From: an uncultured Clostridia bacterium
Lineage (GTDB): Bacteria; Bacillota; Clostridia; Christensenellales; Aristaeellaceae
Length of the DNA stretch: 64,000 nucleotides
NCBI GenBank assembly: GCA_946414315.1
Contig: CAMKNZ010000001.1
Coordinates: forward strand, 1 to 64,000
Direction of reading: 5' to 3'
In this document: one piece after another, positions 1 through 64,000 of the stretch
How the letters are laid out: every line of letters starts with the position of its first letter
Numbering within the stretch: position 1 is the stretch's first letter
Notes under the pieces: generated by a model
Databases searched by the model: none
Told to the model about the DNA's origin: nothing
The model's input: the letters and a program-made list of their open reading frames with translations, nothing else
Made by a program: the position numbers and the translations under genes

Positions 1-53
1 CCTGCCGGCCACTGAGCCTGGCAGCGAAGAAACTGGAAAAGCACTGGAGGTGA
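1..53 (+). CDS. amino-acid ABC transporter permease, C-terminal end only
   Basis: Only the last 16 codons and a TGA are inside the window. The visible tail, CRPLSLAAKKLEKHWR, is the kind of basic, amphipathic tail that ends His/Glu/Gln-type ABC permeases. The stop lies 4 bases before the GTG of an ABC ATPase of the polar amino-acid family, which is the usual permease-ATPase-binding protein order. The identification rests mainly on this context; the frame itself is clear from the stop position. Confidence 0.5.
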   Translation, partial: CRPLSLAAKKLEKHWR

Positions 54-57
54 GCAC

Positions 58-819
58 GTGGCGGAAACGGTCCTGAGCATCTCACATCTGACGAAGCGGT
101 TCGAGGATCAGGTCATCCTGGAAGACCTCTCCCTGGAGGTCCGCGAAGGTGAAGTCGTCGTCATTGTCGGCTCCAGCGGATGCGGCAAGAGCACGCTCCT
201 GCGATGTATCAACGCGCTGGAGGATATCCAGGGCGGAGAGATCCGGCTCCGGGGTCAGCTGATCAGACATGACAGCAGGAACCTCCCGGAACTGCGGCAG
301 AAGGTCGGCATGGTCTTCCAGAACTATGAACTCTTCCCTCACCTCACCGTGCTGGACAATATCCTCCTGGCGCCGGTTAAAGCCCAGAAACGATCCCGGC
401 AGGAAGCCCGGGATGAAGCGCTGGCCCTGCTGGAACGCGTCGGACTGAAAGAAAAAGCCGACAGCTGGCCCCGGCAGCTCTCCGGCGGACAGAAACAGCG
501 GGTAGCGATCGTACGGGCGCTGATCATGCACCCGGAGATCCTGCTCTTTGACGAAGTAACAGCCGCCCTCGACCCGGAAATGGTCCGGGAGGTGCTGGAC
601 GTCATCGTAAACCTGGCAGATCAGGGAAAGACGATGCTCATCGTCACCCATGAAATGTCTTTTGCCCGGGCCGTCGCCGACCGGATCATCCTGCTGGATG
701 ACCGTCGGATCCTGGAGGGAAGCGACCCGGAAACCTTCTTCACCGCCCCGAAAACGGAGCAGGCGAAGAAATTCCTCCAGACCTTCGAATTTAACAGAAA
801 AAACAAAGCAGAGGCCTGA
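58..819 (+). CDS. polar amino-acid ABC transporter ATP-binding protein
   Basis: This is a 253-residue cytoplasmic ATPase of the GlnQ/HisP family that powers amino-acid import. Walker A GSSGCGKST is at residues 38-46, the Q-loop at VFQNYELF, the signature LSGGQKQR at 141-148 and Walker B ILLFDE at 161-166, followed by the H-loop in VTHEM. The segment after Walker B reads DEVTAALDPE where the family normally has DEPTSALDPE, a mild deviation. The start is GTG, 8 bases after a GGAGGTGAG ribosome site that also covers the upstream stop. It is followed at 21 bases by a binding protein, so permease, ATPase and binding protein form one operon. The substrate is not readable from the ATPase. Confidence 0.93.
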   Translation: MAETVLSISHLTKRFEDQVILEDLSLEVREGEVVVIVGSSGCGKSTLLRCINALEDIQGGEIRLRGQLIRHDSRNLPELRQKVGMVFQNYELFPHLTVLDNILLAPVKAQKRSRQEARDEALALLERVGLKEKADSWPRQLSGGQKQRVAIVRALIMHPEILLFDEVTAALDPEMVREVLDVIVNLADQGKTMLIVTHEMSFARAVADRIILLDDRRILEGSDPETFFTAPKTEQAKKFLQTFEFNRKNKAEA

Positions 820-840
820 AAGCCCGAAAGGAGAATTCCC

Positions 841-1671
841 ATGAAAAAGATCATTGCCGTTGTAATCGCTCTCGTACTGACCCTGTCCCTCGCTGCCGCC
901 GCTTCCGCGGACGTTGTCTACCGCACCCTGGATGAAATCAAGGCTTCCGGTACCATTAACATCGGCGTCTTCTCAGACAAAAACCCCTTCGGTTATGTGG
1001 ATGAAAACGGCGAATATCAGGGCTATGATGTCTACTTTGCCCGCCGCATCGCCGAGGATCTCGGTGTGGAACTGAACTTCGTTTCCACCGAAGCCGCCAA
1101 CCGCGTGGAATACCTCGAGACCGGCAAAGTCGATATTATCCTGGCCAACTTCACCGTCACCCCCGAACGCGCTGAAAAGGTCGACTTCGCCCTGCCCTAT
1201 ATGAACGTCGCGCTGGGCGTCGTTTCTCCGGACAGCCGGGTCATCACGGATCTGAGTGAACTGACCGCGGACGACCAGGTGATCGTCATCTCCGGCACCA
1301 CGGCCGAGGACTATCTGATCAAGAACAACCCTGAGATCCGGCTCCAGAAGTACGATACCTACGCCAATGCCAAGAACGCACTGGAGAACGGCAACGCTGC
1401 GGCCTGGGCCAACGACAACACCGAAGTCATCGCCTACGCCCTCCAGAATGAAGGCTATACCGTCGGCATCCCCTCCCTGGGCAGCCAGGACACCATTGCT
1501 CCCGCCGTCAGCAAGGGCAATGAAACTCTGCTCAGCTGGATCAACGACGAGATCAAAGCACTGGCCGGTGAGCAGTTTTTCCACAAGGATTATGAAGCAA
1601 CCCTGACCGAGACCTACGGCCTGGACTATGAAGACAGTCTGGTGCTGGAAGGCGGCGGACTGGTCGAATAA
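841..1671 (+). CDS. amino-acid ABC transporter substrate-binding protein
   Basis: This is a secreted or membrane-anchored binding protein of the SBP_bac_3 family, 276 residues. A signal peptide runs MKKIIAVVIALVLTLSLAAA to about residue 23. Lobe 1 shows the family pattern NPFGYVDENGEYQGYDVYFARRI in position (first 18 residues visible to the eye), then ILANFTVTPERAEKVDFALPY; lobe 2 shows VIVISGTTAEDYL and the AWANDNTEVIAYAL acidic switch. No lipobox cysteine is seen. The ribosome site AAAGGAG sits 8 bases before ATG. It is the binding component for the permease and ATPase just upstream. Amino acid or opine-like substrate is inferred from family only. Confidence 0.92.
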   Translation: MKKIIAVVIALVLTLSLAAAASADVVYRTLDEIKASGTINIGVFSDKNPFGYVDENGEYQGYDVYFARRIAEDLGVELNFVSTEAANRVEYLETGKVDIILANFTVTPERAEKVDFALPYMNVALGVVSPDSRVITDLSELTADDQVIVISGTTAEDYLIKNNPEIRLQKYDTYANAKNALENGNAAAWANDNTEVIAYALQNEGYTVGIPSLGSQDTIAPAVSKGNETLLSWINDEIKALAGEQFFHKDYEATLTETYGLDYEDSLVLEGGGLVE

Positions 1672-1687
1672 AAAGGATGATGAAGCA

Positions 1688-2320
1688 ATGAAGCAGATAC
1701 TCGCCTTCGGAGATTCAAACACCTGGGGACTGATCCCGGGTACCGGTGAAAGATATCCGGAACATATCCGCTGGACGGGTATTCTGCGGAAAGCTGTCGC
1801 GCCACATGGATACAGGGTCCTGGAGGACGGCGTCTGCGGAAGGACGACCGTCTTCCGGGACCCTTCCCGTTCCGAACTCCGGGGGCTTGATGCCATTGAC
1901 CGGTACACAGAAACAGACGGCCTTTCAGCGGTCATCCTGATGCTCGGCACCAACGACTGCAAGACTGCCTTCCACGCCTCTCCGGAAGAGATCGGCCGCG
2001 GACTGGAACAGTGCCTGGCCCGGTTTGAAACCCTTGTCCCGCCCGGAAAAATCCTGGTCATCTCACCCCTCCTGCTGGGGCAGCATGTCTGGAAGCCGGA
2101 AAAAGATCCGGCCTTTGGCCGGCAGTCTGTCAGAACCTGCGCCGCTTTGAAGGATGTTTACTCGGCCATCGCGGAAAAAAGAGGCAATGTTTTCCTGGCC
2201 GCCTCCGATCATGCCGTCGTTTCCCATATTGATGAAGAGCATCTGAACGCGGACGGCCATGAACGTCTGGCTGCCGCAATCCTGAACGAACTGATGTCCT
2301 CCGGAATCCTGGACGCCTGA
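1688..2320 (+). CDS. SGNH/GDSL-family hydrolase (esterase or acyl hydrolase)
   Basis: This 210-residue cytoplasmic protein has the four SGNH blocks: block I FGDSNTWG (nucleophile Ser at residue 9), block II around CGRTT, block III MLGTNDCK and block V DEEHLNADGH carrying the Asp and His. The arrangement resembles bacterial arylesterase/acyl-CoA thioesterase-like members. I chose ATG at 1688, with AAAGGATG a few bases upstream; an upstream in-frame GTG would run into the preceding gene. It follows the binding protein by 16 bases and ends at a strong terminator, so it is probably the last gene of the ABC operon, although a functional link to amino-acid import is not obvious. Confidence 0.88.
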   Translation: MKQILAFGDSNTWGLIPGTGERYPEHIRWTGILRKAVAPHGYRVLEDGVCGRTTVFRDPSRSELRGLDAIDRYTETDGLSAVILMLGTNDCKTAFHASPEEIGRGLEQCLARFETLVPPGKILVISPLLLGQHVWKPEKDPAFGRQSVRTCAALKDVYSAIAEKRGNVFLAASDHAVVSHIDEEHLNADGHERLAAAILNELMSSGILDA

Positions 2321-2321
2321 A

Positions 2322-2350
2322 AAGTCCCCTGCTTCTGCAGAGGACTTTTT
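2322..2350 (+). terminator. rho-independent terminator after the SGNH hydrolase
   Basis: The inverted arms AAGTCC-C-CTGC and GCAG-A-GGACTT flank a TTCT loop and run straight into five T residues. This closes the first operon. Confidence 0.85.
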
Positions 2351-2436
2351 CATTTCCAGCGGCGCGGCTTTCTGGTATAATGACTGCATCGTCAGATCCA
2401 TGATACCGGGTATATAATCGCAGGGAGGTGCGTCGC

Positions 2437-3981
2437 ATGAGAAAACGCCGGCTGATCGCTTTGGCCTGTGTGCTGGCCGTGCTGTGCGCAGCCGTTGCCT
2501 TATCCCTTGCCGATGCCGTTTCCGGAGGACCCATTCTGTCAAAGGAACAGCTGAACCAGGCCGGAATGAAGATCGGCGTCAGCACGGGCAGCGCCTCCAT
2601 GCTTATTGCGGAAAAAGAGCTGCCGAATGCTGAGATTGTCTATTACAACGATACCGCATCCGCCTATGAAGCGGTGGCGCAGGGCAAGCTTGACGCATAC
2701 GTCTATGACCGGCGGCAGATGGAACTGGCCATCAGCAGCGGGCGCAGCGGCGTACGACTGCTGGATGAAAACATGGATGAAGGCGTTCCGATCGCCGTCG
2801 GCATCTCTCCGGTAACAGAGATCCCGGATTTCACCGAACGCCTGAATGCTTTCATCCGCGAACTCAAAAACGACGGCACACTGGACGGGATGTTTCAGCG
2901 CTGGGCCGTCGATCAGAATGAGCAGATGCCGGATATCCCTTCCACCGCAGATCCCCAGATCCACCTGACAGTGGCAACTTCCGGCGTTGTGCCTCCTTTC
3001 AGTTATTATAAGGGCGCCGACCTCAACGGATACGACATTGAGCTGGCTTACCGCTTCGCGGCCTGGCTCGGCGCGGATGTGACCTTCAAGGTGTACGACT
3101 ATACCGGGATCGTTCCCGCGGCGGTCTCCGGCGACGTGGACTGCATCATGGCCAACCTGAATATCACCGACGAGCGCAGGGAATCCCTGTCTTTCTCCGA
3201 TGTGCTCTATACGGAGCATGTCGGCATCATGGTCGCCGATACCGCGGCAGCGGCTTCCGGCAGCTTCTGGGACAACCTCAGGGAAAGCTTTACCAAAACC
3301 TTTATCCGTGAAGGCCGCTGGCAGCTGTTCCTCCAGGGGGTCCTGAACACACTGATCATCACGGTCCTGTCCGTCCTGTGCGGCACACTGCTCGGGTTTG
3401 GTGTTTTCATGCTCTGCCGCAACGGAAATCCGGTATCCAACGCGGTGACCCGCTTTGTCACCTGGCTGGTGCAGGGAATGCCGATGGTGGTGCTGCTGAT
3501 GATCCTGTATTACATTGTCTTTGGAAATGTATCCATCAGCGGCATCCTGGTAGCTGTCATCGGTTTCACGCTCACCTTCGCCTCATCGGTCTACAGCCTG
3601 CTGAAGCTCGGCGTCGGCACAGTGGACCGCGGCCAGTATGAAGCGGCCTACGCCCTCGGCTATCCAAACCGCCGTACCTTCTTCCGCGTCATCCTGCCTC
3701 AGGCGCTGCCCCATATACTGCCTGCTTGGAAGGGTGAGATCGTAAACCTCATCAAAGCCACGGCCATCGTCGGCTATATTGCCGTGCAGGACCTGACAAA
3801 GATGGGCGACATTGTCCGCAGCCGGACTTTTGAAGCTTTTTTCCCGCTGATCGCGATCACAGTCATCTATTTCGTCCTGGAAGAACTGATCGGCCTGCTG
3901 ATCAGCCGGATCAGTATCAGTTTCAATCCGAAGCGCCGCTCCCCTGAATCCATTCTGAAAGGGGTGAAAACAGATGATTAA
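2437..3981 (+). CDS. fused amino-acid binding protein-permease with permuted binding lobes
   Basis: This 514-residue protein has a signal/anchor helix (1-26), an extracellular binding region and a His/Glu/Gln-type permease from about residue 275 with the EAA loop EAAYALGYPNRRTFFRVILP near residue 400. The binding region is in unusual order. Residues about 30-155 look like lobe 2 plus the C-terminal end of an SBP_bac_3 protein (GVSTGSAS, GKLDAYVYD, DGTLDGMFQRWAV). Residues about 170-265 look like lobe 1 (PPFSYYKG, LNGYDIELAYRFA, DVDCIMANLNITDERR). I chose ATG 2437 because GGGAGG lies 8 bases before it; GTG 2428 overlaps that site. It overlaps the ATPase gene by 8 bases, giving a two-gene importer. 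Confidence 0.9.
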   Translation: MRKRRLIALACVLAVLCAAVALSLADAVSGGPILSKEQLNQAGMKIGVSTGSASMLIAEKELPNAEIVYYNDTASAYEAVAQGKLDAYVYDRRQMELAISSGRSGVRLLDENMDEGVPIAVGISPVTEIPDFTERLNAFIRELKNDGTLDGMFQRWAVDQNEQMPDIPSTADPQIHLTVATSGVVPPFSYYKGADLNGYDIELAYRFAAWLGADVTFKVYDYTGIVPAAVSGDVDCIMANLNITDERRESLSFSDVLYTEHVGIMVADTAAAASGSFWDNLRESFTKTFIREGRWQLFLQGVLNTLIITVLSVLCGTLLGFGVFMLCRNGNPVSNAVTRFVTWLVQGMPMVVLLMILYYIVFGNVSISGILVAVIGFTLTFASSVYSLLKLGVGTVDRGQYEAAYALGYPNRRTFFRVILPQALPHILPAWKGEIVNLIKATAIVGYIAVQDLTKMGDIVRSRTFEAFFPLIAITVIYFVLEELIGLLISRISISFNPKRRSPESILKGVKTDD

Positions 3982-5062
3982 GATCGAGCATCTGCGAAAA
4001 GAATATCCGAACGCCACCCCGCTGAAGGATGTAAACGCCGTGATCGGAAACGGCGACGTGATCACGGTGATCGGTTCGTCAGGAACAGGCAAAAGCACAC
4101 TCCTGCGCTGCCTCAACCTGCTGGAAACGCCCACCTCAGGCAGGATCTGGCTCGATGAAACGGAGATTACCGATCCGAAATGCGATATCAGCATGATCCG
4201 CCGGAAAATGGGCATGGTCTTCCAGTCCTTCAACCTGTTCGGCCACCAGACCGTCATCGAAAACATCATGCTTCCCCAGATGGATCTGCTGGGAAAGACA
4301 AAGCAGGAAGCCTATGACGAGGGTATGCGCCTGCTGCGCGTGGTCGGCCTTTCAGAGAAAGCCCTGAACTATCCGGACGAGATCTCCGGCGGGCAGAAGC
4401 AGCGGGTCGCCATCGCGCGAACCCTGGCGATGAGTCCGGACGTCATCCTGCTGGATGAGCCCACCAGCGCCCTGGACTCCACCATGGTCGGCGAGGTACA
4501 GGCCGTGATCCGGCAGCTGGCCGGATCCGGCAAGACGATGATGATCACGACCCATGAAATGGCGTTCGCCCGGGCGATCTCCAACCGCGTGTTCTATATG
4601 AACGAAGGCATCATCTATGAGGAAGGCACGCCGGAACAGATCTTTGACCACCCGCAGCGGGAAAACACCCGCCGCTTCATCCGCCGGCTGAAAGTGCTGG
4701 AACTGCTCATTGAAAAGAAAGATCATGATTTCCCGGGGATGAGCGGAGAGATCGATCGGTACTGCGCCAAAAACCAGATCCCGGCAAAACTTTCCTCCCG
4801 GATCCATCTGGCCCTTGAAGAGGCAATCCGCCAGCAGATCCTGCCCGGTCTGGAGAGCCCCCGGATCAGGGCAGTGGTCGAATATGCCGAAGCGGAAGAA
4901 ACCGCAGCTGTCACCGTGTCATGGAACGGCCCGGAGCGGGATATCACCCGAACCGGCGACGAACTGTCCCTTTCCCTGCTGAAGGGGATTGTTTCCGAAA
5001 TGCAGTATACCCGTACAGGCACGGATGATCTTCCCAACATCCTGTCCTTTGAGATCCGGTAA
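3974..5062 (+). CDS. amino-acid ABC transporter ATPase with extra C-terminal GHKL-like domain
   Basis: Residues 1-245 are a complete GlnQ-type ATPase: Walker A GSSGTGKST, Q-loop VFQSFNLFG, signature ISGGQKQR, Walker B ILLDEPTSALD, H-loop TTHEM. Residues about 246-362 are extra and not part of the family. They show RIHLALEEAIRQQI, a beta-rich stretch, then DELSLSLLKGIVSEMQYTR, which resembles the N-box region and last helices of RsbW-type (anti-sigma, GHKL ATPase) domains. The N-box asparagine is absent, so ATP binding there is doubtful. It pairs with the permuted permease by an 8-base overlap. The extra domain could be regulatory; that is inference. Confidence 0.9.
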   Translation: MIKIEHLRKEYPNATPLKDVNAVIGNGDVITVIGSSGTGKSTLLRCLNLLETPTSGRIWLDETEITDPKCDISMIRRKMGMVFQSFNLFGHQTVIENIMLPQMDLLGKTKQEAYDEGMRLLRVVGLSEKALNYPDEISGGQKQRVAIARTLAMSPDVILLDEPTSALDSTMVGEVQAVIRQLAGSGKTMMITTHEMAFARAISNRVFYMNEGIIYEEGTPEQIFDHPQRENTRRFIRRLKVLELLIEKKDHDFPGMSGEIDRYCAKNQIPAKLSSRIHLALEEAIRQQILPGLESPRIRAVVEYAEAEETAAVTVSWNGPERDITRTGDELSLSLLKGIVSEMQYTRTGTDDLPNILSFEIR

Positions 5063-5081
5063 TACGCCGGCAGGTCCTGCT

Positions 5082-5089
5082 AAGGAGGA
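5082..5089 (+). promoter_or_regulatory. ribosome-binding site that fixes a TTG start
   Basis: AAGGAGGA lies 6 bases before TTG 5096. No ATG or GTG follows at a useful distance in the reading frame, so the next gene is read as starting with TTG. Confidence 0.8.
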
Positions 5090-5095
5090 TAGCCC

Positions 5096-6700
5096 TTGTT
5101 CAATATCGATTCATGGATCCGTTTTGTGCTGACGGAACTGTTTGCCGTTGTACTGCTTGCCGTTGTCTTCCGTAAGCCTGTGCTGGAAGAAAAGAAAAAC
5201 GTCTGGCTGAAGATCCTGCTGATCATGCTGGCCATGTATCTGGCACATCTGTTCTATGTGCTGCTGAGTCCCACCTATTTCTTCCGCCGGTTTGCCTTCT
5301 CCACGGAGCGGCTGAACCTGATTCCCTTCAGGGTCCTGTCGGAATGGTTGGCACACCCGCTCAATTTCTTCGGCAATGTGCTGCTGTTCATGCCGATCGG
5401 CTTTTTCGAGGTGCTGCTGCACCCGGCCTATACCCGGAAACAGCAGCTGCTCCGCACCGCTGCTGTTTCAGCCGGCATCTCCCTGTTTGTGGAATGTGCC
5501 CAGATGTTCAACTTCCGGGTTTCCGATGTGGACGATATCATTCTGAATACCATCGGCGGCCTGTCCGGCTGCCTGCTGTGCATGCTGGAGCAGAAGCTCG
5601 GTTTCGACCGGACCCGTGTCGGCCGCGCACTGCTGCCCCGGATTCCCCGTTCCTGGCGCCGTCACATGCATCTGATCCGTTTCTGCGTGATCCTCGTCGT
5701 CACGATGGAAGCGGTCCTGTTCACAGTAAATTATATCGTGACCATTCCGAAACCGAAGGTCCGGGAAAACACAGCCGCGCGGCTGGCGACGGAAGCCCCG
5801 GCCGAACCCGGATCCACGCCCACACCCAACCCCATGCTGACGACGCTTGTCTTCACGACCCCGGAACCGACGCCGGCGCCGAAGGTGTACAACACGGACG
5901 GCCTGGCTCTGGAAGCGCAGAACATCCTGCTGGTCAGGCTTGCGGACGATACCCGGGACGAACAGGCAATCTATGCCGTGGACAGCGATGATCTCATTTA
6001 TCCTGCGTCCACCCTGAAGATGATCACGGCCCTGACCGTGCTGGACGCAGCGGATCCGGACGACTCCGTCCGGGTCGGCACGGAGATCTATATCCCTCCG
6101 CTGGATTGTTCCCGGGCCAGCCTGGAATACGGAATGACCCTGACCGTAAGAGAACTGCTGGAAGGGTTGCTGCTGCCCTCCGGCGCAGACGCCGCCTACG
6201 CCCTGGGCGTGTACTGCGGCCGGAAACTGGAAGGAAACGACAGTCTGTCCTATGAAGACGCCATCGACACTTTCGTCGCGGCCATGAACCGGAAAGCGGC
6301 GGAGATCGGCGCAGCACACACAACCGCAAGGAATGTGGTGGGGCTGGATGACAAGGAGCAGCGCACCACTGCCGAAGATATCCTGAGAATCGCGAAAGTC
6401 TTCCTGGCCAATCCGGTCCTGTCTGAGATCTGCGGCCTGCCTACGGCAAAAATCACCAGCGAGGAAGGAAAGACCATTTCGCTGAAGAACACAAACAAAA
6501 TGCTCCTTGCAAACAGCGGATATTACAACGGAAATGTCGCCGGCGTAAAGACCGGGATGACCACCCGGGCCGGCAACTGTCTCGTTTCCGTTTTTACCGT
6601 TCAGGACGAGCAGTATCTCTGCGTCGTCATGAACAGCAGCTATTACGGAAAGTTCACGGATACCCAGAAGCTCTTTGAAGTCTGCGCTGCCGCGGAATGA
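5096..6700 (+). CDS. VanZ-like membrane domain fused to D-alanyl-D-alanine carboxypeptidase (S11)
   Basis: Residues 1-170 form a VanZ domain: several membrane helices with LNLIPF, NFFGNVLLFMPIGFF and VSDVDDIILNTIGG, the conserved VanZ blocks. A further helix lies near residues 200-220, then a Thr/Pro-rich linker (about 235-265). Residues about 275-534 are a serine D,D-peptidase of the DacA/S11 family: STLK at 305-308 (nucleophile Ser and Lys), SGA at 362-364 where SGN is usual, and KTG at 485-487. The catalytic domain should face the outside and trim peptidoglycan stem peptides. Both halves are recognisable, so this is a real fusion and not a frameshift. TTG start, 33 bases after the ABC ATPase. 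Confidence 0.88.
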   Translation: MFNIDSWIRFVLTELFAVVLLAVVFRKPVLEEKKNVWLKILLIMLAMYLAHLFYVLLSPTYFFRRFAFSTERLNLIPFRVLSEWLAHPLNFFGNVLLFMPIGFFEVLLHPAYTRKQQLLRTAAVSAGISLFVECAQMFNFRVSDVDDIILNTIGGLSGCLLCMLEQKLGFDRTRVGRALLPRIPRSWRRHMHLIRFCVILVVTMEAVLFTVNYIVTIPKPKVRENTAARLATEAPAEPGSTPTPNPMLTTLVFTTPEPTPAPKVYNTDGLALEAQNILLVRLADDTRDEQAIYAVDSDDLIYPASTLKMITALTVLDAADPDDSVRVGTEIYIPPLDCSRASLEYGMTLTVRELLEGLLLPSGADAAYALGVYCGRKLEGNDSLSYEDAIDTFVAAMNRKAAEIGAAHTTARNVVGLDDKEQRTTAEDILRIAKVFLANPVLSEICGLPTAKITSEEGKTISLKNTNKMLLANSGYYNGNVAGVKTGMTTRAGNCLVSVFTVQDEQYLCVVMNSSYYGKFTDTQKLFEVCAAAE

Positions 6701-6724
6701 TCCGGAAGAAAGGAAGAACAATCC

Positions 6725-7546
6725 ATGAAACGAATATTGATCGCCATCCTTGCGTTATCACTGCTGTGCTTTGGCGCTGCCGGCGCAGAAGGAACGCTTC
6801 CCCGGACCCCGGAAGAGATCCGGGCCGGCGGCATGCTGCGGGTCGGCACAGCCGGGGATTATCAGCCGATGTTCTGTCTGGATCCGGAAACAAACACTTA
6901 TGTGGGCTTTGACGCGGAACTGGCGGAAGACCTGGCCGCGTCCCTGGGGGTGGAGATCGAATACGTAAAGACCTCCTGGCCCACCCTGATGGAAGATACC
7001 CTCGCCGGAAAGTTTGACCTGGCAATCTGCGGCATTACGGTAACCGACGCCCGGAAAGAACAGGCGCTGATGTCCGACGGCTATCTCGGCAACGGCAAGA
7101 CGGTCCTGTGCCGGGCGGAAGACGCGGATAAGTACACCAGCCTGGAAGCCATTAACCGGCCGGAGGTTCGGGTGATGGAAAACCCCGGCGGGCTGAATGA
7201 AAAATTCGCCCGGGAAAATCTGCCGGACGCGACCCTGATCATCCACGACGTGAATCAGGAAATCCCCGGACTGGTCGCAGCCGGAGAGGCGGACGTCATG
7301 ATCACGGAAATCCTGGAGGCCGGTTACTATGTCGGCCAGGACGACCGCCTGGCGGCGCCGCTGATCTTCGAACCTTTCACCCACGGCGACCTGGGCGTGC
7401 TGATGCCCAAAGGAAGTGAAGAACTGCTGGCTTATGTGAATCAGTTCCTGGCGGAAGAAGCAGCGTCCGGCCGGATCGGCGAACTCGCTGAGAAGTATAT
7501 CTACCGCTATATCCGGACAGAAGAGGCACTGGAACCCGCGGCATAA
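6725..7546 (+). CDS. amino-acid ABC transporter substrate-binding protein
   Basis: This is a 273-residue SBP_bac_3 protein with signal peptide MKRILIAILALSLLCFGAAG. Lobe 1 shows LRVGTAGDYQPM, YVGFDAELAEDLAASLGVE and FDLAICGITVTDARKEQALM; lobe 2 shows VRVMENPGGLNEKFA and EADVMITEILEAGYY. The sequence DYQPMFCLDP with a downstream GGLN glycine turn is typical of cyclohexadienyl-dehydratase-like binding proteins, though no catalytic role can be claimed. It starts 24 bases after the VanZ-peptidase fusion, behind AAAGGAAG, and no permease follows, so it may feed one of the two importers upstream. Confidence 0.88.
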   Translation: MKRILIAILALSLLCFGAAGAEGTLPRTPEEIRAGGMLRVGTAGDYQPMFCLDPETNTYVGFDAELAEDLAASLGVEIEYVKTSWPTLMEDTLAGKFDLAICGITVTDARKEQALMSDGYLGNGKTVLCRAEDADKYTSLEAINRPEVRVMENPGGLNEKFARENLPDATLIIHDVNQEIPGLVAAGEADVMITEILEAGYYVGQDDRLAAPLIFEPFTHGDLGVLMPKGSEELLAYVNQFLAEEAASGRIGELAEKYIYRYIRTEEALEPAA

Positions 7547-7569
7547 TGATGAAAGGAAAAAGATCCGCC

Positions 7570-8115
7570 ATGTATGAAACCCTGGAAGGCGAACACATCA
7601 TTCTGCGCAAGGCAAAGGAATCGGACTGGCAGTCCATGCTGGCAAACGTCTGGGGCGATGAGGCCGTATACCGGTGGATGCTTTTCCAACCCACCCTGAC
7701 GGAAGCGGAAGCCCGGGACAGATGTGCCAGAAGTATGAATTACCAGAAAGAGAATTACGCCTGGTTCGTTGCCCTGAAGGATACGGACGAAGCGGTCGGC
7801 ATGTGCGCCATCCGGGAGGAAGAACCCGGCTGCTTCGAAGAGTGCGGGATCTGCGTCGGAACAAAGTATCAGGGAAAAGGCTACGGAAAAGAGATCGTCG
7901 CCCTGCTGCTGGACCTGGGCTTCCGGGAACTGGGCGCGGAGACCTTCCGGTACGGATACGACTTTGACAACGTAAAGTCAAAAAAGCTGGCCGAATCCTT
8001 CGGCTTCCGTTATGACCGTTCCTATGAGCTGACCCGCCCCTGGGACGGCACGGTCAAAAAAATAGATTCCTGTCTCCTGACGAGGGAGGAATACATGGGA
8101 GGCAGGCAGGTATGA
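7570..8115 (+). CDS. GNAT-family N-acetyltransferase
   Basis: This 181-residue acetyltransferase of the RimJ/RimL-like type has the N-terminal LEGEHIILRKAKESDW segment, and the acetyl-CoA loop KYQGKGYGKEIVALLL (the Q/R-x-x-G-x-G/A pattern). A following strand reads FRYGYDFDNVKSKKLAESFGF. The ATG at 7570 follows AAAGGAAAAA at a fitting distance. An earlier ATG at 7546 overlaps the upstream stop codon and would add eight residues. The acceptor substrate is unknown. It overlaps the next gene by four bases (ATGA). Confidence 0.85.
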   Translation: MYETLEGEHIILRKAKESDWQSMLANVWGDEAVYRWMLFQPTLTEAEARDRCARSMNYQKENYAWFVALKDTDEAVGMCAIREEEPGCFEECGICVGTKYQGKGYGKEIVALLLDLGFRELGAETFRYGYDFDNVKSKKLAESFGFRYDRSYELTRPWDGTVKKIDSCLLTREEYMGGRQV

Positions 8116-8720
8116 AAACCATCATCCTGGTACAGCATACGGAATCCGAGCATCATATAAACGGGCACATCGGTGCCTGGCAGGATTGGCAGCTGACCCG
8201 GCGCGGCAGGGAACAGGCTTTCCGGATCGGCGAATGGCTGAAAGCCGCCGGTTGCGACGGCACTTGGGAGATGTATGTTTCCCCGCAGATCCGCACCCGC
8301 CAGACCGCGGAAGAGATCAACCGCACCCTCGGCCTCAACCCGGTGGTCCGGGAGGAACTGCGGGAAGTAAACGCCGGCGAAGGCAACGGCAAGACGCGGG
8401 AATGGTACCGGGCGCATGAAGCGCCCCGAGGCTCCGGATTCGATCCGGACTACCGCCCTTTCCCGGACGCGGAATCGGACCGGGAACTGTGGAATCGTCT
8501 TTTCCCCTTTTACCAGGACATGATGGCTTCCTCCGCGGAGCGGATTCTCGTGGTTTCTCACGGAACGACGCTCAGCTTTCTGCAGTCTATGTTGACCGGC
8601 CAGTCCGTGGAGGACCGCGGGCGTTTCCGTTTCAACGGGTGCAGCGGGTCTGTCTCCCGCTTCACAGTGGAAGACAGCGGCAAAGTCACGGCCGCGTTTG
8701 TAAATCAGAGTGTTATATAA
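8112..8720 (+). CDS. histidine phosphatase-family protein (variant QHT motif)
   Basis: This 202-residue cytoplasmic protein has the phosphoglycerate-mutase-like fold: N-terminal IILVQHTESEHH in place of the usual LVRHGET, WQLTRRGREQA, VSPQIRTRQTA, a Glu-rich region and C-terminal LVVSHGTTLSF. The catalytic His after the first strand is kept, but the neighbouring Arg and Gly of RHG are replaced by Gln and Thr. This variant occurs in other Bacillota proteins, so it is probably a real subfamily. The substrate is unknown. Translationally coupled to the GNAT gene upstream. Confidence 0.85.
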   Translation: MKTIILVQHTESEHHINGHIGAWQDWQLTRRGREQAFRIGEWLKAAGCDGTWEMYVSPQIRTRQTAEEINRTLGLNPVVREELREVNAGEGNGKTREWYRAHEAPRGSGFDPDYRPFPDAESDRELWNRLFPFYQDMMASSAERILVVSHGTTLSFLQSMLTGQSVEDRGRFRFNGCSGSVSRFTVEDSGKVTAAFVNQSVI

Positions 8721-8731
8721 AGGAGATCAAT

Positions 8732-9376
8732 ATGGATCTGAATAATGTTTATTTTATCATCGGAACCTCCTATGCCGGGAAATCCACCACAGTTAAAAAT
8801 CTGGCAAAACGGCACAACGGGATCGCCCTGGAAGAAAACTACCACGATGCGAAACTGCCGGAGCTGGACAGCAAAGAGTTCCCCAACCTGTGCTATACCC
8901 GGGACCTGCAGGACTGGCATGAGTTTATCCGTCGTACGCCGGAACAGTATATCACCTGGCTGAAGAACACCAAAAAGGAATGCGAGATCATCGAACTGCA
9001 GATGCTCGAAGAGCTTCTGGCAAAGCCGGAAGCACAGGACAGGAAAATCTTTGTGGATACCAACATCCGCATCGAAACGCTCCACAGGATCACGGACGAA
9101 CATCACGTGCTGGTCATGATGGCGCCTCCGGAAGACGGCATCAACCGTTTTTTTGACCGGCCCGACGCGGAAAAGCAGTTCCTCTATCAGCTGATGATGG
9201 AAGAACCGGATCCCCAGGCAGCGCTGGACAACTACCGGGAAATGCTCACACAGCTCCACTCAAAGGAAAGCTATGACGAGCTTCTGAACGCAGGTTTCCC
9301 GGTCATCTGGCGGGATGAGAACCGGACCTTCGAGCAAACCATGGACCTGGCAGACAAGGCCTTCGGCCTGGCTTAA
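8732..9376 (+). CDS. P-loop nucleotide kinase-like protein
   Basis: This is a 214-residue protein with an N-terminal P-loop GTSYAGKST (residues 10-18) preceded by a hydrophobic strand (VYFIIGTS). A later strand VDTNIRIETLHRI and a LID-like region resemble small nucleoside or shikimate-type kinases. No specific family is recognised. The ATG at 8732 follows AAGGAG at 7 bases; a longer in-frame reading upstream lies inside the phosphatase gene and is rejected. It sits in a string of short enzyme genes with gaps of about 11 bases, probably one transcript. Confidence 0.75.
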   Translation: MDLNNVYFIIGTSYAGKSTTVKNLAKRHNGIALEENYHDAKLPELDSKEFPNLCYTRDLQDWHEFIRRTPEQYITWLKNTKKECEIIELQMLEELLAKPEAQDRKIFVDTNIRIETLHRITDEHHVLVMMAPPEDGINRFFDRPDAEKQFLYQLMMEEPDPQAALDNYREMLTQLHSKESYDELLNAGFPVIWRDENRTFEQTMDLADKAFGLA

Positions 9377-9387
9377 CGGAGGACAGG

Positions 9388-10185
9388 ATGGATCCATTTG
9401 TCAATGAAAAAGACTTTGAACTGCTGACTCAGGACAAATATACTTTTGCGGTGCTGGACAGGATCCTGCGGGAGGACTGCGACCTGATCCGGACGAATCA
9501 CGAGAACCTGATCCTTTGCCACTCCGCCGCGCGGTTCCCGGTCTGGATCTGGACCCCGGACGGATGCCCGGATACTGTTAAGGAAAAGGCCTGGAACCTG
9601 GCGGCTGAATACCGTCCGCTTTCGGACGGATACCGTTTCAACATGAAGTATGAACTGGCGGATTACTTCATGAAAAAAGCGGAACAGAACGGCCGGAAAG
9701 CAGGCGTCCATATGCAGCTTTTCGCCTACGACTGTCCCTCTCCCGCCGTCCCGGATCACCCGGCGGACGGCAGCCTGTACCGCTGCACGCCGGATGATAC
9801 GGAAGAAGTCGCGGATCTGATTGCCCTGTTCTATAAAGAGATCGGAGAAAACCCGCCGTCCCGGGAATACTGCGTGGAAAAAGCGCAGGAGCACATCGGG
9901 AAAAACGAGTTCTTTTTCTGGAAAGACGCGGCAGGCAGAACAGTGGCCTGCTGCTCCTACCGGATCAATCAAAAACTTGCCTCCCTGGCAAGCGTTTTTA
10001 CGCTGCCTGAACGCCGCAGGAAATATTACGCCCAGCACCTGGTGTATGAGGTCACAAAGCTCGTATCCGATATGGGTTATATGCCCATGCTCTATACGGA
10101 CGCAAACTACATCGCTTCAAACGCCTGCTATGAGAAGATCGGCTATATCCTGCGCGGAAAACTCTGCACGGTCTCAGCCGGTTGA
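9388..10185 (+). CDS. GNAT-family N-acetyltransferase, two-part
   Basis: This 265-residue protein carries a recognisable GNAT half from about residue 125: SLASVFTLPERRRKYYAQHLVYEVTK in place of the acetyl-CoA loop, then MLYTDANYIASNACYEKIGY, the common C-terminal NxxSxxxYxKxGF-like motif. The first 120 residues resemble a degenerate second GNAT-like domain. The ATG follows CGGAGGA. The acceptor is unknown. It lies in the same run of genes as the kinase before it and the phosphotransferase after it. Confidence 0.8.
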   Translation: MDPFVNEKDFELLTQDKYTFAVLDRILREDCDLIRTNHENLILCHSAARFPVWIWTPDGCPDTVKEKAWNLAAEYRPLSDGYRFNMKYELADYFMKKAEQNGRKAGVHMQLFAYDCPSPAVPDHPADGSLYRCTPDDTEEVADLIALFYKEIGENPPSREYCVEKAQEHIGKNEFFFWKDAAGRTVACCSYRINQKLASLASVFTLPERRRKYYAQHLVYEVTKLVSDMGYMPMLYTDANYIASNACYEKIGYILRGKLCTVSAG

Positions 10186-10205
10186 CCGGTCAACGGAGGA
10201 CAATC

Positions 10206-11000
10206 ATGAACCGTACCCGAACCGAAATGGATCCCGGCCTGTTTCCGGATGAGATCAGGCCGTATCTGCTGAATGCTGACGTATATGACAGCAGCTGTTC
10301 CGAAGAAGCCCGCGTATGGTATATCGACAGGGAAGGCGGCCTGTTTCTGAAGCGGTATGCCGCCGGAAAGCTGAAGGATGAATCCGTCATGACCGCCTAT
10401 TACCATTCGCTGGGTTTGTCTGCGGAAGTCCTGTCCTATATCACCGCGGACAATCACGATTTTCTCCTGACGCGGCGCATTCCCGGCGAGGACTGTACCC
10501 ATGCGATGTACAAAGCCGAGCCGGAAAGGCTGTGTGACATCGTGGCGGTGCAGCTGAGGAAGCTTCACGAAATTCAGGCGGATGACTGCCCGGTACAGGA
10601 CCGGCTGGACTCTTACAAGGCTCTCGTCCGTTCAGGACACAACCGCGGCAAATATGAACCGGAACTTTTCCGCGGCCTGTGGGAATTTCCTTCCGCGGAA
10701 GAGGCCTGGAAATGCGCGGAACGCGGACTGCCCCTGCTGAAAAGGGAAGTCCTGATCCACGGAGATTACTGTCTCCCGAATATCCTGCTGGATCACTGGC
10801 GTTTTTCCGGGTTCATCGACGTGGGAGCCGGCGGGATCTCCGACAGGCATGTTGATCTTTTGTGGGGCATCTGGACCCTTGCCTTCAATCTCGGCACCAC
10901 CCGCTATTCGGAGCGTTTCATGGACGCCTACGGCCGGGACCGGATCGATCCGGAACTGCTGCGGTGCGTTGCAGCAATGGAAATGGTCGGTGAATACTGA
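10206..11000 (+). CDS. APH-like small-molecule phosphotransferase
   Basis: This 264-residue protein has the aminoglycoside/choline-kinase fold. It shows DFLLTRRIPGEDC, the Brenner loop HGDYCLPNILL (catalytic Asp and Asn) and FIDVGAGGISDRHVDL, where the metal-binding DxD segment normally is. It is closest in pattern to APH(3')-type proteins but much diverged, so drug resistance should not be assumed; a metabolite kinase is equally possible. The ATG at 10206 follows CGGAGGA at 6 bases. It is the last gene of the run and ends at a terminator. Confidence 0.8.
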   Translation: MNRTRTEMDPGLFPDEIRPYLLNADVYDSSCSEEARVWYIDREGGLFLKRYAAGKLKDESVMTAYYHSLGLSAEVLSYITADNHDFLLTRRIPGEDCTHAMYKAEPERLCDIVAVQLRKLHEIQADDCPVQDRLDSYKALVRSGHNRGKYEPELFRGLWEFPSAEEAWKCAERGLPLLKREVLIHGDYCLPNILLDHWRFSGFIDVGAGGISDRHVDLLWGIWTLAFNLGTTRYSERFMDAYGRDRIDPELLRCVAAMEMVGEY

Positions 11001-11020
11001 TCATCCGGAAACCCGACTGC

Positions 11021-11050
11021 AAAAGCCGGTCCCTGCGGACCGGCTTTTCA
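11021..11050. terminator. bidirectional terminator between convergent genes
   Basis: AAGCCGGTCC and GGACCGGCTT flank a CTGC loop, with A residues on one side and TTTT on the other. It can serve the phosphotransferase gene on plus and the methyltransferase gene on minus. Confidence 0.85.
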
Positions 11051-11063
11051 AATACGCATTGTA

Positions 11064-11741
11064 TTACCAGATAAACGGAATCACCTTGTATTTCACCTTC
11101 TGCTTGTATTCCGTATAACCCTGAAGCCCTTCTTCCAGCACCTGTTCCTCGTTCCGGATCCGCTTGGCGATGATCGGGATATACAGCAGCATAACCAGGA
11201 AAGAAATCAGGGAGCCCAGTACCAGCGGCATCGCCAGGAACAGGAACAGCGTACTCATATACATCGGATGGCGGACAATCCCGTACAGGCCCGTATCGAT
11301 CACCTTCTGGTCTTCCTGCACTTCAACGGTCCGGGACAGGTAAGTGTTTTCCCGCATCACTTCGGCATACAGGCCGTAGGAGATCAGGAAAATCGCCGCA
11401 GCCACCCAGGAGATCCAGTCCGGCAGGATGATCCAGCCGAAGCGGTAGTTCAGCCCGGCCAGGATGAAAGCTGCAAGGAACATCAGTCCGCTGAGTTTCA
11501 CAACATCCTGCTGTTCCTTCTGCTTTTCCTTTGCGTTCAGGCGTTTTTTGAGCAGTTCCGGATTTTTCCCGATCATCACGATACCCGCCAGCAGCATCGG
11601 CACGAACAGGATTACCATCAGCCGCCATCCCTGGGGCCACGCAAGCGTTCCCGCCGGGATAAACAGCAATGCCCCCACCAGCACAACGCCGGCAAGGAAT
11701 TTCGCAACGGCCTGGATCAGTGTTTTCCGGTCCATTTTCAT
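11064..11741 (-). CDS. isoprenylcysteine carboxyl methyltransferase-like membrane protein
   Basis: This 225-residue integral membrane protein has about five helices and a C-terminal ICMT/PEMT-type methyltransferase core: GLYGIVRHPMYMS followed by RIRNEEQVLEEGLQGYTEYKQ, the SAM- and acceptor-binding region. Bacterial members of this family methylate unknown lipids or small molecules. The ATG follows a GGTGG-like weak ribosome site; ATG two codons later is possible. Monocistronic between the terminators on each side. Confidence 0.85.
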   Translation of the reverse strand: MKMDRKTLIQAVAKFLAGVVLVGALLFIPAGTLAWPQGWRLMVILFVPMLLAGIVMIGKNPELLKKRLNAKEKQKEQQDVVKLSGLMFLAAFILAGLNYRFGWIILPDWISWVAAAIFLISYGLYAEVMRENTYLSRTVEVQEDQKVIDTGLYGIVRHPMYMSTLFLFLAMPLVLGSLISFLVMLLYIPIIAKRIRNEEQVLEEGLQGYTEYKQKVKYKVIPFIW

Positions 11742-11767
11742 CCACCTCTTCCGTCAGGATCTTTACA

Positions 11768-11799
11768 CAAAAAGCTGACCTCCGGACCGGAGATCAGCC
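11768..11799 (-). terminator. terminator after the PspC-domain gene
   Basis: Read on the minus strand, GCTGATCTCCGG and CCGGAGGTCAGC pair and are followed by TTTTT. Confidence 0.85.
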
Positions 11800-11806
11800 G
11801 TTGTTT

Positions 11807-12103
11807 TTATTCTTCTTCAGTATCTTCACTGTCCCCTTCGGGCAGGATCAGCGCACAGGCGATATAGGCCAGAACGCCGGTACCCCAGCCGAGGACCATC
11901 AGGGCAAAGACCAGGCGGATGATCGTAGGATCCGCGTTCAGGTATTCCGCGATGCCGCCGCACACGCCGGCAATCTTTTTGTCCTTCACGCTCTTATGAA
12001 TCCGTCCCGTGGTCTTTACTCCGCCGTTCTTGCTGACGACCATCTGATAAATAAAATATCCGATCGCGAGTCCCGCGGCAATTGACATAATCCAGCTCAT
12101 CAT
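11807..12103 (-). CDS. PspC-domain membrane protein
   Basis: This 98-residue protein has an N-terminal membrane helix (about residues 3-20), a short polar stretch, then a PspC domain: KIAGVCGGIAEYL and NADPTIIRLVFALMVLGWGTGVLAYI, with the second helix. It ends in an acidic tail. PspC proteins sense or respond to envelope stress. Two adjacent ATG codons (12103 and 12100) follow AGGAGG; either may be used. The extra N-terminal helix is not part of minimal PspC proteins. The promoter carries a perfect palindrome, so it is likely repressor-controlled. Confidence 0.88.
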   Translation of the reverse strand: MMSWIMSIAAGLAIGYFIYQMVVSKNGGVKTTGRIHKSVKDKKIAGVCGGIAEYLNADPTIIRLVFALMVLGWGTGVLAYIACALILPEGDSEDTEEE

Positions 12104-12127
12104 TCCATCCTCCTGTTTGTTTCAGCT

Positions 12128-12157
12128 GTACCAATCACTTGGTACGATGACATTATA
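12128..12157 (-). promoter_or_regulatory. pspC promoter with palindromic operator
   Basis: On minus, TATAAT lies at 12157-12152 with CTGTTA 17 bases upstream as a poor -35. Immediately downstream, across the expected start point, is the perfect palindrome GTACCAA-GTGA-TTGGTAC (12128-12145). A dimeric repressor bound there would block transcription of the PspC gene. Confidence 0.65.
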
Positions 12158-12222
12158 GCAAGGCGGAAAAAGAATAACAGGACCGGATCGGAAAAATAGG
12201 CCCGGTTATTTTTCCCGTCTGT

Positions 12223-12957
12223 TCAGCCGCAGCGGATCCGGTCCATAATCTCCGCTGCATCCCCGTGGATCACAAGCGTCGCCTGTTCCTCTGCCGGGAT
12301 CGGAGTCCGGTTCAGGATTACAAGGTTCTTTCCCCTGAAATGGCTGATGAACGATGCCGCCGGTTCCACCGCCAGCGAGGTCCCGGCCACGATCAGCGTA
12401 TCCGCGTTCGTGATCTCCCGGATCGCCCCGATGCAGACATACTTCTCCAGCGGTTCCCCATACAGCGTCACGTTGGGCCTGATCACGCCGCCGCACTCCC
12501 TGCAGCGGGGAATGCCTTCCGAATTCAGGATCGATTCCATCGGATAGGCCGCGTTGCACTCCATGCAGTAATTCTCATGTACGTTTCCGTGGAGTTCGTA
12601 AACCCGGATATTCCCGGCAGCCTTATGCAGTCCGTCCACATTCTGGGTCACGATGCCGCGCAGCTTGTCCGCCTGCTCCAGTTCAAACAGTTTCCGGTGA
12701 GCCGCGTTGGGTTTCGCTTCCGGATACAGCAGGTGACGCCGGTAATAATCAAAAAAGCGTTCCGGCTGCAGATAGAAAAAAGATTTGCTCAGGATCATTT
12801 CCGGGGAGAGGCCGTCCTCTTCTTCCGCATACAGACCTTCTGCGGAACGGAAATCCGGGATCCCGCTGGCCGTGGAAACCCCTGCCCCGCCGAAAAAGAC
12901 AATCCGGCGCGAGCGGTCAATGATCTCCTGCAGTGCCCTGATTTCTCCGTCCTTCAT
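12223..12957 (-). CDS. cobB: Sir2-family NAD-dependent protein deacylase
   Basis: This 244-residue sirtuin removes acyl groups from lysines using NAD. It shows GAGVSTASGIPDFRS (NAD site), TQNVDGLH, the catalytic His in ELHGNVHE, zinc pairs CMEC and CREC, and VAGTSLAV near the end. The usual Tyr-x-x-Arg desuccinylase residues cannot be assigned confidently by eye. Full length for the bacterial class. The ATG has only a weak ACAGGAT ribosome site close to it. It lies upstream of the PspC gene on the same strand but each appears to have its own promoter. Confidence 0.92.
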   Translation of the reverse strand: MKDGEIRALQEIIDRSRRIVFFGGAGVSTASGIPDFRSAEGLYAEEEDGLSPEMILSKSFFYLQPERFFDYYRRHLLYPEAKPNAAHRKLFELEQADKLRGIVTQNVDGLHKAAGNIRVYELHGNVHENYCMECNAAYPMESILNSEGIPRCRECGGVIRPNVTLYGEPLEKYVCIGAIREITNADTLIVAGTSLAVEPAASFISHFRGKNLVILNRTPIPAEEQATLVIHGDAAEIMDRIRCG

Positions 12958-12989
12958 ATCCTGTGCTCTTTTCTTCCTTTATCAGGAAC

Positions 12990-12995
12990 ATTATA
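12990..12995 (-). promoter_or_regulatory. -10 element upstream of the sirtuin gene
   Basis: TATAAT on the minus strand, with CTGTTATTC 18 bases upstream. The same CTGTTATTC string precedes the pspC -10, so the two promoters look alike. The rest of 12996-13131 shows no clear plus-strand promoter for the next gene. Confidence 0.45.
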
Positions 12996-13140
12996 TCATT
13001 CCCCGCTGCAGAATAACAGGAAAACACATTTTCTGAAAAGAAAGATTCCTTCAAGGTTATTTTAAGTTTCATATGCAGAATAGGTGCTGCCGGGAGGACG
13101 TTCCCGGAAACAAACCCGAACGGAAACGGAGATGAAACCG

Positions 13141-14637
13141 ATGAAGAAACTATTATCTTTTATATTGGCAATCGCCCTGCTCCTCACCGCTTTCAGCGCC
13201 TTTGCGGAAGACGCCGGAAGCACGCCGCCTGAGGCCCCTCCCGGAGGCTTTGACGGCGGAACGCCTCCCGGTGACCCGCCCGGAGAGCCGCCTGAAGGCT
13301 TCGACGGCAGCAATCCGCCTGAACCGCCGGACGGCTTTGGCGGCGGCAATCCTCCCGGAGATCCGCCTTCCGGTGGCGGCGGTTTCGGCGGCGGAACGCC
13401 TCCCGGAGCCCAGTCTGCGGATATCACTTATGTCGCGGCTACGGAAATCAGCGGCGACACGACCGTGAAAACACAGATCAACGAAACCTACACCTCCGAT
13501 ACCTCGGATGAAAACGCCCTCCTGATCACCCAGGCCGGCGTCACCCTCGACAATCCGTCGGTCAGCAAAACCGGGGATTCCGACGGCGGAGACAGCTGCA
13601 ACTTCTACGGCCTGAACGCGGCTGTGCTGATCAAGGACGGCGCGGACGTGGTTATCACCGGCGGCACGGTTGAGTCCTCCGCCTCCGGCGCCAACGGCGT
13701 CTTCGTCTACGGCGGCAACGGCGGCCGGAACGGCGCGGAAGGCGACGGCACCACCCTGCATATTTCCGATACGGTCATCACCACCATCGGCGACGGTTCC
13801 GGCGGCATCATGACCACCGGCGGCGGCGTCACCTACGCCGAGAACCTGACCGTCACCACTTCGGGCCGGTCCTCCGCGCCGATCCGGACCGACCGGGGCG
13901 GCGGTACGGTGGTCGTGGACGGCGGTACCTATACCTCAAACGGCCTGGGTTCCCCCGCAATCTATTCCACCGCGGATATCACCGTGAAGAACGCGACCCT
14001 GGTGTCCAACCTCTCCGAGGGCGTCTGCATCGAAGGCATGAATTCGATTACACTGGAAAACTGCGACATGACCGCCAATAACACCCAGTGCAACAGCAAC
14101 GCCACCTTCCTGGACACAATCATGATCTATCAGTCCATGAGCGGTGACGCGGACAGCGGCACTTCCTCCTTTACCATGACCGGCGGCAGCCTGACCAGCC
14201 TCAGCGGGCATATGTTCCATGTGACAAACACCCACGCGGTCATCACCCTCAGCGGTGTGGACCTGGTCAATGAAGGCAGCAACGTCCTGCTCTCCGTCTG
14301 CGATGACGGCTGGCACGGAGCCTCCAACATCGCGGAACTGGTCGCCGATGCGCAGTCACTGGCCGGAACCATCCTGGTGGGCGATAACTCCGCCCTGACC
14401 CTGACCCTGAAAAACGGCTCCTCCTTTGAAGGCTGTATCAGCGGCGAAATCGTAAACGCCAGGGGAGAACAGGTCTCCACAGAGATCGGAACGGTCAATG
14501 TCTCCCTTGACGAAACCAGCACCTGGACCCTGACGGCGGATACTTATGTAACCTCGTTCTCCGGCAGCGCCGAAAGTGTCGTCTCCAACGGCTATACGCT
14601 TTACGTGAACGGCGTGGAACTGGCAGGAACGAACTGA
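13141..14637 (+). CDS. secreted beta-helix surface protein with Gly/Pro-rich N-terminal region
   Basis: This 498-residue protein has signal peptide MKKLLSFILAIALLLTAFSA, cleaved near AFAE. A low-complexity region of about 75 residues follows, built from repeats such as PPGGFDGGTPPGDPP. The rest is a right-handed beta-helix type sequence, rich in Asn, Gly, Thr and Val ladders (GGTVESSASGANGVFVYGG, MTGGSLTSLSGHMFHVTN). No sortase motif or anchor is seen, so it is probably released or held non-covalently. Similar proteins are annotated as adhesin-like or carbohydrate-binding. ATG 13141 follows GGAG at 9 bases; ATG 13132 is too close to that site. Function unknown. Confidence 0.8.
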   Translation: MKKLLSFILAIALLLTAFSAFAEDAGSTPPEAPPGGFDGGTPPGDPPGEPPEGFDGSNPPEPPDGFGGGNPPGDPPSGGGGFGGGTPPGAQSADITYVAATEISGDTTVKTQINETYTSDTSDENALLITQAGVTLDNPSVSKTGDSDGGDSCNFYGLNAAVLIKDGADVVITGGTVESSASGANGVFVYGGNGGRNGAEGDGTTLHISDTVITTIGDGSGGIMTTGGGVTYAENLTVTTSGRSSAPIRTDRGGGTVVVDGGTYTSNGLGSPAIYSTADITVKNATLVSNLSEGVCIEGMNSITLENCDMTANNTQCNSNATFLDTIMIYQSMSGDADSGTSSFTMTGGSLTSLSGHMFHVTNTHAVITLSGVDLVNEGSNVLLSVCDDGWHGASNIAELVADAQSLAGTILVGDNSALTLTLKNGSSFEGCISGEIVNARGEQVSTEIGTVNVSLDETSTWTLTADTYVTSFSGSAESVVSNGYTLYVNGVELAGTN

Positions 14638-14654
14638 CCATATACCGTACTCCC

Positions 14655-14688
14655 GGAGGAAGCGGAGCATCCGCTTCCTCCGTTTTTT
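14655..14688 (+). terminator. terminator after the beta-helix protein
   Basis: GGAGGAAGCGGA and TCCGCTTCCTCC pair perfectly around a GCA loop and are followed by GTTTTTT. Confidence 0.92.
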
Positions 14689-14728
14689 GACATTTTGAAT
14701 TTTTTATCATTCTTTTTGTAAATTTTAC

Positions 14729-14757
14729 TTGACATTATAGCAAACTTGTTGTACTAT
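14729..14757 (+). promoter_or_regulatory. sigma-A-type promoter for the membrane protein/XRE pair
   Basis: TTGACA (14729-14734), a 17-base spacer and TACTAT (14752-14757). The start point would lie about 75 bases before the first gene. Confidence 0.75.
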
Positions 14758-14840
14758 CCTCCTGTGCTCAGAAGAACCGGGCCGGCCGCCGGTGCTCCGG
14801 AGCAAATGATGAATCAATACATCCTGAGGAGGAAATGAAT

Positions 14841-15359
14841 ATGACAAGAGGAACTGTACTGGCTCTGGGAATCATGGTCGGCGTAATGGTCGCCGCATGG
14901 TTCCTTTCCCGGAAAGCAATGCAGAAGAACTATGAATATGACGAGATGCAGCTGAAGATCCGGGCAAAAGGATATCAGATCGGTTTCTACACCGCGTTGT
15001 TCCTGCTGATGATCATTGTTTTACTTTATGAACTGAACTGTCTCACCGTCGTAACCCCCGGCTTCGCCGCCTTTGCCGCCCTGATCCTCAGCGTGACCGT
15101 CTTTACAATTTACTGCATCCTGCACGACGCCTTCATCTCGATCCGCGGCGACAGCAGGACCCAGATCGCGGTCTTCAGCCTTGTTGTTCTGGCGGAAGGA
15201 TTGGCGTCCATCCGGTATCTGACAGAAGGAGAATTGTTTAAGAACGGTGTCCTGACCTTTGACTGCGGCGCGCCTTCCCTGATGTTCATCTGTTTTCTGG
15301 CGATCCTGATCACGCTGATCATAAAAACAGTCCGGAACAGAAAAGAGGCGAAAGAATGA
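14841..15359 (+). CDS. four-helix membrane protein of unknown function
   Basis: This 172-residue protein has hydrophobic helices near residues 5-20, 47-65, 73-93 and 140-160, with a charged stretch NYEYDEMQLKIRAKGYQIG between the first two. No enzyme motif is seen. It is translationally coupled (4-base overlap) to a small XRE regulator, a common two-gene arrangement in Clostridia in which the regulator is often followed or preceded by such a membrane protein. ATG 14841 lies 8 bases after GAGGAGG; ATG 14835 is only two bases from it. Confidence 0.75.
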   Translation: MTRGTVLALGIMVGVMVAAWFLSRKAMQKNYEYDEMQLKIRAKGYQIGFYTALFLLMIIVLLYELNCLTVVTPGFAAFAALILSVTVFTIYCILHDAFISIRGDSRTQIAVFSLVVLAEGLASIRYLTEGELFKNGVLTFDCGAPSLMFICFLAILITLIIKTVRNRKEAKE

Positions 15360-15553
15360 AGAACCTCAAACTGAAAGCGGCCCGCGCGGCTTTGGACCTT
15401 TCCCAGGAACAGCTCGCGAAGCAGTGCAACGTCTCCCGTCAGACGATCAACGCGATCGAGAAAGGCGACTATAACCCGACGATCAACCTGTGTATCGCCA
15501 TCTGCAAAGCACTGGGGAAAACCCTGGATGAACTGTTCTGGAATGAAGAATAA
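15356..15553 (+). CDS. small XRE-family transcriptional regulator
   Basis: This 65-residue protein is almost entirely a helix-turn-helix: LSQEQLAKQCNVSRQTINAIEKGDYNPTIN, followed by LCIAICKALGKTLDELFW. It belongs to the YozG-like group of very short XRE repressors. It overlaps the membrane-protein gene by 4 bases, so the pair is co-expressed and may be autoregulated. The target operator is not identified. Confidence 0.9.
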   Translation: MKNLKLKAARAALDLSQEQLAKQCNVSRQTINAIEKGDYNPTINLCIAICKALGKTLDELFWNEE

Positions 15554-15558
15554 AATCA

Positions 15559-15600
15559 AAGTGCTCATGCCGTCAGCGGCATGAGCACTTCCCCTTTTGT
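15559..15600. terminator. bidirectional terminator between XRE and DUF4298 genes
   Basis: A 14-bp perfect stem, AAGTGCTCATGCCG with CGGCATGAGCACTT, around a TCAG loop. T-rich sequence follows on plus, and T-rich sequence follows on minus. Confidence 0.8.
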
Positions 15601-15601
15601 T

Positions 15602-15895
15602 TTATATTCTGTTCTTCAGGATATCCGTCGACAGTTCCATCATACGGAACGCGGAGTCCCGGATCGCCGTGATCTCGTCATATACCAGATCCTCGGAGAG
15701 TACGCCTGCGGGAACATCCTTCGGGATCTCTCCTTCCCGGTCCTCATACCAGTCCTCGCTGCCGTAGTAGGCAAACAGCCGGATCATGTCCTCCCGCAGT
15801 TCTTCCATCCTGCCCAGCTGCCGGTCCAGGTCTGCCCTGGCCGCCGTGCACCTGTTCAGGCGTTCTTCCATCTCTTTGATCCGCTGAAGATCCAT
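15602..15895 (-). CDS. DUF4298-like protein
   Basis: This 97-residue soluble protein begins with a coiled-coil-like helix (MEERLNRCTAARADLDRQLG) and contains the block YYGSEDWYEDREG then VPAGVLSEDLVYD, which I recognise as the DUF4298 pattern. Its function is unknown. It starts 7 bases downstream of the Na/Pi symporter stop on the same strand, so the two are probably co-transcribed. Confidence 0.8.
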   Translation of the reverse strand: MDLQRIKEMEERLNRCTAARADLDRQLGRMEELREDMIRLFAYYGSEDWYEDREGEIPKDVPAGVLSEDLVYDEITAIRDSAFRMMELSTDILKNRI

Positions 15896-15902
15896 CTTTC
15901 CT

Positions 15903-17681
15903 TTACTCCTCGTCCTTGTCCTTTTTCTTCAGATACTTAGAGCGGAATTCCTCATAGTATTCATCATAGCGGTCCGGATGGCCCTCATGCATCGATTCGC
16001 TCAGTTCGTGCACGTCCAGTGAGTTGCTCATCAGGTCCACGATCACGATCGCGATGTTCGAGCAGTGATCGCTCACACGCTCAAAGTCCGCAATCAGGTC
16101 GTTGAAAACATATCCCTGGCCGATGGTGCACTTGCCCTTCTGCAGCCGTGCGGTGTGTTTCTCCCGCATTTTCTGGCAAAGCTTGTCGATCACCTGCTCC
16201 AGCGGTTCCACCCGGTAGGCTTCATCTGTGTCATCCTCCAGGAAACAGCTGAAAGTGATACTCAGGATCTCCAGAATTGCGTCTTTCAGGGTGTCCATTT
16301 CCTTCTTTCCCTTGTCGGAGAAGGAAATCTTTTTCTCTTTCAGTTCCTGCGCGCGTTCGGCAATGTTCATCGCATGGTCGCTGATCCGCTCCAGGTCTGT
16401 AATTGCCCGCAGATACTGGCTCACGGCCTTGTTCTGGGTCTCGGTCATTTCCCGGCCAGTCAGCTTCATCAGGTAGCTGCCAATCTTGTCCTCGTACCGA
16501 TCCACGATACCCTCAAGGCTTTCCACCTCGGCAAAGTCTTTCTCGGAATACTCGTCCAGTAAGCCGATGGCGACGTTCATGGACTTCTGCGTCAGCTCCG
16601 CCATCTTGTTGATCGTCAGGCGGGTCTGCTCAACAGCCAGCGTCGGATAGGCCAGGAAGCGTTCCTCCAGCCGGTCCATATCCCGGGTGTTTTCTTCATC
16701 CGCGGGATTGCCGGGTACCAGTTTTACCACCAGTTTTTCGATCAGCGGGATAAACAGCGCCAGCACGATCACCGTGGAAACGCGGAACAGGGTGTTCAGC
16801 AGGGCGATGGAGAACATGTCCATCGTCTGATGGATGAAGGAGAAATGAAGAATCGCGTTCAGCCCGTAGAATACCGCAGCGAACAGGATCACCCGCAGGG
16901 TTTCGATCACCAGATAGGAGATCGCGGTCCGCTTGCCGTCCTTGGGGGATCCCATGCCGGAAAGCAACACCGGCACGGACGCACCGATGGCGATACCCAG
17001 GATGATCGGCAGGGCCTCATCCAGGGTGATCAGGCCTGTGCTGGACAGCGCCTGCAGGATACCGACCGAGGCGGACGCGCTCTGCAGGATGGCCGTGAAC
17101 ACGATACCGATCAGGATGCCCAGGAAGGGATTGGAAAAGCTAGTCAGGAAGGAGATAAAGCCGGGATCCTCCTTCAGGGCGGATACAGAGCCGCTCATGG
17201 TCTTCATGCCGAACATGAGCACCGCAAAACCCATCAGGATATCCGCGATATGCTTTGTGCTGCGCTTTTTGACCACGCTCTTGAGGATGATCGACGCCAC
17301 TGCCGTGATCGCGGCCAGCGCCTCCGTGCTCAGCAGCTTCAGCGCCGGGGAGGTTCCGCCGACGCTGGAAAGGCAGATAATCCACCCGGTAATGCTCGTA
17401 CCGATGACCGCGCCCATGATGATCGCGATCGCCTGCCGCAGTTTCATCATGGCGGAGTTGACAAAGCCGACCACCATGACGCTCGTCGCGGACGAGGACT
17501 GGATCACCGCGGTGACCCCCGTACCAAGCAAAATGCCCTTGAGCGGATTGCTGGAAAGCCGGTAAAGGATCAGCTCGAGCTTGTTGCCCGCGACCTTTTT
17601 CAGTCCGTCTCCCATCAGCGACATTCCGTAGAGGAACATCGCCACTCCGCCCAGGAGCATTACAAAATCAAGAATATCCAT
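15903..17681 (-). CDS. Na+/phosphate symporter with C-terminal PhoU-like domain
   Basis: This 592-residue membrane protein belongs to the NptA/YjbB family (PF02690 repeats). It has two homologous inverted halves with GTGVTAVIQSSSATSVMVVG and GIVFTAILQSASASVGILQA, the QSSS-type substrate motifs, in about eight helices. From about residue 370 it has two PhoU-like helical bundles (LERISDHAMNIAERA and FERVSDHCSNIAI). It imports or exports phosphate and the PhoU part is probably regulatory. ATG 17681 follows GGAGG; an upstream GTG-type extension lacks membrane-protein character. Confidence 0.93.
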   Translation of the reverse strand: MDILDFVMLLGGVAMFLYGMSLMGDGLKKVAGNKLELILYRLSSNPLKGILLGTGVTAVIQSSSATSVMVVGFVNSAMMKLRQAIAIIMGAVIGTSITGWIICLSSVGGTSPALKLLSTEALAAITAVASIILKSVVKKRSTKHIADILMGFAVLMFGMKTMSGSVSALKEDPGFISFLTSFSNPFLGILIGIVFTAILQSASASVGILQALSSTGLITLDEALPIILGIAIGASVPVLLSGMGSPKDGKRTAISYLVIETLRVILFAAVFYGLNAILHFSFIHQTMDMFSIALLNTLFRVSTVIVLALFIPLIEKLVVKLVPGNPADEENTRDMDRLEERFLAYPTLAVEQTRLTINKMAELTQKSMNVAIGLLDEYSEKDFAEVESLEGIVDRYEDKIGSYLMKLTGREMTETQNKAVSQYLRAITDLERISDHAMNIAERAQELKEKKISFSDKGKKEMDTLKDAILEILSITFSCFLEDDTDEAYRVEPLEQVIDKLCQKMREKHTARLQKGKCTIGQGYVFNDLIADFERVSDHCSNIAIVIVDLMSNSLDVHELSESMHEGHPDRYDEYYEEFRSKYLKKKDKDEE

Positions 17682-17741
17682 TTGATCCTCCGTCTGCGTG
17701 CTTCTTCCCGGCGCCCACCCGAACGCCCGCGCAGTTCTCAC

Positions 17742-18587
17742 TCAATCCTTATTACGAAACGATTCTACCATGTCCTTCCCTTCATTGCAATATGATGATC
17801 CCATATACTTCTCGGCTGCCCTGAGCAGTTTCTGCTTCGCGGCTTTCGCGTTCTTCGTCCAGGTCATCGCGTCAAACCCGTGAATGTTGCCGTGGAAAAT
17901 GTCCATCTGTGCTTCCACCCCGGCTTCCCGCAGATTCTTCACGTAGGTTACGGTCTCATCATGGAACGGTTCATTGTCCTCCACATAGGTGTAGCAGGGC
18001 GGCAGCCCGGCGTAATCCGTTTCCCGGGAAGGCGACGCCCATGCCGGTACCTTGTCGGTTCCGTACATCTCCCGCAGATATTTGCGCCAGCCCCAGTGGT
18101 TGCGGCGCGTACCCCAGCCGTGGGAATGGCTGTGGCGGGAGGAATCCGTGTCCTCACAGTCCAGCATTGGATAAAGCGGAATCTGGAAGGACACCGGGAT
18201 CTCTCCCCGGTCCCGGGCGCAGATACAGACCGCCGCAGCCAGTCCGCCGCCGGCGCTCTCTCCGCCGACGATGATCCGGTTCCTGTCCACGCCCAGTTCC
18301 TCCGCGTGGTCATACAGATACCGCAGCGCCGCATAGCTGTCTTCCAGCGCCGCAGGATACGGATGTTTCAGCGCCAGGCGGTAGTTCGGCGCGATCAGTA
18401 CGCACCCGAAGTGTTCCGCCAGCACATGACCCATGGTGAAATGGACCATGGCTGCCATGCCCGTCACATATCCGCCGCCGTGAAGCCACAGCAGTCCCGG
18501 GACAGGCTGATCCGTCTTCTCCGGCCGCATCATCAGCGCCGTCATCCCGCCTGCAGGGGTATCGATCCGGATATGGCTCGTCTTCAT
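17742..18587 (-). CDS. HSL-family alpha/beta-hydrolase (esterase)
   Basis: This 281-residue enzyme hydrolyses small esters. It has the oxyanion-hole motif WLHGGGYVTG, the nucleophile elbow GGESAGGGL, an Asp in EDNEPFHDE and the catalytic His in GNIHGFD, the order of the hormone-sensitive-lipase/Aes family. No signal peptide. ATG 18587 follows GAGGAACAG; the 14 extra codons of a longer reading have no ribosome site. Transcribed away from the next gene, with a 143-base divergent region holding no clear promoter except weak A/T boxes. Confidence 0.9.
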   Translation of the reverse strand: MKTSHIRIDTPAGGMTALMMRPEKTDQPVPGLLWLHGGGYVTGMAAMVHFTMGHVLAEHFGCVLIAPNYRLALKHPYPAALEDSYAALRYLYDHAEELGVDRNRIIVGGESAGGGLAAAVCICARDRGEIPVSFQIPLYPMLDCEDTDSSRHSHSHGWGTRRNHWGWRKYLREMYGTDKVPAWASPSRETDYAGLPPCYTYVEDNEPFHDETVTYVKNLREAGVEAQMDIFHGNIHGFDAMTWTKNAKAAKQKLLRAAEKYMGSSYCNEGKDMVESFRNKD

Positions 18588-18730
18588 CTGTTCCTCGCTA
18601 TATGTGGAAATTGTTGGCAGCGTGTGCATTGTATAGCGTTTTGCCCGCTCAAGTCAAGCTCAGTCTGGACTTTTGGGGCGTTGCGCACTATCATGGCATC
18701 AGTCAATCCGATGCGTTACGGGGAGGTTCC

Positions 18731-19915
18731 ATGAAAAAAATCCTGCTGTTCCTGCTGACCGCGGTCCTGCTGCTGCAGGCCTGCTGTGCCGCCGCAGACT
18801 TTTCCGTCGGCGACAAGGGGCAGGAAGTGCTTGAGATCAAGGAGCGGCTGAAGGAACTCCGGTATATCACGGACGGAAAACTGACAAAGACATATACAGA
18901 GCGGACATCCGAATCTGTCCGGATTTTCCAGCGGACAAACGGCCTGCCGGAAACCGGCACGGTAGACGAGGCCACCCGGGCCCTGCTTTTTTCGGACGCG
19001 GCCGTCAGACGGCCCTACGATACGCTTGTCCCCCTCGCGACACCCGCGCCCATGCCCGAACCGGACTGGCCGGATCTGGACGGTGACGGTTTTCTGCCCG
19101 GCGAAGGGGAATATGTTTATGAGAACGATGAGGATGGCCTCTGGGTCTATGTGTCCCATAATCTGCGGATCGTGATCACCCGGCGGAAAGACTCCTCCAT
19201 TCCCCTGGAATGGTACGAAACGGATATCCGCACCCGGAGCGGAGAAGCTTTTTACTCCGTCATGACCGATCCGGAACGGCCCGGCAAAAAGTACCAGTAT
19301 CCCTATGTCATCGCAGAGGAAGCAAACTGCGTCCTTGCCTTCTCGGACGACTTCTTCGCCACGCGCATGAACAATAAGGAAACCGTGGGAATCATCATCC
19401 GGAACGGGCAGGTTATCTGCACGGACACCAACCGGACCAGCGGCCACCATCTGCCGAACCTGGACATGATGGCCCAGTATCCGGACGGCCGCCTGGAAGT
19501 CTATGAGTGCAATGAACATACCGCCGAAGAACTCCTGGCCATGGGTGCGGTAAATGTATTCAGCTTCGGCCCGATCCTGATCCGCGACGGGGAGATCAAC
19601 GACAAAGTCTATCATTACTATAAAAGCGTTGAACCGCGCCATGCCCTGGGCATGATCGAGCCGGGTCATTACCTGCTCCTGTCCGTTCAGGGCCGGATGG
19701 AAGAAAGCAAAGGCACCGTCCTGCAGCGGGTTGCGGAGCTTATGAAGGAAAAAGGCGTGACCCAGGCGCTGAACCTGGACGGCGGCAACACGATGGCCCT
19801 GGTCTTCCGCGGGCGTATGCTCAATAAACTTGCCGTCTATAAAAAGAAAAAATTTGTCCGCACCGTCACTTCCGTGATCGCCATCGGTCACACGGAGTCA
19901 CAGGCGGACAAATAA
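18731..19915 (+). CDS. secreted phosphodiester glycosidase-family protein with peptidoglycan-binding domain
   Basis: This 394-residue protein has signal peptide MKKILLFLLTAVLLLQACCA. A PG_binding_1 domain follows (about 27-85: FSVGDKGQEVLEIKERLKEL, GLPETGTVDEATRALLF). The rest is an NAGPA/phosphodiester glycosidase domain (DUF2233): VGIIIRNGQVI, FSFGPILIRDGEI, ALGMIEPGHYLLL, ALNLDGGNTMAL. The GG-N-ST-like end block is the family's active-site loop. It is probably a wall-bound enzyme that cuts phosphodiester-linked sugars. ATG 18731 follows GGGAGG. Two homologues without the wall-binding domain lie at 57679 and 61587. Confidence 0.88.
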   Translation: MKKILLFLLTAVLLLQACCAAADFSVGDKGQEVLEIKERLKELRYITDGKLTKTYTERTSESVRIFQRTNGLPETGTVDEATRALLFSDAAVRRPYDTLVPLATPAPMPEPDWPDLDGDGFLPGEGEYVYENDEDGLWVYVSHNLRIVITRRKDSSIPLEWYETDIRTRSGEAFYSVMTDPERPGKKYQYPYVIAEEANCVLAFSDDFFATRMNNKETVGIIIRNGQVICTDTNRTSGHHLPNLDMMAQYPDGRLEVYECNEHTAEELLAMGAVNVFSFGPILIRDGEINDKVYHYYKSVEPRHALGMIEPGHYLLLSVQGRMEESKGTVLQRVAELMKEKGVTQALNLDGGNTMALVFRGRMLNKLAVYKKKKFVRTVTSVIAIGHTESQADK

Positions 19916-19927
19916 TCGCATTTCGGT

Positions 19928-20674
19928 TTACAGCAGAATCGCACCGGCCAGCAGTGCAAGGGAGAACAGCACCGCGCCGAGATCTACGGCCGTGAACGGA
20001 TACTTTTTATATCCGGATTCACGGGTCCGCAGGCGGAAGCCGCGCACTTCGGCGGCGACAGCCGTCTGGTCAGTCCGGCGGACAGAGGAGATCAGCAGCG
20101 GTGCGCACAGCGGCAGGATCATGGAAAATTTCTTCAGTCCCCGGGCTTTGTCAAAAGCGACGCCCCGGGCGGTCTGCGCTTCCATAATACCGCTCATTTC
20201 CTCCAGGAACTGGGGAATAAACCGGATCGCGGTGGACAGGGTAAACGCATACTGATACGGTACGTGCAGCACCTGCACCATCGCGTTGGTCAGGTCGGTA
20301 ATCCGCGTCACAGCCAGCACCAGCGCCAGCGGCATACAGACCACCACCAGGCGGAGAACCACTTTCCCTGCGGTCAGCAGTCCCTGGTCCGTAATGATCC
20401 AGAAAACAGGCGTCCCCTTCCGGGTCAGCAGCACCTGCAGCAGGAACAGGAACACGGCAATCTTCAGAAGTCCCCGGAAAATGTTCCACGTCCGGTTCGC
20501 CACGCCCGCGACGATGCCGATCAGCAGATCCACCGCCAGCAGTCCCACCAGGAACAGCAGCCGGTCCGTCACAAAAGCTGCTACGCAGATAATGATTGTC
20601 AGGAAAATCTTCGTCACCGGATTCATCCGGTGGATCAGGGAATTGCCCGGCACATACTGAAACAGGTTGTTCAT
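19928..20674 (-). CDS. ecfT: ECF transporter transmembrane component EcfT
   Basis: This 248-residue membrane protein is the coupling component of an energy-coupling-factor importer. It has about five helices and the coupling motif region EAQTARGVAFDKARGLKK (the A-x-A-R-G signature), with a second basic block AEVRGFRLRTRESGYKK. It overlaps the upstream ATPase gene by 4 bases. It is the last gene of the four-gene ECF operon read from the T-box at 23098-23361. Confidence 0.92.
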   Translation of the reverse strand: MNNLFQYVPGNSLIHRMNPVTKIFLTIIICVAAFVTDRLLFLVGLLAVDLLIGIVAGVANRTWNIFRGLLKIAVFLFLLQVLLTRKGTPVFWIITDQGLLTAGKVVLRLVVVCMPLALVLAVTRITDLTNAMVQVLHVPYQYAFTLSTAIRFIPQFLEEMSGIMEAQTARGVAFDKARGLKKFSMILPLCAPLLISSVRRTDQTAVAAEVRGFRLRTRESGYKKYPFTAVDLGAVLFSLALLAGAILL

Positions 20675-21495
20675 TGTGCGGCCCCCTTTCCCCGGAGCGC
20701 CAGCACGGTTTCCGCCATCTTTTCCGGCGAGTCTGCGTTTTCAAATCCGGCGCCGAGCCGCAGGCCGAGGCCGATCATCTGGGGCGGCAGGATGGATGCC
20801 TTTTCCATCAGATCCGTATCCCGGAAGATCTCCGGCACCGCTCCGTCCGCCAGCAGTCTCCCGCCGGCCATCACCAGCGCCCGGTGCGCGTAATCCAGCA
20901 CAACTTCCATATCGTGGCATACCATAACCACCGTGACCTGCTGCTCCTCGTTCATCCGGCGGATCCGATCCATGATCTGGCAGCATTCCAGATAATCCAG
21001 GCCCGTAGTCGGCTCGTCCAGGATCAGGATCTCCGGTTCCACCGCCAGAATGGACGCCAGGGCGACCCGCTGCCGCTGGCCGCGGCTGAGGGAGAAGGGC
21101 TCTTCCTCTCCGGAAAAGGAGAATTCTTTCAGGATCTCATCCGTACGCGCCTGAAGGGCCTCTTCGCCGTCCTGTCCCCGGACCGTCCTGAGACCGAAAA
21201 GAATCTCTTCCCGCACCGTGTTCTTGCAGATCTGCCGGTCGGGGTTCTGGAACAGGAAGCCGACTTTCGCAGCCCGCTCGCTGACGGAGCTCGCCGCGGT
21301 ATCCATGCCGCCGATCAGCACCCGTCCGGACGTGGGTTTCAGCAGTCCGTCCATCAGGCGGACTGTCGTTGTTTTTCCGGCGCCGTTGGCACCGAGGATC
21401 GCTGCGAACTCACCCTTTTCCAGCCGGAAGGATACATCCTGCACGGACGGTCCCTGATCCGCATAGGCAAAACTGACTTTGTCCAGTTCGATCAT
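20671..21495 (-). CDS. ECF transporter ATP-binding protein (second ATPase)
   Basis: This 274-residue ABC ATPase of the EcfA type has Walker A GANGAGKTT, Q-loop LFQNPDRQI (the ECF-specific Q-helix), signature LSRGQRQRV, Walker B ILILDEPTTGLD and H-loop VCHDM. The start overlaps the stop of the first ATPase gene by 4 bases. A longer reading into that gene is rejected. A C-terminal extension of about 40 residues (GLRLGAGFENADSPEKMAET) matches the usual EcfA tail. Confidence 0.92.
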   Translation of the reverse strand: MIELDKVSFAYADQGPSVQDVSFRLEKGEFAAILGANGAGKTTTVRLMDGLLKPTSGRVLIGGMDTAASSVSERAAKVGFLFQNPDRQICKNTVREEILFGLRTVRGQDGEEALQARTDEILKEFSFSGEEEPFSLSRGQRQRVALASILAVEPEILILDEPTTGLDYLECCQIMDRIRRMNEEQQVTVVMVCHDMEVVLDYAHRALVMAGGRLLADGAVPEIFRDTDLMEKASILPPQMIGLGLRLGAGFENADSPEKMAETVLALRGKGAAQ

Positions 21496-22331
21496 GGGAT
21501 CAGCCTCCTTACCATGTTCTCCGCCTCGTCCAGATTGATGCAGACAGGCTGTTCTGCTCTGGTCTTCTCCGACAGCATACGGCTCAGCGTGGTCACCCGG
21601 GGACAGTTGACGCCCAGCGCCTGCAGTTCGTCCGCATGGGAAAGCACATCCCGGGTCTCGCCCTGTCGGATGATCCGTCCCTTGCTGAGCACCGCCAGCT
21701 GCCGGGCGAATTCGCACAGCAGCATGATCTTCTGCTCGATCAGGATCACGGTAATCCCCTGCTCTTCATTCAGTTCCTTCAGCAGGCTGAAGATCTGCCG
21801 GCTGCTCCGGGGATCCAGTTCACCGGTCGGCTCGTCCAGAACCAGGATTTTCGGCTTCAGCGCGATGATCGACGCGATCGCCACCTTCTGCCGCTGTCCG
21901 CCGGAAAGGGAAGCAATGCTCCGCTCCCGCAGGTCCGAAACCCCGACCTTCGCCAGTGCTTCTTCCATCCGTCCGGGGATTTCCTCCCGCGGCACCCCGA
22001 AGTTTTCAAGCCCGTACAGCAGTTCATCCTCCACCAGCGGGGAGATGATCTGACTCTCCACATCCTGGAAAACCATACCGACCAGGCGGGACAGATCAAC
22101 GATCTTTGAATCCACCGTGTCCAGGCCATTCACGGTCACGCTTCCATAGAAATCTCCCGGATAATGATGCGGAATAATCCCGGCGATTGCCCGGGCCAGC
22201 GTGGTCTTTCCCGCGCCGGCCGGGCCGATGATCCCGAGGAAACCGCCGTCCGGAACCGTCAGGCTGATTTCCTGCAGGGCAGGGTTTTCGCCGTTTTTAT
22301 AGGTAAAGGAAAAATCCTGGATCTGGATCAT
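21492..22331 (-). CDS. ECF transporter ATP-binding protein (first ATPase)
   Basis: This 279-residue EcfA-type ATPase has Walker A GPAGAGKTT, Q-loop VFQDVESQII, signature LSGGQRQKV, Walker B ILVLDEPTGELDPRS and H-loop-region LIEQK, where Gln replaces the usual His. The PTGELD D-loop and the missing H-loop His suggest it is the less active half of an EcfA/EcfA' pair. The 129-base gap to the substrate-binding component contains a strong hairpin. Confidence 0.92.
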   Translation of the reverse strand: MIQIQDFSFTYKNGENPALQEISLTVPDGGFLGIIGPAGAGKTTLARAIAGIIPHHYPGDFYGSVTVNGLDTVDSKIVDLSRLVGMVFQDVESQIISPLVEDELLYGLENFGVPREEIPGRMEEALAKVGVSDLRERSIASLSGGQRQKVAIASIIALKPKILVLDEPTGELDPRSSRQIFSLLKELNEEQGITVILIEQKIMLLCEFARQLAVLSKGRIIRQGETRDVLSHADELQALGVNCPRVTTLSRMLSEKTRAEQPVCINLDEAENMVRRLIP

Positions 22332-22421
22332 GGGTTTTTGCTCCTTTGTTTCTCATCCTGCGATCGCCGTAATCCGTCCCCGCATTGTTTTTCTGCCCGC
22401 AGTAACAGTCGGCTGTGGCCG

Positions 22422-22457
22422 GGAGGCACGTTTACGCGCTGAAGCGCATGTGCCTCC
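22422..22457. other. intercistronic hairpin between S component and ATPase genes
   Basis: GGAGGCAC and GTGCCTCC pair, with an inner GCGC-TGAA-GCGC hairpin. It begins four bases after the S-component stop codon on minus and has no T-tract, so it may set transcript stability or ratio instead of ending transcription. Confidence 0.6.
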
Positions 22458-22460
22458 GCA

Positions 22461-23000
22461 TTACCGGTTCAGTACTTTCTTCAGGGGCAGGTACAGCAGC
22501 TGGACAAGTACGCTGCCGATGGCGGCGGTGCCCAGCACGATCGGGATATAGGCCACCAGGCCGCTGGTCTCCATATGCATGAACACGAACAGGCAGACCA
22601 CAAAGCTGCCGCCGGAGATCACCGTGGAAACAAATGTGGACAGCAGCGGATTCAGGTCCAGCTTGCCGAACTTGAACGGCACCTTCATCATAAAGTACAT
22701 CGCCACGGCGCCCAGCAGTTCGGAGATGAAATTCAGCCACGGGGTACCCGGCAGGAACTGGCAGATGGCGCCGGCCAGGATACCGATGATCGCGCATCCC
22801 GGAAGCTTCGGCCGCACCAGCAGGATCGCCAGGCAGTAGGACGCGATGATGAAATTCGGCTTCATGCCGAAGAAGTTGATTACGCTGCCGACAAACAGTT
22901 TCAGCACAGCGCCTGCGGCCAGAAGCACCGCAACGATAATCAGATCCTGGATGGAAAAGCCTTTGGTTTCCTCGGTTTTGATGACTCTCTTTTCTGACAT
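22461..23000 (-). CDS. trpP: ECF transporter S component, TrpP-like (probable tryptophan uptake)
   Basis: This 179-residue protein has six hydrophobic helices and a short charged N-terminus. The sequence VINFFGMKPNFIIASYCLAI with a later GILAGAICQ resembles the TrpP family of substrate-binding S components. It is the first gene of a dedicated ECF operon. Its leader is a T-box that I read as Trp-specific (UGG and a C in the T-box bulge). Together these make tryptophan, or a precursor, the best guess. The protein alone would support only a generic S-component call with confidence. Confidence 0.8.
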   Translation of the reverse strand: MSEKRVIKTEETKGFSIQDLIIVAVLLAAGAVLKLFVGSVINFFGMKPNFIIASYCLAILLVRPKLPGCAIIGILAGAICQFLPGTPWLNFISELLGAVAMYFMMKVPFKFGKLDLNPLLSTFVSTVISGGSFVVCLFVFMHMETSGLVAYIPIVLGTAAIGSVLVQLLYLPLKKVLNR

Positions 23001-23097
23001 GGGGTTCCTTCCTTTCTCTGCCTCATGGGGCAGTTCAAAAAATATTTTTGTTGGTACCGGCTGCCACCCCGGTAGCGTGAAAGGAAGTCCGGCAACA

Positions 23098-23127
23098 TAA
23101 AAATCCGTCCCTGTTCAAGGACGGATT
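23098..23127 (-). terminator. T-box terminator hairpin
   Basis: On minus, AATCCGTCC and GGACGGATT pair around TTGAACA(G) and are followed by TTTTAT. The 5' arm is shared with the antiterminator, so the two folds exclude each other. Confidence 0.9.
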
Positions 23128-23361
23128 GTTAATCCATGGTGCCACCTTCATTTGAACCGAATGATCGGTTCACTCTCACGAGCGTGCCAACACACACTCT
23201 GCCCTTAACGCGAGCCCACGGTCCGGATACTCCGGGATGACCCCGTTTCCCCTTTCCCTCAGCGAACCATTTGCCGGTGAACCTTCCGCGGGTTCTCAGC
23301 TTCCCCGCTCTCTGTAGGCGCCCCTTCCGGTTTGACTTTCGCCTCTAAGGTTTCTGTATTC
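23098..23361 (-). promoter_or_regulatory. T-box riboswitch, probable tRNA-Trp sensor
   Basis: Read on minus, Stem I starts CCTTA-GAG-GCGAA and closes TTCGC-TGAGG, with the GAG bulge of the T-box K-turn. It contains CAGAGAGCGGGG (AG bulge) and a specifier loop whose 3' side is CAAATGG. UGG there gives Trp; AUG one base earlier would give Met. The antiterminator is AAGG-[TGGCACC]-ATGGATT-AAC-AATCCGT-CCTT, a perfect T-box fold. The bulge reads TGGCA, so N is C, which pairs with a G discriminator base. Bacterial tRNA-Trp has G73 while tRNA-Met has A73, which favours Trp. Confidence 0.9.
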
Positions 23362-23367
23362 GCAAAG

Positions 23368-23397
23368 AAAATAACACGGATTCTTTTCTCCTGTCAA
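23368..23397 (-). promoter_or_regulatory. promoter of the T-box/ECF operon
   Basis: On minus, TTGACA (23397-23392), an 18-base spacer and TATTTT (23373-23368). The expected start is close to 23361, just before Stem I. Confidence 0.65.
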
Positions 23398-23485
23398 TAA
23401 CCCGGCTGTATTTCGGATGTTTTTCGCTCAACCCAGTATTTTCCAACGGTTTGGAGCCCTTATCTGTATTTCCTTTGTACGGTCG

Positions 23486-23515
23486 TTGCGCCTGACGGAA
23501 CAGGAATGATAGAAT
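23486..23515 (+). promoter_or_regulatory. promoter of pheA
   Basis: TTGCGC, an 18-base spacer and TAGAAT. The start would give a leader of about 30 bases with AAGGAG before the ATG at 23550. Confidence 0.55.
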
Positions 23516-23549
23516 GACGCATCACCCGGACGATGTAAGGAGCTTCAGT

Positions 23550-24692
23550 ATGGATATCAATGAACTGAGACAGCAGATCGACGGCATCGATCGCCGGATC
23601 GTGGACCTCTACTGCAGGCGGATGGACGTTGCCCGCGCCATCGGCAGATACAAGCAGGAGAACAACCTGCCCGTGCTGGACAGTGAACGGGAACGGAACC
23701 TGCTGAATAAGGTTGCTGATTTGGCCGGTGAGGAAAATGAGCAGGGAATCCGTGCCCTGTATCATCTGCTGCTGGACCACAGCCGGCTGCGCCAGCAGCT
23801 GGACGGCCGTCCTGAAAGCGCACTGGGAAAGCAGATCCGGGAAGCCGTTTCCGCCATGCCCGCGTTCTTTCCCGAAAAGGCCATGGTCGCCTGCCAGGGT
23901 GTGGAGGGCGCTTATTCCCAGCTGGCCTGCGAAAAGATGATCCGCTATCCCTCGATCATGTACTGCCGGACCTTTGAGAACGTCTTCAGCGCCATCGAGA
24001 GCGGGCTGTGCCAGTACGGGATCCTGCCCATCGAGAACAGCCTGGCCGGTTCCGTCAACAGCGTCTACGACCTGCTGATCCGGCATCACTGCTATATCGT
24101 CCGTTCCGCGCGGATCAAGATCGATCACACGCTGCTGGCCCTTCCCGGCACAAAGCCGGAGGATATCCGGGAAATCTACTCTCATGAGCAGGCGATCCAG
24201 CAGTGTTCCGCCTTCCTTTCCCAGCACAAGGAATGGCATGTCAACGTCTGCACCAACACCGCTGCCGCTGCCCAGATGGTCGCCCAAAGCGGACGCAAAG
24301 ACGCCGCTGCGATCTCCTCCGGTCACTGCGCTGCCCTCTACGGCCTGGAGTGCCTGTCTTCCGAAATCCAGAACAACAGCAACAACCACACCCGGTTCAT
24401 CTGCATCTCCAAAAAGCCGGAGATTTATCCCGGTGCGGATCATACTTCCCTGATGCTCGTACTCCCGAACCGTCCCGGTTCCCTGTATCAGCTGCTGAGC
24501 CGGTTCAACGCCCAGGGCGTCAACCTGATCAAGCTCGAGAGCCGTCCCCTGCCCGGCCGTGATTTTGAATTCATGTTCTATTTCGATCTGGAAGGCTCCG
24601 TCGGCTCCCCCTCCTTTGAAAAACTGATTGAGGAACTGGACGTCACGCTGAATCAGTTCACCTACCTCGGCAGCTATTCCGAGATCGTGTAA
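23550..24692 (+). CDS. pheA: bifunctional chorismate mutase/prephenate dehydratase (P-protein)
   Basis: This 380-residue enzyme makes phenylpyruvate from chorismate. Residues 1-85 are an AroQ-type chorismate mutase (LRQQIDGIDRRIVDLYCRRM, IGRYKQ). Residues about 115-290 are the dehydratase, with GVEGAYSQLAC, LPIENSLAGSV and the TRF motif in NHTRFICIS. An ACT domain closes it, with the Phe-binding ESRPLPG motif (about 335), so feedback inhibition by phenylalanine is expected. ATG 23550 follows AAGGAG; twelve upstream codons in frame lie across the promoter and are rejected. It is divergent from the Trp T-box operon. Confidence 0.95.
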   Translation: MDINELRQQIDGIDRRIVDLYCRRMDVARAIGRYKQENNLPVLDSERERNLLNKVADLAGEENEQGIRALYHLLLDHSRLRQQLDGRPESALGKQIREAVSAMPAFFPEKAMVACQGVEGAYSQLACEKMIRYPSIMYCRTFENVFSAIESGLCQYGILPIENSLAGSVNSVYDLLIRHHCYIVRSARIKIDHTLLALPGTKPEDIREIYSHEQAIQQCSAFLSQHKEWHVNVCTNTAAAAQMVAQSGRKDAAAISSGHCAALYGLECLSSEIQNNSNNHTRFICISKKPEIYPGADHTSLMLVLPNRPGSLYQLLSRFNAQGVNLIKLESRPLPGRDFEFMFYFDLEGSVGSPSFEKLIEELDVTLNQFTYLGSYSEIV

Positions 24693-24718
24693 AAGCAGCG
24701 CTGAGAGACAGCGAAAGC

Positions 24719-24750
24719 AGGCCGCTTCACAAAAGTGAGGCGGCCTTTTC
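24719..24750 (+). terminator. terminator after pheA
   Basis: AGGCCGCTTCAC and GTGAGGCGGCCT pair (one G-T) around AAAA and are followed by TTTT. Confidence 0.85.
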
Positions 24751-24841
24751 TTAATACTTCCTTTATGTCTTCGGCCGAAATGCTAATGTCATGCTTATCC
24801 TTCCGGTTCTATACTGAAAACGGACAGAGGAGGTAAGAAAG

Positions 24842-26173
24842 GTGCGGGTTTTAGGCAGATATCGGATTACAACCTTTCAGATCATCGCCTTCAGTTTTCT
24901 GTTCCTGATCCTGGCAGGTACTCTTTTTCTGATGCTGCCGGTTTCGAGCAGGAATGCCGGTTCTGCCGGTTTTTCGGATTGTCTTTTCACGGCGACTTCC
25001 GCCGTCTGCGTCACCGGTCTGGTCGTCCGGGATACGGTTACTGCCTGGTCTCCCTTTGGCCAGGCAGTCATCCTCTTCCTGATCCAGGTTGGCGGCATGG
25101 GGGTAGTCACAGCCGCAGTTTCCGTTGCTTTTGTTTCCGGCCGGAAGATCGGTCTGATGCAGCGCAGTGTCATGCAGGAAGCAATCTCCGCTCCCCAGGT
25201 CGGCGGCATCATAAAGCTCACAAAGTTTATCATAATCACTACCTTCACAGTTGAACTGGCCGGCGTTTTATTCCTTCTGCCGGTGTTCGTCCCGATATAT
25301 GGTTGGGGCAGAGGAATCTGGTTCTCCGTCTTTCACGCTGTTTCAGCTTTCTGTAATGCGGGATTTGATCTGTTGGGAGAAGGCATCCCATTTTCTTCCA
25401 TGACGGGATTTGCGCAGAACGCGCTCGTAAATGTGGTCGTAATCCTGCTGATCACAGTCGGTGGCATCGGTTTTCTGGTCTGGAACGACATCCGGATGCA
25501 CAGCATACATTTCAGCAGGTACCGTCTCCAGAGCAAGATCGTACTGGTCACTTCCGCCATCCTGGTCCTTCTCCCTTTCGCCTGGTTTTTCCTGTTTGAG
25601 ATGCCGGATATGCCGCTCCCGGAGCGAATCCTTCCGTCGCTGTTCCAGTCTGTCACGCTCCGAACAGCAGGTTTCAACACTATGGATCTGACCGGATTCA
25701 GCGGAAGCGGCAAAACAATCATGATTCTTTGGATGCTCATCGGAGGATCCCCCGGTTCAACCGCGGGCGGCATGAAAACAACGACCCTTGCAATGATCCT
25801 GGTCACGCTTTTCTCTGTTATCCGCAGAAAACAGGATGTCGAATGCATGGGCAGACGGATCGGAACGGATACGATCCGCAGCGCCGTCGCGATCGCATCG
25901 ATCTATTTCCTGACATTTTTCATGGGCGGGATGATTATCAGCAGTATTGAAAAACTGCCTCTGCTCACCTGCCTGTTTGAAACTGCTTCTGCTCTGGGTA
26001 CAGTCGGCCTGTCCCTGGGAATCACGGGAAGCCTGGGAACAGTATCCCGCCTTGTCCTGATCTCGCTGATGTTCCTCGGCCGTGTAGGAGGACTGACGCT
26101 GATCTATGCGGCGCAGTCGGTTCACAGGCCGGTACAGAGTGTTCGCCCGCTTGAAAAAGTAACCGTAGGCTGA
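24842..26173 (+). CDS. TrkH/KtrB-type potassium uptake channel subunit
   Basis: This 443-residue membrane protein has the four-fold M1-P-M2 repeat of Trk/Ktr/HKT channels. Selectivity-filter strings are visible: ATSAVCVTGLVV, AVSAFCNAGFDL, SVTLRTAGFNTMD and ETASALGTVGLSLG, each with the filter Gly. Full length for KtrB. GTG start 24842 lies 9 bases after GGAGG. It is followed at 13 bases by its RCK subunit. A TATACT box lies near 24813 but no good -35 is seen. Confidence 0.93.
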   Translation: MRVLGRYRITTFQIIAFSFLFLILAGTLFLMLPVSSRNAGSAGFSDCLFTATSAVCVTGLVVRDTVTAWSPFGQAVILFLIQVGGMGVVTAAVSVAFVSGRKIGLMQRSVMQEAISAPQVGGIIKLTKFIIITTFTVELAGVLFLLPVFVPIYGWGRGIWFSVFHAVSAFCNAGFDLLGEGIPFSSMTGFAQNALVNVVVILLITVGGIGFLVWNDIRMHSIHFSRYRLQSKIVLVTSAILVLLPFAWFFLFEMPDMPLPERILPSLFQSVTLRTAGFNTMDLTGFSGSGKTIMILWMLIGGSPGSTAGGMKTTTLAMILVTLFSVIRRKQDVECMGRRIGTDTIRSAVAIASIYFLTFFMGGMIISSIEKLPLLTCLFETASALGTVGLSLGITGSLGTVSRLVLISLMFLGRVGGLTLIYAAQSVHRPVQSVRPLEKVTVG

Positions 26174-26186
26174 GGAGGTTCAATAT

Positions 26187-26834
26187 ATGAAATCTGTTCT
26201 CCTGATCGGACTTGGCCGTTTCGGAAGAAGTATTGCCGAAAAGCTGAATGAAATGCATCATCAGATCATGGCTGTCGACAGGGATGAATCAAGAGTGAAT
26301 GATATCCTGCCGCTGGTTACGGATGCCCACATCGGAGATTCAACCAATGAAGCCTTCCTGCGTTCCCTGGGTGTGGACAATTATGACGTCTGCTTTGTTG
26401 CCATCGGCGAGGATTTCCAGAGTTCCCTGGAAACCACGTCGCTCCTGAAAGAGCTCGGTGCAAAGAAAGTCGTGTCCAGAGCTTCCCGGGAAGTGCACCG
26501 GAAATTCCTCCTCCGCAACGGAGCAGACGATGTAGTCTATCCGGAAAAACAGCTGGCCGCATGGACAGCCGTACGCCATACCACTGATCTGGTTCAGGAC
26601 TATATTGCCCTGGATGAAGAATACGCCATCTATGATCTGTCCGTTCCGGCGGAATGGAACGGTAAGACGGTCGGCGGGCTGGATATCCGGAAAAAGTATA
26701 ATCTGAATCTGCTGGCCGTACGCAAGAACGGTCATCCCAGCATTGCCGTCACAAGCGAAACAGTGCTTCAGGAAAACCAGACCATTCTGGTACTTGGTAC
26801 ATGGAAAGATATTCAGAAGTGTTTCAGGTTATGA
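26187..26834 (+). CDS. TrkA/KtrA-type potassium channel regulatory subunit
   Basis: This 215-residue cytoplasmic protein has an RCK_N Rossmann domain (IGLGRFGRSIAEKL, acidic strand end AVDRDESR) binding NAD(H)/ATP, and an RCK_C domain from about residue 140 (YDLSVPAEWNGKTVGGLDIR). It gates the TrkH/KtrB channel encoded just upstream. A single RCK unit, so it is of the Ktr type, which forms an octameric ring. Confidence 0.93.
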   Translation: MKSVLLIGLGRFGRSIAEKLNEMHHQIMAVDRDESRVNDILPLVTDAHIGDSTNEAFLRSLGVDNYDVCFVAIGEDFQSSLETTSLLKELGAKKVVSRASREVHRKFLLRNGADDVVYPEKQLAAWTAVRHTTDLVQDYIALDEEYAIYDLSVPAEWNGKTVGGLDIRKKYNLNLLAVRKNGHPSIAVTSETVLQENQTILVLGTWKDIQKCFRL

Positions 26835-26865
26835 CAGGTTTTTCTGCATAAGGGAGGGAACATGT

Positions 26866-27030
26866 ATGTCAGATATAATCATGATTGTTGTCTTCATGGC
26901 TATGCTCCTTGCCGGGGCAGGGATCTTTAAAGAAGTCGATTCCTTCATCGCCCGTCATGTGATAAAATGTACCGGCACAAAAGAGGAGGCGCATGAGCAT
27001 GAGCAGTCTGAAACAGACGACACAGTCTGA
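26866..27030 (+). CDS. 54-residue single-span membrane protein
   Basis: The protein begins MSDIIMIVVFMAMLLAGAG, one membrane helix, and ends in a hydrophilic acidic, His/Glu-rich tail (EEAHEHEQSETDD). A GGGAGG ribosome site lies 8 bases upstream. The end overlaps the KdpD-like gene by about 32 bases in another frame. I do not recognise a family. Lying between a channel pair and its sensor kinase, it may be a small subunit of the channel or a link to the sensor; that is inference. Confidence 0.65.
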   Translation: MSDIIMIVVFMAMLLAGAGIFKEVDSFIARHVIKCTGTKEEAHEHEQSETDDTV

Positions 27031-28969
27031 AAAACGCATTCTGGTCTGCCTGTCATCCTCCACGTCAAACGCAAAAGTCATCCATGCTGCCGCCAATATC
27101 ACGGAAGCTTATCAGGGAACGCTGATCGCTCTGTTTGTCGAGACGCCGGCTTATGCACAGTCTTCCGATGATGATAAAAAACGGCTCCGAAGCAATATGA
27201 ATCTTGCGGAAAAGCTCGGGGCCCGGGTGGATACCGTCATCGGGGAGGACGTTCCTTACCAGATCGCTGAATATGCCCGTCTGTCGGATATCTCCTGTGT
27301 TGTCATCGGCCAGACCAATACCGTGGGCGGATTGTTCCGGAAAAAGAAATCCCTGACAGACCGTCTGGTTGCCTATGCCCCCGATCTGGATTACTTTATC
27401 ATCCCCGATTACGGTACAAAGGTATTCTTCGCAAAAAAAACAAAGAACAAGAAAAACGGTGGCACCCTGCGTAACTGCGCGATCTTCCTTGCTGCCCTCG
27501 GTCTCTGTACACTCGTCGGCCTGCTCTTTTCCAACCTCGGCTTTACAGATGCGAATATCATCATGGTCTATCTGCTGGGTCTGCTGGTTGTTTCCATGTT
27601 TACAACCCACCGGGCTTTCAGCCTGGTTTGGGCCATAACGAGCGTGCTGCTCTTCGACCTTCTGTTCACAACGCCGCGTTTCACCTTCTATGCTTACGGC
27701 ACCGGTTATCCGGTGACTTTTGTGGTTATGTTTGCAGCGGCGTTCATCATCAGCACCCTCGCGATCCGCCTGAAGCAGAACGCCTCACAATCCGCCAAAG
27801 CCGCTCAGCGGATGAGCGTGGTGCTTGACACCGACCGCCAGCTGGCAAAAGCCAAAGCCCCGGATGAAATCTTCTCCGTGCTGGCCGCCCAGCTGTCACA
27901 GCTGCTCAAGCGAAGCCTGGTCATCTATCCTTCGGACGGCGAATCCCTTCTGAACCCGAATTTCTATCCTACCGCTGACGATACGGTACCTTACCGGGCC
28001 GACAGGGAAAAAGAAGCCGTGGACTGGGCTTTCCGTCAGCATAAGCGGGCCGGCGCCACTACCGAAGCTTATCCTCAGACGGATTATCTCTATTATTCCC
28101 TCCGGATCCAGGAACGGGTCTACGGCGTTGTGGGTGTTGCCGTTCACGGTTCCCCGCTGGACGCCTCGGAGCAGAGCGTGCTGGCCTCAGTTGTCGGCGA
28201 ATGCTCCCTGGCACTGGAGAACGCCCGTAACGCCAGAGAAAAAGAAGAGAGTATCCTGCTCGCTGAAAACGAGCGTCTCCGGGCCAATCTGCTCCGGGCA
28301 GTTTCCCACGACCTCCGCACCCCGCTGACAAGCATCATGGGAAATGCCGATAATCTGATCACCAGCGGAGAAACGCTGGATCCGGCGACCCGGGCCCAGG
28401 TGTATCATGATATCTATAACGACGCGCAGTGGCTGACCGGTATGGTTGAAAACCTGCTCTCCGCCAGCCGCATGAACGAAGGCAAACTCAATCTCAATAT
28501 CACTACAGAACTGATGGATGACCTGATCGGCGAAGCAGTCCGTCATCTTGGAAAACGCTTGGATGCGTTTGTTTTCGAATGGCGAAAGCCGGATCAGCTT
28601 CTCTTTGTCCGGGCTGATGCCCGGCTGATCGTTCAGGTCATCCTGAACCTGTTGGATAACGCGATGAAATATACGCAGCCGGGTTCTCATATCTGGATCA
28701 GGACCGGAAAAGAGAACGGGGAGGTCCGGGTCTGCGTGGAAGATGACGGGCCCGGGATCCCGGATGATCAGAAACCGCATATCTTTGATCTGTTTTATAC
28801 CAGCGGGAATCCGGCGGGAGACAGCCGCCGGGGTCTGGGCGTCGGGCTCGCCCTGTGCCAGTCCATCCTCAAGGCTCATGACGGCCGGATCTGGGTAACG
28901 GACCGCATTCCCCGGGGTGTCTGTTTTGAATTTGCGCTGCCTGAAGAAGAGGTGACTGTCCATGAATAA
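26999..28969 (+). CDS. KdpD-like sensor histidine kinase without the N-terminal KdpD domain
   Basis: This 656-residue membrane kinase has a universal-stress-type domain (about 10-130: RILVCLSSSTSN, SCVVIGQTN), four close membrane helices of the DUF4118 type (about 150-260), a GAF-like segment, HisKA with VSHDLRTPLTSIMGNADNL, and an HATPase (NLLDNAMKYT, EDDGPGIPDD, GLGVGLALC). Canonical KdpD begins with a P-loop KdpD domain of about 200 residues, which is missing. ATG 26999 is 9 bases after GAGGAGG; ATG 26993 is too close. It overlaps the response regulator by 8 bases. Confidence 0.9.
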   Translation: MSSLKQTTQSEKRILVCLSSSTSNAKVIHAAANITEAYQGTLIALFVETPAYAQSSDDDKKRLRSNMNLAEKLGARVDTVIGEDVPYQIAEYARLSDISCVVIGQTNTVGGLFRKKKSLTDRLVAYAPDLDYFIIPDYGTKVFFAKKTKNKKNGGTLRNCAIFLAALGLCTLVGLLFSNLGFTDANIIMVYLLGLLVVSMFTTHRAFSLVWAITSVLLFDLLFTTPRFTFYAYGTGYPVTFVVMFAAAFIISTLAIRLKQNASQSAKAAQRMSVVLDTDRQLAKAKAPDEIFSVLAAQLSQLLKRSLVIYPSDGESLLNPNFYPTADDTVPYRADREKEAVDWAFRQHKRAGATTEAYPQTDYLYYSLRIQERVYGVVGVAVHGSPLDASEQSVLASVVGECSLALENARNAREKEESILLAENERLRANLLRAVSHDLRTPLTSIMGNADNLITSGETLDPATRAQVYHDIYNDAQWLTGMVENLLSASRMNEGKLNLNITTELMDDLIGEAVRHLGKRLDAFVFEWRKPDQLLFVRADARLIVQVILNLLDNAMKYTQPGSHIWIRTGKENGEVRVCVEDDGPGIPDDQKPHIFDLFYTSGNPAGDSRRGLGVGLALCQSILKAHDGRIWVTDRIPRGVCFEFALPEEEVTVHE

Positions 28970-29663
28970 ACCGCTGATCCTGATTGTGGAGGATGACCCG
29001 CCGATCCGAAACTTGATTTCTGTCGCGCTGGAAGCCCATGATTACCGCTATATCTCCGCCGCGAACGCGGGCAATGCAATCATGGAAGCCACGTCCCACA
29101 ATCCGGATATTGTCCTGCTGGATCTGGGACTGCCGGATCTGGACGGAGTGGATGTAATCCGGAAGATCCGCTCCTGGTCCAATATGCCGATTATTGTAAT
29201 CAGCGCCAGAAGTGACGACAGGGACAAGATCGACGCACTGGATGCCGGTGCGGACGATTATCTGACCAAGCCTTTTTCCGTGGATGAATTGCTTGCCCGT
29301 CTCCGGGTCACGCTCCGCCGGCTGAATCAGAGCCAGCCGGACAATGCCGAGCAGATGGTTTTCACCAACGGCGCCCTCAGGATTGATTACGCCGCCGGCT
29401 GCGCATACCTGAATGACGAAGAACTGCACCTGACACCGATCGAATACAAACTCCTGAGCCTGCTGGCCCGCAACTGCGGAAAAGTACTGACACATAACTA
29501 TATTACCCAGCAGGTCTGGGGAACCTCCTGGGAGAACAATGTGGCCTCCCTGCGGGTATTTATGGCCACCCTGCGAAAAAAACTGGAACCGGATCCGGAC
29601 AGTCCTTCCTTTATCCAGACGCATGTGGGAATCGGCTACCGCATGGTAAGAACAGACAGTTGA
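28962..29663 (+). CDS. KdpE-like OmpR-family response regulator
   Basis: This 233-residue regulator has a receiver domain with acidic pair EDD, phosphoacceptor Asp in IVLLDLGLPD, and TKPF Lys, followed by a winged-helix DNA-binding domain (LTPIEYKLLSLLARNCGKVLT, THVGIGYRMV). It is the partner of the sensor kinase by an 8-base overlap. The likely target is the potassium-uptake operon it belongs to, since no kdpFABC genes are in view. Confidence 0.93.
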   Translation: MNKPLILIVEDDPPIRNLISVALEAHDYRYISAANAGNAIMEATSHNPDIVLLDLGLPDLDGVDVIRKIRSWSNMPIIVISARSDDRDKIDALDAGADDYLTKPFSVDELLARLRVTLRRLNQSQPDNAEQMVFTNGALRIDYAAGCAYLNDEELHLTPIEYKLLSLLARNCGKVLTHNYITQQVWGTSWENNVASLRVFMATLRKKLEPDPDSPSFIQTHVGIGYRMVRTDS

Positions 29664-29694
29664 AACTCCTCCTGTTTTTTGAATGTACTGCCCC

Positions 29695-29723
29695 TTGACA
29701 ACCATTTGCTTTTTGTATACAAT
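29695..29723 (+). promoter_or_regulatory. amtB promoter
   Basis: TTGACA (29695-29700), a 17-base spacer and TACAAT (29718-29723), a near-consensus sigma-A promoter. Confidence 0.85.
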
Positions 29724-29734
29724 CCGTGCAACCC

Positions 29735-29779
29735 GATGAGGCGCAAAGGTGTGCTGAAGCACCTGGCGTCTCATTTTTT
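29735..29779 (+). terminator. leader attenuator of amtB with ANTAR-type hexaloop hairpin
   Basis: Just downstream of the promoter, ATGAGGCGC and GCGTCTCAT pair (one G-T), with inner AGGTG/CACCT, followed by TTTTTT: a strong terminator inside the leader. The 5' arm can instead form GGCGC-[AAAGGT]-GTGCT (29740-29755), a hairpin with a six-base loop with A at position 1 and G at 4. The two folds compete. This is the arrangement used by ANTAR antiterminators. Confidence 0.7.
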
Positions 29780-29829
29780 CGTACAAGGGCGTACTGACGG
29801 GGAATCAATTATGGAACGGAGTGATCTGT

Positions 29830-31548
29830 ATGACATTCTCTGCTGCAAACACCATCTGGGTACTGCTCGGAGCCGCCCTGGTCTTCTTTATGCAGGCAGG
29901 CTTCGCAATGTGTGAAGCGGGTTTCACCCGCGCCAAGAACACCGGCAATATCCTGATGAAGAACCTGATGGACTTCTGTATCGGCACGCCGCTGTACTGG
30001 CTGCTCGGCTACGGCATTATGTTCGGCGCCGGCACCGCCCTGTTCGGCTGGATCGATCCTTTCATCATGAAGGATTATTCCCATATACTTCCCGCAGGCG
30101 TGCCGCTCTGGGCGTTTGCGATCTTCCAGACCGTCTTCTGCGCCACCTCCGCCACAATCGTTTCCGGCGCCATGGCTGAGCGCACCAAGTTCTCCGCTTA
30201 CTGCATCTATTCCGCGGCGATCTCGCTGTTCATTTACCCGGTTTCCGGTCACTGGATCTGGGGCGGCGGCTGGCTCGCGGAAATGGGCTTCCATGATTTC
30301 GCCGGTTCTACGGCCGTGCATATGGTCGGCGGCGTGTGCGCCCTGATCGGCGCAAAGATCCTCGGACCCCGCGTCGGCAAATACGGCAAGGACGGAAAGC
30401 CCCGGGCGATCCTCGGCCACAACCTTTCCATCGCGGCCCTGGGCGTCTTTATTCTCTGGTTCTGCTGGTTCGGTTTCAACGGTGCTTCCACCGTGGCCAT
30501 GGACAGCGACGAAGCAATCAGCAGCGCTTCGCTGGTCTTCTTCAACACGAACCTGGCGGCGGCTGTTGCTACCCTGACCACCATGATCTTTACCTGGCTG
30601 CGCTACGGCAAGCCTGACGTCTCCATGACCTTCAACGCCGCGCTGGCCGGCCTGGTCGGCATCACGGCGGGCTGTGACGCGGTGAACCCCTTCGGTGCCG
30701 CGCTGATCGGCCTGGCCTGCGGTATTGTGATCGTTCTTGCGGTCGAGTTCTTTGACAAGGTGGTCAGGATCGACGACCCGGTCGGCGCAATCTCCGTCCA
30801 CGGCGTCTGCGGAGCCCTGGGTACCATCCTGACCGGCCTGTTCGCCACCGGCATCTCCACGGGTAAGGGCGTGTTCTACGGCGGCGGATTCAAGTTCTTC
30901 GGCGTCCAGGTCCTGGGCGTGCTGGCCACCATCGCCTGGACAGCGACAATCATCACAGTGGTCTTCCTGGCGATCAAAAAGACCATCGGCCTGCGGGCAG
31001 GCACCGAGGACGAAATCATCGGCATGGACCGCAGCGAGCACGGCCTGCTCACCGCTTATTCCGGATTTGCCATCCTGCCTGAAGAGGGCTATGAAGCTCC
31101 TGCCATGCCTGCGCCCGCGGCTGCTCCCGCTCCCGTTGCGGAAGCCGTGCCGGTTGCGGCAAAGAAGATGGAAAAGGCGCCCGGCGAACCTGTATACACC
31201 CGCGTACAGATCATCTGCCGTCCTGCCAGCCTGGAAAGTCTGAAGAAGGCCATGAACGGCATCGGCATCACCGGCATGACCGTTACCAACGTCATGGGCT
31301 ACGGCGCGCAGAAGGGCAAGCCCGAGTATTACCGCGGCACGCCTGTGGAAGTCACGCTCCTGCCCAAGGTACAGGTGGATATCGTTGTCAGCAAGGTGCC
31401 TGTGAGCGAGGTCATCGAGACCGCCCGCAGCGTCCTGTATACCGGCCATATCGGCGACGGCAAGATCTTTGTCCAGGATGTTGAGAACGTTGTCCGCGTC
31501 CGCACCGGTGAGGAAGGCTACGACGCCCTCCAGTCTGAAGACGATTGA
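29830..31548 (+). CDS. ammonium transporter fused to a PII signalling domain
   Basis: Residues 1-420 are an 11-helix Amt channel (AGFAMCEAGFTRAKN, twin histidines in STAVHMVGGVCA and ISVHGVCGALG). A Pro/Ala-rich linker follows (about 425-450). Residues about 455-560 form a PII/GlnK domain (YTRVQIICRPASLESLKKAM, GYGAQKGKPEYYRG, GHIGDGKIFVQDVE). The T-loop has PVEV where the uridylylated Tyr51 of PII is found, so uridylylation is unlikely. PII normally blocks Amt by inserting its T-loop; here it is tethered. ATG 29830 follows CGGAG at 8 bases. Leader-regulated. Confidence 0.93.
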   Translation: MTFSAANTIWVLLGAALVFFMQAGFAMCEAGFTRAKNTGNILMKNLMDFCIGTPLYWLLGYGIMFGAGTALFGWIDPFIMKDYSHILPAGVPLWAFAIFQTVFCATSATIVSGAMAERTKFSAYCIYSAAISLFIYPVSGHWIWGGGWLAEMGFHDFAGSTAVHMVGGVCALIGAKILGPRVGKYGKDGKPRAILGHNLSIAALGVFILWFCWFGFNGASTVAMDSDEAISSASLVFFNTNLAAAVATLTTMIFTWLRYGKPDVSMTFNAALAGLVGITAGCDAVNPFGAALIGLACGIVIVLAVEFFDKVVRIDDPVGAISVHGVCGALGTILTGLFATGISTGKGVFYGGGFKFFGVQVLGVLATIAWTATIITVVFLAIKKTIGLRAGTEDEIIGMDRSEHGLLTAYSGFAILPEEGYEAPAMPAPAAAPAPVAEAVPVAAKKMEKAPGEPVYTRVQIICRPASLESLKKAMNGIGITGMTVTNVMGYGAQKGKPEYYRGTPVEVTLLPKVQVDIVVSKVPVSEVIETARSVLYTGHIGDGKIFVQDVENVVRVRTGEEGYDALQSEDD

Positions 31549-31566
31549 TATACCGATACTGAACAC

Positions 31567-31607
31567 AGTGGACTGCCCTGCTCCGGCAAGGTAGTCCACT
31601 TTTCTGC
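31567..31607 (+). terminator. terminator after amtB-PII
   Basis: AGTGGACTGCC and GGTAGTCCACT pair (one G-T) and are followed by TTTCT. Confidence 0.75.
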
Positions 31608-31638
31608 ATGATCCGACCCATTGCACGGAGGTGTTCAA

Positions 31639-34209
31639 ATGGCTGCTTTTGACCGTGTGCTATCAGGAATCCCGGAAATGGATACCGCATTTGACAATAT
31701 CCGTCTGGGAGACAACGTCGTCTGGCGTGTCTCGGACCTTGCCCAGTTCAGGCTTTTTATGGAGCCTTATGTGGAGCAGGCGGTCCGGGACCGCCGCAAC
31801 ATTATTTATTTCAGGTTTGCAAGCCACGAACCGCTGATTGCCGACCGGCCTGAGATCAAAACGGTCCGGCTTCCTTTGTCACACCGCTTTGAAACCTTCA
31901 CGGTCGACATTCACAACGTGATCGAAAAGGAAGGAAAGGACGCGTTCTATGTCTTTGACTGCCTTTCCGACCTGCAGGCGGCCTGGGCAACGGACCTGAT
32001 GATGGGCAATTTCTTCCGGGTCACCTGCCCTTTCCTGTTCATTCTGGACACGGTCGCCTTCTTCCCGATCATCCGGGGAAAGCACTCCGTGCAGGCGGTC
32101 AACAAGATCCTGAACACCACCCAGCTTTTCATCGATGTCTATGCGGACAGCAAAAGCGTCTATGTGCGTCCGGAGAAGGTCTGGAACCGGAATTCGGATA
32201 CGATGTTCCTTCCTCATACCTATGAACCGGAAAGCGGCCGGTTCCGCCCGATCCTGGATGGCGTGAAGGCCAGCCGGTTCTATCAGACCCTGGGGCTTGC
32301 CCAGCGTTCCGCCGAGGAACAGTATGCCGATTCCTGGGACCGGTTCTTCAACCGGACCAAGCTGCTCCATGAGAGCAGCGCGGATATTTCCGAAGACTGC
32401 GCCCGGATGTGCAATATCATGATGACCCGCGACGAAAAAATGCGGGAGATGGTCCGGAAGCATTTCACGCCTGAAGATTATTTTGCCGTCCGGGATCACA
32501 TGATCGGTACTGGCATGATCGGCGGCAAAGCCTGCGGCATGCTTCTGGCCCGGGCGATCATCCGCAACCGGGAGCCGGATATCAGCGAGGTCCTGGAGCC
32601 CCATGATTCGTTCTATGTCGGATCGGACCTGTATTATACCTATATCGTGGACAACGGCCTGTGGGATTACCGTGTCCGGCAGCGGACAGACGAAGGCTAC
32701 TTCCCCCTTGCAGAGGAATTTGCCGGAAAACTGCTGAACGGCTCCTTCTCGGACAGCATGCGGGAGCAGTTTGTCCGCATCATCGAGTATTATGGACAGG
32801 ACCCCTATATCGTCCGTTCCAGCAGCATCCTGGAGGACGGCTTCGGTAATGCCTTCGCCGGAAAATATGAATCGGTCTTCTGTGTGAACCGGGGCGAGCT
32901 GAAAGACCGGCTGGACGAATTTGAAAAAGCCATCAAAACGGTATACGCGAGCACCATGAGCCTTTCCGCGCTGGATTACCGGAAACGGCGCGGGCTGGAC
33001 AAACGGGATGAGCAGATGGCGCTGCTGATCCAGCGGGTTTCCGGTTCCTATTACGGCACATATTATATGCCCTGCGCAGCCGGGGTCGGGTATTCCTACA
33101 GCCCCTACCGGATCATGAAGGACACGGATCCCGCGGCAGGCATGCTCAGGCTGGTGATGGGTCTTGGAACCTCCGCCGTGGACAGAACGGAAGGCTCCTA
33201 TCCCCGCGTCGTCAATCTGGACATGCCGGAGAAAACCTCCTATTCTTCATCGGCCGACAAACACAGGTTCTCCCAGGGAAAGGCGGAAGTGATCAACATG
33301 GCCAGCCGTTCCCTGGAAAAACTGCCCTATGAAAGGATCGCGCCGGATATTCCGGGTTATCTGGACAGGATCCTGCTGGAACACGATTATGACGCAGAGT
33401 ATGCCCTGCGCGAATCAGGCCGGCCGCGGGATGTGAAATTCATCTCCTGCAAAGGTCTGGTCACCAACAAAACGCTGATGGAGCAGATGAAACGGATGCT
33501 CCGCTGCATTCAGGAAGAATACGATTATCCGGTGGACACGGAATTCACCATCAACATTTCCGAAAGCGGAGAATACTCCGTTGATCTTCTCCAGTGCCGT
33601 CCCCTTCAGATCCAGAAAGGCAGAACCGGTACCATGGTTCCCGGAAACATCCCGGAAGAAAAAGTCCTGCTGGAGAGCCGGGGCGCTTCCATGGGGATAT
33701 GCAAAGCGTCGGAACTGGATCTCATCGTATATGTGGATCCCGTAAAATATTATGAAACGCCGTACAAGGAAAAGAACGACGTAGCCCGGCTGATCGGCAG
33801 CATCAACTGGCGTTACCGTGACCAGGGAAAGCATATGATGCTGATCCTTCCGGGCCGGGTCGGCACGACTTCGCCGGAGCTGGGAGTGCCGACCGCTTTC
33901 TCGGATATCAGCGCCTTCGAAATCATCTGCGAAACGGAAGAGCGCCAGGCCGGATACAATCCGGAGCTGTCCTACGGAAGCCATATTTTCCAGGACCTGG
34001 TTGAGGCGGAGATCCTCTACACAGCGGTTTTCCACAGCGAAAAGACGATCCGTTTCCAGCCGGATCAGCTGAAAGGATCGCCTGATATCGTGGATCAGTT
34101 TGATCATGGAAAGGAACTGGCCGAAGTCGTCCATGTGTATGACGTCAGCGGCAGAAAATGCGAGGTTTATCATGATGTGGCGAACGAGCACCTGCTGATC
34201 ACCTGCTGA
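31639..34209 (+). CDS. PEP/pyruvate-binding-domain protein with RecA/KaiC-like N-terminus
   Basis: This is an 856-residue cytoplasmic protein. The first 200 residues look like a KaiC/RecA-type domain without a clear P-loop (GIPEMDTAFDNIRLGDNVVW). From about residue 290 it has an ATP-grasp domain of the PEP-synthase/pyruvate phosphate dikinase N-terminal type (GMIGGKACGMLLARAI, YIVRSSSILEDGFGNAFAGKYES, ending in DLLQCRPLQ). The phospho-His swivel domain and the TIM barrel are absent; about 190 further residues are of unknown type. A classical PEP synthase is therefore excluded. ATG 31639 follows CGGAGG. Role unknown. Confidence 0.8.
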   Translation: MAAFDRVLSGIPEMDTAFDNIRLGDNVVWRVSDLAQFRLFMEPYVEQAVRDRRNIIYFRFASHEPLIADRPEIKTVRLPLSHRFETFTVDIHNVIEKEGKDAFYVFDCLSDLQAAWATDLMMGNFFRVTCPFLFILDTVAFFPIIRGKHSVQAVNKILNTTQLFIDVYADSKSVYVRPEKVWNRNSDTMFLPHTYEPESGRFRPILDGVKASRFYQTLGLAQRSAEEQYADSWDRFFNRTKLLHESSADISEDCARMCNIMMTRDEKMREMVRKHFTPEDYFAVRDHMIGTGMIGGKACGMLLARAIIRNREPDISEVLEPHDSFYVGSDLYYTYIVDNGLWDYRVRQRTDEGYFPLAEEFAGKLLNGSFSDSMREQFVRIIEYYGQDPYIVRSSSILEDGFGNAFAGKYESVFCVNRGELKDRLDEFEKAIKTVYASTMSLSALDYRKRRGLDKRDEQMALLIQRVSGSYYGTYYMPCAAGVGYSYSPYRIMKDTDPAAGMLRLVMGLGTSAVDRTEGSYPRVVNLDMPEKTSYSSSADKHRFSQGKAEVINMASRSLEKLPYERIAPDIPGYLDRILLEHDYDAEYALRESGRPRDVKFISCKGLVTNKTLMEQMKRMLRCIQEEYDYPVDTEFTINISESGEYSVDLLQCRPLQIQKGRTGTMVPGNIPEEKVLLESRGASMGICKASELDLIVYVDPVKYYETPYKEKNDVARLIGSINWRYRDQGKHMMLILPGRVGTTSPELGVPTAFSDISAFEIICETEERQAGYNPELSYGSHIFQDLVEAEILYTAVFHSEKTIRFQPDQLKGSPDIVDQFDHGKELAEVVHVYDVSGRKCEVYHDVANEHLLITC

Positions 34210-34226
34210 GGATCAGCATCTGCTCG

Positions 34227-35633
34227 TCACTCCGACAGCCGGCGTTCGAACCGGTCCTTCCGGGTATCGGCGGGGATCTCCGTCGGATATTCGCCGGTAA
34301 AACAGGCGTGGCAGTAAAGATCCGGTCCGGTCAGCGTCCAGAGCTCTTCCGCCGGAAGATAGCCCAGGGAATCAGCCCCGATGATCTCCGCGATCTCTTC
34401 CACCGTATGATGGCAGGCGATCAGGTGCTCCTGGGAATCGATATCCGTGCCGTAATAACAGGGATGCAGGAACGGCGGCGAGGAGATACGCATATGGATT
34501 TCCTTCGCTCCCGCTTCCCGCAGCAGGCTCACGATCCGCCCGCTGGTCGTACCGCGGACGATGGAATCGTCGATCAGCACGACGCGTTTCCCCCGGATCA
34601 CGTCTTCAATGGCGGACAGCTTGATCTTTACCTGGTCCAGCCGGTGATCCGGCGCGATGAACGTCCGGCCGATATATTTGTTTTTGATCAGCCCGATGCC
34701 GTACGGAATGCCGGATGCCCGGCTGTAACCCAGCGCCGCGTCCAGGCCGGAATCCGGCACACCGATCACCAGGTCCGCGTCCACCGGATGCGCCTTGGCC
34801 AGGCATTCCCCGGCACGGATCCTGGCGGAATGGACGGAGATGCCGTCCAGCACCGAATCAGGCCGGGCAAAATAGATATATTCAAAGATACAGTGGCGCG
34901 GCTGTTTCCGGCCGCAGTGTTCCTTCCGGCTCTGTACGCCTTCCTTGCTGAAGACGATGATCTCGCCCGGTTCCACATCCCGGACCATCTTTGCGCCAAC
35001 CGCGTGCAGCGCGCAGCTTTCCGACGCGACGATCCAGGTTCCGTCCTCCTTCTGTCCGTAACACAGCGGACGGAAACCGTACGGATCCCTTGCGCAGATC
35101 AGCTTCTGCGGAGACATCAGCACCAGGGAATAGGCACCGTCCAGTCTGTTCATGGCACGGCTGAGCGCTTCCTCGATGGAGGGAGCGTTCAGTCTTTCCT
35201 GGGTAATGATATAGGCAATGGTTTCCGTATCGCTGGAGGTGTGAAAAATCGCGCCCTTCATCTCAAGGGCGGACCGGAGTTCCGCGGCGTTGGAAAGATT
35301 GCCGTTATGCGCCAGGGCCATATGGCCCTTCTGATGGTTCACTTCAATGGGCTGGCAGTTGTTCCGGTTCGTGCCGCCGGTGGTGCCGTAGCGGGTATGC
35401 CCCACCGCCATGGTTCCTGCCGGTAAAGAATGAAGGATATCGCCGGTAAAGACTTCTCCCACCAGGCCGATATCCTTGTGTGATACAAATACACCGTCGT
35501 CATTGACCACGATCCCGCAGCTTTCCTGTCCCCTGTGCTGCAGGGAATATAATCCGAAATAAACCAGGCTCGCAACGTCCTCCGGCTGCTGCGCCATAAC
35601 GCCGAATACGCCGCACTCCTCGTGTATGCTCAT
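34227..35633 (-). CDS. purF: amidophosphoribosyltransferase
   Basis: This 468-residue enzyme makes phosphoribosylamine from PRPP using the amide of glutamine, the first step of purine synthesis. The N-terminus MSIHEECGVFG places the nucleophile Cys at residue 7 behind a short propeptide. The glutaminase shows HTRYGTTG and AHNGNLSN; the PRPP loop is VVLIDDSIVRGTTSG. Cys residues later in the chain (CYYGTDI, CHACFTGEYP) match the Fe-S-containing Bacillus-type enzyme. It follows gltD by 19 bases, an uncommon position that places a glutamine consumer in the nitrogen operon. Confidence 0.95.
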   Translation of the reverse strand: MSIHEECGVFGVMAQQPEDVASLVYFGLYSLQHRGQESCGIVVNDDGVFVSHKDIGLVGEVFTGDILHSLPAGTMAVGHTRYGTTGGTNRNNCQPIEVNHQKGHMALAHNGNLSNAAELRSALEMKGAIFHTSSDTETIAYIITQERLNAPSIEEALSRAMNRLDGAYSLVLMSPQKLICARDPYGFRPLCYGQKEDGTWIVASESCALHAVGAKMVRDVEPGEIIVFSKEGVQSRKEHCGRKQPRHCIFEYIYFARPDSVLDGISVHSARIRAGECLAKAHPVDADLVIGVPDSGLDAALGYSRASGIPYGIGLIKNKYIGRTFIAPDHRLDQVKIKLSAIEDVIRGKRVVLIDDSIVRGTTSGRIVSLLREAGAKEIHMRISSPPFLHPCYYGTDIDSQEHLIACHHTVEEIAEIIGADSLGYLPAEELWTLTGPDLYCHACFTGEYPTEIPADTRKDRFERRLSE

Positions 35634-35652
35634 ACTGCCTCCGCGTCTTTGA

Positions 35653-37053
35653 TCATTTCAGCCAGGCGTCGATCTCCCGGGCGGCGTTCCGTCCGTCCGC
35701 CAGCGCGCGTACGACCAGGCTCTGGCCGTTCCGCATATCGCCCGCGCTGAAAAGCCTGCCTTCCAGGTGATGGCTTCCGTCCTCCGGCAGCAGCCGTCCC
35801 CGGCCGTCCGCTTTCAGGGCAAAACGGTCCAGCGTTCTTTCTTCACAGCCGACAAAGCCCGCCGCGATCAGCAGCAGTCCGCATTTCAGCGTCTGTTCGC
35901 TGCCTGCCACCTGCTCAAACCTGCCTTCCGGCGTCCGCTGCAGTTTCACTGTTTCCAGTCCGGAAATGTGTCCCCACTCGTCCGTCAGGATCTGCTTCAC
36001 CGTGGTCTCATAAATCCGGGGATCGCTGCCTTGGCGGAAGATCGCTTCAACCTGGCCGTAGTCCGTGCGCAGGGTCCGCGGCCATTCAGGCCAGGGATTG
36101 CCCGGCGTCCTGTCTTCCGGCGGAGCCGGCATCATCTCCAGCTGCGTCACGGAGGCGCAGCCCTGGCGTAAAGCGGTACCCACGCAGTCGTTGCCCGTAT
36201 CGCCGCCGCCGACCACAACCACATCCAGGTCCTTTGCGGACGTTTCGGACGCCGATTTGCTGATCACCGCCCGGGTCGCCGCCGTCAGATAATCCACGGC
36301 GAACATCACGCCCTGGGCGTCCATATGTTCTACGTTCAGGCTCCGGGGCCTCCGCGCGCCGCCGCAAAGCAGCACCGCGTCGTATCCCTGCAGTTCCTCC
36401 GGAATTGCTTCGGTATTCAGTTTAAAGCAGACGCCTTCAGCCTCCATCAGGCGGATACGGCGTTCCACGATCTCCTTGGGCAGCTTCATGTTCGGAATAC
36501 CGTACATGAGCAGGCCGCCGGCCCGGTCCGCTTTTTCGATCACGGTAACCTCGTGTCCCAGCTGGTTCAGCAGGTCTGCCGCCGCCAGGCCGGAAGGTCC
36601 GCTGCCGATTACGGCCACACGTTTTCCCGTGCGGGCCGCCGGGATCCGGGGCTGGATCCAGCCCTTGGCGAACCCGGTCTCGATCAGATACAGTTCGTTA
36701 TCCCGGTTGGTAACGCAGTCGTTCTCCAGGTTGCACGCTTTTTCGCACAGTGCCGGGCAGACGTGTCCTGTAAATTCCGGGAAGGGTGCCGTCTGCAGCA
36801 GGCGCTTCAGTGCCTCCCTTTCCTGGCCGCGGTACAGCAGATCGTTCCACTCCGGGATCAGGTTATGCAGCGGGCATCCGAAATCAGACTGGCAGAAAGG
36901 CACGCCGCAGTTCATGCAGCGGGACGCCTGCGCGCATCTGGCCTCGCATCCCTGCGCGATATGCAGGTCTTCGAAGTCGCCCAGTCGTTCCGCTTCATTC
37001 CGGAAGGGATTTTCTATTCTTACTGTGTCCAGAAATCCTGTCGCGCTGCCCAC
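35653..37053 (-). CDS. gltD: glutamate synthase small subunit
   Basis: This 466-residue NAD(P)H-dependent oxidoreductase feeds electrons to the large subunit. The N-terminal Fe-S cluster cysteines are in CEARCAQASRCMNCGVPFC and CPALCEKACNLEN. FAD binding is at VAVIGSGPSGLAAADLL and the NADPH site at VVVVGGGDTGNDCVG. Full length for the family. It starts 4 bases after the gltB stop and is followed by purF. Confidence 0.96.
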   Translation of the reverse strand: MGSATGFLDTVRIENPFRNEAERLGDFEDLHIAQGCEARCAQASRCMNCGVPFCQSDFGCPLHNLIPEWNDLLYRGQEREALKRLLQTAPFPEFTGHVCPALCEKACNLENDCVTNRDNELYLIETGFAKGWIQPRIPAARTGKRVAVIGSGPSGLAAADLLNQLGHEVTVIEKADRAGGLLMYGIPNMKLPKEIVERRIRLMEAEGVCFKLNTEAIPEELQGYDAVLLCGGARRPRSLNVEHMDAQGVMFAVDYLTAATRAVISKSASETSAKDLDVVVVGGGDTGNDCVGTALRQGCASVTQLEMMPAPPEDRTPGNPWPEWPRTLRTDYGQVEAIFRQGSDPRIYETTVKQILTDEWGHISGLETVKLQRTPEGRFEQVAGSEQTLKCGLLLIAAGFVGCEERTLDRFALKADGRGRLLPEDGSHHLEGRLFSAGDMRNGQSLVVRALADGRNAAREIDAWLK

Positions 37054-37057
37054 AGTC

Positions 37058-40000
37058 TCACGCTCCCTTCATCCAGTTCAGGTATTCGTCTGAGATAACG
37101 GCTTTGAATTTCGGCAGCCAGTCGCTGAAGTGTTCCAGGATCTCCCGGGCTTTCTGCGATCCGGTAGCCTTTGCGTGCATCTCCAGCAGGCGGTTCAGTT
37201 CATCCGCCTGTCCCGCTGATACGTCATACAGTTTGACGTGGCCGGTGTTCAGCCGGCTTTCCAGCTGTCCGTCCTCATCCAGCACCCAGGCGATGCCGCC
37301 GGACATACCTGCGGCAAAGTTGTCGCCCACGGGTCCCAGCACGGCCACCCGGCCTCCGGTCATATATTCGCATCCGTGGTCGCCCACGCCCTCAACGACT
37401 GCCCATGCGCCGGAATTGCGCACGGCGAAACGCTCGCCCGCCATGCCGGCTACAAAGGCATATCCGCTCGTCGCGCCGTACAGCGCCACGTTGCCGATCA
37501 GGGTATCTTCCTTTTTCCAGATGCTGTCCGCGGGCGGGCATACCGCCAGCGTCCCGCCGGACAGGCCCTTGCCCAGGTAGTCGTTCGCCACGCCGTAGAG
37601 CGTGATCTCCTGACCGCGGGGCAGGAACGCGCCGAAGCTCTGTCCGCCGCAGCCCTGGGCCTGGATATGCCGCTCGCCCTTCAGCATCGTGCCGAAGGCC
37701 CGGTCGGTGGTCATCAGATGCACATGGTCCTGATACAGCCGCGCGTCCGCACGTTCCGCCAGGCGGAAGTCATGTTTCGCTTCCGGTTGGAAATGCGTAT
37801 TCCGGGCAAAGCCGGTCAGGTCGGAAAGATCCATCGCCGCGCTGTCCTTCACCGCCAGCAGGTCGCTGCGGCCCACCAGTTCGTTCACGGAGCGCGCGCC
37901 GAGCTTCGCCATGATCTCCCGCATCTGTTCTGCGATAAAGAGCATGAACCGCTCCACATATTCCGGTTTTCCCTTGAAACGCCTGCGCAGCTCGGGATTC
38001 TGGGTCGCGATACCGAAGGGGCAGGTGCCCAGCTGGCACACGCGCATCATCCGGCAGCCCATGGTTACCAGCGGGGCTGTCGCAAAGCCGAACTGCTCCG
38101 CGCCCAGCAGCAGTGCCACCATGACGTCATGACCGGTCATCAGCTTGCCGTCGGTTTCCAGCGTCACCGTCTGCCTCAGCCGGTTGCGGCAGAGCACCTG
38201 GTGCGCTTCCGCCAGGCCGATCTCCCAGGGAAGGCCCGCATGATGCACGCTGCTCATGGGTGCCGCACCGGTGCCGCCCTCGCCGCCGGAAATCAGGATG
38301 CCGCCGGCGCCGGCCTTGGCCACGCCGCTGGCTATGGTGCCCACGCCCGCGGACGCCACCAGTTTCACGGTAATCTTTGCGTCCTCGTTGGCGCACTGCA
38401 GGTCATAGATCAGTTCCGCCAGGTCCTCAATCGAATAGATATCATGATGCGGCGGCGGAGAGATCAGGGAGATTCCCGGAGTGGAGCAGCGGGTCTTCGC
38501 CACGCTGTCGGTCACCTTCGCGCCGGGCAGGTGTCCGCCTTCGCCGGGCTTGGCGCCCTGGGCCATCTTGATCTGGATTTCTTTGGCTGAAAGCAGGTAT
38601 TCCCGCGTCACGCCAAAACGGCCGGAGGCTACCTGCTTGATTGCGCTGTTCAGTTCCGTGCCGAAGCGTTCCGGCAGTTCGCCGCCTTCACCGCTGTTGG
38701 AACGGCCGCCCAGCCGGTTCATGGCCTTCGCCATGCACTCATGGGCTTCCTGGGAGATGGAACCGTAGCTCATCGCGCCGGTCCGGAAGCGTTTCACGAT
38801 CTCGCTTGCCGGTTCCACTTCGTCCAGCGGGATTTCCCGGCAAGCGTCAAACCGGAAGGAGAGCATGGAGCGGATCGTCCGCGGTCCTTCGTTCTCCACC
38901 CGCGCAGCATATTTGTCAAAGGTCGCACGGTCGTCCGTCCATACCGCCTGTTGCAGCAGATGGATGGTTTCGGGAGCATAGAGGTGCTCTTCGGCGCCTT
39001 CTCCTCTTCTGTACTTATGTTTGCCCACGCTGGGCAATCCTGCCGCCGCGTGATCCGCGAAGGCAGCGTCATGATGGAAGCGGCTGTCCGCCTCCACCCG
39101 GCTCAGGTCGGTTCCGCCGAGGGAGCACGGGGTATTCGTGAAATAGGTTTCCACAAACCCGGCGTCCAGGCCCACGGCCTCGAACAGCTGGGCGCTCTGG
39201 TACGCCTGCAGTACGGACACGCCCATCTTGGAGGCGATCTTCAGCACGCCGGCCGTCAGCGCCTTGTCATAGTCGCGGATCGCTTCTTCCGGCGTCTTGC
39301 CGATCTGCCCGTCCTCACACATCCCGCGGATGCAGGCATGGGCCAGGTACGGGTTCACCGCCCGGGCGCCGAAGGCGATCAGCATCGCCAGCTGATGCAC
39401 GTCCCGGGGCTCGCCGCTTTCCAGGATGACGGAAACCGCGGTGCGCTTTTTGATCCGGATCAAGTGCTGCTCCAGGGCGGAAACCGCCAGCAGCGACGGG
39501 ATCGCCATCTTTTCCGGGCCAATGCCCCGGTCGGACAGGATCAGGATATTGATCTGATCACGGCACGCCTGGTCGCACACGCTGAAAAAGTTATCCAGCG
39601 CGTCCCGCAGGCTGCCTTTTTTGTCATAGAGCAGGGAAACCGTACGCACGGAGAAGTCTTCGTGCTTCATTTCCCGGATCCGCTGCAGTTCCTCTTCGGT
39701 CAGCACCGGTGTCGGAAGCTCCAGCACGGCGCTGTTCGCAGCTTCCCGCGAAAGCAGGTTGCCGTCGTCGCCCACATAGATGGAGCAGTCAGTCTTGACC
39801 GCTTCCCGCAGCGCGTCGATCGGCGGGTTTGTCACCTGCGCGAAACGCTGGCGGAAATAATCGTACACGGACGGATGGGTCTTCGACAGCGCCGCCACCG
39901 GCACGTCCGCGCCCATGGAGACGATGGGCTCGGTGCCCTTCGCCGCCATCGGAAGCACCACGTCCTGCATGTCTTCCCATGTATAGTTGAACGCTCTGCA

Positions 40001-41377
40001 GAGCTTTTCTCTCTTTTCTTCATCCGGATCTTCCGCCGGCGCTTCGGTCCGGGGCAGATCCTCCAGGCGCACCAGTTTCTTCATCCATTCGGTATAGGGA
40101 TGCTCCTGGGCAAAGCGGGACTTCAGGTCTCCGCTTTCCGTAAGACGGCCGGTCTTCAGGTCCGCTTCCAGCACGTCGCCGGCCTTCAGCTTCCACCGGC
40201 GCAGGATATGGGCATTCTCCTCAAACAGTACGCCTGCCTCGGAGGTCAGGATCAGGCGCCGGTCGTCCGTCAGCGCGCAGCGCAGCGGCCGCAGGCCGTT
40301 CCGGTCCAGGGACGCGCACACCGTGTCGCCGTCGGAATACAGGATCGCCGCGGGACCGTCCCAGGGCTCCATCATCGTGGCATAGTAGCGGTACAGGTCT
40401 TTCCACGCCGTTTCCTTTTTCTGGCCCTGCCAGGGTTCGGGCAGCAGGATCATGCCTGCCAGTGGCAGCGGGAATCCGTTCATTGCCAGGAACTCCAGCG
40501 TATTGTCCAGCATCTGGCTGTCGCTTCCGTCGTTGTCGACCACAGGCAGCACGCGCCGCATCTCCGCACCCATAACCTCGGAGCGCATAGTCTCCTCCCG
40601 GGCCTTCATGCGGTCATGGTTGCCGCGGATTGTATTGATCTCGCCGTTGTGCAGGAGCATCCGCTGGGGATGGGCCTTGCTCCAGGACGGGAACGTGTTG
40701 GTAGAGAAACGGGAATGCACCATCGCCATGCTGCTGGCGTAGCGCACGTCCTGCAGATCGTCATAGAAAGAGCGCAGCTGGTTCACCAGCATCATGCCCT
40801 TGTAGACGATCGTACGGCTGGACAGGGAGCAGACATAGGCGTCCGTGTCCTGGTGTTCAAAAACACGCCGTAAAATATAAAGCCGCCGGTCAAAGTCCTG
40901 ACCGGCTGCGGTCTCCTTCGGCCTTTTCAAAAAACACTGTCGGATACACGGCATCGTCCGCCGTGCGCCTGCGCCCAGCTGGGCCGGGTGGCAGGGTACT
41001 TCCCGCCACCCGAGCACCTGGATCCCTTCGGATTCCGCCAGCTGTTCGAAAATTCCGGCTGTATTCCGGGCGCCGACCTCATCCTCCGGCAGGAAGAACA
41101 TGCCCACGCCGTAGTCTCCCGGATTGCCCAGGGCAATACCCTCTTCCCGGGCCCAGGCCGCAAAGAGCGTGTGGGGCAGCTGCGTCATAATGCCTACGCC
41201 GTCGCCGGTGGTCCCCTGCGCGTCGCTGCCCGCCCGGTGCGCCAGCCGCTCAACAATGCACAGCGCCTGGTCCACCGTCCGGTGGGTCGCTTTCGCATTC
41301 AGGTCCACCACGGCGCCCACGCCGCAGCTGTCATGTTCCAGTTCTTCATGATAAAGAGGATACTGTCGGTCCCTCAT
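37058..41377 (-). CDS. gltB: glutamate synthase large subunit
   Basis: This 1439-residue enzyme converts glutamine and 2-oxoglutarate to two glutamates. A class II amidotransferase domain begins at the nucleophile in HDSCGVG (Cys 18, so a 17-residue propeptide). A central domain and the FMN synthase domain follow (GGRSNSGEGGE, ISGGEGGTGA), then the 3Fe-4S cluster CRMMRVCQLGTCPFG. The GXGXG beta-helix domain ends the protein (GGRVAVLGPVGDNFAAGMSGG). A gap of 75 bases separates it from the ANTAR gene. Long antisense open frames here are GC shadows. Confidence 0.97.
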   Translation of the reverse strand: MRDRQYPLYHEELEHDSCGVGAVVDLNAKATHRTVDQALCIVERLAHRAGSDAQGTTGDGVGIMTQLPHTLFAAWAREEGIALGNPGDYGVGMFFLPEDEVGARNTAGIFEQLAESEGIQVLGWREVPCHPAQLGAGARRTMPCIRQCFLKRPKETAAGQDFDRRLYILRRVFEHQDTDAYVCSLSSRTIVYKGMMLVNQLRSFYDDLQDVRYASSMAMVHSRFSTNTFPSWSKAHPQRMLLHNGEINTIRGNHDRMKAREETMRSEVMGAEMRRVLPVVDNDGSDSQMLDNTLEFLAMNGFPLPLAGMILLPEPWQGQKKETAWKDLYRYYATMMEPWDGPAAILYSDGDTVCASLDRNGLRPLRCALTDDRRLILTSEAGVLFEENAHILRRWKLKAGDVLEADLKTGRLTESGDLKSRFAQEHPYTEWMKKLVRLEDLPRTEAPAEDPDEEKREKLCRAFNYTWEDMQDVVLPMAAKGTEPIVSMGADVPVAALSKTHPSVYDYFRQRFAQVTNPPIDALREAVKTDCSIYVGDDGNLLSREAANSAVLELPTPVLTEEELQRIREMKHEDFSVRTVSLLYDKKGSLRDALDNFFSVCDQACRDQINILILSDRGIGPEKMAIPSLLAVSALEQHLIRIKKRTAVSVILESGEPRDVHQLAMLIAFGARAVNPYLAHACIRGMCEDGQIGKTPEEAIRDYDKALTAGVLKIASKMGVSVLQAYQSAQLFEAVGLDAGFVETYFTNTPCSLGGTDLSRVEADSRFHHDAAFADHAAAGLPSVGKHKYRRGEGAEEHLYAPETIHLLQQAVWTDDRATFDKYAARVENEGPRTIRSMLSFRFDACREIPLDEVEPASEIVKRFRTGAMSYGSISQEAHECMAKAMNRLGGRSNSGEGGELPERFGTELNSAIKQVASGRFGVTREYLLSAKEIQIKMAQGAKPGEGGHLPGAKVTDSVAKTRCSTPGISLISPPPHHDIYSIEDLAELIYDLQCANEDAKITVKLVASAGVGTIASGVAKAGAGGILISGGEGGTGAAPMSSVHHAGLPWEIGLAEAHQVLCRNRLRQTVTLETDGKLMTGHDVMVALLLGAEQFGFATAPLVTMGCRMMRVCQLGTCPFGIATQNPELRRRFKGKPEYVERFMLFIAEQMREIMAKLGARSVNELVGRSDLLAVKDSAAMDLSDLTGFARNTHFQPEAKHDFRLAERADARLYQDHVHLMTTDRAFGTMLKGERHIQAQGCGGQSFGAFLPRGQEITLYGVANDYLGKGLSGGTLAVCPPADSIWKKEDTLIGNVALYGATSGYAFVAGMAGERFAVRNSGAWAVVEGVGDHGCEYMTGGRVAVLGPVGDNFAAGMSGGIAWVLDEDGQLESRLNTGHVKLYDVSAGQADELNRLLEMHAKATGSQKAREILEHFSDWLPKFKAVISDEYLNWMKGA

Positions 41378-41452
41378 CGTTTCATTCCTCCGTTCTCGAA
41401 GGATCTCATAACGCAGTTGATAGCCTGATACGATTCTTCCTTATTCCGGTTT

Positions 41453-41980
41453 CTACTTATTCTCCGAGTCCAGAATCCGCTGTGCAAATTCTGCCATCTT
41501 CATTCCATGGTTCATCGCATACTGCTGCATGGTCCTGTGGGCTTCCGGTTCAGAAAGCCCCTTCTGTTTCATGAGCACGGCTTTCGCGCGTTCCACGATA
41601 TCCTTGCTTTCTCCGGTCCGCCGCGGCAGTTTCATGCGGTGCAGCTGTGAAAGCATCTCCACCGCGCCGATCACAGCCTGCCCGGAGGCCGGCATCGTCA
41701 GCTTGAAGATCTCCGGCGATTCAATGTTTTCCAGCACCGGCTGTTTGGCGATCAGCAGGATCTGTACGCTGTCCCTGTAGTCCCAGACCAGTTCATCCGG
41801 TTTGCAGTCCGGCGTATAACCGACCATCACCACAACACAGTCTTCGCTTTCACTCAGTGCCCGCCGCAGTTCGCTTCCCGATGAACAGCTGCGGAATACC
41901 TGATATCCGGAGGAGATAAGCAGCCGGTAAAGCTTTGTTCGGCTGTCATCAGACTGGCTGACAATGACTATCCTGGCCAC
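41453..41980 (-). CDS. ANTAR-domain antiterminator with degenerate receiver
   Basis: This 175-residue protein has an N-terminal receiver-like domain (ARIVIVSQSDDSRTKLY, CVVVMVGYTPD) and a C-terminal ANTAR RNA-binding domain (IVERAKAVLMKQKGLSEPEA, MNHGMKMAEFAQRIL). The strand that should end in the phosphoacceptor Asp ends VVMVGY, so phosphorylation there is doubtful. I chose GTG 41980, which sits 8 bases after a perfect AAGGAGG; GTG 41989 overlaps that site. Family knowledge: ANTAR proteins bind hexaloop hairpins and prevent termination. It lies between glnA and gltB on the same strand. Confidence 0.9.
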   Translation of the reverse strand: MARIVIVSQSDDSRTKLYRLLISSGYQVFRSCSSGSELRRALSESEDCVVVMVGYTPDCKPDELVWDYRDSVQILLIAKQPVLENIESPEIFKLTMPASGQAVIGAVEMLSQLHRMKLPRRTGESKDIVERAKAVLMKQKGLSEPEAHRTMQQYAMNHGMKMAEFAQRILDSENK

Positions 41981-41998
41981 AGATCGCACCTCCTTGTC

Positions 41999-42043
41999 TT
42001 AATTCTGAATAGAGTTTCCCCTTACCCAAATCATTTATCAGAA

Positions 42044-42047
<4 letters not shown>
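41999..42047. other. inverted repeat across the glnA-ANTAR gap
   Basis: TTAATTCTGA (41999-42008) and TCAGAATTAA (42038-42047) form perfect 10-base arms 29 bases apart. The distal arm covers the glnA stop codon. No T-tract follows on minus, so read-through into the ANTAR gene is likely. Confidence 0.45.
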
Positions 42048-43375
<1,328 letters not shown>

Positions 43376-43404
43376 AATGCTGACCTCCTATCGTCAATAC
43401 AAAG

Positions 43405-43443
43405 AGGGCAAGGTGCATCGCTTAGCACGACACCCTTGCCCTG
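43405..43443 (-). promoter_or_regulatory. glnA leader hairpin with ANTAR-type hexaloop
   Basis: Read on minus, AGGGCAAGG (43442-43434) pairs with CCTTGCCCT (43413-43405). The following tract is only CTTTGTATT, so terminator strength is uncertain. Its 5' arm overlaps CAGGGC-[AAGGGT]-GTCGTG (43443-43426), a hairpin with loop A1 and G4. The same string with compensating changes occurs in the dapL leader. A second hairpin GTGC-TAAGCGAT-GCAC lies inside. Confidence 0.7.
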
Positions 43444-43451
43444 ATGGGCGT

Positions 43452-43480
43452 ATCCTATCACCCGTCTTTCGGCCTGTCAA
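43452..43480 (-). promoter_or_regulatory. glnA promoter
   Basis: On minus, TTGACA (43480-43475), a 17-base spacer and TAGGAT (43457-43452). Confidence 0.85.
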
Positions 43481-43533
43481 TCCCTCCGATTGTTTTCCCT
43501 TTGTATTCGCGTTTCCCGCCGATCCTTTCAACC

Positions 43534-43562
43534 TTGACAAGCAGTTAGTTGAATGTTACCAT
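43534..43562 (+). promoter_or_regulatory. dapL promoter
   Basis: TTGACA (43534-43539), a 17-base spacer and TACCAT (43557-43562). It is divergent from the glnA promoter with about 54 bases between the -35 boxes. Confidence 0.8.
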
Positions 43563-43570
43563 ACCTCCCA

Positions 43571-43614
43571 ACAAGGCAAGGGCGTCCTGTCAAAGGATTG
43601 ACCTGCCTTGTTTT
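43571..43614 (+). terminator. dapL leader attenuator with two ANTAR-type hexaloop hairpins
   Basis: ACAAGGC (43571-43577) and GCCTTGT (43605-43611), with AGG/CCT inside, form a terminator followed by TTTTATTGTTT. The competing fold has two tandem hairpins: GGC-[AAGGGC]-GTC (43575-43586, extended by CA/TG across a mismatch) and GTCA-[AAGGAT]-TGAC (43589-43602). Both loops have six bases with A1 and G4, which is the full ANTAR dual-hairpin signature. Confidence 0.75.
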
Positions 43615-43633
43615 ATTGTTTGGAGGTGATACC

Positions 43634-44818
43634 ATGCTGACGCCAAACCTCAGCTACGCGAATCTGAAAGAGTCCTACCTCTTCTATCATATTGCCCAGA
43701 AGACCAAAGCCTACCTGGAGGCCAACCCGGACAAGCATCTCTACCGCATGGGGATCGGAGACGTTTCCCTCCCGCTGGCGCCCGCGGTCATCACCGCGCT
43801 GCATGAAGCAGTGGACGACCAGAGTGAAAAAGCCCGCTTCCACGGTTATATGCCGGAATGCGGCGCGCCTTTCCTCCGGGAAATCATCGCGCAATACTAC
43901 GGAAAGCGCGGCGTATCCCTGGCCTCGGACGAAGTGTTTGTTTCCAGCGGCGCCAGTGATGAACTGGGCGACCTGCTCGACCTCTTTGATAAGTCGAACC
44001 GTGCCCTGATCATGGAGCCGGCCTACCCCGCCTATGTGGACGCCAATACCATGGCCGGCCGGGAGATCGTACATCTTCCCTCCAGCCCGGACGATCATTT
44101 CCTGCCTCTGCCGAAAGAAGGCCTGGAAGCGGATCTGATCTATCTGTGCTCCCCGAACAATCCCACCGGCGCGGCTTATAACCGGGAACAGCTTTCCCAA
44201 TGGGTCTCCTGGGCGAACGCCCGCGGCGCGGTAATCCTCTTCGATGCCGCCTATGAAGCTTTTATCGAAGAAGACCTGCCCCACAGCATTTTTGAAATCC
44301 CCGGTGCGCGGACCTGCGCGATCGAGATCTGCTCCCTGTCCAAGACGGCAGGCTTCACCGGCACCCGGCTCGGATATACCGTGATCCCGAAGGATCTGGA
44401 ACGCAGCGGTATGAACCTGAACGCCATGTGGGTACGGAACCGTACCACCAAGACCAACGGCATCTCCTATATCCTTCAGCGGGGCGGTGCCGCCGTCTTC
44501 ACGGAGGAAGGCCAGAAGCAGATCCATGACAATATCAGGATCTACAAGGAAAACGCCCGGGTGCTCATGGCAGCCCTGGACGAAGCCGGCATCCGCTACT
44601 GGGGTGGAAAGAACGCACCTTATATCTGGATGCAGTGCCCGGACGGCATGGGCAGCTGGGAATTCTTCGACAAGCTCCTGAATGAAATCCAGGTCGTCGG
44701 TACGCCCGGTGAGGGCTTCGGCGCCTGCGGTGAAGGATTCTTCCGCTTCTCCACTTTCGGCGATCCCGCCGATACCCGCGAAGCCGCCTCCCGGCTCCTG
44801 AAACTGCTTAAAAAGTAA
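43634..44818 (+). CDS. dapL: LL-diaminopimelate aminotransferase-like enzyme
   Basis: This is a 394-residue PLP enzyme of fold type I. The motifs YRMGIGDVSLPLAPAVITAL, FHGYMPECGAPFLRE, VFVSSGASDELGDLLDLF and YPAYVDANTMAGRE match the DapL family, and the PLP lysine lies in SLSKTAGFTGTRLGY. DapL makes LL-diaminopimelate from tetrahydrodipicolinate using glutamate as amino donor, for lysine and peptidoglycan. The nitrogen-linked leader fits the demand for glutamate. ATG 43634 follows GGAGGTGAT. A related aromatic or aspartate aminotransferase role cannot be fully excluded. Confidence 0.9.
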   Translation: MLTPNLSYANLKESYLFYHIAQKTKAYLEANPDKHLYRMGIGDVSLPLAPAVITALHEAVDDQSEKARFHGYMPECGAPFLREIIAQYYGKRGVSLASDEVFVSSGASDELGDLLDLFDKSNRALIMEPAYPAYVDANTMAGREIVHLPSSPDDHFLPLPKEGLEADLIYLCSPNNPTGAAYNREQLSQWVSWANARGAVILFDAAYEAFIEEDLPHSIFEIPGARTCAIEICSLSKTAGFTGTRLGYTVIPKDLERSGMNLNAMWVRNRTTKTNGISYILQRGGAAVFTEEGQKQIHDNIRIYKENARVLMAALDEAGIRYWGGKNAPYIWMQCPDGMGSWEFFDKLLNEIQVVGTPGEGFGACGEGFFRFSTFGDPADTREAASRLLKLLKK

Positions 44819-44850
44819 TTTCCCATAACTCCGTCCTCCTTTCCGGGGAT

Positions 44851-44945
44851 ATGGGGGCGCAGCCCCCATCACTAATTAATCCCCGTCCCCACACCAGATT
44901 ACTAACAAGAAAGAACCGTTTATGTGTGGGGAAGGGGACAGGGGG
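44851..44945. repeat. two GC-rich inverted repeats in the asnB leader
   Basis: ATGGGGGC-GCA-GCCCCCAT (44851-44869) is a perfect 8-bp hairpin. A second, CCCCGTCCCCACAC (44881-44894) with GTGTGGGGAAGGGGACAGGGG (44934-44945 and on), forms a long stem with a small bulge. No T-tract follows the first, so it is not a clear terminator for dapL. No promoter for asnB is convincing in the gap. Confidence 0.5.
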
Positions 44946-44987
44946 AAAGGGTATTTGAATTCCTGATTGTGATTGGAGGATTCAATT

Positions 44988-46568
44988 ATGTGTTCCATCT
45001 TTGGTATGACCGGTTCCCGGGTACCCCGGGACCTGCTTGAAACCTGTTTTAAACGCACCATCTCCCGCGGCCCGGACATGACCCGCACGATTGACATTCC
45101 CGGCGGTATGCTGGGTTTCCACCGCCTGGCCATCATGGGCCTGCATGAAGAAGGCATGCAGCCCTTTCAGCTGGAAGACGATTATGTAGTCTGCAACGGC
45201 GAGCTTTACGGCTTCCGTCCCTTACGGGCCCGGCTCATGGAAACCTATCCGATCAAGAGCGAATGCGACTGCGAGATCCTGCTTCCCCTCTACCGTGAAT
45301 ACGGCGTGGAGATGTTCAAAACCCTGGATGCGGAATTCGCCCTGATCCTCTGGGACGGCCGGCAGCAGAAGCTCATCGCCGCCCGGGATCCCATCGGCAT
45401 CCGTCCCCTCTATTACGGCAAGACCCACGACGGCGGTATGATTTTCGCCAGCGAGCCGAAAAACCTGGTCGGCCTGTGCGAAACCATCCTTCCCTTCCCG
45501 CCCGGCTATTACTGGATCGACGGTGAATTCGTCCAGTATGCGGATCCCGCCTATGTCGGATACTTCACCATGAAATCCGAAGAGGAAGTCTGCTCCAAGC
45601 TGCGCCGGCTCCTGATGGACGGCGTGGAAAAGCGGCTGGACGCGGACGCCCCGGTCGGTTTCCTGCTTTCCGGCGGCCTGGATTCCTCCCTGGTCTGCGC
45701 CATCGCCCAGAAGATCCTGAACAAGCCGATCCGCACCTTCGCCATCGGCATGGATATCGACGCCATCGACCTGAAGTACGCCCGTATGGTCGCGGACTAT
45801 ATCGGCAGCGAGCATACGGAAGTCATCATCAGCGAAAAGGACGTGCTGGATGCCCTGCCCACAGTGGTCGAACTGCTGGGCACCTGGGACATCACCACCA
45901 TCCGCGCGTCCATCGGTATGTACCTGGTCTGCAAATGGATCCATGAGAACACGGACGTCCGGGTGCTGCTGACCGGTGAGATTTCCGATGAACTCTTCGG
46001 CTATAAATACACGGATTTTGCACCCTCCGCCGCCGCCTTCCAGGAAGAAGCGGAAAAGCGCATCCGGGAACTGAACGCCTACGACGTGCTCCGGGCGGAC
46101 CGCTGCATCTCCGTCAACTCCCTGGAAGCCCGGGTTCCTTTCGGCGACCTGAAGTTTGTCCGTTACGCCATGAGCGTCGACCCGGAACTGAAGATGAACC
46201 GTCATAACATGGGCAAATATCTGATCCGTAAAGCCTTCGCCGATGACCACATCCTGCCGGATGAAATCCTCTGGCGCCAGAAGGCCGCTTTCTCCGACGC
46301 CGTCGGCCACAGCATGGTCAACGACCTGAAAGCGCTCGCGGAAAGAACATACACAGACAAGGAATTTGAGGAGAAGGCGGCGAAATACGATTACTGCCGT
46401 CCCTTTACGAAGGAGAGCCTCCTCTACCGGGAGCTGTTCGAGCAGTATTATCCCGGCCAGGCTCACATGATCCCCGGCTTCTGGATGCCGAACAAAGACT
46501 GGCCCGGATGCAACGTGGATGATCCCTCCGCAAGGGTACTGTCAAACTATGGTAACAGCGGAGTGTAA
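44988..46568 (+). CDS. asnB: asparagine synthase (glutamine-hydrolysing)
   Basis: This 526-residue enzyme makes asparagine from aspartate with the amide of glutamine. The start MCSIFGMTG puts the nucleophile Cys at residue 2, and the glutaminase shows HRLAIMG and [13 protein letters not shown]. The synthetase domain has the PP-loop [12 protein letters not shown] and [13 protein letters not shown]. The length matches the short AsnB/eukaryotic-like group. The ribosome site TTGGAGGA fixes ATG 44988. It is followed by guaA after a single base. Confidence 0.95.
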
Positions 46569-46569
46569 A

Positions 46570-48111
46570 ATGCAAAAAGAACTGATCCTGATCCTGGACT
46601 TCGGCGGCCAGTATACCCAGCTGATCGCCCGCCGCGTCCGCGAATGTCACGTCTATTCAGAAGTAATCCCCTGGAATACGCCCCTTGCGGATATCCTCGC
46701 CCGGAATCCCAAGGGCGTCATCCTTTCCGGCGGTCCCTCCAGCGTCCATGACGAAGGCGCGCCTCGGATCGATCCCGCCCTGTATGAGGCAGGTATTCCG
46801 GTTCTGGGCATCTGCTACGGAATGCAGCTGACCGCCCTGCTGCTGGGCGGCAGCGTGGAACGTGCCAAAGAGCGTGAATACGGCCGGATCACTGTCCGGA
46901 TGAAGGAACAGGCCGGCCTGCTGGGCGGCATGAAACCTGCTTCCAGCTGCTGGATGAGCCATACCTGGCAGGTCAGCGCCTGCCCGGACGGCTTCCGCGT
47001 CATCGCGGAAACGGACAACTGTCCCGTCGCCGCCATGATCAACGAGGAAAAGAAGATCTGCTGCGTGCAGTTCCATCCGGAGGTCACCCATACTGAGGAC
47101 GGCAACATGCTGATCCGCAATTTCCTGTTCCGTTTCTGCGGCTGCTCCGGTGACTGGACCATGAGCGCCTTTGCCGAGACCGCTATTCAGCAGATCCGGG
47201 ACACGGTCGGCGAAGACGGCACCGTCCTCCTGGCCCTGTCCGGCGGCGTGGATTCTTCCGTCGTGGCCGCCCTGATCTATAAAGCCATCGGCAAGCGGCT
47301 CACCTGCGTTTTCGTGGACCACGGCCTCCTGCGCAAAGGCGAAAGCGACCAGGTCTGCCATGTGTTCAGCCATCTCTTCCCGGTACGCTTCATCCGGTCG
47401 GATGCCGCGGACCGCTTCTTCGCGGACCTGAAGGGCGTCACCGAACCGGAGGAAAAGCGGCACATCATTGGCCGGGACTTTATTGAAGTATTCAAGAAAG
47501 AAGCGACAGCCTTGGGCAAGATGGACTACTTTGCCCAGGGCACCATCTATCCGGATGTGATCGAGAGCGGCCAGGGCACCAACGCCGCCGTCATCAAGAG
47601 CCATCACAACGTGGGCGGCCTGCCGAAGGAACTCGGCTTCACCGAGCTCATTGAGCCCCTGCGCATGCTCTTCAAGGATGAAGTCCGCGCCCTGGGCGAA
47701 GCCCTGGGCCTCCCCCGCGAGCTCGTCTGGCGCCAGCCCTTCCCCGGCCCCGGCATCGCAATCCGGATCATCGGGGAGGTCACCCCGGAGAAGGCGGAGA
47801 TCGTCCGTGAAAGCGACGCCATCTTCCGGGAGGAGATCGCCGCTGCCGGTCTGGACAAGCATGTAAACCAATACTTTACCGTCCTTACCGGCATCCAGAG
47901 CGTCGGCGTCATGGGCGACGAACGCACCTATGACTACACCATCGCCCTGCGGGCCGTCACCACTGACGACTTCATGACCGCCGACTGGGCGCGCCTTCCC
48001 TACGACCTCATCGCCCGGGTCTCCGCCCGTATCGTCAATGAGGTTCCCCACGCCAGCCGCGTCGTCCTGGATGTCACAACCAAACCCCCGGCAAGCATTG
48101 AGTGGGAGTGA
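46570..48111 (+). CDS. guaA: GMP synthase (glutamine-hydrolysing)
   Basis: This 513-residue enzyme converts XMP to GMP using glutamine. A class I amidotransferase domain comes first ([18 protein letters not shown], nucleophile in [19 protein letters not shown]-like [11 protein letters not shown]). The ATP-pyrophosphatase domain follows ([26 protein letters not shown]) and a dimerisation domain ends in [11 protein letters not shown]. All are intact. It starts one base after the asnB stop, so the pair is one transcript of glutamine-consuming enzymes. No purine riboswitch is seen upstream. Confidence 0.97.
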
Positions 48112-48117
48112 GCGTCT

Positions 48118-48211
48118 GCGATTGACGAGCCACAGGCGAAGTCAGAGCAGGAAACGCCACCCACAGCTACAGGAGCTCGCGATTGACGAGTGCGAAGCAC
48201 GAAGTCAGAGC
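48118..48211. repeat. two-copy intergenic repeat after guaA
   Basis: GCGATTGACGAG followed at 7 or 9 bases by CGAAGTCAGAGC occurs at 48118-48148 and again at 48179-48211, 61 bases apart. In the second copy the variable centre makes a GTGC-GAA-GCAC hairpin. It looks like an interspersed repeat family and not a gene. Confidence 0.6.
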
Positions 48212-48306
48212 GGCTGCGACGATCGCTGGGAATAAATTCTCAACCGAAAAGGAGCAGGCTCCCCGGTGGGGAGCTGCGACTATTGAGGTTGCGGATAATG
48301 ATGTCC

Positions 48307-48353
48307 AAAAACCCGGAACCGCTTATCCAACAGCATGTTCCGGGTTTTCTTTT
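48307..48353 (+). terminator. terminator after asnB-guaA
   Basis: AAAACCCGGAAC and GTTCCGGGTTTT pair across a 17-base loop and are followed by CTTTTT. Confidence 0.8.
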
Positions 48354-48545
48354 TGCCTCGTGACCAAATTTTGACCCAGTTTTTTTCTCCACTCATCCTA
48401 TTTATTATTTCTATTTCACTCTTTTCTTAATACAATTGCATTATCTCAAAGTGAAGGTTGCAATACATGCAGAAACGCGTCGTGTAAACCAGCTCTTTCT
48501 TCTCCGGATGCGGCTCTATGCCAATAGAAAGATCCGGAAGATATA
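48354..48545. other. AT-rich gap between convergent genes
   Basis: Together with the repeat and terminator before it, 48112-48545 is a 434-base gene-free stretch. This part is AT-rich and holds no credible ORF; ATTGCA (near 48433) and TGCAAT (near 48458) form a weak inverted repeat. I see nothing else in it. Confidence 0.5.
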
Positions 48546-49844
48546 TCACAGTTCTCTGACAGGCTTGTTTATCAGCAGCATCACAGCCGTAACGGTGAAC
48601 CCCAGGGCGCAGATGAACAGCAGCACCGAGGAACCGAAGGACTGCAGGACCGCGCCGGCAATGACCGAGGCGATCGGGATCATGCCCTGGGAACTGACGC
48701 TGGTAATGCTGTTGACCTTGCTCAGTTTATTCTTATCCACAATACGCATGATGGCAGTGCTGACCGGAATATTGATGGCGGAAAGCAGGACGCCCGTCAG
48801 GAAACTGCCCGCGCAGAAGATAACAAGAAAGGCATTCAGGCTGTTCCCGCGATCCACCTGCAGCCAGTAACCGAAGGCCAGGGTAATGATAATCACAGCA
48901 GTGATACACAGCCGCACAGCTACCGTATGGCCGCATTTTTCCGCCTGTTTCCGGCCGCTCAGCACCGCCGCGCCCAGCAGAGAACCGATTCCGACGCACA
49001 CGCTGATCACGGAGGACCACAGTTCAGGCGTCAGGACGCTGTCCAGCAGGTAGGAAGACGCACCAGCCAGGTCTGTGCGGATAAAGTAAGGAATAAAGTT
49101 TCCGGTAATCGGCGCAAAGAAGAAATTGATGAATATAATCGAGCCCAACAGGGCCAGGATCGCCTTCTGGGTTTTCAGGTATCTGAGGCCGTCGCCCATG
49201 TCGCGCACGGCCGTTTTCAGCGTCAGCCGGTCCGCGGGCGGTGTATGCGGGCAGCGGATGAACATCTCGGAAACGCCGGAGGCCACAAAACCCGCGCCGA
49301 CAATGAAGAACAGTGTGTGGACCGGCAGGGCGGCGTAAAGAATGCCGGCCAGTACCACGCCGAGGATACTCTCCACAGCGCTCTTGATTGTGAAATACGA
49401 GTTCCCCTGTTGCAGCTGGTCCGGTTCCACGATTTGCGGGAGCAGCGCGCCGGCAGCGGGGTTAAAGATCCCGCTGATGATGTTGCCGGTAATCCCCAGC
49501 GCGAACAGGATGACAATGTGCGCGTTCGCCTCCGGGAAAAGAAGCATCAGCACCGTAGCCAGAATAATATTGGCGCCCTTGCAGAAGTCGCAGATGTACA
49601 TGATCTTCGCCTTGTTGAATCGGTCGCCCAGCACGCCGCCCACCGGCGTGAACACCAGCATCGCGACGCTGCACAGCGCCAGGTACAGGCCTTGCAGAAA
49701 CGCATTGTTTCCGCTGATTTTCAGAATATAGAAACTGACGGCAAAGCTGTAAAGCAGCGCGCCGATTTCCGACACCAGGGCGCCGAAAAACACCAGCCGG
49801 TAGTTCCGGTTGCGAAATACGTTCTCAGTCTTTTTCGTGTTCAT
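48546..49844 (-). CDS. MFS exporter of the multidrug/macrolide-efflux type
   Basis: This 432-residue membrane protein has 12 predicted helices and the family MFS_3/enterobactin-exporter-like features: NYRLVFFGALVSEIGALLYSFA at the N-terminus (first 20 shown in part), the loop motif GGVLGDRFNKAKIMYICD, and IFNPAAGALLPQIVEPDQLQ. It probably exports a hydrophobic compound; the substrate is unknown. Its start overlaps the XRE-TPR regulator gene by 20 bases, so the two are co-expressed. Confidence 0.9.
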   Translation of the reverse strand: MNTKKTENVFRNRNYRLVFFGALVSEIGALLYSFAVSFYILKISGNNAFLQGLYLALCSVAMLVFTPVGGVLGDRFNKAKIMYICDFCKGANIILATVLMLLFPEANAHIVILFALGITGNIISGIFNPAAGALLPQIVEPDQLQQGNSYFTIKSAVESILGVVLAGILYAALPVHTLFFIVGAGFVASGVSEMFIRCPHTPPADRLTLKTAVRDMGDGLRYLKTQKAILALLGSIIFINFFFAPITGNFIPYFIRTDLAGASSYLLDSVLTPELWSSVISVCVGIGSLLGAAVLSGRKQAEKCGHTVAVRLCITAVIIITLAFGYWLQVDRGNSLNAFLVIFCAGSFLTGVLLSAINIPVSTAIMRIVDKNKLSKVNSITSVSSQGMIPIASVIAGAVLQSFGSSVLLFICALGFTVTAVMLLINKPVREL

Positions 49845-50910
49845 TTTCAGTAGTCCTTTCCCACAGGGCTGTCAGTTGCTTGTCCGCAATCAGTCGGACA
49901 AAAAACGCCATGCTTTCCGATGCTGTGCGTCCCATAATAAAGTGCAGGGAAGCATTTTCCGCGTCATCGATAAAGCGGTAGGAACGCGCGTCGTAGTTCG
50001 GAGAAGCGTCAAACCGCTTCGCCAGCTTCAGTGCCCGTCGCGCGGCATCGCCCGCTTCAGACGCCTTTCCCTTTTTCAGACACACATAGGCAAGCAGCAC
50101 GCAGAGATATCCGCAGGATTGGTCCACATGTCCGGTCATTTCCCGCTGTTTCAGTCCCTCCAGCGTCCGCATGCCCCAGAGAAGCAAATCTTCCGCAGCG
50201 TCCGGATTCCCGCTGACCGTGAAAGCATACGCTTTCCCGATCACTGTCGAAATAAGCTGCGACACAGCCCCCAGCAAGGCTTTTGACAGGTAAGGCTGCG
50301 CCTCGTTCGGCTGCTTGCAGAACAGCGAGAGGAGCAGCCCGATCTGATCATTGTAGATTCCGTCCCGGTTATGCTTCTTCAGCAGCTCCGCCGCCTGGTC
50401 TCCATGTCCTTGCAACATCCGGACATTGGACATCATTTCATAGATCGTGATCTCGCTGAGCTTTTCACTGCCGCTCTGCGGCAGCAGGACCATTGCGTTT
50501 TCAAGCAGTTCGGAAGCACGGGACAGCTGGCTGTCATCATGGTTCTTTCCGCCGATGATCATATACAGAGCGGCACTCAGATACACGATTTCAAAGGAAT
50601 GCGGAAAACGGCTGAGTGCTTTCTCCGCTTCGTTCAGGCCTTCCGGATCTTCCTCGTTGATACAGCGTGACAGGCGGGCCGTAATGGAATCCAGCCGGTT
50701 ATCCTTCATTTCATATCCCACCAGGGTATCCATTGAAACATCAAAAAAATCCGCCATTTCCGCAATCAGGCCCAGCTCCGGGGTGGACATTCCGGTTTCC
50801 CATTTATGAACCGCGCCGATCGTTACCCCCAGCACCTCCGCCAGCTGCTCCTGCGTCATTCCGCGGTGTTTCCGGAAATGCCGGATGTTTCCTGCCAGTT
50901 TCATTTCCAT
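49825..50910 (-). CDS. XRE-family regulator with TPR-like C-terminal region
   Basis: Residues 1-65 are a helix-turn-helix (IRHFRKHRGMTQEQLAEVLG, VTIGAVHKWETGMSTPELG). The remaining 295 residues are helical with TPR-like repeats (LNEAEKALSRFPHSFEIVYLS, ASELLENAMVLLPQS), the build of peptide-responsive RRNPP-type regulators. It probably controls the MFS gene it overlaps. ATG codons at 50910 and 50904 both have purine-rich sites; I keep 50910. No small peptide gene is evident next to it. Confidence 0.87.
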   Translation of the reverse strand: MEMKLAGNIRHFRKHRGMTQEQLAEVLGVTIGAVHKWETGMSTPELGLIAEMADFFDVSMDTLVGYEMKDNRLDSITARLSRCINEEDPEGLNEAEKALSRFPHSFEIVYLSAALYMIIGGKNHDDSQLSRASELLENAMVLLPQSGSEKLSEITIYEMMSNVRMLQGHGDQAAELLKKHNRDGIYNDQIGLLLSLFCKQPNEAQPYLSKALLGAVSQLISTVIGKAYAFTVSGNPDAAEDLLLWGMRTLEGLKQREMTGHVDQSCGYLCVLLAYVCLKKGKASEAGDAARRALKLAKRFDASPNYDARSYRFIDDAENASLHFIMGRTASESMAFFVRLIADKQLTALWERTTENEHEKD

Positions 50911-50937
50911 ACTCCCTTCTCCTCTCTGCTCATATGC

Positions 50938-50943
50938 ATTATA
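50938..50943 (-). promoter_or_regulatory. -10 element of the XRE-MFS operon
   Basis: TATAAT on minus (50943-50938), 28 bases before the ATG. The -35 is weak (TTTCAA at 18 bases). Confidence 0.55.
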
Positions 50944-50997
50944 GGGCAGATGGAAGTGGATTGAAAGACACTATTGGTATGATTAGTAAATAAAATT

Positions 50998-51014
50998 ATA
51001 TACCATTGGTATAT
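50998..51014. promoter_or_regulatory. palindrome upstream of the XRE-MFS promoter
   Basis: ATATACCA-T-TGGTATAT is a perfect palindrome with one central base. A further half site, ATTGGTATGA, lies at about 50973. It sits about 60 bases upstream of the -10, suiting a regulator of the adjacent XRE gene. Confidence 0.5.
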
Positions 51015-51035
51015 TTTCATCGGATTGGCAGACCT

Positions 51036-51061
51036 GTTTCGGACACAAGATGTCCGAAAAC
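51036..51061. other. gene-free AT-rich region with a perfect hairpin
   Basis: The stretch 50911-51271 has no gene. Besides the promoter, palindrome and terminator listed, it holds GTTTCGGACA-CAAGA-TGTCCGAAAAC, a 9-10 bp hairpin without a T-tract. Short plus-strand open frames here lack ribosome sites and are not called. Confidence 0.4.
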
Positions 51062-51163
51062 GAGGTGGAATATGTGGATTGCACATAAATATGGTATCCT
51101 CAAAACAGACACAGCCACTATATATAGTTGAAATCATATCCCCATTATCGAATGGGAACAATA

Positions 51164-51200
51164 ACAAAAAAACGGATCCCTTTATTTCTCAATGGGATCC
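51164..51200 (-). terminator. terminator of the sugar operon
   Basis: On minus, GGATCCC and GGGATCC pair across a 13-base loop and are followed by GTTTTTTT. It lies about 70 bases past the MFS stop. Confidence 0.8.
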
Positions 51201-51271
51201 AGGTTTTTACCTTGCCAAGTGGCCAACTTTGGGACTACTTTTTTTCTGGACTCATTATTTTCATTATCTTT

Positions 51272-52480
51272 TTAACTGCATTTTCTCTTTTCTTTATTAC
51301 AGATGGTCTTTGTCTGCCTGTTCAACAGCAGCAGCACAATAATCAGTATGACGGGAAAGATGCTGCCGAACAGCGTTCCGATCCGGAGATTATCCCCTGC
51401 CTGCTGGGTCACTGTGCCGACAAGGCTGGGACCAAACGCCCCGCCCAGATCTCCTGCCATTGCCAGAAGTGCAAACAGCGCCGTGCCTCCCTGGGGAATC
51501 CGCGGAGAGGTAATGCTGATCGTTCCCGGCCACATAATGCCTACCGAAAAGCCGCAGAAGACGCAGCCGATCAGTCCCAGAACCGGACTTGCGGACAGTG
51601 ACGCCAGGAGATAGCAGCACAGGCATAAAACACCGGAACCGATCATAAACCATATCAGGTTCATTTTCGCGCCGTATTTGCCGTATATGACCCGGCAGAT
51701 GCCCATTGTGACGGCAAACAGGCAGGGGCCGACCAGATCGCCTACTGTCTTGGAAAAGCCAAGCGCCGCCTCCGTAAAGGCGGACGCCCACTGTGCCATG
51801 GATAGCTCAGAAGCACCGGCGCAAACCATCAGGATGATTGCCAGCCAGAACAACGGCGTTTTAAAGAGGGCGCGTATAGTCATTCCCTTTCCTTCTTCTG
51901 TCAGCCGTTCAATGGGACAGGTGGCAAAATTCCAGATATTATACAGGGGAATCAGCGCCCAAATACAGGCGAGGATCTTCCAGTGTTCAATACCGAACAC
52001 TGAGAAGAAAACTGTGGACAGAAGGATCACCCCGACAGAACCCCAGCAGTAAAAGGAATGAAGCAGACTCATGACCGCATCCTTATGCTCAAAGGGGCAG
52101 GCTTCCACGATCGGACTTGCAAGGACTTCAATCAGCCCGCTGCCGATTGCATAAATAACGACACAGATCATTATTCCGATAAAGGGATCACGGAACAGAT
52201 CCGGAATGACGGCCAGGCCTGCCAGTCCCAGGCCGCTGGCGATTTCAGAAATCACAATACTGCGCCGGTAGCCGATGGCATCGACAAACTTCGCGCAGAA
52301 CACGTCAACCAGAAGCTGCGTCAGAAAAAACGCGGTGGGAATCAGCGCGACCTGCCCCAGGGATATTCCGTAATTCGTATGGAACCTGAGGAACAGGAGC
52401 GGAGCGAAATTGGCGCAGATTGCCTGGGTGATGAATGCCAGATAACAGGCAGTCAGCGTTTTGCGGTAATTCTTCTGCAT
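51272..52480 (-). CDS. MFS transporter, probable sugar uptake
   Basis: This 402-residue membrane protein has 12 helices. It shows VDVFCAKFVDAIGYRRSIV (the loop 2-3 motif) and a later GTISITSPRIPQGGTALFALLAMAGDLGGAFGPSL region (sampled), similar to the FucP-like and YfkF-like groups. It is the last gene of an operon with a xylose-isomerase-like protein, a PfkB kinase and an aldolase, so sugar or sugar-acid import is inferred. The ATG follows AGAAAGAAG. Confidence 0.87.
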   Translation of the reverse strand: MQKNYRKTLTACYLAFITQAICANFAPLLFLRFHTNYGISLGQVALIPTAFFLTQLLVDVFCAKFVDAIGYRRSIVISEIASGLGLAGLAVIPDLFRDPFIGIMICVVIYAIGSGLIEVLASPIVEACPFEHKDAVMSLLHSFYCWGSVGVILLSTVFFSVFGIEHWKILACIWALIPLYNIWNFATCPIERLTEEGKGMTIRALFKTPLFWLAIILMVCAGASELSMAQWASAFTEAALGFSKTVGDLVGPCLFAVTMGICRVIYGKYGAKMNLIWFMIGSGVLCLCCYLLASLSASPVLGLIGCVFCGFSVGIMWPGTISITSPRIPQGGTALFALLAMAGDLGGAFGPSLVGTVTQQAGDNLRIGTLFGSIFPVILIIVLLLLNRQTKTICNKEKRKCS

Positions 52481-52533
52481 CTTCTTTCTCCGTGTTCAGT
52501 GTGACATACTGCTGAGATCGAATTCAGATACAT

Positions 52534-52557
52534 GAAACAAAACCTGTTCTGTTTCAG
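52534..52557. other. hairpin between aldolase and MFS genes
   Basis: TGAAACA and TGTTTCA pair around a 10-base loop across the aldolase stop codon. There is no T-tract. It matches the hairpins in the other gaps of this operon. Confidence 0.45.
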
Positions 52558-53399
52558 GCGCGGCCGTCAGAACCGAAGAGTCCGATCTTATTCCGGACAA
52601 CCTCTTTCATCGCTTCGATCTCATAGGGGATCAGTCCCATCATGCTCGCCGCGCCGTTTTTCAGGCCTTTTTCGATTCCTGCCCTGCCTGCTTTATCCAG
52701 ATCGGTGAAGATATTGATCTTGCAGACGCCGCGCCGGACAGCTTCCCGGAAATCGTCATCCGACAGCCCGCTGCCGCCGTGCAGGACAAGCGGAATTCCG
52801 GTCGCTTCCCGGATCGCGGTAATACGGCTGAAATCCAGTTTCGGCGGAAACTTGTAATCGCCGTGGGCGTTTCCCACGGCCACCGCCAGCGCGTCTACGC
52901 CGGTTTTCTGCACGAAATCCGCCGCTACCGCCGGATCGGTGTAATAATCGGAGGGGTTTTCCAGTTTTCCCGCGCCTTCGTTGTCGCCCACATGGCCCAG
53001 TTCACCTTCCACGGTAACCCCCATGCCATGACAGATCCGGACCATTTCAGCAACGCGGTCCAGATTTTCCTCGTAGGAGGCAGTGGAGCAGTCATACATG
53101 ACGGAGGAGAATCCCAGTTTCAGGGCTTCCATGCATTTCTCAAAGGTGAGGCCGTGATCGTAATGCACCGCCACCGGCACATCGGCTTTCTGCGCTATCG
53201 GAATCAGATATTCCGCGACCCTTTCCAGGGACATCGCGGGCAGAAGGACTTCCGCTGTACCTACGATCACCGGCGCATGCAGTTCCTCCGCTGTTTCAAT
53301 CACCGCACGGGCCATTTCCACATTGACCGCATTGAAAAAGCCAATGCCGTACTGTTCTTTCTGCGCTTTGGCCAGCATTTCTTTCATGTTTACAAGCAT
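52554..53399 (-). CDS. class II ketose-bisphosphate aldolase
   Basis: This 281-residue zinc aldolase of the Fba/GatY/KbaY family has the zinc and catalytic residues in VAVHYDHGLTFE, VEGELGHVGDNEG, GNAHGDY and PLVLHGGSGL. It cleaves a ketose 1-phosphate or 1,6-bisphosphate to dihydroxyacetone phosphate and an aldehyde. The substrate is probably the phosphosugar made by the PfkB kinase upstream. The ATG follows GGAGGTAAAATC. Confidence 0.93.
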   Translation of the reverse strand: MLVNMKEMLAKAQKEQYGIGFFNAVNVEMARAVIETAEELHAPVIVGTAEVLLPAMSLERVAEYLIPIAQKADVPVAVHYDHGLTFEKCMEALKLGFSSVMYDCSTASYEENLDRVAEMVRICHGMGVTVEGELGHVGDNEGAGKLENPSDYYTDPAVAADFVQKTGVDALAVAVGNAHGDYKFPPKLDFSRITAIREATGIPLVLHGGSGLSDDDFREAVRRGVCKINIFTDLDKAGRAGIEKGLKNGAASMMGLIPYEIEAMKEVVRNKIGLFGSDGRA

Positions 53400-53426
53400 G
53401 ATTTTACCTCCGCATTCTCAATCTTC

Positions 53427-53506
53427 GCGACTGCCCACCGGGCAGCTCGCTCGTTTCGAATGAATTCAGATTCGATGAGATTCCTGCCACTGGCAGTCAT
53501 CGAATC
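53427..53506. repeat. two hairpins sharing a CTGCC/GGCAG core between kinase and aldolase genes
   Basis: GCGA-CTGCCC-ACC-GGGCAG-C-TCGC (53427-53450) and GATTCGATGA-(GATTC)-CTGCCA-C-TGGCAG-TCATCGAATC (53469-53506) stand in tandem. Neither has a T-tract. They fill the 108-base gap and look like mRNA processing or stability elements, or repeat units. Confidence 0.55.
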
Positions 53507-53507
53507 T

Positions 53508-54614
53508 TCATCCTTTTTCGTATTCCGCAATTCTCTTCTTCAGTTCATCCAGGGGCAGGATACCGCCGAGGGCGTCATAGGTGCTGACAGATGCCGCTCC
53601 TTCCGCGGCGGCCATCTTCGCGCAGTCCTCCGGTGTTTCCCCGTTCATCAGTGCAGTCAGATAAGCCGCGATACTTACATCGCCTGCACCGGTTGTACTG
53701 CGGACAATTTCCGCTTTGAAACAGGGCTGTGCACCGGCCCGGCCTGCCCATTCATCCACATTCAGCCGCAGCCTGGCGCCGATCTGTGCCAACCGCTCCC
53801 TGCTGCCGGCGCGGTAGACCATTCCGGATAAGCCGCATTTGATCAGGACAGCGCCGCATCCCAGATCCAGGCATATCCGGGCCAGTTCATCCGCCTTCTG
53901 AAGGATACCTTCCTGCTCTGTCATGTCGCCGCCCTTTGCGGCCAAAGCGTCATAGCAGGAACGGTCCAGCATGTAGCAGAGTTCCTCGAAACTTGGAACA
54001 AAGAAATCCACATACGGCAGCACGCCGCCCAGAATCTTCTGCCAGTCCGCTTTCCCTGCGTCGCTCTGCGGATCAACAGCCGCAAGGTCCAGGCTGGTAG
54101 CAATTCCTTTTGACTTTACCTGCATGAACAGGTTCTTCAGTTCTGCGCCGTTTTCTTCATACATCCGCTTCATCAGCGTGGGGTAACCGAAATGGAACAG
54201 AACCGCCTCTGCCAGTGCTTCCTCCGGAATATCTGATGCAGAGAAGGTGTCGTTCGCACCGGGATTATGCAGGAAAATGCGGTCCATGCCCGGCACAGCC
54301 AGAACAACGGAATAGGAAGTGGAACTGTGCTCGTCCGCAATCAGTCCCCCTGCTCCGTATTCTGCCAGGATGCGCTGAACCATCCCGCCAAAGACGTCAC
54401 AGCCGACTTTTCCCAGCAGCCTCACATCATTTCCCAGCAGTTTCAGCGCAAGGCCAGTGTTTGCCACACTGCCGCCCGTATGAACGCTGGCGGCATCCAT
54501 ACGGATCAGTCTGCCCGGTACCAGCAGATCGCCGATCCGGTTATAGTTGTGCCCGGAAGGAAAAACCGGCGTAATATCCAGACAGATATGTCCGGCCGAG
54601 ATGACTTTACTCAT
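53508..54614 (-). CDS. PfkB-family carbohydrate kinase
   Basis: This 368-residue ribokinase-type enzyme phosphorylates a sugar with ATP. It shows the N-terminal ASVHTGGSVANTGLALKLLG (PfkB signature 1) and STTGAGDVSIAAYL, the second signature with catalytic Asp, where the first Asp/Asn of DTTGAGD is Ser. The substrate is unknown; it lies between a ketose-forming isomerase and an aldolase, so a ketose kinase is expected. About 60 residues longer than ribokinase, with an insertion around YDALAAKGGDMTEQEG. Confidence 0.9.
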   Translation of the reverse strand: MSKVISAGHICLDITPVFPSGHNYNRIGDLLVPGRLIRMDAASVHTGGSVANTGLALKLLGNDVRLLGKVGCDVFGGMVQRILAEYGAGGLIADEHSSTSYSVVLAVPGMDRIFLHNPGANDTFSASDIPEEALAEAVLFHFGYPTLMKRMYEENGAELKNLFMQVKSKGIATSLDLAAVDPQSDAGKADWQKILGGVLPYVDFFVPSFEELCYMLDRSCYDALAAKGGDMTEQEGILQKADELARICLDLGCGAVLIKCGLSGMVYRAGSRERLAQIGARLRLNVDEWAGRAGAQPCFKAEIVRSTTGAGDVSIAAYLTALMNGETPEDCAKMAAAEGAASVSTYDALGGILPLDELKKRIAEYEKG

Positions 54615-54634
54615 GAAAGCTTCTCCTTACAGAA

Positions 54635-54661
54635 TACGGCCTGTCATAATAACAGGCCGTA
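54635..54661. other. hairpin between isomerase and kinase genes
   Basis: TACGGCCTGT-CATAATA-ACAGGCCGTA, perfect 10-bp arms, lies 12 bases past the isomerase stop. On minus it is followed by TTCTGTAAGGAG, so it does not look like a terminator. Confidence 0.6.
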
Positions 54662-54672
54662 TAAACAGTCAG

Positions 54673-55704
54673 TCAGATTCCCATGATCAGGTTGACAGTG
54701 TACATCTCCAACTGCTCGAACTTTTTTGCTGCAATCAGCTTGTTGGCGTAATCATAATCGTACTTCTTCACCTTTTCCTCCATGGCCTTGAAGATCGCCA
54801 GAGAATTCTTCAGGTGTTCATAGCTGTCCTCATCGGAGGTGGTACGCATCGCCTTGACGTCCAGGCCGACATACTCGCCTTTGGATCCGTAGTTGTTCTC
54901 CATCAGGACCTTGACCTGATTGAACGCAGAGCGAAGGTTTTCCACGCCGAAGGCTTTGTCCTGGTCGTAACGGATTCCATTCTGATCATTCAGGTGCACG
55001 GTGAACAGCTTGTCAAACGCCAGGGCAAACCCGATCTCGTTGGCTGGATCCAGTCCGGCCAGAACCGCGTGAGCGCTTTCCAGGTTCGCACCGACCCGCT
55101 TCGGATCGATCGTGGCGGCGGAAATACCCATGACGTGGCCGATGGTCCCGGCGAAAGAACGGTCGATGGGTTCATTGGGCTTGGGTTCGATGCACACGCG
55201 GATCGTCGCGTCATAGCGCAGCATATTGTCGATTGCTTCGATCAGCTGTTTAGTGGCGGTCACAGGGCTTTTGGCTTCCGCGCACAGGGTCCCTTCGCGG
55301 GCCAGCCAAAGCACAATCAGATCGCATCCCAATTCCCGGGCAATATCAATGGAGCGGTACGCGCGCCACATGGCAAACTCCCGGTCCTCCTTGCTGGTGG
55401 AAGTGAATCCGCCGTCTTTCGTGTGGGGATCCATCCACAGGCGGGGCGCGACGAACTCCGCCTTCAGGTCATACTTGTCCAGCAGCGCCTTGACCTTCCG
55501 GGCTTCGGCCTTGATTTCTTCCTCAGAGAGGTTGTTCATGTTCGGAACAGCGTCGTCATCATGGAACTGGACGGCGTCAAAACCGAGCTTTTTGAAGTTC
55601 GCGAACTTGGTTTCCAGATCGATCGCGTTACGGGTTTCGGGACCATAGGAATCAGCACCGGTATGAACATTCCAGGGGCCGACGGAAAACCTGAACTGTG
55701 ACAT
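54673..55704 (-). CDS. xylose-isomerase-like TIM-barrel sugar isomerase
   Basis: This 343-residue protein has the xylose isomerase metal and catalytic blocks: VQFHDDDAVP (catalytic His and Asp), VCIEPKPNEP with the metal Glu, and FTVHLNDQNG with the metal Asp pair. It is shorter than XylA of Bacillota (about 440) and its N-terminal motif differs, so it belongs to a short xylose-isomerase-like group. Aldose to ketose conversion is inferred. It is the first gene of the sugar operon. The ATG follows AAAGGAGG. Confidence 0.88.
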   Translation of the reverse strand: MSQFRFSVGPWNVHTGADSYGPETRNAIDLETKFANFKKLGFDAVQFHDDDAVPNMNNLSEEEIKAEARKVKALLDKYDLKAEFVAPRLWMDPHTKDGGFTSTSKEDREFAMWRAYRSIDIARELGCDLIVLWLAREGTLCAEAKSPVTATKQLIEAIDNMLRYDATIRVCIEPKPNEPIDRSFAGTIGHVMGISAATIDPKRVGANLESAHAVLAGLDPANEIGFALAFDKLFTVHLNDQNGIRYDQDKAFGVENLRSAFNQVKVLMENNYGSKGEYVGLDVKAMRTTSDEDSYEHLKNSLAIFKAMEEKVKKYDYDYANKLIAAKKFEQLEMYTVNLIMGI

Positions 55705-55755
55705 TGCAATATCCTCCTTTTTCCTGGTAGCAGCATCATTTTTTTATCTGCCTGA

Positions 55756-55761
55756 ATTATA
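55756..55761 (-). promoter_or_regulatory. -10 element of the sugar operon
   Basis: TATAAT on minus, preceded by CTG. The -35 is not clear. The upstream 55770-55880 is AT-rich with no other signal I can support. Confidence 0.5.
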
Positions 55762-55880
55762 ACAGATTCCGTGGATAAAAACCTGTATTTATTTATAAAT
55801 AATTACCGATCAATTTTCGATTTTGCCTTAACGTCCGGTTTTCCGAATCGTCTGAATTGTGCTGAATCGGAATCTGCTTT

Positions 55881-56225
55881 CTATAGTGTATATCCCAAGC
55901 TGATATCAAACGGGGAAATCAACAGCTTTTGTAAATCTTTCCTGTAGCGGTCAAAAAACAGCTTTATGGCTTTCCCGTAGTTTTCTTTTGAATCAAATTC
56001 CCAATAGGAATAGTATTTTACGCACTTGACAACTTTGGTTAATTCTCTTGGAGAGTTGCCCGGTTCGATTCCGTCTATGGTATAGAATCTCTTGATATAC
56101 TTTATGGAGATACAACCCTCCCATTCTGACTGATCCTCTGACATTCTTTCAGCCATCGCTTCAAATTGTTCTGTTTTATCAGGCTTTACCTGAAACAGTT
56201 TGATCTCAGCAAAACTTTTGTCCAT
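55881..56225 (-). CDS. small ABM-like (dimeric alpha/beta-barrel) protein
   Basis: This 114-residue protein starts SFAEIKLFQVKPDKTEQFEAMAERM, the pattern of antibiotic-biosynthesis-monooxygenase-like ferredoxin folds. It continues with GCISIKYIKRFY and a C-terminal helix. The gene is AT-richer than its neighbours, which may mean recent transfer. Enzyme activity is unknown. ATG 56225 has only a weak ribosome site. Confidence 0.65.
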   Translation of the reverse strand: MDKSFAEIKLFQVKPDKTEQFEAMAERMSEDQSEWEGCISIKYIKRFYTIDGIEPGNSPRELTKVVKCVKYYSYWEFDSKENYGKAIKLFFDRYRKDLQKLLISPFDISLGYTL

Positions 56226-56313
56226 GATGTTCTTCTCCCCGCAGAATACTGATTCCCCGTTTACCGGATTGTTCCTGATATTCCGGATGAACGTTAGTTG
56301 ACAGTTTTTACGC

Positions 56314-56718
56314 TTATTTCATGCGGACCGTATTGAATACTTCTTCCATATCCCGCTTCGCTCCTCCAAAATGCGGCCAGGCATCAATTCCATCGCCTGT
56401 TCTTCGCGGAATAATATGAATATGAAAATGCGGTACCGATTGCCCTGCGCTTTCGTCGCTGGCATTGAGAAGGTTTACTCCGTTATATCCGCAATTAGCC
56501 GTAAGATGATCGGATATTCTCTTCACTGTCTTCATCAGCTGAATCAGGGTTTCATCGTCGCAATCCAGGATATTTTTTGTGTGTGTTTTTGGAACCGCCA
56601 GAATATGACCATCCACGTCATTTGCAACATCCATGAACGCAAGCGACCATTCATCTTCAAAAACGATTCTGGAAGGAATTTCTCCATTGATAATCCTGCA
56701 AAAGATACATTCAGCCAT
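56314..56718 (-). CDS. HIT-family nucleotide hydrolase/transferase
   Basis: This 134-residue protein is a HINT-type enzyme that hydrolyses nucleotide phosphoramidates. The zinc-type N-terminus CIFCRIINGEIPSRIVFED and the active-site HFHIHIIPR (His triad) are intact. Like the gene after it, it is AT-richer than most of the window. The ATG is preceded by GAGGATGGGG. Confidence 0.93.
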   Translation of the reverse strand: MAECIFCRIINGEIPSRIVFEDEWSLAFMDVANDVDGHILAVPKTHTKNILDCDDETLIQLMKTVKRISDHLTANCGYNGVNLLNASDESAGQSVPHFHIHIIPRRTGDGIDAWPHFGGAKRDMEEVFNTVRMK

Positions 56719-56893
56719 AGAGCCCCATCCTCCATGAAAAGATCAATACCGGTTTCGTTTCTCAGCAGCCGGTTGAACGCTGTATGGTTATATAGTTCGG
56801 TACCCGGCGGAGGATTCCTGTCAGCAGGATCTGCATATGGAAAACCGGCAATCCATAACGGACTGTCGGTTTGAGTATCTGTCGGCCTGTATC
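56719..56893 (-). other. gap with an unexplained open frame lacking a start
   Basis: Between the beta-helix gene stop and the HIT gene, the minus strand stays open in one frame and reads like protein (PLWIAGFPYADPADRNPP, then TAFNRLLRNETGIDLF), running into the HIT gene in a different frame. There is no start codon or ribosome site. It may be a gene remnant. I do not recognise it. Confidence 0.25.
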
Positions 56894-57652
56894 TTATTTA
56901 CTCATCCTGACCGTGATCTTCGCGTTCTCGATCGTCAGGCCGGTCACCACCTGGATGGGCTCGTCGCCGGCAGTAATATTGATCGTTCCGCCCTTGACCG
57001 CCACATAGCCGCGTTCCGAGCTGTCCTTGTTCGTGCTCTTGATGCCGTCTTTCCCCGCGGTGATCTCCAGCACCCCGTCATAGATCTCGACACAGTCCTT
57101 GCCTTTGAGGCCATGATTCTTCGCCTCGACCGTAATGATCCCGCTGAGAATGACCAGGTCATCCTTGGAAACAATACCGTCGCCGGACTCAGCCCTGACC
57201 AGCAGGTTGCCGGTTCCGCCGATGGACAGGTCGCTCCTGGAATAGACAGCGCTGTTCGGATCTTCATCCGGATCCGGGATCGCTTCAGGGCCGCAGGAAA
57301 TGACGTTCTCTGTTCCTTCAGTCAGGGTCAGTTCCACGCCCGGCTTGCACTTCCCGATCTGCAGGGCAGCTGAGGTCTCATTGTTGATGCTCACGCCGCT
57401 CAGGATCAGGATGACTTTCCCGTCGTCGGCGCAGTTCACATAGATCTGCCCGTCGGTCAGGCTGCCGGCCAGTTCATACGTTCCGGGCTTAAAAACCGTA
57501 ATGGTGCCTTCATGGAAAGATACACCGTCCGCTTCCTGTTCCAGGCCCGCGTCGGAAAACGCAATCTTTACCGCGGCAGTCTCCTCCGCCGCAGCGAAGG
57601 ACAGGGTAAACACAGCCAGCACCAGCAGGATGATCCAGCTCTTCTTCAACAT
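56894..57652 (-). CDS. secreted Cthe_2159-like beta-helix (DUF4353) protein
   Basis: This 252-residue protein has signal peptide MLKKSWIILLVLAVFTLSFA. A short beta-helix of the carbohydrate-binding DUF4353/Cthe_2159 type follows: GTYELAGSLTDGQIYVNCAD, LSIGGTGNLLVRAESGDGI, NHGLKGKDCVEIYDGVLEITAGKDGIKSTN (parts). Family members bind polygalacturonate-like chains and often neighbour CotH kinases, as here. ATG 57652 is 7 bases after AGGAGG; the longer frame overlaps the next gene and is rejected. Confidence 0.85.
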   Translation of the reverse strand: MLKKSWIILLVLAVFTLSFAAAEETAAVKIAFSDAGLEQEADGVSFHEGTITVFKPGTYELAGSLTDGQIYVNCADDGKVILILSGVSINNETSAALQIGKCKPGVELTLTEGTENVISCGPEAIPDPDEDPNSAVYSRSDLSIGGTGNLLVRAESGDGIVSKDDLVILSGIITVEAKNHGLKGKDCVEIYDGVLEITAGKDGIKSTNKDSSERGYVAVKGGTINITAGDEPIQVVTGLTIENAKITVRMSK

Positions 57653-57678
57653 AGTTCCGCCTCCTGTTTTCATCTTCA

Positions 57679-58680
57679 TTACCGTTCTTCCGGAGGAAGG
57701 TATCCTTCCACAAGCAGGGAAGTTCCGATGGCCAGAAATTCCGTCTGTTTCCTGGCTGACCCGTTTTTGTTCTTTTTCTCTACCTGGCAGATCTGTTTCC
57801 CCATGAACATGATACATGAGGTCATGCCCCCGTCCATGTTCAGGGCGCATACGCAGCCTCTTTCCTTCATTTTCTCCGCAAGGTGGGTCATGGTGATACC
57901 CTTGCTGTCCTTCAGCCGTCCTTCCGCCATCATGGCAATGTAGTGCCCGGGTTCAATCATCCCGATCGCTGTCCTTGGTGCGCGGTAGTTTTTGTATTTC
58001 GATTCGTACTTCGGCAGCAGGGGATTGAATTCCCCGTCACGCAGCAGCCAGGGACCGAAAGCCAGGACGTCCTTCGCCCCTTTGTCAATATACTCCTGTG
58101 CGGTCAGTTCATTGCAGTCGTATACTTCTATATTCCCGTCCGGATAGAGTACGAGTGTGTCCAGATTCGGAACACCGGTATTGACGGTTTTGACCGTATA
58201 TTCGCTCTTGATCTCCCCGTCCCGGATAATGATTCCGACCTGACTGCGTTCTTTTTTGGAACGCATCTTCGGCCATCGATGGCAGGCAAAGTCTCCGTTG
58301 ATCGCAAGAACCGCTCCGTTCTTACTGCAGACAACCGCAGGCCAGTCTGAGTTGCTGAAATATTCCCCCGGTTTATTGGTCACCATGCCGAAGGTTTCCT
58401 GCCTGCTCCACACTTCTGCGTCATACCAGACCAGTTTGATCGGATCCGTCTCCGTTTTCCGGACAACCTCGATCCTGAGGGTTTCACTGCAATAGCGCCA
58501 CAGGCCCGCATCCGGATCTTCATAAACAAATTCCCCGCTGTCCAGGTAACCGGCTTCATTCAGCTCAGGCCAGGCGCCTGGATCATCAGCTTCCGCCTGC
58601 GCCCGGGACACTCCTGTTCCGAACACAAGAACCGCCAGAAACAGTGCCGCCAGCCGGCACAGGGTTTTTACTTCTGTCAT
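57679..58680 (-). CDS. secreted phosphodiester glycosidase-family protein
   Basis: This 333-residue protein has a signal peptide (hydrophobic LAALFLAVLVFGTGV) and an NAGPA-type domain: VLAINGDFACHR, VGIIIRDGEI, LAFGPWLLRDGEF, TAIGMIEPGHYIAMM and ALNMDGGMTSCIMF. These match the wall-bound homologue at 18731 block by block, without the peptidoglycan-binding domain. It probably removes phosphodiester-linked sugars at the cell surface. It lies between the DUF4353 and CotH genes on the same strand. Confidence 0.87.
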   Translation of the reverse strand: MTEVKTLCRLAALFLAVLVFGTGVSRAQAEADDPGAWPELNEAGYLDSGEFVYEDPDAGLWRYCSETLRIEVVRKTETDPIKLVWYDAEVWSRQETFGMVTNKPGEYFSNSDWPAVVCSKNGAVLAINGDFACHRWPKMRSKKERSQVGIIIRDGEIKSEYTVKTVNTGVPNLDTLVLYPDGNIEVYDCNELTAQEYIDKGAKDVLAFGPWLLRDGEFNPLLPKYESKYKNYRAPRTAIGMIEPGHYIAMMAEGRLKDSKGITMTHLAEKMKERGCVCALNMDGGMTSCIMFMGKQICQVEKKNKNGSARKQTEFLAIGTSLLVEGYLPPEER

Positions 58681-58741
58681 GAGTCTTTTACAGTTCCTTT
58701 CCTGTTTTCCGGAATTCCGGAATCAGACTGTATTTTATCGC

Positions 58742-60433
58742 TTAATCCTGTGTCTGCCCCGGTTTCCATTCGTTGAACAGCAGGTCCGACCGGATTTCGA
58801 TCCAGTTCTTCAGGTAAGCGTATGAATCCTCAAAAGTCTGGCCGCTCGCCGGGTAAACGTTCCCGCGTCCTTTGGAAGTCCAGCGGGTATAGTTCATCGC
58901 GGCGGAATCCTCAATGGCGGCTTTATACTCGTCAAGGGATTTCAGCGCGCTGCCTTCCGGCGCTTTTTTCCTGCCCATCAGGATCTCCAGGGCCGGGTAA
59001 ACTTCTTCTTCATACACCTTCCGGGTTTCCTGCTGGAAATCCTCATGTGTAAGGAACCAGCGGGCCAGGAACCAGTTCTCTCTCGATCTTCTGTATACAA
59101 AATCCAGCCGTTTGGGATTGTTCATGCCTTTTCGATGGTTTCCGTAGCTGAAATCGTAATCCCATGCCGGTCCGGCGTAAAGCAGGGGATCCACACTGTC
59201 CTTTTCCTTGTACATAAACTGGCTGGATGCGCGCACGTCGTAACTGGCGGATAATTCATCCACGCATACCTTGAGCGCGAACGAATGCAGATCCAGATAA
59301 TCCGCGTAATACTTCCCCTCGCTGTTTCGGCCGTCCTTGGCCATGGCCGCGTCATTCAATCCGCTGATGATATCGGCAATATACTCGGCTCCCCGCTTTC
59401 CCACGTGAGAAGGCTCCTTGATCGTCACGTAAAGGTTCTGCTTTGTTTTGACGCCGGCGTTTTCCTTTTCGCGCTGGTAATACATCGGCAGCTCAATTTC
59501 GAGCAGATAGCCGCCGGTAATATCCTCCGGCTCCTCCACGTCATACCATCTTATGTTCAGGGTCTTATACCTGACATAGTTGATTTTCGCGTTGTCGTAT
59601 GCTTCCTTGCCGTTGACTCTCTCATATTCCTCTTCCAGATCCGAAATCTCCAGCCGGTTCTTTTTCAGCTGGATCTTTTCAGTCAGCAGGTAGATGCCGT
59701 CATATCTTTTGTTGACAAACATATCCACTTGCCTGCAGTCCGGGGTATAGGTCATGCCCAGGTGCCGGTACAGTTCAAAGGTGATCTGGTTCCGGAGCAA
59801 TGAAATATCGTTCCAGTTGGCCAGCAGGATCCATTTCTTGTTTTTCCCCATGCCGCCCAGGTCTGCTTTGTTCTGTATTTTCAGGGAAAACGCTTTTTTA
59901 CTCGCGAAAATCGTTGAATTCCCCCGCATCTTGAAGCTCGTCAGGGGTTCCGCCGCGTTCAGGCTGCCGTCCTCAGCAAACATCACCAGCTCCGCCGGCT
60001 GCTGAATGTCCGGGCCTTTCGTGCCCGTAACGCGCAGGAAATCCTTGTTGTCTATATGAATAAACAACGCGGGAATATCAGATCCCTGCATCACTTTGAC
60101 TTTCCAGTTGCTCTGGAACCCGGAAAAAGACACCTGTACAGTCTGTCCGGCATACTGTGAAACAGGGATTGTTTCTCCGCTCCTGTAAGTTGTTCCGTCC
60201 CAGACCATATCCATATTCTGGCTGACAGACAGCACGGGATCGCGTCCCTTGAACGCCCCGGGCAGATAAAGGACATATTTCCCCGTCTCCTGCTTTTCCA
60301 GCTGGACCGAGACTTCCTGTCCCTCAATATTCCAGGTGAAGACAACTTCCGTATTGGCCGCCGCTGCGATCCCTGCAAAGAGCAGCACCGCCAGAACAAT
60401 AAAACTGACTGTGACCAGCCGTATCTTTTTCAT
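58742..60433 (-). CDS. CotH-family protein kinase, secreted
   Basis: This 563-residue protein has an N-terminal signal/anchor (VTVSFIVLAVLLFAGIAAAA) and an Ig-like segment. The CotH kinase domain follows: FKMRGNSTIFASKKAFSLKI (ATP lysine region), LLANWNDISLLRNQITFEL, YDGIYLLTEKIQL and AGPAWDYDFSYGN (catalytic/metal Asp residues). CotH enzymes phosphorylate surface proteins. It clusters with beta-helix and glycosidase genes. The ATG follows AAAGAGGTC, a modest site. Confidence 0.92.
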   Translation of the reverse strand: MKKIRLVTVSFIVLAVLLFAGIAAAANTEVVFTWNIEGQEVSVQLEKQETGKYVLYLPGAFKGRDPVLSVSQNMDMVWDGTTYRSGETIPVSQYAGQTVQVSFSGFQSNWKVKVMQGSDIPALFIHIDNKDFLRVTGTKGPDIQQPAELVMFAEDGSLNAAEPLTSFKMRGNSTIFASKKAFSLKIQNKADLGGMGKNKKWILLANWNDISLLRNQITFELYRHLGMTYTPDCRQVDMFVNKRYDGIYLLTEKIQLKKNRLEISDLEEEYERVNGKEAYDNAKINYVRYKTLNIRWYDVEEPEDITGGYLLEIELPMYYQREKENAGVKTKQNLYVTIKEPSHVGKRGAEYIADIISGLNDAAMAKDGRNSEGKYYADYLDLHSFALKVCVDELSASYDVRASSQFMYKEKDSVDPLLYAGPAWDYDFSYGNHRKGMNNPKRLDFVYRRSRENWFLARWFLTHEDFQQETRKVYEEEVYPALEILMGRKKAPEGSALKSLDEYKAAIEDSAAMNYTRWTSKGRGNVYPASGQTFEDSYAYLKNWIEIRSDLLFNEWKPGQTQD

Positions 60434-60500
60434 GTTTCTGCTTTGACCTCTTTTCTCCGTCTGTTCCGTCTGATTCCGGCTGTTTTTTCACAGCATTCAG

Positions 60501-61415
60501 TCATTCGGAAAAAGGAACATATTCCCCGGTTCTGAAAAATGCGTACAGTTCCTTGAAATGGCTGCCGCTCCGCCAGCCTCCGCTGGTAGGATCCTTGACC
60601 GATACGAACCGGCATCCCTTATGCTTCTCCCGCATGGTTTGCCGCTGTGCGGTCGTGCACAGCAGTCCTCCCCACCACACGCGTTCCAGATTGGGAAGAT
60701 CATACAGCGGGGAAATATCCCTGATGTATCCGTCCAGTGTCAGGTTAAGATCCCGGAGCTTTATCAGTCCGGCCAGCGGCGTCAGGTCCGTGATGGGCGT
60801 ATTGAAGCACTCAAGGTAAACCAGGTTCTTCAGCGTGCCAACAGGAGTGATATCCTTCAGCCCGTAGTTGGGACTGATGATCAGCACTTCAATGTCCGGC
60901 ATCCAGTACAGGAAATTCAGGTCTGTCAGGTAATTGTGTCCCAGGTCAAGGGCTTTCATTCGCGTGCACATCCGGAGGGGATACAGCTCCTCTGAGGTGT
61001 GCCGTTTGTCTTCCTTCGTCTCACCGGAGTGGTGCAGCGTGGAAAAAGCCGTTTGGTCCGTCCGGATGATATGCGGCCCGATCTGGATGGTAAAGCCGAA
61101 GAACACCTGCGGATAGTAACGGTCGAACAGCCATTCCATGTCCTCGGTCGCCATGGGCGAATCAAAAAGGCGGACTTCTTTCAGGTTGGGGAGCTGGTCC
61201 AGGATTTCCGCCAGTGCCTTCGCGTCCGTCACCGTGGTTCCGCTCGCGTCAAAGTCCAGGATCTCTGTGTCCGGGCTGATAAGAAGGCCCCCGAAGGACA
61301 GTTCGTCAACCGCCGTTTTGTTATCTTCGGCATCATCTGCCGGTTCCGCCAGACCGGAAGCCACCGCTGCCAGGAACAGCGCGATGATCAGCAGGATCGT
61401 CAGGCCGCGTTTCAT
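60501..61415 (-). CDS. secreted leucine-rich-repeat protein
   Basis: This 304-residue protein has signal peptide MKRGLTILLIIALFLAAVAS. Leucine-rich repeats of the short internalin/LRR_4 type follow (LPNLKEVRLFDSPM, MKALDLGHNYLTDLNFLYW, LKNLVYLECFNTPITDLTPL, LIKLRDLNLTLDGYIRDISPL). No wall anchor is seen. It begins the minus-strand run that includes CotH and probably binds protein or glycan at the surface. AGGAGG lies 11 bases before the ATG. Confidence 0.88.
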   Translation of the reverse strand: MKRGLTILLIIALFLAAVASGLAEPADDAEDNKTAVDELSFGGLLISPDTEILDFDASGTTVTDAKALAEILDQLPNLKEVRLFDSPMATEDMEWLFDRYYPQVFFGFTIQIGPHIIRTDQTAFSTLHHSGETKEDKRHTSEELYPLRMCTRMKALDLGHNYLTDLNFLYWMPDIEVLIISPNYGLKDITPVGTLKNLVYLECFNTPITDLTPLAGLIKLRDLNLTLDGYIRDISPLYDLPNLERVWWGGLLCTTAQRQTMREKHKGCRFVSVKDPTSGGWRSGSHFKELYAFFRTGEYVPFSE

Positions 61416-61526
61416 GATATGACTTTCCTCCTCATTTACCCTCAGACGTTGTGTGCCTTATTTAAGATATTATACAGAAATACAAGCAGCCGTGCAAGTA
61501 TCGCAGCGGGAAGGCAGGGTCCCACC

Positions 61527-61556
61527 TTGCGTATGAAAAGCCCGTCATGATATAAT
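61527..61556 (+). promoter_or_regulatory. promoter of the third phosphodiester glycosidase gene
   Basis: TTGCGT, an 18-base spacer and TATAAT (61551-61556). Confidence 0.65.
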
Positions 61557-61586
61557 ATCCGGAACCATTGTCAAGGAGGCTTACCC

Positions 61587-62528
61587 ATGGTACGGAACAC
61601 TTTGAAAAACCGGCGCGCCGAAAAAAAGGCCCGGCATATGCGGATCCCTGTCATCACGCTGCTGATTATGGTCTTGGCCCTCTCGTCCGCTTTGTCGGAG
61701 AAGGAATTCCGGCCGCTGCCGATCGACCTTTCCGGCGGCGCTCCCCTTGACGTGGCAAATTCCAACACACTCATGGTCTATGAGGATCCCACCATCCGCG
61801 TGGAGCGGTTCGCGGCGACCCACGACCCGACGACCCTGATCCAGTACTACGCCGCGGATATCCGGATAAAGGATCCTTCCCAGCTGAGAACCGCTCCGGC
61901 GGACGGATTATCGTTTACTTCCGACGCCAAAGTACCGGTTCAAGTGATCGCCAAACGCATGAACGCAGTCCTTGCGATCAACGGCGACTATTGCACCGCT
62001 TCCACCGAAAACAAATATGTGCTCCGGCAGGGAACGGTTTATAAGGACTCCGTGGAGACCTCCCTGGACATGCTGCTGATTGACGAGAACGGAGATATGC
62101 ATATCATTCCCGCCAGGCCGGAGCTTGAGACCATGGACAAGACGCAGATCGACGGGAAAGCGGTCCGGAACGTGTTTCAGTTCGGGCCGGGCCTCGTGGT
62201 CGACGGAAAGCCTGCGGAAGACGCATATATCCTGGACGAAAACCATTCCCCCAAGTATGCCGTACCGGCCGGCGGCGCGCTGCGCATGGTCCTGATTCAG
62301 CGCGGAAGCCTGCACTACATGGCCATCTGTTCCCGCTACCACACCAATCTCGTCCAGCTCAGGGACCTTGTACTCTCCGTAGCGCCGGATTGCGTCAATG
62401 CGTATGTGCTGGACGGCGGAGGGTCCAGCCAGATGGTATTCATTGACACCCTGGTCAACAAGCTTACATCAAAACCGCGTCCGATCCCGGATATCATCTA
62501 TTTCGCCAGCGCATGGTTTGAACAATAA
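61587..62528 (+). CDS. secreted phosphodiester glycosidase-family protein
   Basis: This 313-residue protein has a basic N-terminus (KNRRAEKKARHMR) then a membrane/signal helix (IPVITLLIMVLALSSALS). The NAGPA domain shows VLAINGDYCTAS, FQFGPGLVVDGKP, LRMVLIQRGSLHYMAIC and AYVLDGGGSSQMVF, the clearest GGGSS active-site loop of the three homologues. AAGGAGG fixes ATG 61587. Monocistronic with its own promoter and terminator. Confidence 0.88.
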   Translation: MVRNTLKNRRAEKKARHMRIPVITLLIMVLALSSALSEKEFRPLPIDLSGGAPLDVANSNTLMVYEDPTIRVERFAATHDPTTLIQYYAADIRIKDPSQLRTAPADGLSFTSDAKVPVQVIAKRMNAVLAINGDYCTASTENKYVLRQGTVYKDSVETSLDMLLIDENGDMHIIPARPELETMDKTQIDGKAVRNVFQFGPGLVVDGKPAEDAYILDENHSPKYAVPAGGALRMVLIQRGSLHYMAICSRYHTNLVQLRDLVLSVAPDCVNAYVLDGGGSSQMVFIDTLVNKLTSKPRPIPDIIYFASAWFEQ

Positions 62529-62538
62529 AAAAACTCAG

Positions 62539-62567
62539 GGCTCCGGCATATGGCCGGAGCCTTTTTT
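62539..62567 (+). terminator. terminator after the phosphodiester glycosidase gene
   Basis: GGCTCCGGC and GCCGGAGCC pair around ATATG and are followed by TTTTTT. Confidence 0.92.
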
Positions 62568-62610
62568 CATGCGTGTCCCGGGGTCTGCCTGTCCATGTTT
62601 CCAATGATCT

Positions 62611-63963
62611 TTATCTTGAAGTCTCCCTGCTTTTTCTCACCAGCATGCTTCGGGAATACCGGATCAGCAGCAGGGTGGAGCACAGGATCCACCCCACCGG
62701 ATAGGCCAGCGCGACCGCAATAAATCCCGCGCCCAGCGCTTTGGTCACGGCCAGGTAGATCTGTCGGAATACCACAAAGGACGCCAGCATGATAACCGTC
62801 GGCATGGTAGCGTCCCCGATGCCGCGCAGCGCTCCCGCATAGATCTGGTTAAAGCAGACCGCAATATAAAACGGGGTCACAATCCGGATGAACCGGATGC
62901 CGTATTCAACGACCTCCTCTTCCGGAGAGAAAAAGCCCATCAGCGGTCTGGCCAGCACAAATACCAGCAAACCCAGCACCGCTGTGGAGACCAGGCTCAT
63001 CAGCGTCGCCTTCCGGACGCCGTCCCTGGCCCGGCCCGGCTGTTTCGCACCCCAGTTCTGGCCGACAAAGGTTGTGGAAGACATGGAGATGCTCTGTACC
63101 GGGATCAGGGCAAAGGCGTCAATCTTGCCGTATACGCCGTACCCGGCCATGCAGGCCGAGCCGAACGCATTAATATAGGACTGGACAAACACATTGGAAA
63201 AAGACGTCACCGCGGCCTGGATGCTGCTGGGCAGGCCCAGCTTCAGGATCATGGTAAGGGAGTACCGGTCGATGCGGACCCTCCGCCACCGGATTCCGTA
63301 ATCCCCCTTTTCCTTCGTCAGGGTAAAGAGAATCAGGAGCGCGGAAAGGATCTGCGACAGGACCGTTGCATAAGCCACCCCGTCCACTCCCATATGGAAA
63401 GCCAGCACAAACAGAAGATCCAGCGCCGTGTTCAGCAGGGCGGAAATGATCAGGAAAATCAGCGGCCTCCGGGAATCCCCCACCGCCCGCAGGATTCCGC
63501 TTCCCAGGTTATAGAACAGGACTCCGGAGATGCCCGCAAAGTAAATGGACAGATAGGTTCCGGATTCCGGCATTACATCTTCCGGCGTCTGCATGAAACG
63601 CAGCATCGGTTCAATGATGAGCCAGCCCAGGGCTGTCGCAATCAGGCTGACGATAAACGTCAGCGCCACGGTCGTATGCACCGCCTTGCCCAGGCCTTCC
63701 CGGTCATGGGCGCCGTACCGCTGGGAAATCACCACGGAGGCGCCCGTGGCCAGCCCCGCGCAGAAACCGACGATCGTGTTAATGATCGGTCCGGTAGAGC
63801 CCACTGCCGCCTGGGCCTGCTGCCCCACAAACTGGCCGACCACCAGGGTATCCACCGTGTTATAGAGCTGCTGGAACAGAAGCCCGATCGCCATCGGGAT
63901 GGAGAACCGCAGCATATGCACCCATATATTTCCTTCTGTCATATCCAGGTCACGCCGCGCCAC
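62611..63963 (-). CDS. MATE-family efflux transporter
   Basis: This 450-residue membrane protein has 12 helices in two homologous halves. It shows MARRDLDMTEGNIWVHMLRF, LFQQLYNTVDTLVVGQFVG and GSTGPIINTIVGFCAGLATG (parts), typical of the DinF/NorM-type clostridial subfamily. It exports cationic or hydrophobic compounds in exchange for H+ or Na+. The start is GTG 63963, directly after GGGAGGTGATGAA. The promoter would lie outside the window. Confidence 0.93.
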   Translation of the reverse strand: MARRDLDMTEGNIWVHMLRFSIPMAIGLLFQQLYNTVDTLVVGQFVGQQAQAAVGSTGPIINTIVGFCAGLATGASVVISQRYGAHDREGLGKAVHTTVALTFIVSLIATALGWLIIEPMLRFMQTPEDVMPESGTYLSIYFAGISGVLFYNLGSGILRAVGDSRRPLIFLIISALLNTALDLLFVLAFHMGVDGVAYATVLSQILSALLILFTLTKEKGDYGIRWRRVRIDRYSLTMILKLGLPSSIQAAVTSFSNVFVQSYINAFGSACMAGYGVYGKIDAFALIPVQSISMSSTTFVGQNWGAKQPGRARDGVRKATLMSLVSTAVLGLLVFVLARPLMGFFSPEEEVVEYGIRFIRIVTPFYIAVCFNQIYAGALRGIGDATMPTVIMLASFVVFRQIYLAVTKALGAGFIAVALAYPVGWILCSTLLLIRYSRSMLVRKSRETSR

Positions 63964-64000
63964 TTCATCACCTCCCTGCCGGTTTCTGAATCAATATATA

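Follow-up and report, generated by a model that had tools for sequence, protein, structure and literature searches.

A single-hexaloop leader linked to an ANTAR gene precedes glutamine-economy genes in uncultured Clostridia: a candidate 5' transcription attenuator

The divergent genes glnA and dapL in the window (the whole 64,000-nucleotide stretch of DNA that was analysed) are each preceded by a short leader in which a hexaloop hairpin, P1, is nested in an intrinsic terminator. Judged from sequence, leaders of this kind recur among relatives with their promoters, their terminators and the loop letters A1 and G4, lack a conserved second hexaloop, stand before a set of functionally linked genes and tend to occur together with an ANTAR gene. 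We consider it probable that the leader is a 5' attenuator, and that the ANTAR protein encoded beside glnA binds the single P1, antiterminates and sets a common level for the glutamine economy. With less assurance, we lean towards a more specific reading in which a single hexaloop at the RNA 5' end, enclosed by the terminator, suffices, the regulon is family-wide (glutamine synthetase (GS), glutamate synthase (GOGAT), amidotransferases, DapL and ammonium transport), and the regulator is non-phosphorylated, encoded with GS and possibly signalled by it. ANTAR control of GS/GOGAT is already known from NitR, whose gene we take to lie beside glnA in Clostridium saccharobutylicum. The one-hairpin architecture and a glutamine-economy regulon that is wider than local are new.

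The window belongs to a 2.24-Mb assembly that is 60% complete, and the relatives compared with it are metagenome-assembled genomes of uncultured Clostridia, several with rumen or gut labels. Two divergent gene runs, glnA-ANTAR-gltB-gltD-purF on the minus strand and dapL-asnB-guaA on the plus strand, leave the region between glnA and dapL (Table 1), and each run is presumed to be an operon. In some relatives without dapL at the locus, asnB sits right after the P1 leader.

Table 1. Genes, promoters and leader elements of the two divergent runs (window coordinates)
Feature	Position	Strand	Basis or remark
glnA, type I glutamine synthetase	42044..43375	-	TIGR00653
ANTAR protein (NitR-like), adjoins glnA 3'	41453..41989	-	PF03861; receiver-like half without phospho-acceptor Asp
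gltB, glutamate synthase large subunit, 3' of ANTAR gene	37058..41377	-	translation by eye; synteny in relatives
gltD, glutamate synthase small subunit	35653..37053	-	by eye; homologue L113 profiled; synteny
purF, amidophosphoribosyltransferase, last gene of minus-strand run	34227..35633	-	TIGR01134
dapL, LL-diaminopimelate aminotransferase	43634..44818	+	TIGR03542
asnB, glutamine-hydrolysing asparagine synthase, 3' of dapL	44988..46568	+	profile and synteny
guaA, glutamine-hydrolysing GMP synthase, last gene of plus-strand run	46519..48111	+	profile and synteny
glnA promoter, -35 TTGACA	43475..43480	-	promoter scan
glnA promoter, -10 TAGGAT	43452..43457	-	promoter scan
glnA-leader P1, CAGGGC-AAGGGT-GTCGTG (core GGC-AAGGGT-GTC)	43426..43443	-	sequence; kept in relatives
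glnA-leader terminator stem-loop, uses P1 5' arm, loop and 3' arm	43405..43442	-	fold -26.2 kcal/mol, z -5.1
dapL promoter, -35 TTGACA	43534..43539	+	promoter scan
dapL promoter, -10 TACCAT	43557..43562	+	promoter scan
dapL-leader P1, CAAGGC-AAGGGC-GTCCTG (core GGC-AAGGGC-GTC)	43572..43589	+	sequence; kept in relatives
dapL-leader terminator (stem-loop 43572-43610, then TTTT)	43572..43614	+	fold -19.0 kcal/mol, z -3.6
Second hairpin of initial annotation in dapL leader, GTCA-AAGGAT-TGAC	43589..43602	+	present, unconserved, judged fortuitous

A promoter scan revealed sigma-70-type promoters ahead of both genes, each matching the consensus at 10/12 positions with a 17-nt spacer (2 found against a mean of 0.2 in shuffles). 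The hexaloop hairpins that the initial annotation had placed behind the two promoters were found there. They take the form CARGRC-AARGGN-GYC and begin 8 nt (glnA) or 9 nt (dapL) after the -10, suggesting that transcription starts near the hairpin foot. The 15-letter pattern CARGRCAARGGNGYC has 8 matches in the assembly, compared to 0 for the reversed pattern. By eye, three of the eight are preceded by a promoter, ahead of glnA, dapL and glmS, and the remaining five resemble coding or structural-RNA sequence. Rfam searches gave no family at the gathering threshold in the window or in 20 leader-bearing loci, and none up to E=10 in 43300-43700. A stretch of the DNA between the divergent promoters (window ~43488-43510) is conserved as well, reading GCGAATACAAAGGGAAAACAATC on the glnA strand, and many relatives have it in the corresponding position. 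It may serve both promoters as an operator or activator site, a possible second, DNA-level control.

P1 is strongly conserved. We examined 50 glnA upstream regions chosen by gene content, namely 30 (the window and 29 genus loci found via the ANTAR protein, some of them identical across the stretch: L033, L035, L036 and L037; L053 and L059) and 20 from 20 genomes of other genera of the family in which the ANTAR gene adjoins glnA. The latter were picked from 38 ANTAR matches by omitting loci with a distant or no nearby glnA, so the test covers ANTAR-linked glnA of that type. In each region we first located the promoter and then accepted any hexaloop lying 4-21 nt beyond the -10, whatever its loop letters. 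A three-pair hexaloop was present in 46 of the 50 regions, 11-14 nt after the -10, with A1, A2 and G4 in 46/46, G5 in 45/46 and all four letters at position 6. In the other four (L042, L268, L271, L274) the stem is broken and the letters AANGNN are retained at the same place. The A1/G4 hexaloop and its closing pairs are accordingly kept in relatives, as the initial annotation had anticipated, apart from these four, in which the letters alone are kept. At L060, where the ANTAR protein is just 29% identical, the loop reads AATGAC. Seven of 16 further relatives' loci were inspected; the glnA start was intact in five, each of which has the hexaloop.

A larger set comprised 91 distinct leaders. Its search patterns demand G4 and all but demand A1, and promoter-like sequence ahead was a condition for keeping many sites, so its counts for loop positions 1 and 4 and for promoters carry no independent weight. 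Within this set the spacing from the -10 is 11-12 nt in 78/91 leaders, loop position 3 is G in 73, A in 16 and T in 2, and all four letters occur at position 6. One dapL leader, that of L044, has G at loop position 1. Among the 91, the middle closing pair of P1 is G-U in 50 leaders, G-C in 32, A-U in 9 and never A-C. In an alignment of 50 leaders, which omits the glnA leaders of L042, L047 and L060 and the dapL leader of L058 (all four within the 91), the three closing pairs of P1 are paired in 150/150 cells under a selection pattern that nearly forces pairing, and the pair immediately outside them is unpaired in 44/50. The hairpin had been described as covarying. For P1 itself the covariation is weak, since the search patterns nearly impose the pairing; the terminator stem covaries clearly.

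The 5' arm and loop of P1 supply the 5' arm of the terminator, and the 3' arm of P1 forms part of the terminator's apical helix. As P1 lies inside this conserved terminator, the two folds are mutually exclusive. Across the 50-leader alignment 92% of the terminator stem cells are paired and 28 cells show a two-sided change, a level reached by 0/500 shuffles. The minimum-energy fold is of the terminator type in 54/54 leaders of one set and 90/91 of the other. The exception is the dapL leader of L058, which keeps the P1 sequence and has the terminator swapped for a longer inverted repeat built with the P1 3' side. Mean energies of -22.3 kcal/mol for the terminator and -3.7 kcal/mol for P1 alone suggest that P1 needs help to persist. 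A simple terminator scan of 43380-43640 detected none, although folding gives clear z-scores for both leaders (Table 1); the U-tract of the window's glnA terminator, CUCUUUGUAUUG, is weak. Folding and the covarying stem together bear out the earlier claim that a terminator overlaps the first hairpin. Conservation of the loop could partly serve the terminator, which pairs with its AAGG.

The initial annotation had also seen a paired-hexaloop architecture, on which the leader would be a canonical dual-hairpin ANTAR element with P1 and a following A1/G4 hexaloop both bound. We regard this as quite improbable. The dapL leader of the window can fold GTCA-AAGGAT-TGAC, yet as a conserved element this stem failed: 51% of its cells are paired among the 50 aligned leaders, compared to 38-56% in slid controls. 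Even in the closest relative (L032) the second hairpin is disrupted; in the window, its AGGA pairs in the terminator with UCCU, the P1 3' arm. A second A1/G4 hexaloop follows P1 in 5/50 distinct leaders against 1.6 by shuffling, a slight excess to which relatives' glnA leaders contribute four and, among the dapL leaders, the window's alone contributes. The other 45 have none, and promoter spacing leaves little room upstream of P1 for another hairpin. With the stem at control level and no second hexaloop in these 45, the second dapL hairpin and the paired architecture were given up. The eut leaders have two hairpins with a linker of 5-12 nt, and both are needed (PMC3369931); for EutV, both are required for antitermination in vivo (PMC3369931, PMC8934654). 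In the eutP leader, cutting the linker to 3 nt drastically lowered induction (PMC3369931), whereas in the window P1 and the second hairpin share the latter's 5' base. The same requirement means that one hairpin may not suffice here. The EutV dimer was reported to contact one hexaloop, and the structural work leaves open why two are needed when the dimer holds one (PMC8934654). As the second hairpin is unconserved, we read the leader as a single-hexaloop, 5'-terminal version. It falls outside the dual-hairpin family as that is defined, since the second hexaloop was looked for and not found, and it likely works like a member.

Loci beyond the genus show both forms. An ANTAR-linked glnA of another family (L249), which favours the dual form, has tandem A1/G4 hexaloops with 7-bp and 6-bp stems, indicating that the order contains the dual form and that the single form may be derived; the tandem form is possibly that of the ancestor. 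Single hexaloops inside terminators occur, partly as judged by eye, in another genus of the window's family (L233) and in a different family (L252). Among seven non-genus loci with the ANTAR gene just 3' of glnA, a clear A1/G4 hexaloop is present in L233, L243, L249 (dual) and L252 (by eye), doubtful in L247 and absent from L237 and L254. L245, L248 and L250 have a hexaloop by eye and no ANTAR gene in the stretch, which weakens a strict link between ANTAR gene and leader in those families.

The ANTAR protein matches PF03861 at E=8.8e-18 (64.3 bits against a cut-off of 27.3), and its gene is the only ANTAR match in the 60%-complete assembly. Among solved structures it comes closest to EutV (E=1e-7). 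EutV is phosphorylated; the protein here lacks the acceptor Asp. The place of EutV D54 is taken by V56 in the window, and none of 30 aligned proteins has Asp there (26 have I, L, V, A or M, the rest G or N), suggesting that phosphorylation, or an ordinary two-component input, is unlikely. Mapped by eye, the RNA-contact places of EutV are partly kept: M172 is M in 30/30, N173 is N or D in 28/30 and R177 is K or R in 29/30, and the window protein has other residues in place of K143, R168 and R175.

The ANTAR gene adjoins glnA in 28/29 genus loci, with gltB behind in 26/29, and the cluster recurs in other genera. Among 60 genomes of the family, the leader was matched (E up to 0.001) in 20/37 with an ANTAR gene compared to 1/23 without (Fisher p=6e-5, a value that ignores the kinship of these related genomes and comes from a model trained on two of the 60). 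Five of the 17 ANTAR-bearing genomes without a model match have a glnA leader on inspection (G302, G310, G314, G326, G330), with imperfect P1 stems in G330 and G314. For 37 genus genomes the ANTAR/leader table reads 29, 0, 3, 5 (p=1.3e-4, confounded by incomplete genomes), with G021 set to 'no leader', its only match (L136) having looked false. Leaders without a detected ANTAR gene occur in G005, G023 and G034 of the genus and in G316. With the hexaloop kept, the terminator overlapping it and the ANTAR gene adjoining glnA, the initial annotation's proposal of an ANTAR-linked, antitermination-type leader common to glnA and dapL stands.

The conserved 5' sequence might instead serve a different factor, either an RNA-binding protein distinct from the ANTAR protein or one acting on a DNA operator at about +1 to +20, which would set read-through or initiation; we consider this unlikely. 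The near-fixed distance to the -10 would fit an operator as well, the conservation goes beyond what P1 pairing needs, the space between the divergent promoters contains another conserved DNA element, and the four genomes with a leader and no detected ANTAR gene fit this account too. Against it, the terminator covaries as RNA, the middle P1 pair is never A-C, the constraint on A1 and G4 suits ANTAR targets, and the gene neighbourhood and co-occurrence described above tie the leader to the ANTAR gene. Still less likely, and in our judgement very improbable, is an ordinary factor-independent attenuator, in which short terminators merely lower transcription and the loop is conserved as a terminator arm. 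The far greater stability of the terminator and its pairing with the loop AAGG agree with such an arrangement. It accounts poorly for a 5' arm that is kept despite lost pairing (column 14 is A in 50/50, with its partner unpaired in 12), for loop positions 3 and 6 that vary while 1, 2, 4 and 5 hardly do, and for the recurrence of one 15-letter pattern, at loci unrelated to each other, ahead of genes with linked functions.

On the preferred reading, ANTAR-dependent attenuation through a single P1, each leader would act as a transcription attenuator that begins almost at the first nucleotide. The 5' end of the RNA would fold either as P1 (GRC-AANGNN-GYC) or as the far stronger intrinsic terminator. 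Without help the terminator would form, stopping transcription by default after ~45 nt; the ANTAR protein would capture the lone P1 as it emerges and hold it, and polymerase would pass. The outcome would be a shared level for glutamine synthetase, GOGAT and the glutamine and glutamate spenders DapL, AsnB, GlmS, PurF and PyrG. This would probably happen under a shortage of nitrogen or glutamine, and the operon of the ANTAR gene would be boosted by its own product. The same direction as for NitR is expected here, since NitR is reported to induce GS/GOGAT on nitrogen limitation; the presence in the regulon of enzymes that spend glutamine makes the opposite direction conceivable. The closeness of the ANTAR gene to glnA suggests, without proving, a possible role for glutamine synthetase itself in relaying the signal.

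The regulon extends beyond the two genes of the window. A covariance model built from the leader matched 40/45 genus genomes with 120 matches at E up to 0.05, the sole match in G021 looking false. We examined 44 of the 120 matches in 40 stretches; most others lie at known glnA, dapL or asnB loci, and five more loci were inspected. In 34 of the 44 the next gene, named from translations by eye with profile checks on representatives, belongs to nitrogen or glutamine metabolism or is a recurring PPDK-like gene: glmS (16), dapL (3), purF or a purF paralogue (3), gltD (2), glnA (2), asnB (2), the PPDK-like gene (2), gltB behind glnA remnants (2; L105, L121), purA (1) and pyrG (1). One more match, also ahead of pyrG (L132) and additional to the 34, is doubtful and was left out of the 91, its promoter not having been found by script; L097, also outside the 91, has a pyrG-like gene behind a promoter and P1. 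The window's own genome has the leader before glmS too. The initial annotation had thought of a local regulon of glnA and dapL: both genes belong to it, and 'local' does not hold, given glmS in this genome and asnB, gltB, gltD, purF, purA and pyrG in relatives. A related leader, GGC-AATGGC-GTC, precedes the ammonium transporter gene amt in another genus, and G316 has GAC-AAGGGC-GTC ahead of a purF-like gene. Model matches outside the family are weak (28 non-genus genomes, E up to 0.01). Upstream of gltB, the ANTAR gene, guaA and gltD in the fetched loci there are few hexaloop-pattern matches, mostly within coding sequence; one lies just ahead of the guaA start in L045.

Nine of the 44 examined matches were judged false by eye (seven in L123, L127, L128 and L129; one each in L136 and L138). 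L123, L127, L128 and L129 carry a repeated hairpin like the leader core, several copies lying beside an apparent REP-associated transposase gene; this element is probably a REP-type repeat unrelated to the leader. The window also encodes a PPDK_N-domain protein (PF01326; 31621-34209, plus strand) whose homologue has a P1-type leader in G034 and G036 (L118, L135); no exact P1-pattern match was found ahead of the window gene. At L105 and L121 the leaders before gltB are second copies of the glnA leader, most of glnA being lost with short remnants left, and at L121 most of the ANTAR gene is gone as well.

Leaders at asnB and glmS were also compared with other RNA elements. At L049, L053 and L054 the P1 leader is followed by a short ATG-bearing stretch like a dapL-start remnant and then by asnB, which suggests that dapL was lost and its leader captured by asnB. 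In other genera asnB is divergent from glnA and has a T-box leader (L255, 2204-2442, minus strand; RF00230, 56 bits, E=1.5e-11, below gathering). T-box-like sequence was recognised by eye before asnB in L256, L257, L259-L266, L268, L272-L274, L043 and L047, the last two giving no Rfam match at gathering, and asnB of L270 has P1. P1 and the T-box seem to replace each other at this gene. In 12 P1-led glmS loci (L066, L099, L100, L103, L109, L112, L115, L117, L120, L122, L130, L133) neither a glmS ribozyme nor any other Rfam family was found at gathering.

Known ANTAR systems share parts of this arrangement. NitR of Clostridium saccharobutylicum is described as an antiterminator that induces the GS/GOGAT genes on nitrogen limitation (PMC6316151). 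The present protein resembles it as a probable ANTAR regulator of GS/GOGAT genes whose gene sits in the glnA/GOGAT cluster. The present analysis differs in defining the leader, with one hexaloop inside the terminator, and in placing it also before dapL, asnB, glmS, purF, pyrG, purA and gltD. With EutV and the eut leaders of Enterococcus faecalis the system shares the ANTAR domain, A1/G4 hexaloops and a terminator that is exclusive with the bound hairpin; here, in contrast, there is one hairpin, at the RNA 5' end, and the terminator overlaps P1 rather than P2. The AmiR and NasR leaders likewise have a P1 loop with A1 and G4 and a terminator, which is distal (PMC3369936). In those leaders P1 stands apart from the terminator, on its upstream side, rather than nested in it as here, part of the linker is essential, and P2-like structures were recognised. 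Their signals arrive via AmiC or a NIT domain. In a covariance search, Ramesh 2012 predicted ANTAR targets at glutamine and glutamate synthase genes (PMC3369931), the same gene association as in our leaders. Since the motif in that search was defined with two hairpins, single-hexaloop leaders of the present kind would probably have been left unmatched. Among the matches listed in the open-access literature, no description of a single-hexaloop glutamine-gene leader was found.

Many genera of one family thus have ~45-nt leaders that appear to manage with one hexaloop, and searches with dual-hairpin models would probably miss such leaders. For uncultured Clostridia of the gut and rumen, the system is a candidate nitrogen circuit in which the supply of glutamine would be tied to wall precursors, through glmS and dapL, via one RNA signal.
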